Positions 1 to 8,783 of a stretch of DNA of 8,783 nucleotides are shown here, one piece after another. The DNA is from an uncultured Clostridia bacterium (GTDB lineage Bacteria; Bacillota_A; Clostridia; Christensenellales; CAG-138). Position 1 is the first letter of the stretch. Each line of letters starts with the position of its first letter. The DNA lies in the NCBI GenBank assembly GCA_947302865.1, contig CAMYWS010000036.1:1-8783 (forward strand), given 5' to 3'. The notes beneath the pieces are model-generated. The model ran no database searches and had not been told where the DNA came from. It saw only the letters and a program-made list of their open reading frames with translations. Position numbers and translations under genes: made by a program.

Positions 1-1069
1 TGGACTTGTCGATGCCGCCCAGAAGCAGCATATCGACGATGTTGATCTTTCCGTCGGTCAATGCGTCCGCGGGAACGGTAAACGAAGGCATGTTTGCGTC
101 GTCGCCGCTGCCGGTGAACAGCGCGCGCGCCGCGTTCTGCGCCTTGTTCGCTTCCTCCTCGCCGTGCACGAGCTTTGTAAGCTCGAACGCGAGGATCTCC
201 TTCTTTTCGTTGATGCGGGAATCTTCCCAACGCTCCATCTCGTCGATCTCCTCGATCGGGATGAAGGTCAGCATGCGGATGCACTTCATGACGTCCGCGT
301 CGCCGACGTTGCGCCAGTACTGATAGAACTCGAACGGCGTGGTCTTGTTCGGATCGAGCCAGACCGCGTTGCCGGCGGTCTTGCCCATCTTCTTGCCCTG
401 CGAGTCGGTGAGAAGCGTGATCGTCATCGCGTACGCGTCCTTGCCGAGTTTTCTGCGGATCAGCTCCGTGCCGCCGAGCATGTTCGACCACTGATCGTCG
501 CCGCCGAACTGCATGTTGACGCCGTGGTTCTGATAGAGGTAGTAGAAGTCGTACGACTGCATGATCATGTAGTTGAACTCGAGGAAGGATAAGCCCTTTT
601 CCATGCGCTGCTTATAGCACTCCGCGCGGAGCATGTTGTTGACCGAAAAGTGCGGTCCGACGTCGCGCAGCATGTCCACGTAGTTGAGCTTTAAGAGCCA
701 GTCGGCGTTGTTGACCATCTCCGCCTTGCCTTCGCCGAACTCGATGAAGCGCTCCATCTGACGTTTGAAGCATTCCGCGTTGTGGTCAATGTCCTCTTTT
801 GTCAGCATCTTGCGCATATCGGTTCTGCCGGAGGGATCGCCGATCATGGTCGTGCCGCCGCCGATCAGCGCGACCGGCTTGTTGCCGGCCATCTGCAGGC
901 GCTTCATCAGCGTCAGCGCCATAAAATGCCCCGCCGTCAGACTGTCCGCGGTGCAGTCGAAGCCGATGTAGAACTTCGCGCCGCCGTTGTTGATGAGATC
1001 GCGGATCTCCGCTTCGTCCGTGACCTGCGCGATCAGTCCGCGCGCCTTCAATTCCTCAAAAATCTGCAT
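1..1069 (-). CDS. tyrS: tyrosyl-tRNA synthetase (3' end beyond window)
   Basis: Class I aminoacyl-tRNA synthetase that charges tRNA-Tyr with tyrosine in the cytoplasm. The reading frame is open from an ATG at 1069 to the window edge, giving 356 residues; bacterial TyrS proteins usually run a little over 400, so roughly the last 50 (most of the C-terminal S4-like RNA-binding part) lie outside. Visible motifs are FYIGFD (33-38), the HIGH-type signature in the form AGHF (46-49), the tyrosine pocket YxxxQxxD (Y167, Q171, D174), FGGDDQW (188-194), and the KMSKS loop in the form KMGKT (227-231). The start is supported by a perfect AGGAGG at 1075-1080, five bases upstream. It is transcribed away from the peptide cassettes from its own promoter and is an ordinary housekeeping gene, so it probably has no functional link to them. 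Confidence 0.97.
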   Translation of the reverse strand, partial: MQIFEELKARGLIAQVTDEAEIRDLINNGGAKFYIGFDCTADSLTAGHFMALTLMKRLQMAGNKPVALIGGGTTMIGDPSGRTDMRKMLTKEDIDHNAECFKRQMERFIEFGEGKAEMVNNADWLLKLNYVDMLRDVGPHFSVNNMLRAECYKQRMEKGLSFLEFNYMIMQSYDFYYLYQNHGVNMQFGGDDQWSNMLGGTELIRRKLGKDAYAMTITLLTDSQGKKMGKTAGNAVWLDPNKTTPFEFYQYWRNVGDADVMKCIRMLTFIPIEEIDEMERWEDSRINEKKEILAFELTKLVHGEEEANKAQNAARALFTGSGDDANMPSFTVPADALTDGKINIVDMLLLGGIDKS

Positions 1070-1102
1070 GGTGTCCTCCTGAAATGAGCGCCCGAAAACG
1101 CC

Positions 1103-1135
1103 GCCGCCGGGCATGTATTTCTCGGTTCCGGCGGC
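1103..1135 (-). other. GC-rich hairpin in the tyrS leader
   Basis: An 8-bp perfect inverted repeat (GCCGCCGG at 1103-1110, CCGGCGGC at 1128-1135) with a 17-base loop lies between the tyrS promoter and its ribosome binding site. On the minus strand the stem is followed by GGCGTTTTCG, which has only a four-T run, so it is a poor intrinsic terminator. It could stabilise the message or act in attenuation; the sequence does not decide. Confidence 0.45.
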
Positions 1136-1164
1136 AGATGCGCGTCGTCCGATAATTGACAGAA

Positions 1165-1193
1165 ATTATATACGAGGACGCGCCGTGTGTCAA
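1165..1193 (-). promoter_or_regulatory. sigma-A type promoter of tyrS
   Basis: Read on the minus strand there is a perfect TTGACA (1188-1193), a 17-base spacer, and a perfect TATAAT (1165-1170). Transcription would start near 1158, giving a leader of roughly 90 bases before tyrS. That is too short for a typical T-box riboswitch. Confidence 0.85.
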
Positions 1194-1287
1194 GTCCCCG
1201 CGCGTCGAAAACAGCGCGGCGCGGCCGTCCGGAAGCGAAGAAACCGATCCGGATATATATATTTTTTTTGAATTTACAATATAACGC

Positions 1288-1316
1288 TTGCTTTTTATTC
1301 GCTTCTTCTGTATAAT
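1288..1316 (+). promoter_or_regulatory. promoter of peptide cassette 1
   Basis: TTGCTT (1288-1293), a 17-base spacer and a perfect TATAAT (1311-1316) lie upstream of the first kinase gene. An A/T-rich tract at about 1252-1284, including a run of eight T, sits just upstream of the -35 like an UP element. Transcription would start near 1323. The 322-base gap between tyrS and the kinase holds this promoter, the divergent tyrS promoter and their leaders; I see no other gene in it. Confidence 0.75.
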
Positions 1317-1391
1317 CAAGGTGCAATGGTATGATGCTATGCATATCGGATCGATGAGCAGTGCGGTTCGGTCCCGAACAGGGAGTGTCTG

Positions 1392-2129
1392 ATGGAAGAG
1401 TTCAGGGTAAAGCTTGCCGACGTGCCGATCGGGATCCGGTGCCGGTACGAGATCAACAAGCGATTCCTGAAAGACTATTTGACGGAGGAAGAGCCGCTGT
1501 TCTGCGTCGAGCCGACGGATGCGGATCTCGAACGCGCGCGGGAGGATTACGAGCTTCTGGACAAGGCGGACGGCCGCGAAGGCATCCGAAGGTCGGAGAT
1601 CTTCTTTGAAAACGCAGCGCTGAACCGTCTGATCGCGGAACGGATCACGGCATACGACGTGCTTCTGATGCACGGCTCCGCGCTTTGCATGGACGGCGAA
1701 ACGTACATCTTCACGGCGCCGAGCGGGACGGGTAAGAGCACGCACGCACGGCTGTGGCGGGAAACATTCGGCGATCGCGTCTTCATGATCAACGACGACA
1801 AGCCGATGCTCCGCGTACGGGAGGACGGCGTGATCGCATACGGTACGCCGTGGAACGGCAAGCACAACCTGAGCCGCAACGCATCCGCGCCGGTTCGCGC
1901 GATCGCACTTCTTAAAAGGAGCGAAGAGAACCGCGTCGAGCCGATGGTGAAAAGCGACGCGTTCACGGTTCTGATCTCACAGGCGCTTACATCAAAGGAT
2001 CCTGCCGTCATGCTTCGGATCCTGACGCTGGAAAAGCGAATGCTGGAAAAGGTGCGGTTTTATACGCTGTACTGCAGCATGGAACCGGATGCGGCGCGCG
2101 TGTCCTATGAAGGTATGAAACAGGTATGA
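1392..2129 (+). CDS. HprK-like P-loop kinase, cassette 1
   Basis: A 245-residue protein resembling the C-terminal catalytic domain of HPr kinase/phosphorylase. What is seen: MHGSA with H94 ahead of the nucleotide site, a Walker A loop APSGTGKST (109-117, K115), INDD (133-136) matching the paired aspartates after the P-loop in HprK, and GTPWNGK (151-157). The roughly 85 residues before the domain do not resemble the HprK N-terminal domain, and there is no HPr or sugar phosphotransferase gene nearby, so carbon catabolite control is unlikely. HprK homologues are known from lasso-peptide clusters, where they phosphorylate a precursor Ser. By analogy I infer Ser/Thr phosphorylation of the peptides encoded immediately downstream. 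The start has GGGAG at 1381-1385. It is the first gene of its operon and paralogous to the kinase at 4252-5007. Confidence 0.85.
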   Translation: MEEFRVKLADVPIGIRCRYEINKRFLKDYLTEEEPLFCVEPTDADLERAREDYELLDKADGREGIRRSEIFFENAALNRLIAERITAYDVLLMHGSALCMDGETYIFTAPSGTGKSTHARLWRETFGDRVFMINDDKPMLRVREDGVIAYGTPWNGKHNLSRNASAPVRAIALLKRSEENRVEPMVKSDAFTVLISQALTSKDPAVMLRILTLEKRMLEKVRFYTLYCSMEPDAARVSYEGMKQV

Positions 2130-2130
2130 C

Positions 2131-2144
2131 CCCGCCGAAGCGGG
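2131..2144 (+). other. intercistronic hairpin between kinase and precursor genes
   Basis: CCCGC (2131-2135), loop CGAA, GCGGG (2140-2144) begins one base after the kinase stop codon, 51 bases before the first precursor start. No T-run follows, so it is not an intrinsic terminator. A hairpin sits at the same place in cassette 2, suggesting a role in processing or stabilising the precursor part of the message. Confidence 0.45.
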
Positions 2145-2195
2145 TTAGATACAAACAAGAATTTCGGTCGTTGTAAAACGAAAGGAGAACATACT

Positions 2196-2315
2196 ATGGA
2201 AAAGTACGTAAAGCCGAACATGGAAATCGTTGATATTCCCGGATTTGCGATCGTCACGGCAGATACTTGTCCCACCAAGATGCCGGAGATGAACATCGGC
2301 GAGATCGACGGTTAA
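2196..2315 (+). CDS. RiPP precursor peptide 1, cassette 1
   Basis: A 39-residue open frame preceded by a good ribosome binding site (AAAGGAG, about 2181-2186). The N-terminus reads MEKYVKPNMEIVDI and continues to IVT (19-21), matching the two other tiny peptides in the window: Y4, P7, M9, E10 and V12 are shared or conservatively replaced. The tail (22-39) is unlike the others. It has one cysteine (C25, in DTCPTK), two threonines (T24, T27), no serine, and a KMPEM motif (28-32). A conserved leader plus variable tail next to radical SAM, PqqD-like and kinase genes is the layout of a RiPP precursor. The exact leader/core boundary and the mature product cannot be read from the sequence; a boundary near residue 21 is a guess. 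Confidence 0.8.
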   Translation: MEKYVKPNMEIVDIPGFAIVTADTCPTKMPEMNIGEIDG

Positions 2316-2321
2316 CGCTCT

Positions 2322-2432
2322 ATGGAGCAGTACCAGAAGCCTTCGCTCGAAGTCGTTGTGTTCGACGAAGATACGATTACGACCAGCGGTTGCATCGGAT
2401 CCACCGCGATCATGCTTCCTGAACTTCCGTAA
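2322..2432 (+). CDS. RiPP precursor peptide 2, cassette 1
   Basis: A 36-residue open frame starting six bases after the stop of precursor 1 and ending at 2432. The leader is MEQYQKPSLEVVVF, then a DEDTITTSG stretch (15-23). It keeps Y4, P7, L9, E10 and V12 and thus the YxxPxL element seen in lasso-type leaders. The tail contains one cysteine (C24, in SGCIGS), several Ser/Thr, and ends MLPELP, which echoes KMPEM in peptide 1. There is no good ribosome binding site of its own, so it is probably translated by coupling to precursor 1. The pair gives cassette 1 two different cores for one set of enzymes. Confidence 0.8.
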   Translation: MEQYQKPSLEVVVFDEDTITTSGCIGSTAIMLPELP

Positions 2433-2459
2433 ATGAACCAAACGGTTTCGGAAGCGGTG

Positions 2460-3776
2460 ATGATCGAGCGGAATCCGCAGGATGCAGCACTGTCCAGGAT
2501 CCTGCCGGCGCAGGAACCGCAAGCCGACATGACCTATGTGCCGTCGCAGTTTGCTGTAACGTTTGAGCACAACGGGAAGCGGTATGCGTTTCACACGCTG
2601 ACAAAGCAGCTTCTTGAAACCGATCTGTCGAACGCAGCCGAATCGAATAGCGGGAAAGAAGCCCTCATCAGAGGGCTGTTTCTCGTTCCCGAAGAAAAGG
2701 ACGAATGCGCTTACTATCGGTCCGTTTCCGCGCTGATGCGGATCTATCACCGAAAACCGGGCAACAACGGGTTTATGATCCTGCCGACGCTCGGGTGCAA
2801 CGCGCGCTGCGTGTACTGCTATGAGGAGGGCATGAAGCCTGTCTCCATGACGGCGGAGACCGCGGACGCCGTGGTACGCTATATCGTCGAAACACACGCG
2901 GTCGAGCCGGTGAAGATCAACTGGTTCGGCGGCGAACCGCTGTTACGACCGGATATCATCGACCGCGTCTCGGAAGGATTGAAAAAAGCGGGCGTACGCT
3001 ATCGGGGCGGCATGGTCAGTAACGGCAGTCTGATCACGCCGGAGACCGTTGAAAAGATGAAAGGACTCTGGAACGTGACCGGAGTCCAGATCTCCTTGGA
3101 CGGCTGCGAACGGGATTATATCATCCGCAAGCGGTACGTGAGTTACCGCGATACCTACCGTTCCGTCATGCGCGCGATCAGCGACATGAGCGAGGCGGGG
3201 ATCGGCGTGCTCGTCCGCTGCAACACGGAGGAGAGCATCTGGGACGGCGTTCCGCAGTTTCTGAAGGATCTGTCCGAAACCGTCGCACACAAGAAGAACG
3301 TACGGGTGTACTTCTCGCCGCTCGATTACGTGCGCAGGGGACCGGACGCATATGCGCTGTGGGAAAAGATCCTCGACGCGCGAACGCTGATCCGGGACGC
3401 CGGGTTCGAGCCGCTCATGCAGTTCGGACCGAAGCTCAGCTATCAGGTCTTCTATTGCATGGCGGACGGCGGAAGCGTTGTGATCGGACCGGACGGAAAG
3501 CTGTATCCCTGCGACCACTGCCTGCCGGACACTTGCTTCGGCGACGTGTTCCATGGAACGACGAACGAAGCGGTGCGGACCGCATTCTGCCGGACGGACC
3601 GGATCCGGGAGAAATGCCGCGCCTGTCCATACCTGCCGTGCTGCACGGGATTTGCGGCATGCCCGGTGCAGGACGCGGACTGCCGCAGGGTCCTTGAATT
3701 GTATACGATCACCCTGCTGAAGGATTTTATCGACCGAAAAACAATCACCGCGGACGGGAATGACCCGGTCTGCTGA
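2460..3776 (+). CDS. radical SAM/SPASM peptide maturase, cassette 1
   Basis: A 438-residue radical SAM enzyme with a C-terminal SPASM domain, inferred to modify precursor peptides 1 and 2. The cluster motif CNARCVYC gives CX3CX2C (C113, C117, C120), followed by the SAM-binding GGEP (157-160). The SPASM part has C333, GX4C ending at C351, then C386, C389, C395, C401 and C408, enough to hold auxiliary iron-sulfur clusters. The N-terminal ~100 residues precede the barrel and may help bind the leader. An in-frame ATG at 2433 abuts the precursor 2 stop and would add nine residues. I prefer 2460 because it aligns without gaps to the start of the paralogue at 5255 and has a weak GGAAG at 2450-2454. 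The chemistry (thioether, C-C or C-O cross-link, epimerisation) cannot be told from sequence. Confidence 0.93.
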   Translation: MIERNPQDAALSRILPAQEPQADMTYVPSQFAVTFEHNGKRYAFHTLTKQLLETDLSNAAESNSGKEALIRGLFLVPEEKDECAYYRSVSALMRIYHRKPGNNGFMILPTLGCNARCVYCYEEGMKPVSMTAETADAVVRYIVETHAVEPVKINWFGGEPLLRPDIIDRVSEGLKKAGVRYRGGMVSNGSLITPETVEKMKGLWNVTGVQISLDGCERDYIIRKRYVSYRDTYRSVMRAISDMSEAGIGVLVRCNTEESIWDGVPQFLKDLSETVAHKKNVRVYFSPLDYVRRGPDAYALWEKILDARTLIRDAGFEPLMQFGPKLSYQVFYCMADGGSVVIGPDGKLYPCDHCLPDTCFGDVFHGTTNEAVRTAFCRTDRIREKCRACPYLPCCTGFAACPVQDADCRRVLELYTITLLKDFIDRKTITADGNDPVC

Positions 3777-3789
3777 AGGGAGAAACGAT

Positions 3790-4050
3790 ATGAAGCTGAA
3801 ATCCAATTTTATTTCCCAGGACATCGACGATACCCGGTTTCTGGTGCCGGTCGGCGGAGAAGCGTTCTCCGGGATCGCCAAGGGCAACCGCTCTGCGGCG
3901 TTTCTTCTGGACTGCCTGAAAACCGACACGACGGAGGAGCAGATCGTCGACGCGATGTGCAAAAAGTATGACGCTCCGCGCGAAGTGATCGCCGCAGACG
4001 TTAAAGAGATCCTCGAAAAGCTCCGCAGCATCGGCGCGATCGAAGGATGA
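3790..4050 (+). CDS. PqqD-like RiPP recognition protein, cassette 1
   Basis: An 86-residue protein of the PqqD type, the small winged-helix RiPP recognition element that binds a precursor leader and delivers it to a radical SAM enzyme. The family pattern is visible: a beta-rich N-terminal half (VPVGGEAFSGIAKGNRSAAF), TTEEQIVDAMCKKYDA (46-61), then DVKEILEKLRSIGAI near the end. It follows the radical SAM gene by 13 bases with AAGGGAG at about 3774-3780. An earlier in-frame ATG at 3760 is rejected because it overlaps the upstream gene, has no good binding site, and would make this protein longer than its 86-residue paralogue at 6562. It is the last gene of cassette 1; no convincing terminator follows. 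Confidence 0.88.
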   Translation: MKLKSNFISQDIDDTRFLVPVGGEAFSGIAKGNRSAAFLLDCLKTDTTEEQIVDAMCKKYDAPREVIAADVKEILEKLRSIGAIEG

Positions 4051-4121
4051 GCCAGGCGTGTTTCCGCTTTTGATCCCGATCCTGTAATCACATTATTAAC
4101 ATTTGCATCGCAATACACGGC

Positions 4122-4150
4122 TTGACACGGAGCGTGTTGAGTCGTATATT
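4122..4150 (+). promoter_or_regulatory. promoter of peptide cassette 2
   Basis: A perfect TTGACA (4122-4127), a 17-base spacer and TATATT (4145-4150), with an A/T-rich stretch upstream (about 4085-4114). Transcription would start near 4157. This gives cassette 2 its own promoter, although read-through from cassette 1 is possible. The 201-base gap after cassette 1 holds this promoter and the leader; I see no RNA gene there. Confidence 0.8.
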
Positions 4151-4216
4151 ATTATAAAAAGGATGCTGAAAATGCGGGATTATGCGGACCGGCATTCCTG
4201 AATGTATGATTGTGAT

Positions 4217-4246
4217 CGTTCCGGACGGACCGGACGGAAAGGAACG
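4217..4246 (+). other. alternative stem-loops around the kinase 2 ribosome binding site
   Basis: CGTTCC (4217-4222) can pair with GGAACG (4241-4246), which would bury the AAAGGA binding site (4238-4243). Alternatively TCCGG (4220-4224) can pair with CCGGA (4230-4234), leaving the site free. The two pairings exclude each other. Whether either forms is not shown. Confidence 0.3.
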
Positions 4247-4251
4247 CCCTG

Positions 4252-5007
4252 ATGGAGAACGCCCCGATCCGCTTTACGGCGGAAATAGCGGATGTGCCGT
4301 TTGAGGTGCGTTGCTTTCGCCCTGAGACCGAGACGCTGCTGAAGGATTACAGGTCGGACAAGAAGCCGGAATTTGTGATCGATCTTTCGGACGGCGAATG
4401 CGACGGGATCCTGAAGCGGCTTACCGGGCTTTGGGAGAAGCAGGAAGATCCGACAGCCGTTTTCGGCGGGGCAGAAAAAAACGTCTTCATAGAAGAAGAA
4501 GCACTCTGCTGGATGCTGGGGAAAAAGCTCAGCCCGTATGATGCTCTCCAGCTTCATGGGTCCGCGATCTGTCTGGACGGCGAAGCGTATATCTTCACGG
4601 CGCCGAGCGGAACAGGAAAAAGCACGCATGCGCGGCTCTGGCGCGAGACCTTCGGCGATCGGGTATGGATGATCAACGACGACATGCCGTACCTGCGGAT
4701 CTTTGACGACTGCGTCCGCGCATACGGAACACCGTGGAACGGGAAGCATCATCTCAGCAGCAACAGTTCTGCACCTGTAAAGGCGATTGCGTGGCTGACG
4801 CGAGACAGCGAAAACCGGATCGAGCGGATCACGAAGGAAACAGCGTTTGCGGTTTTGGTGCAACAGACTTTCCGCCTTCCGGAGAAGGAATGGTGTTCAC
4901 GCATGTTGAACCAGTATCAAAAGTTACTTGACAAAGTACCTTTTTACAGACTATGGTGCAACATGGATGCACAGGCGGCAGAGGTTGCCGCATGCGGCAT
5001 GAAATAA
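4252..5007 (+). CDS. HprK-like P-loop kinase, cassette 2
   Basis: A 251-residue paralogue of the kinase at 1392-2129. The core from LHGSA (101-105, H102) through Walker A APSGTGKST (117-125, K123), the THARLWRETFGDRV run after it, INDD (141-144) and GTPWNGKHH (159-167) is nearly the same as in the first copy. The N-terminal ~85 residues and the C-terminus are much more diverged, apart from an ADVP motif (13-16; 9-12 in copy 1). That pattern suggests a conserved catalytic core with changed target specificity. Inferred role: phosphorylation of a Ser/Thr in the peptide encoded next. The binding site is AAAGGA at 4238-4243. The start overlaps the stop of a 16-codon upstream frame by one base (TGATG), as in cassette 1. 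Confidence 0.85.
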   Translation: MENAPIRFTAEIADVPFEVRCFRPETETLLKDYRSDKKPEFVIDLSDGECDGILKRLTGLWEKQEDPTAVFGGAEKNVFIEEEALCWMLGKKLSPYDALQLHGSAICLDGEAYIFTAPSGTGKSTHARLWRETFGDRVWMINDDMPYLRIFDDCVRAYGTPWNGKHHLSSNSSAPVKAIAWLTRDSENRIERITKETAFAVLVQQTFRLPEKEWCSRMLNQYQKLLDKVPFYRLWCNMDAQAAEVAACGMK

Positions 5008-5014
5008 GGCGAAC

Positions 5015-5029
5015 TCCGGCAAAACCGGA
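5015..5029 (+). other. intercistronic hairpin between kinase and precursor genes
   Basis: TCCGG (5015-5019), loop CAAAA, CCGGA (5025-5029) starts eight bases after the kinase 2 stop and ends 41 bases before the precursor start. It matches the hairpin at 2131-2144 in position but not in sequence. No T-run follows. Confidence 0.45.
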
Positions 5030-5070
5030 TCAGCATATAAGGATTAAAGCTACAGAAAGGAAACTCAACT

Positions 5071-5190
5071 ATGGAAAAGTACGAAGCACCCTCGATGGAG
5101 ATCGTTGAGCTGGAGAACAGCATCGTCACGTTTGGGCTGCCGAATCTTCCCACTCCGGGCGCATCCGGCAATCAGGACGCAAACTGCTGA
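5071..5190 (+). CDS. RiPP precursor peptide 3, cassette 2
   Basis: A 39-residue open frame with binding site GAAAGGAAA (5055-5063). The leader MEKYEAPSMEIVEL keeps Y4, P7, M9, E10 and V12 of the cassette 1 peptides and runs to IVT (18-20). The tail is FGLPNLPTPG (21-30) followed by a Gly/Ser/Asn/Asp-rich end and a single, C-terminal cysteine (C39). The LPNLP segment parallels KMPEM and MLPELP in the other two. A lone terminal cysteine is unusual and could be the partner in a thioether or the site of another modification. It lies between kinase 2 and radical SAM 2, the same place as precursors 1 and 2, which supports the assignment. The mature product is unknown. Confidence 0.8.
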   Translation: MEKYEAPSMEIVELENSIVTFGLPNLPTPGASGNQDANC

Positions 5191-5254
5191 CATGTGAACT
5201 GCGATTGACGGATGCCACACGGCGGCCGCCAACCCGAAATAGACAGATAAGATC

Positions 5255-6547
5255 ATGAGAGAATACCACAGACCGGATGATTCGTTTGGAAAATTATTTC
5301 AGACGCAGACACCGCGGCCTGGGATTCTTTATGTTCCGTCGCAGTTTTCGCTGCCGTTTTCGCACCATGGAAGGCAATACGTTTTCAACACGCTGACAAA
5401 ACAATGCGTGGAAGCCGCAATTCCCGAACGCGCGGAGGCGGGGGAGAAATATGATAAACTGATAGCAGCGCGGTTTCTGGTACCGGAGGGTACAGACGAG
5501 TTTTCGTTTTACCGATCGGTAGTTACGCTTCTGAAACTGCATGACCGAAAAAACAGGAAACCGGCGTACACGATCCTGCCGACGCTGTGCTGCAACGCGC
5601 GCTGCACTTACTGCTTTCAGGAAGATATGCCGAAGACCGGTATGACGAACGAAACGGTCAGGGATACGCTGCGCTTCATTTTGAACGACTGCGGCGGGAA
5701 AAAGGTCACGCTGAGCTGGTTCGGCGGCGAGCCGCTTCTCAGACAGGACGTGATCGACCGGATATCTGCCGGAATCAGGGATGCGGGTATCGACTATAAA
5801 GGGCTGATGGTCACCAACGGCAGTCTGATCACGCCGGAGACGATCGAAAAGATGATGGATCTCTGGCGTCTCGAACGGATCCAGATCTCCATGGACGGCG
5901 CGGAAGAGGATTATATCGCCCGCAAGCGGTATCTGCACTGCCGCGACGATTATCACAACGTAATCGAAGCGGTCGATCGTATGTCCGAAAACGGGATCTC
6001 TGTGCAGATCCGCAGCAATGTTGACGAGAACAATATCGACGGTGTTCCGCGGTTTCTCAACGATCTTTCTGCAGGCATCGAACACAAAGAGAACGTCAGC
6101 GTATACTTATCTCCGCTGCACGAGGTGATGCGGAAAGAACAGCACCGTGTGATATGGCCTGCGATCCTTTCACTGGAAGAGTCGATCAGGTCAGCCGGGT
6201 TTACCGTGCTGTCGGAACGTTTTAACCACGCGCTTCCGACATATCACTGTCTGGCGGACGCCGCGGGGATCGTGATTGCGCCGAACGGCGATCTGTACTG
6301 TTGTGAGAGCTTTTCGAACGAATCACGGATCGGCAGCGTGCGCGAAGGCGTTACCGATAGAGTCGCGCGTCAAGCTTTTGTCAACATGGATAAACTACCG
6401 GAGAAATGCAGAGTATGCACGTTTCTGCCGGATTGTATGCCGATCGTCAATTGCCCGAGGTACGGGCTTCTTTGCAAGGAGGGGTATATGCTCCTGACGC
6501 TTGATGCATTGAGAAACATAATTGACGAAATCGAAACCAGAGAATAA
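5255..6547 (+). CDS. radical SAM/SPASM peptide maturase, cassette 2
   Basis: A 430-residue paralogue of the enzyme at 2460-3776, inferred to act on precursor peptide 3. CNARCTYC supplies CX3CX2C (C113, C117, C120) and GGEP lies at 157-160, the same numbering as in copy 1. SPASM cysteines C332, C350, C385, C388, C394, C400 and C407 keep exactly the same spacings as copy 1. Copy 1's extra cysteines at 354 and 359 are absent here. Other shared stretches are YVPSQF (26-31), TLTKQ (46-50), TNGSLITPET (187-196) and ARKRY. No longer frame is possible because a stop lies 15 bases upstream. The ribosome binding site is poor (GATAAGATC before ATG), and 64 bases separate it from the precursor, so it may be made in lower amount than the peptide. 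Confidence 0.93.
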   Translation: MREYHRPDDSFGKLFQTQTPRPGILYVPSQFSLPFSHHGRQYVFNTLTKQCVEAAIPERAEAGEKYDKLIAARFLVPEGTDEFSFYRSVVTLLKLHDRKNRKPAYTILPTLCCNARCTYCFQEDMPKTGMTNETVRDTLRFILNDCGGKKVTLSWFGGEPLLRQDVIDRISAGIRDAGIDYKGLMVTNGSLITPETIEKMMDLWRLERIQISMDGAEEDYIARKRYLHCRDDYHNVIEAVDRMSENGISVQIRSNVDENNIDGVPRFLNDLSAGIEHKENVSVYLSPLHEVMRKEQHRVIWPAILSLEESIRSAGFTVLSERFNHALPTYHCLADAAGIVIAPNGDLYCCESFSNESRIGSVREGVTDRVARQAFVNMDKLPEKCRVCTFLPDCMPIVNCPRYGLLCKEGYMLLTLDALRNIIDEIETRE

Positions 6548-6561
6548 GGAGATATCAACAT

Positions 6562-6822
6562 ATGAAACTCAAGGATACGTTTATCACACAGGACATTGAC
6601 GGCACGCAGTTTATGGTCGCCGTCGGAGAAACCTCCTTCACCGGCATCGTAAAGAGCAACAAGACCGCGGCGTTTATCGTGGATCGTCTCAAGGAGGAGA
6701 CCACGAAGGCACAGATCGTCGACGCCATGTGCGCAAAGTACGACGCACCGAGAGATCGGATCGAAGCGGACGTCGAAACGGTTCTGAACAAGCTGCGCGG
6801 GATCGGGGCGTTGGATGAGTAA
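6562..6822 (+). CDS. PqqD-like RiPP recognition protein, cassette 2
   Basis: An 86-residue PqqD-type leader-binding protein, the same length as its paralogue at 3790-4050. Shared features are the start MKLK, the QDID motif (10-13), KSNKTAAFIVDRLK (30-43), QIVDAMCAKYDAPR (51-64) and a closing LNKLRGIGALDE. It begins 14 bases after the radical SAM stop with AAGGAG at 6545-6550. Its stop overlaps the methyltransferase start by eight bases (ATGAGTAA), so the two are probably translated together. Inferred role: present the YxxPxM leader of peptide 3 to the SPASM enzyme. Confidence 0.88.
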   Translation: MKLKDTFITQDIDGTQFMVAVGETSFTGIVKSNKTAAFIVDRLKEETTKAQIVDAMCAKYDAPRDRIEADVETVLNKLRGIGALDE

Positions 6823-7546
6823 GCTCACGGCATTTTTCAAAAAAGTGTTTCGATGGGCAAAGAGAAAACTCAGAAGGGCGTACGTTTCGTTTTGCCGCCG
6901 GATCCTTCGCGTGCACGATTGGATCATTGACCGCCGCATCTGCGGGATCAGTCTCGGCAAGGTCATACTGGACAAGTGCGGAGACGAAAAGAACCAGATC
7001 GGCGGCACAGGGACGGAATCCTCACCCTATCTCTACCTGAAGCATATCTTCTCGCATGTCCGACTGAACGCTTCGGACAGGATCCTGGACGTCGGATGCG
7101 GAAAGGGACGCGTGTTCGCGTTTCTCATCAAGGAAAAGTGCCCGTGCGAGATCGACGGGATCGAGCACAACGAACCGGTCGCAAAGATCGCGGAAGCGTG
7201 GACAAAAAAGTATCCGCAGGTGCACGTCATGACCGGCGACGCTTTTTTGCAGGACTTCAATCAGTACACGGTGCTGACCCTGTCGCGTCCGTTCTTTGTA
7301 CAAACCTACTGTGCGTTTATCGAAAAGCTTGAAGAGAAACTGACCCACCCGGTCACGCTTGTTTCCTGGCACGAGGATCCGCGCGTGCGGGACTTCATCA
7401 AGGTCCGTCCCGGCTGGCATCTGGCGTATCACGAATTTACCAACCGCATCCACGGGTTGTACCTCAGAAACTGTCCGCAGCCGTTTTCGGTCTACACGTA
7501 CGATCCCGGACAGCGAACGGAACGGCAGACCGGCAGCGAAGCATAA
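6815..7546 (+). CDS. class I SAM-dependent methyltransferase
   Basis: A 243-residue protein with a Rossmann-type methyltransferase domain: motif I ILDVGCGKG (90-98), the acidic residue ending strand 2 (GIEHN, E117), GDAF (141-144), and LSRPF (156-160) where many N-methyltransferases have an NPPF-type motif. The first ~40 residues are strongly basic and amphipathic (FFKK, RWAKRKLRR, FCRRILR), as in a membrane-surface or RNA-contacting segment. There is no counterpart in cassette 1. Overlap with the PqqD-like gene and the terminator just downstream place it in the cassette 2 operon. Methylation of peptide 3 is a reasonable inference, but the substrate could be something else, and I do not recognise the subfamily. 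Confidence 0.8.
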   Translation: MSKLTAFFKKVFRWAKRKLRRAYVSFCRRILRVHDWIIDRRICGISLGKVILDKCGDEKNQIGGTGTESSPYLYLKHIFSHVRLNASDRILDVGCGKGRVFAFLIKEKCPCEIDGIEHNEPVAKIAEAWTKKYPQVHVMTGDAFLQDFNQYTVLTLSRPFFVQTYCAFIEKLEEKLTHPVTLVSWHEDPRVRDFIKVRPGWHLAYHEFTNRIHGLYLRNCPQPFSVYTYDPGQRTERQTGSEA

Positions 7547-7563
7547 ACCCAAACATGATCGTT

Positions 7564-7587
7564 CCGCCGTGCAGACGGCGGTTTTTT
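7564..7587 (+). terminator. intrinsic terminator of cassette 2
   Basis: CCGCCGT (7564-7570), loop GCAG, ACGGCGG (7575-7581), then six T (7582-7587). A perfect 7-bp stem directly followed by a T-run, 17 bases after the methyltransferase stop, closes the operon. Confidence 0.92.
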
Positions 7588-7602
7588 ATCGGCAGAAAAC
7601 GG

Positions 7603-7632
7603 TTGAACCGCACGCTTTTTCTGCGGTATAAT
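7603..7632 (+). promoter_or_regulatory. promoter of the flavoprotein/HD gene pair
   Basis: TTGAAC (7603-7608), an 18-base spacer and a perfect TATAAT (7627-7632). Transcription would begin near 7639, only about 16 bases before the ATG, leaving room for little besides the ribosome binding site. A dyad fills the spacer (see separate entry). Confidence 0.75.
7607..7627. promoter_or_regulatory. candidate operator: dyad in the promoter spacer
   Basis: ACCGCA (7607-7612), nine bases, TGCGGT (7622-7627). The perfect 6-bp arms touch the end of the -35 and the start of the -10, the position of MerR-type and many repressor sites. No regulator gene is visible, so the binding protein is unknown, and chance cannot be excluded. 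Confidence 0.35.
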
Positions 7633-7654
7633 AAAAGAAAAAAGGAGCAGGTAT

Positions 7655-8284
7655 ATGGCTTTTCGGGTATTGCTGATCAACGGAAGTCCGCATCATAACG
7701 GGTGCACGGCAAGGGCGCTCAGGGAAATTGAAACAACGCTTCATGCGGAGGGGATCGAAACGGATCTCGTTCACGTCGGAAACGCCGACGTGCGCGGCTG
7801 CGTTTCGTGCGGGTTCTGCTTTGAAAACGGCCGCTGCGTATTTGACGACAAGGTCAACGAGGTCGCAACGCTGTTCGAAAAAGCGGATGGGCTCATCGTC
7901 GGCAGTCCCGTCTATTACGGCTCGCCGAACGGCACGCTTATCTCGTTTCTCGACCGGCTGTTTTACAGCACGCGTTTTCCGAAGCATATGAAGGTCGGCG
8001 CGGCGGTCGTGAGCTGCCGCAGAGGCGGCAACACGGCGTCGTTCGACGTGCTGAACAAGTATTTCACGATCTCCTCCATGCCGATCGCGTCCGCCAACTA
8101 CTGGAACCAGGTGCACGGTTTCACCGCCGAGGACGTCGAAAAGGACCTCGAAGGGCTGCAGACGATGCGAAACCTCGCCAAAAACACGGCGTTTCTGATC
8201 CGTGCGATCGCGCATGAGCGCGAAGCGGGCGGACTTCCGACGCTGGAGCACGGATGCTTCACAAGTTTCCCGGACGGCAAATAA
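7655..8284 (+). CDS. iron-sulfur flavoprotein-like NAD(P)H/FMN reductase
   Basis: A 209-residue flavodoxin-fold oxidoreductase. LLINGSPHHNGCT (6-18) is the FMN phosphate loop of the NADPH-dependent FMN reductase family, and GSPVYYGSPNGTLISFLDR (84-102) is the family's second signature. C49, C52, C55 and C61 form CX2CX2CX5C, the compact motif that holds a [4Fe-4S] cluster in archaeal and clostridial iron-sulfur flavoproteins, so an electron-transfer role in an anaerobe is likely. The physiological partner is not evident. It has AAAGGAG at 7641-7646 and its own promoter. The cassette 2 terminator separates it from the peptide operon, so a link to radical SAM electron supply would be speculation. 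Confidence 0.88.
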   Translation: MAFRVLLINGSPHHNGCTARALREIETTLHAEGIETDLVHVGNADVRGCVSCGFCFENGRCVFDDKVNEVATLFEKADGLIVGSPVYYGSPNGTLISFLDRLFYSTRFPKHMKVGAAVVSCRRGGNTASFDVLNKYFTISSMPIASANYWNQVHGFTAEDVEKDLEGLQTMRNLAKNTAFLIRAIAHEREAGGLPTLEHGCFTSFPDGK

Positions 8285-8783
8285 TGGAACACTTCACGCT
8301 GTATCACAATAAAATCCCCGCGGTCATAAGGGACTGCATGGCAGCGCCGTGCGTACAGCGGCTGAAGGATGTCGGCATGAACTGCGGCTGCGAGTACACG
8401 TCTTTTGCGCGTTTTGCGGGATTACAGCCGTATTCGCGCTTCGATCACAGCGTCGGCGCGGCGCTGATCGTATGGCACTTCACGGGCGATGAGAAGCAAG
8501 CGGTCGCGGGACTTCTGCACGACGTCGCAACGCCGGTCTTCGCGCACGTCGTGGATTTTCTGAGAGGCGATTACCTTGTGCAGGAATCGACCGAGGACGG
8601 CACGCGCGCGGTCATCGAGCATGATGCGGCGCTGCAAAGCGCGCTTACCGCACACGGGCTCACCACCGACGACGTATGCGACTATCACCGTTATCCGATC
8701 GCAGATAACGATTCGCCGCGGCTTAGCGCCGACCGGCTTGAATACACGCTCGGGAATCTATTGAACTACCGCATTCGTACGCC
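8284..8783 (+). CDS. HD-domain phosphohydrolase (3' end beyond window)
   Basis: The first 166 codons of a metal-dependent phosphohydrolase of the HD superfamily. Visible metal-ligand motifs are RFDHSVG (H55), LLHDVATPVFAH (HD at 79-80, H88) and a later SADRLEY (D150), the usual H...HD...D order. The start ATG shares one base with the upstream stop (TAATG), so the two genes are translationally coupled and belong to one operon. HD proteins of this sort act on nucleotides or related phosphate esters; the substrate cannot be told here. The frame is open to the end of the window. Confidence 0.85.
   Translation, partial: MEHFTLYHNKIPAVIRDCMAAPCVQRLKDVGMNCGCEYTSFARFAGLQPYSRFDHSVGAALIVWHFTGDEKQAVAGLLHDVATPVFAHVVDFLRGDYLVQESTEDGTRAVIEHDAALQSALTAHGLTTDDVCDYHRYPIADNDSPRLSADRLEYTLGNLLNYRIRT

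Follow-up and report, generated by a model that had tools for sequence, protein, structure and literature searches.

Linear polyphosphorylated peptides (LPPs), as set out by Popov et al. (May 2026; PMC13381572), are made with a kinase, an RRE, an archaeal-type signal peptidase (SpI), an NTP transferase and an MsbA-like exporter. According to that paper, the RRE binds a YxxP leader, the kinase LppK is Ser-specific and leaves an S3T variant unphosphorylated, and the core that is released is said to be modified (PMC13381572). A tailoring kinase that acts on a RiPP precursor, as is proposed here, also features in an article covering the paeninodin-type lasso peptides (PadeK, ThcoK, PsmK) (PMC9266682).

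The window analysed here is a stretch of 8,783 nucleotides from an uncultured Clostridia bacterium. It holds two tandem cassettes, and the nearest relatives of both gene sets are those of gut Clostridia. We consider it probable that these are paralogous RiPP cassettes in which one YxxP peptide is worked on by both a kinase and a SPASM radical SAM (rSAM) enzyme, with the RRE presenting the leader.

Gene content of the two cassettes

Each cassette runs, on the + strand like the promoter-like sites and the hairpin below, from an HprK/PEPCK-fold kinase through one or more YxxP-leader peptides of 36-39 aa to a SPASM rSAM and a PqqD-type RRE, and a methyltransferase is the extra gene of cassette 2. 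This tandem arrangement had been reported in the preliminary description and is borne out in the window. A promoter-like site with a weak -35 (1288..1316, TTGCTT-17-TATAAT), read from the sequence and absent from the promoter scan listing, precedes cassette 1; the scan placed another, with 11/12 matches and a spacer of 17, at cassette 2 (4122..4150). A terminator-like hairpin was found by a scan of the sequence 3' of the methyltransferase (7564..7581); farther downstream (7655-8284) there is a gene for an FMN reductase. The same TyrRS gene adjoins one or both cassettes in four other genomes. Rfam at gathering scores gave no match in the window, a search of viral contigs with rSAM 2 gave none either, and plasmids searched with kinase 1 yielded three partial matches of 29-30% identity, which are uninformative.

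Kinase 1 (1392..2129; 245 aa; PF27840, alignment) has an intact P-loop, SGTGKST, and NDD motif; PF27840 is the precomputed annotation of its listed homologues and of the window's own entry P0034. The HprK/PEPCK fold is assigned to it because of its homologue in cassette 2 (4252..5007; 251 aa), to which it is 48% identical. The P-loop is intact in 95/96 and the NDD motif in 92/96 of the kinases compared.

The rSAM of cassette 1 (2433..3776; 447 aa) scored over the cut-offs of Pfam PF04055 and PF13186, and its best NCBIfam model was TIGR04463 (126 bits vs a cut-off of 525). That of cassette 2 (5255..6547; 430 aa) aligns to TigE and CteB, the alignments beginning at residues 21 and 30, respectively; the Pfam SPASM model was over cut-off in rSAM 1 only. 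CxxxCxxC and a SPASM-type Cys run occur in 61/61 rSAMs compared, and both window enzymes carry the intact radical SAM and auxiliary Cys residues that ranthipeptide and sactipeptide SPASM rSAMs require. A recent duplication of one cassette was rejected, as the two rSAMs are only 43% identical and fall in separate clades, the branches between these having only 80-92% support.

The RREs of cassette 1 (3790..4050; 52.6 bits) and cassette 2 (6562..6822; 57.8 bits) both match PF05402. By its good ribosome site, as judged by eye, 3790 is the likelier start of RRE 1, and a start at 3760 seems unlikely; its best NCBIfam model is the lasso PqqD NF033530 (33.6 bits, under the cut-off of 70). The methyltransferase (6815..7546; PCMT PF01135, 25.5 bits, cut-off 20.3) overlaps the PqqD stop. 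By blastp, copies 75-89% identical were found near PqqD in loci L002, L001/L185 and L149, and no match in L003.

Precursor peptides and the linkage of kinase and radical SAM genes

Cassette 1 encodes peptide 1 (2196..2315; 39 aa), with the leader MEKYVKP, the motif TADTCPTK and no Ser, and peptide 2 (2322..2432; 36 aa), immediately after the stop codon of which the rSAM gene starts. Peptide 3, of cassette 2 (5071..5190; 39 aa), has an IVT motif and a C-terminal Cys. Residues Y4, P7, T21, D23, T24, C25 and P26 are invariant among 13 distinct sequences of the peptide 1 family, as are Y4, P7, I18, V19, T20 and the C-terminal Cys among 17 of the peptide 3 family. For window pairs, pN/pS was 0.31 and 0.38 (peptide 1), 0.48 and 0.30 (peptide 2, with five distinct sequences) and 0.20, 0.44 and 0.20 (peptide 3), values which indicate that purifying selection acts on the precursor peptides; chance open frames were rejected on conservation and pN/pS. 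The preliminary description had proposed RiPP cassettes with YxxP leaders, a proposal that a lack of leader conservation among homologues of the tiny frames would have undone. Y4 and P7 proved invariant across all three peptide families, and the proposal is well supported.

In one family (103 genomes), 18/46 rSAM places have an adjacent kinase and 18/89 kinase places an adjacent rSAM, vs about 0.13 adjacencies expected under random placement in 2 Mb genomes. Tree distances of kinase and rSAM correlate (r 0.69; 0/2000 permutations; 33 pairs). These results support a coupling of kinase and rSAM that is both physical and evolutionary. At 28/46 rSAM places an adjacent kinase was absent, an absence that, like that of an rSAM, may be false near a contig end. 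The rSAM is part of another YxxP/RRE system, one often without a kinase, and the window appears to combine two peptide-tailoring systems that are also found separately. On the trees of the loci compared, the link between kinase and rSAM was gained or lost six times or more, which suggests as many joinings or separations of the LPP-type and rSAM toolkits.

In 80 kinase-seeded loci, PqqD was present in 72 and the rSAM in 17, anywhere in the fetched stretch; within 6 kb, SpI was found in 38, the MsbA-like ABC in 37 and the NTP transferase in 30, these three being sequence clusters of which one representative each was checked. A class-wide sample of 341 genomes contained the kinase in 95 and, with no more than five rSAM candidates scored in each genome, the rSAM in at least two, one of them L002's own genome; the rSAM subfamily looks concentrated in the family of that genome and some other lineages. 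L016 and L175 are one contig, as are L001 and L185; L177 and L183 are among the rows anchored at the wrong place.

A peptide model search yielded 83 distinct peptides (17 kinase-only, 29 rSAM-only, 32 hybrid and 5 other, the last left out of the Cys test). Cys past the leader was present in 58/61 rSAM-linked vs 3/17 kinase-only peptides (Fisher p 4e-10, a statistic that ignores shared ancestry, with a model built from the same loci). The three kinase-only cases have it in the leader or an N-terminal extension (L014, L061) or in the core (L069). The seeds of the model were 52/59 peptides from a pattern-based list of 60 rows, 59 of which fell in the kinase, rSAM and kinase-plus-rSAM groups; six evident false rows (L018, L078, L180, L181, L182 and one L162 frame) were dropped, as was L014 at 7897, which failed a narrower pattern and was recovered by the model. 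Pairs of Ser/Thr separated by no more than one residue close to the end of the leader occurred in 15/17 kinase-only, 25/29 rSAM-only and 16/32 hybrid peptides; as they are equally frequent without a kinase, they were rejected as a mark of phosphorylation.

Proposed maturation and its alternatives

In keeping with the doubly modified product supposed in the preliminary description, the sequences are best read as encoding a Cys-dependent radical crosslink together with phosphorylation near the leader-core junction. By analogy with LPP, PqqD would bind the YxxP leader, after which the rSAM would form a radical crosslink, most likely a thioether, at the conserved Cys and the kinase would phosphorylate a hydroxyl near the leader-core junction. 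Candidate sites are T21 or T24 in peptide 1, T20 in peptide 3 and a Thr or Ser in peptide 2. The methyltransferase of cassette 2, to judge by its conservation, may then add a methyl group, and leader cleavage may fall to an archaeal-type signal peptidase whose gene, as in relatives, lies at another place in the genome. Such a pathway could have evolved when the LPP toolkit was joined to one built around an rSAM and using the same leader grammar. Against phosphorylation stands that LppK refuses Thr for Ser, yet peptide 1 is without Ser. A narrower version, in which a separate class of phospho-crosslinked peptides is defined by a Thr-directed HprK-fold kinase and a SPASM rSAM that act interdependently on adjacent residues (T24-C25 of peptide 1) of one RRE-presented peptide, with cleavage in trans by a shared signal peptidase and methylation in cassette 2, is a more tentative possibility.

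The adjacency and invariance of Thr and Cys in peptide 1 would also suit a kinase acting as a transient activator, phospho-Thr serving as a leaving group or as a checkpoint before leader cleavage, with a plain rSAM RiPP as the product. We regard this as unlikely: in LPP the core is said to be modified on release (PMC13381572), and the scan of ten window proteins named no lyase.

It is likewise improbable, in our estimate, that kinase and rSAM divide the labour, each acting on different peptides in cassettes that are co-regulated neighbours only. Peptides 1 and 2 of cassette 1 are dissimilar, and for 22/28 of the rSAM places lacking an adjacent kinase the genome encodes one at another site, so that unlinked peptides may be kinase substrates too; against this stand the single recognised peptide for both enzymes in cassette 2, L001 and L005, the covariation of kinase and rSAM distances and the Cys in 32/32 hybrid-locus peptides. 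A PQQ- or mycofactocin-like cofactor pathway, which would use up the peptide to form a small redox molecule and have the kinase phosphorylate an intermediate, is very improbable: the PQQ layout does pair PqqD with a SPASM rSAM, and a gene for an FMN reductase follows the cassettes, but peptide cores differ strongly between close relatives, unlike a fixed cofactor precursor, and among the loci compared that reductase is downstream in L001/L185 only.

The phosphorylating (LPP-type) and rSAM RiPP toolkits would seem to share a common leader and RRE grammar, and the window offers two compact cassettes for a direct test of doubly tailored peptides, with kinase-only and rSAM-only relatives as natural controls.

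Comparison with known systems

SynChlorMet is named in NCBIfam (TIGR04248, TIGR04249, TIGR04250) and, like the window, brings together a relative of HprK (ScmC), one of PqqD (ScmD) and the SPASM rSAM ScmE. All three models stayed far under their curated cut-offs with the window proteins: ScmC gave 24.8 and 21.7 bits with kinases 1 and 2 (cut-off 125), ScmD 13.3 with PqqD 2 (cut-off 100) and ScmE 50.5 with rSAM 2 (cut-off 400). The ranthipeptide/SCIFF maturases CteB and PapB, and TigE, resemble the window enzymes in their rSAM/SPASM fold and Cys-bearing cores, and the window rSAM alignment extends into the N-terminal parts of CteB and TigE. Unlike these, the window has a separate PqqD and an adjacent kinase, and its rSAMs score below the maturase cut-offs shown (PapB 92 and 90 bits, cut-off 340; SCIFF 48 and 56 bits, cut-off 425).

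Paeninodin leaders are of the WxxP and those of the window of the YxxP form, both of the same [Y/W]xxP kind (PMC13381572). In the paeninodin type a C-terminal Ser is phosphorylated, whereas our reading puts the phosphate near the leader-core junction. No lasso cyclase (macrolactam synthetase) or B2 peptidase was found among the ten window proteins scanned, and a lasso peptide identity was rejected for want of the cyclase.

The window shares with LPP an HprK-like kinase, a discrete RRE and a YxxP leader, a likeness drawn from gene content rather than from the LppK sequence. Clostridial kinases of the window's family often sit with the LPP core genes SpI, NTP transferase and MsbA-like ABC. In the window itself a search with the SpI model found no SpI, and neither NTP transferase nor MsbA-like exporter was found; the four closest genomes have one SpI match each (E <= 1e-15), on contigs other than those of the cassettes, and one or two PF14907 (NTP transferase) matches per genome, away from the cassettes. 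A relative's signal peptidase gene is at 7462-8052 of locus L186. In LPP the site is Ser3, whereas peptide 1 is without Ser and T20 is invariant in peptide 3; Ser22 of peptide 2 lies 18 residues past the Tyr, like Ser3 in the LPP motif, and is missing in L002 and L003. The word 'radical' occurs 0 times in the LPP main text (PMC13381572), whereas the window cassettes carry rSAMs.

The preliminary description did not recognise a named class. This holds for the full combination, as no paper about kinase plus rSAM came up in a literature search, with the subscription literature mostly outside it; it holds less well for the parts, since LPP gene sets have a counterpart in the half that phosphorylates and NCBIfam does name SynChlorMet, albeit with ScmC, ScmD and ScmE matching weakly. 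Precedents exist in LPP and SynChlorMet.

Cassette layout and conservation

Both tandem cassettes that the preliminary description had recognized are present on the plus strand. They share the order kinase (HprK/PEPCK fold), precursor peptide(s) (peptides 1 and 2 in cassette 1, peptide 3 in cassette 2), SPASM radical SAM enzyme (rSAM) and PqqD, and cassette 2 also carries a methyltransferase gene and, at its end, a terminator-like hairpin. The rSAM start abuts the peptide 2 stop codon, the methyltransferase frame overlaps the PqqD stop in cassette 2, and ribosome sites were assessed by eye. A tyrosyl-tRNA synthetase (TyrRS) gene (2-1114; TIGR00234, 360 bits) occupies the minus strand. The FMN reductase gene 3' of cassette 2 (7655-8284; PF03358) is common only to the window and L001/L185 (two loci on one contig) among the loci compared. 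It is followed by the start of a gene (8284-8783) conserved in L001-L003 that had no family match in Pfam or NCBIfam and is HD-like by look only.

The locus is modular. The four closest loci have a TyrRS upstream that is 93-97% identical to that of the window, and contain both cassettes (L002), cassette 2 alone (L001, L149) or cassette 1 alone (L003). The methyltransferase co-travels with cassette 2: copies are 89% (L002), 76% (L001/L185) and 75% (L149) identical to that of the window, extra paralogues occur in L001/L185 (55%) and L149 (50%), and no match was found in L003.

The precursor peptides are genes, with pN/pS values of 0.20-0.48 across seven pairs of window peptides and peptides of these four loci. 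A database search with nine query peptides yielded 31 relatives; P0270 and P0271, which fit no family, were excluded. The expected leader conservation was borne out by Y4 and P7, invariant in all three families. Other invariant residues include T21, D23, T24, C25 and P26 in the peptide 1 family (13 distinct sequences); those of the peptide 3 family (17) are I18, V19, T20 and a C-terminal Cys, and those of the peptide 2 family (5) are one Thr and an I-x-L-P-E motif, with Cys in 5/5 members. The cassettes are real, conserved and functionally coherent.

Three architectures and repeated joining

The genome-neighbourhood check proposed earlier was run with the kinase and rSAM. Among the 103 genomes of the family to which that of L002 belongs, rSAM (E <= 1e-60) matched at 46 places in 30 genomes and the kinase (E <= 1e-20) at 89 places in 58 genomes; both occurred in 27 genomes, rSAM only in 3, kinase only in 31 and neither in 42 (Fisher p 7e-6). 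A same-strand kinase lay within 2.5 kb of 18/46 rSAM places (~0.13 expected), and 22 of the 28 unlinked places had a kinase elsewhere in the genome. Eight unlinked loci (L151, L160, L163-L167, L169) combine peptide, rSAM, PqqD and an archaeal-type signal peptidase (SpI), and look like a kinase-free sister system; many of their YxxP peptides carry a D-V-I-T-x-S-C-like motif. Linked and unlinked rSAM places, together with loci of the type making linear polyphosphorylated peptides (LPP), define three architectures, one with the kinase alone (kinase-only, LPP type), one with rSAM alone (rSAM-only) and the hybrid seen in the window. It joins two kinds of RiPP tailoring, as predicted from its genes, and literature searches for this combination found no paper about it.

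The kinase-rSAM link has changed repeatedly. In a sample skewed towards linked loci because 80 loci came via the kinase, and with partners possibly hidden by contig ends, it changes 9 times on the rSAM tree (n=61, 35 linked; shuffled mean 19.8) and 13 times on the kinase tree (n=96, 33 linked; shuffled mean 27.6), at least 6 changes being forced in each, on the rSAM tree by well-supported branches. Across 33 linked pairs, kinase distances correlate with those of rSAM (r 0.69, 0/2000 permutations), a result compatible with joint inheritance as well as with functional pairing.

Variants were seen elsewhere. L153 (G075 contig 4, 6895-13015) has four tandem rSAM genes of the family, two with an internal stop, and four or more leaders of similar sequence, M[KE]KYxxPE[MI]D[VI]ESLANDVVTAS, ahead of cores that contain a T-P-C motif. 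L006 (1-6444), labelled Planctomycetales and possibly mis-binned Clostridia, has a formyltransferase-like gene between its two kinase/peptide/rSAM/PqqD cassettes. In the hybrid locus L029, where NTP transferase and ABC genes are likewise present, a family 2 glycosyltransferase (10115-11080) lies between rSAM and PqqD, suggesting glycosylated products. L069 of Kandleria vitulina (from 4492) encodes an LPP-type leader and a core of ~95 residues with many Asn, Gly, Ser, Thr and Tyr, much longer than most other peptides.

Core residues and predicted chemistry

Among peptides gathered with a leader-region model, Cys follows the leader in 3/17 kinase-only, 26/29 rSAM-only and 32/32 hybrid peptides; these counts, which ignore shared ancestry, tie Cys to rSAM, as thioether formation would predict. 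Pairs of Ser/Thr residues close to where the leader ends occur in 15/17, 25/29 and 16/32, respectively; they were rejected as a kinase signature, being as frequent without a kinase, and may instead relate to leader cleavage.

Ser22 of peptide 2 lies at Y+18, the position of the phosphorylated Ser3 of the LPP motif (PMC13381572); L002 and L003 have no Ser there. According to the same paper, the LPP kinase LppK phosphorylates Ser and does not accept Thr at its site, whereas peptide 1 has no Ser anywhere in its sequence. The cassette 1 kinase, if it acts on peptide 1, must therefore accept Thr, which is the main gap in the reading that the peptides receive both modifications.

Processing genes and the LPP toolkit

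A search of genome contigs with the kinase alignment as query confirmed at least 578 stretches; among the best 80, PqqD occurs in 72 loci and rSAM in 17. At least one of the SpI, ABC exporter and NTP transferase genes accompanies 9 of these 17 and none the other 8, L001-L003 included; L174, L175 and L177 combine kinase, rSAM, SpI and ABC genes with an NTP transferase gene encoded on the other strand. The four closest genomes (G001, G002, G003, G065) each have one or two NTP transferase matches and one SpI match, the latter on contigs other than those of the cassettes, which makes leader cleavage in trans by SpI plausible from gene content. The SpI gene lies inside an rSAM-only locus in G002 and G065 (L151, L160); within the 14-16 kb surrounding it in G001 and G003, neither rSAM nor PqqD nor a peptide could be recognized.

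Over the same best 80 loci, the SpI cluster is found near the kinase in 38 (representative TIGR02228, 27.9 bits, under its cut-off of 51.85), an MsbA-like ABC exporter cluster in 37 (TIGR02203, 402 of 602 bits) and an NTP transferase cluster in 30 (PF14907, 145 bits). Besides PqqD, these are the frequent neighbours of the kinase, and they match the LPP core gene set given in section 6 of PMC13381572.
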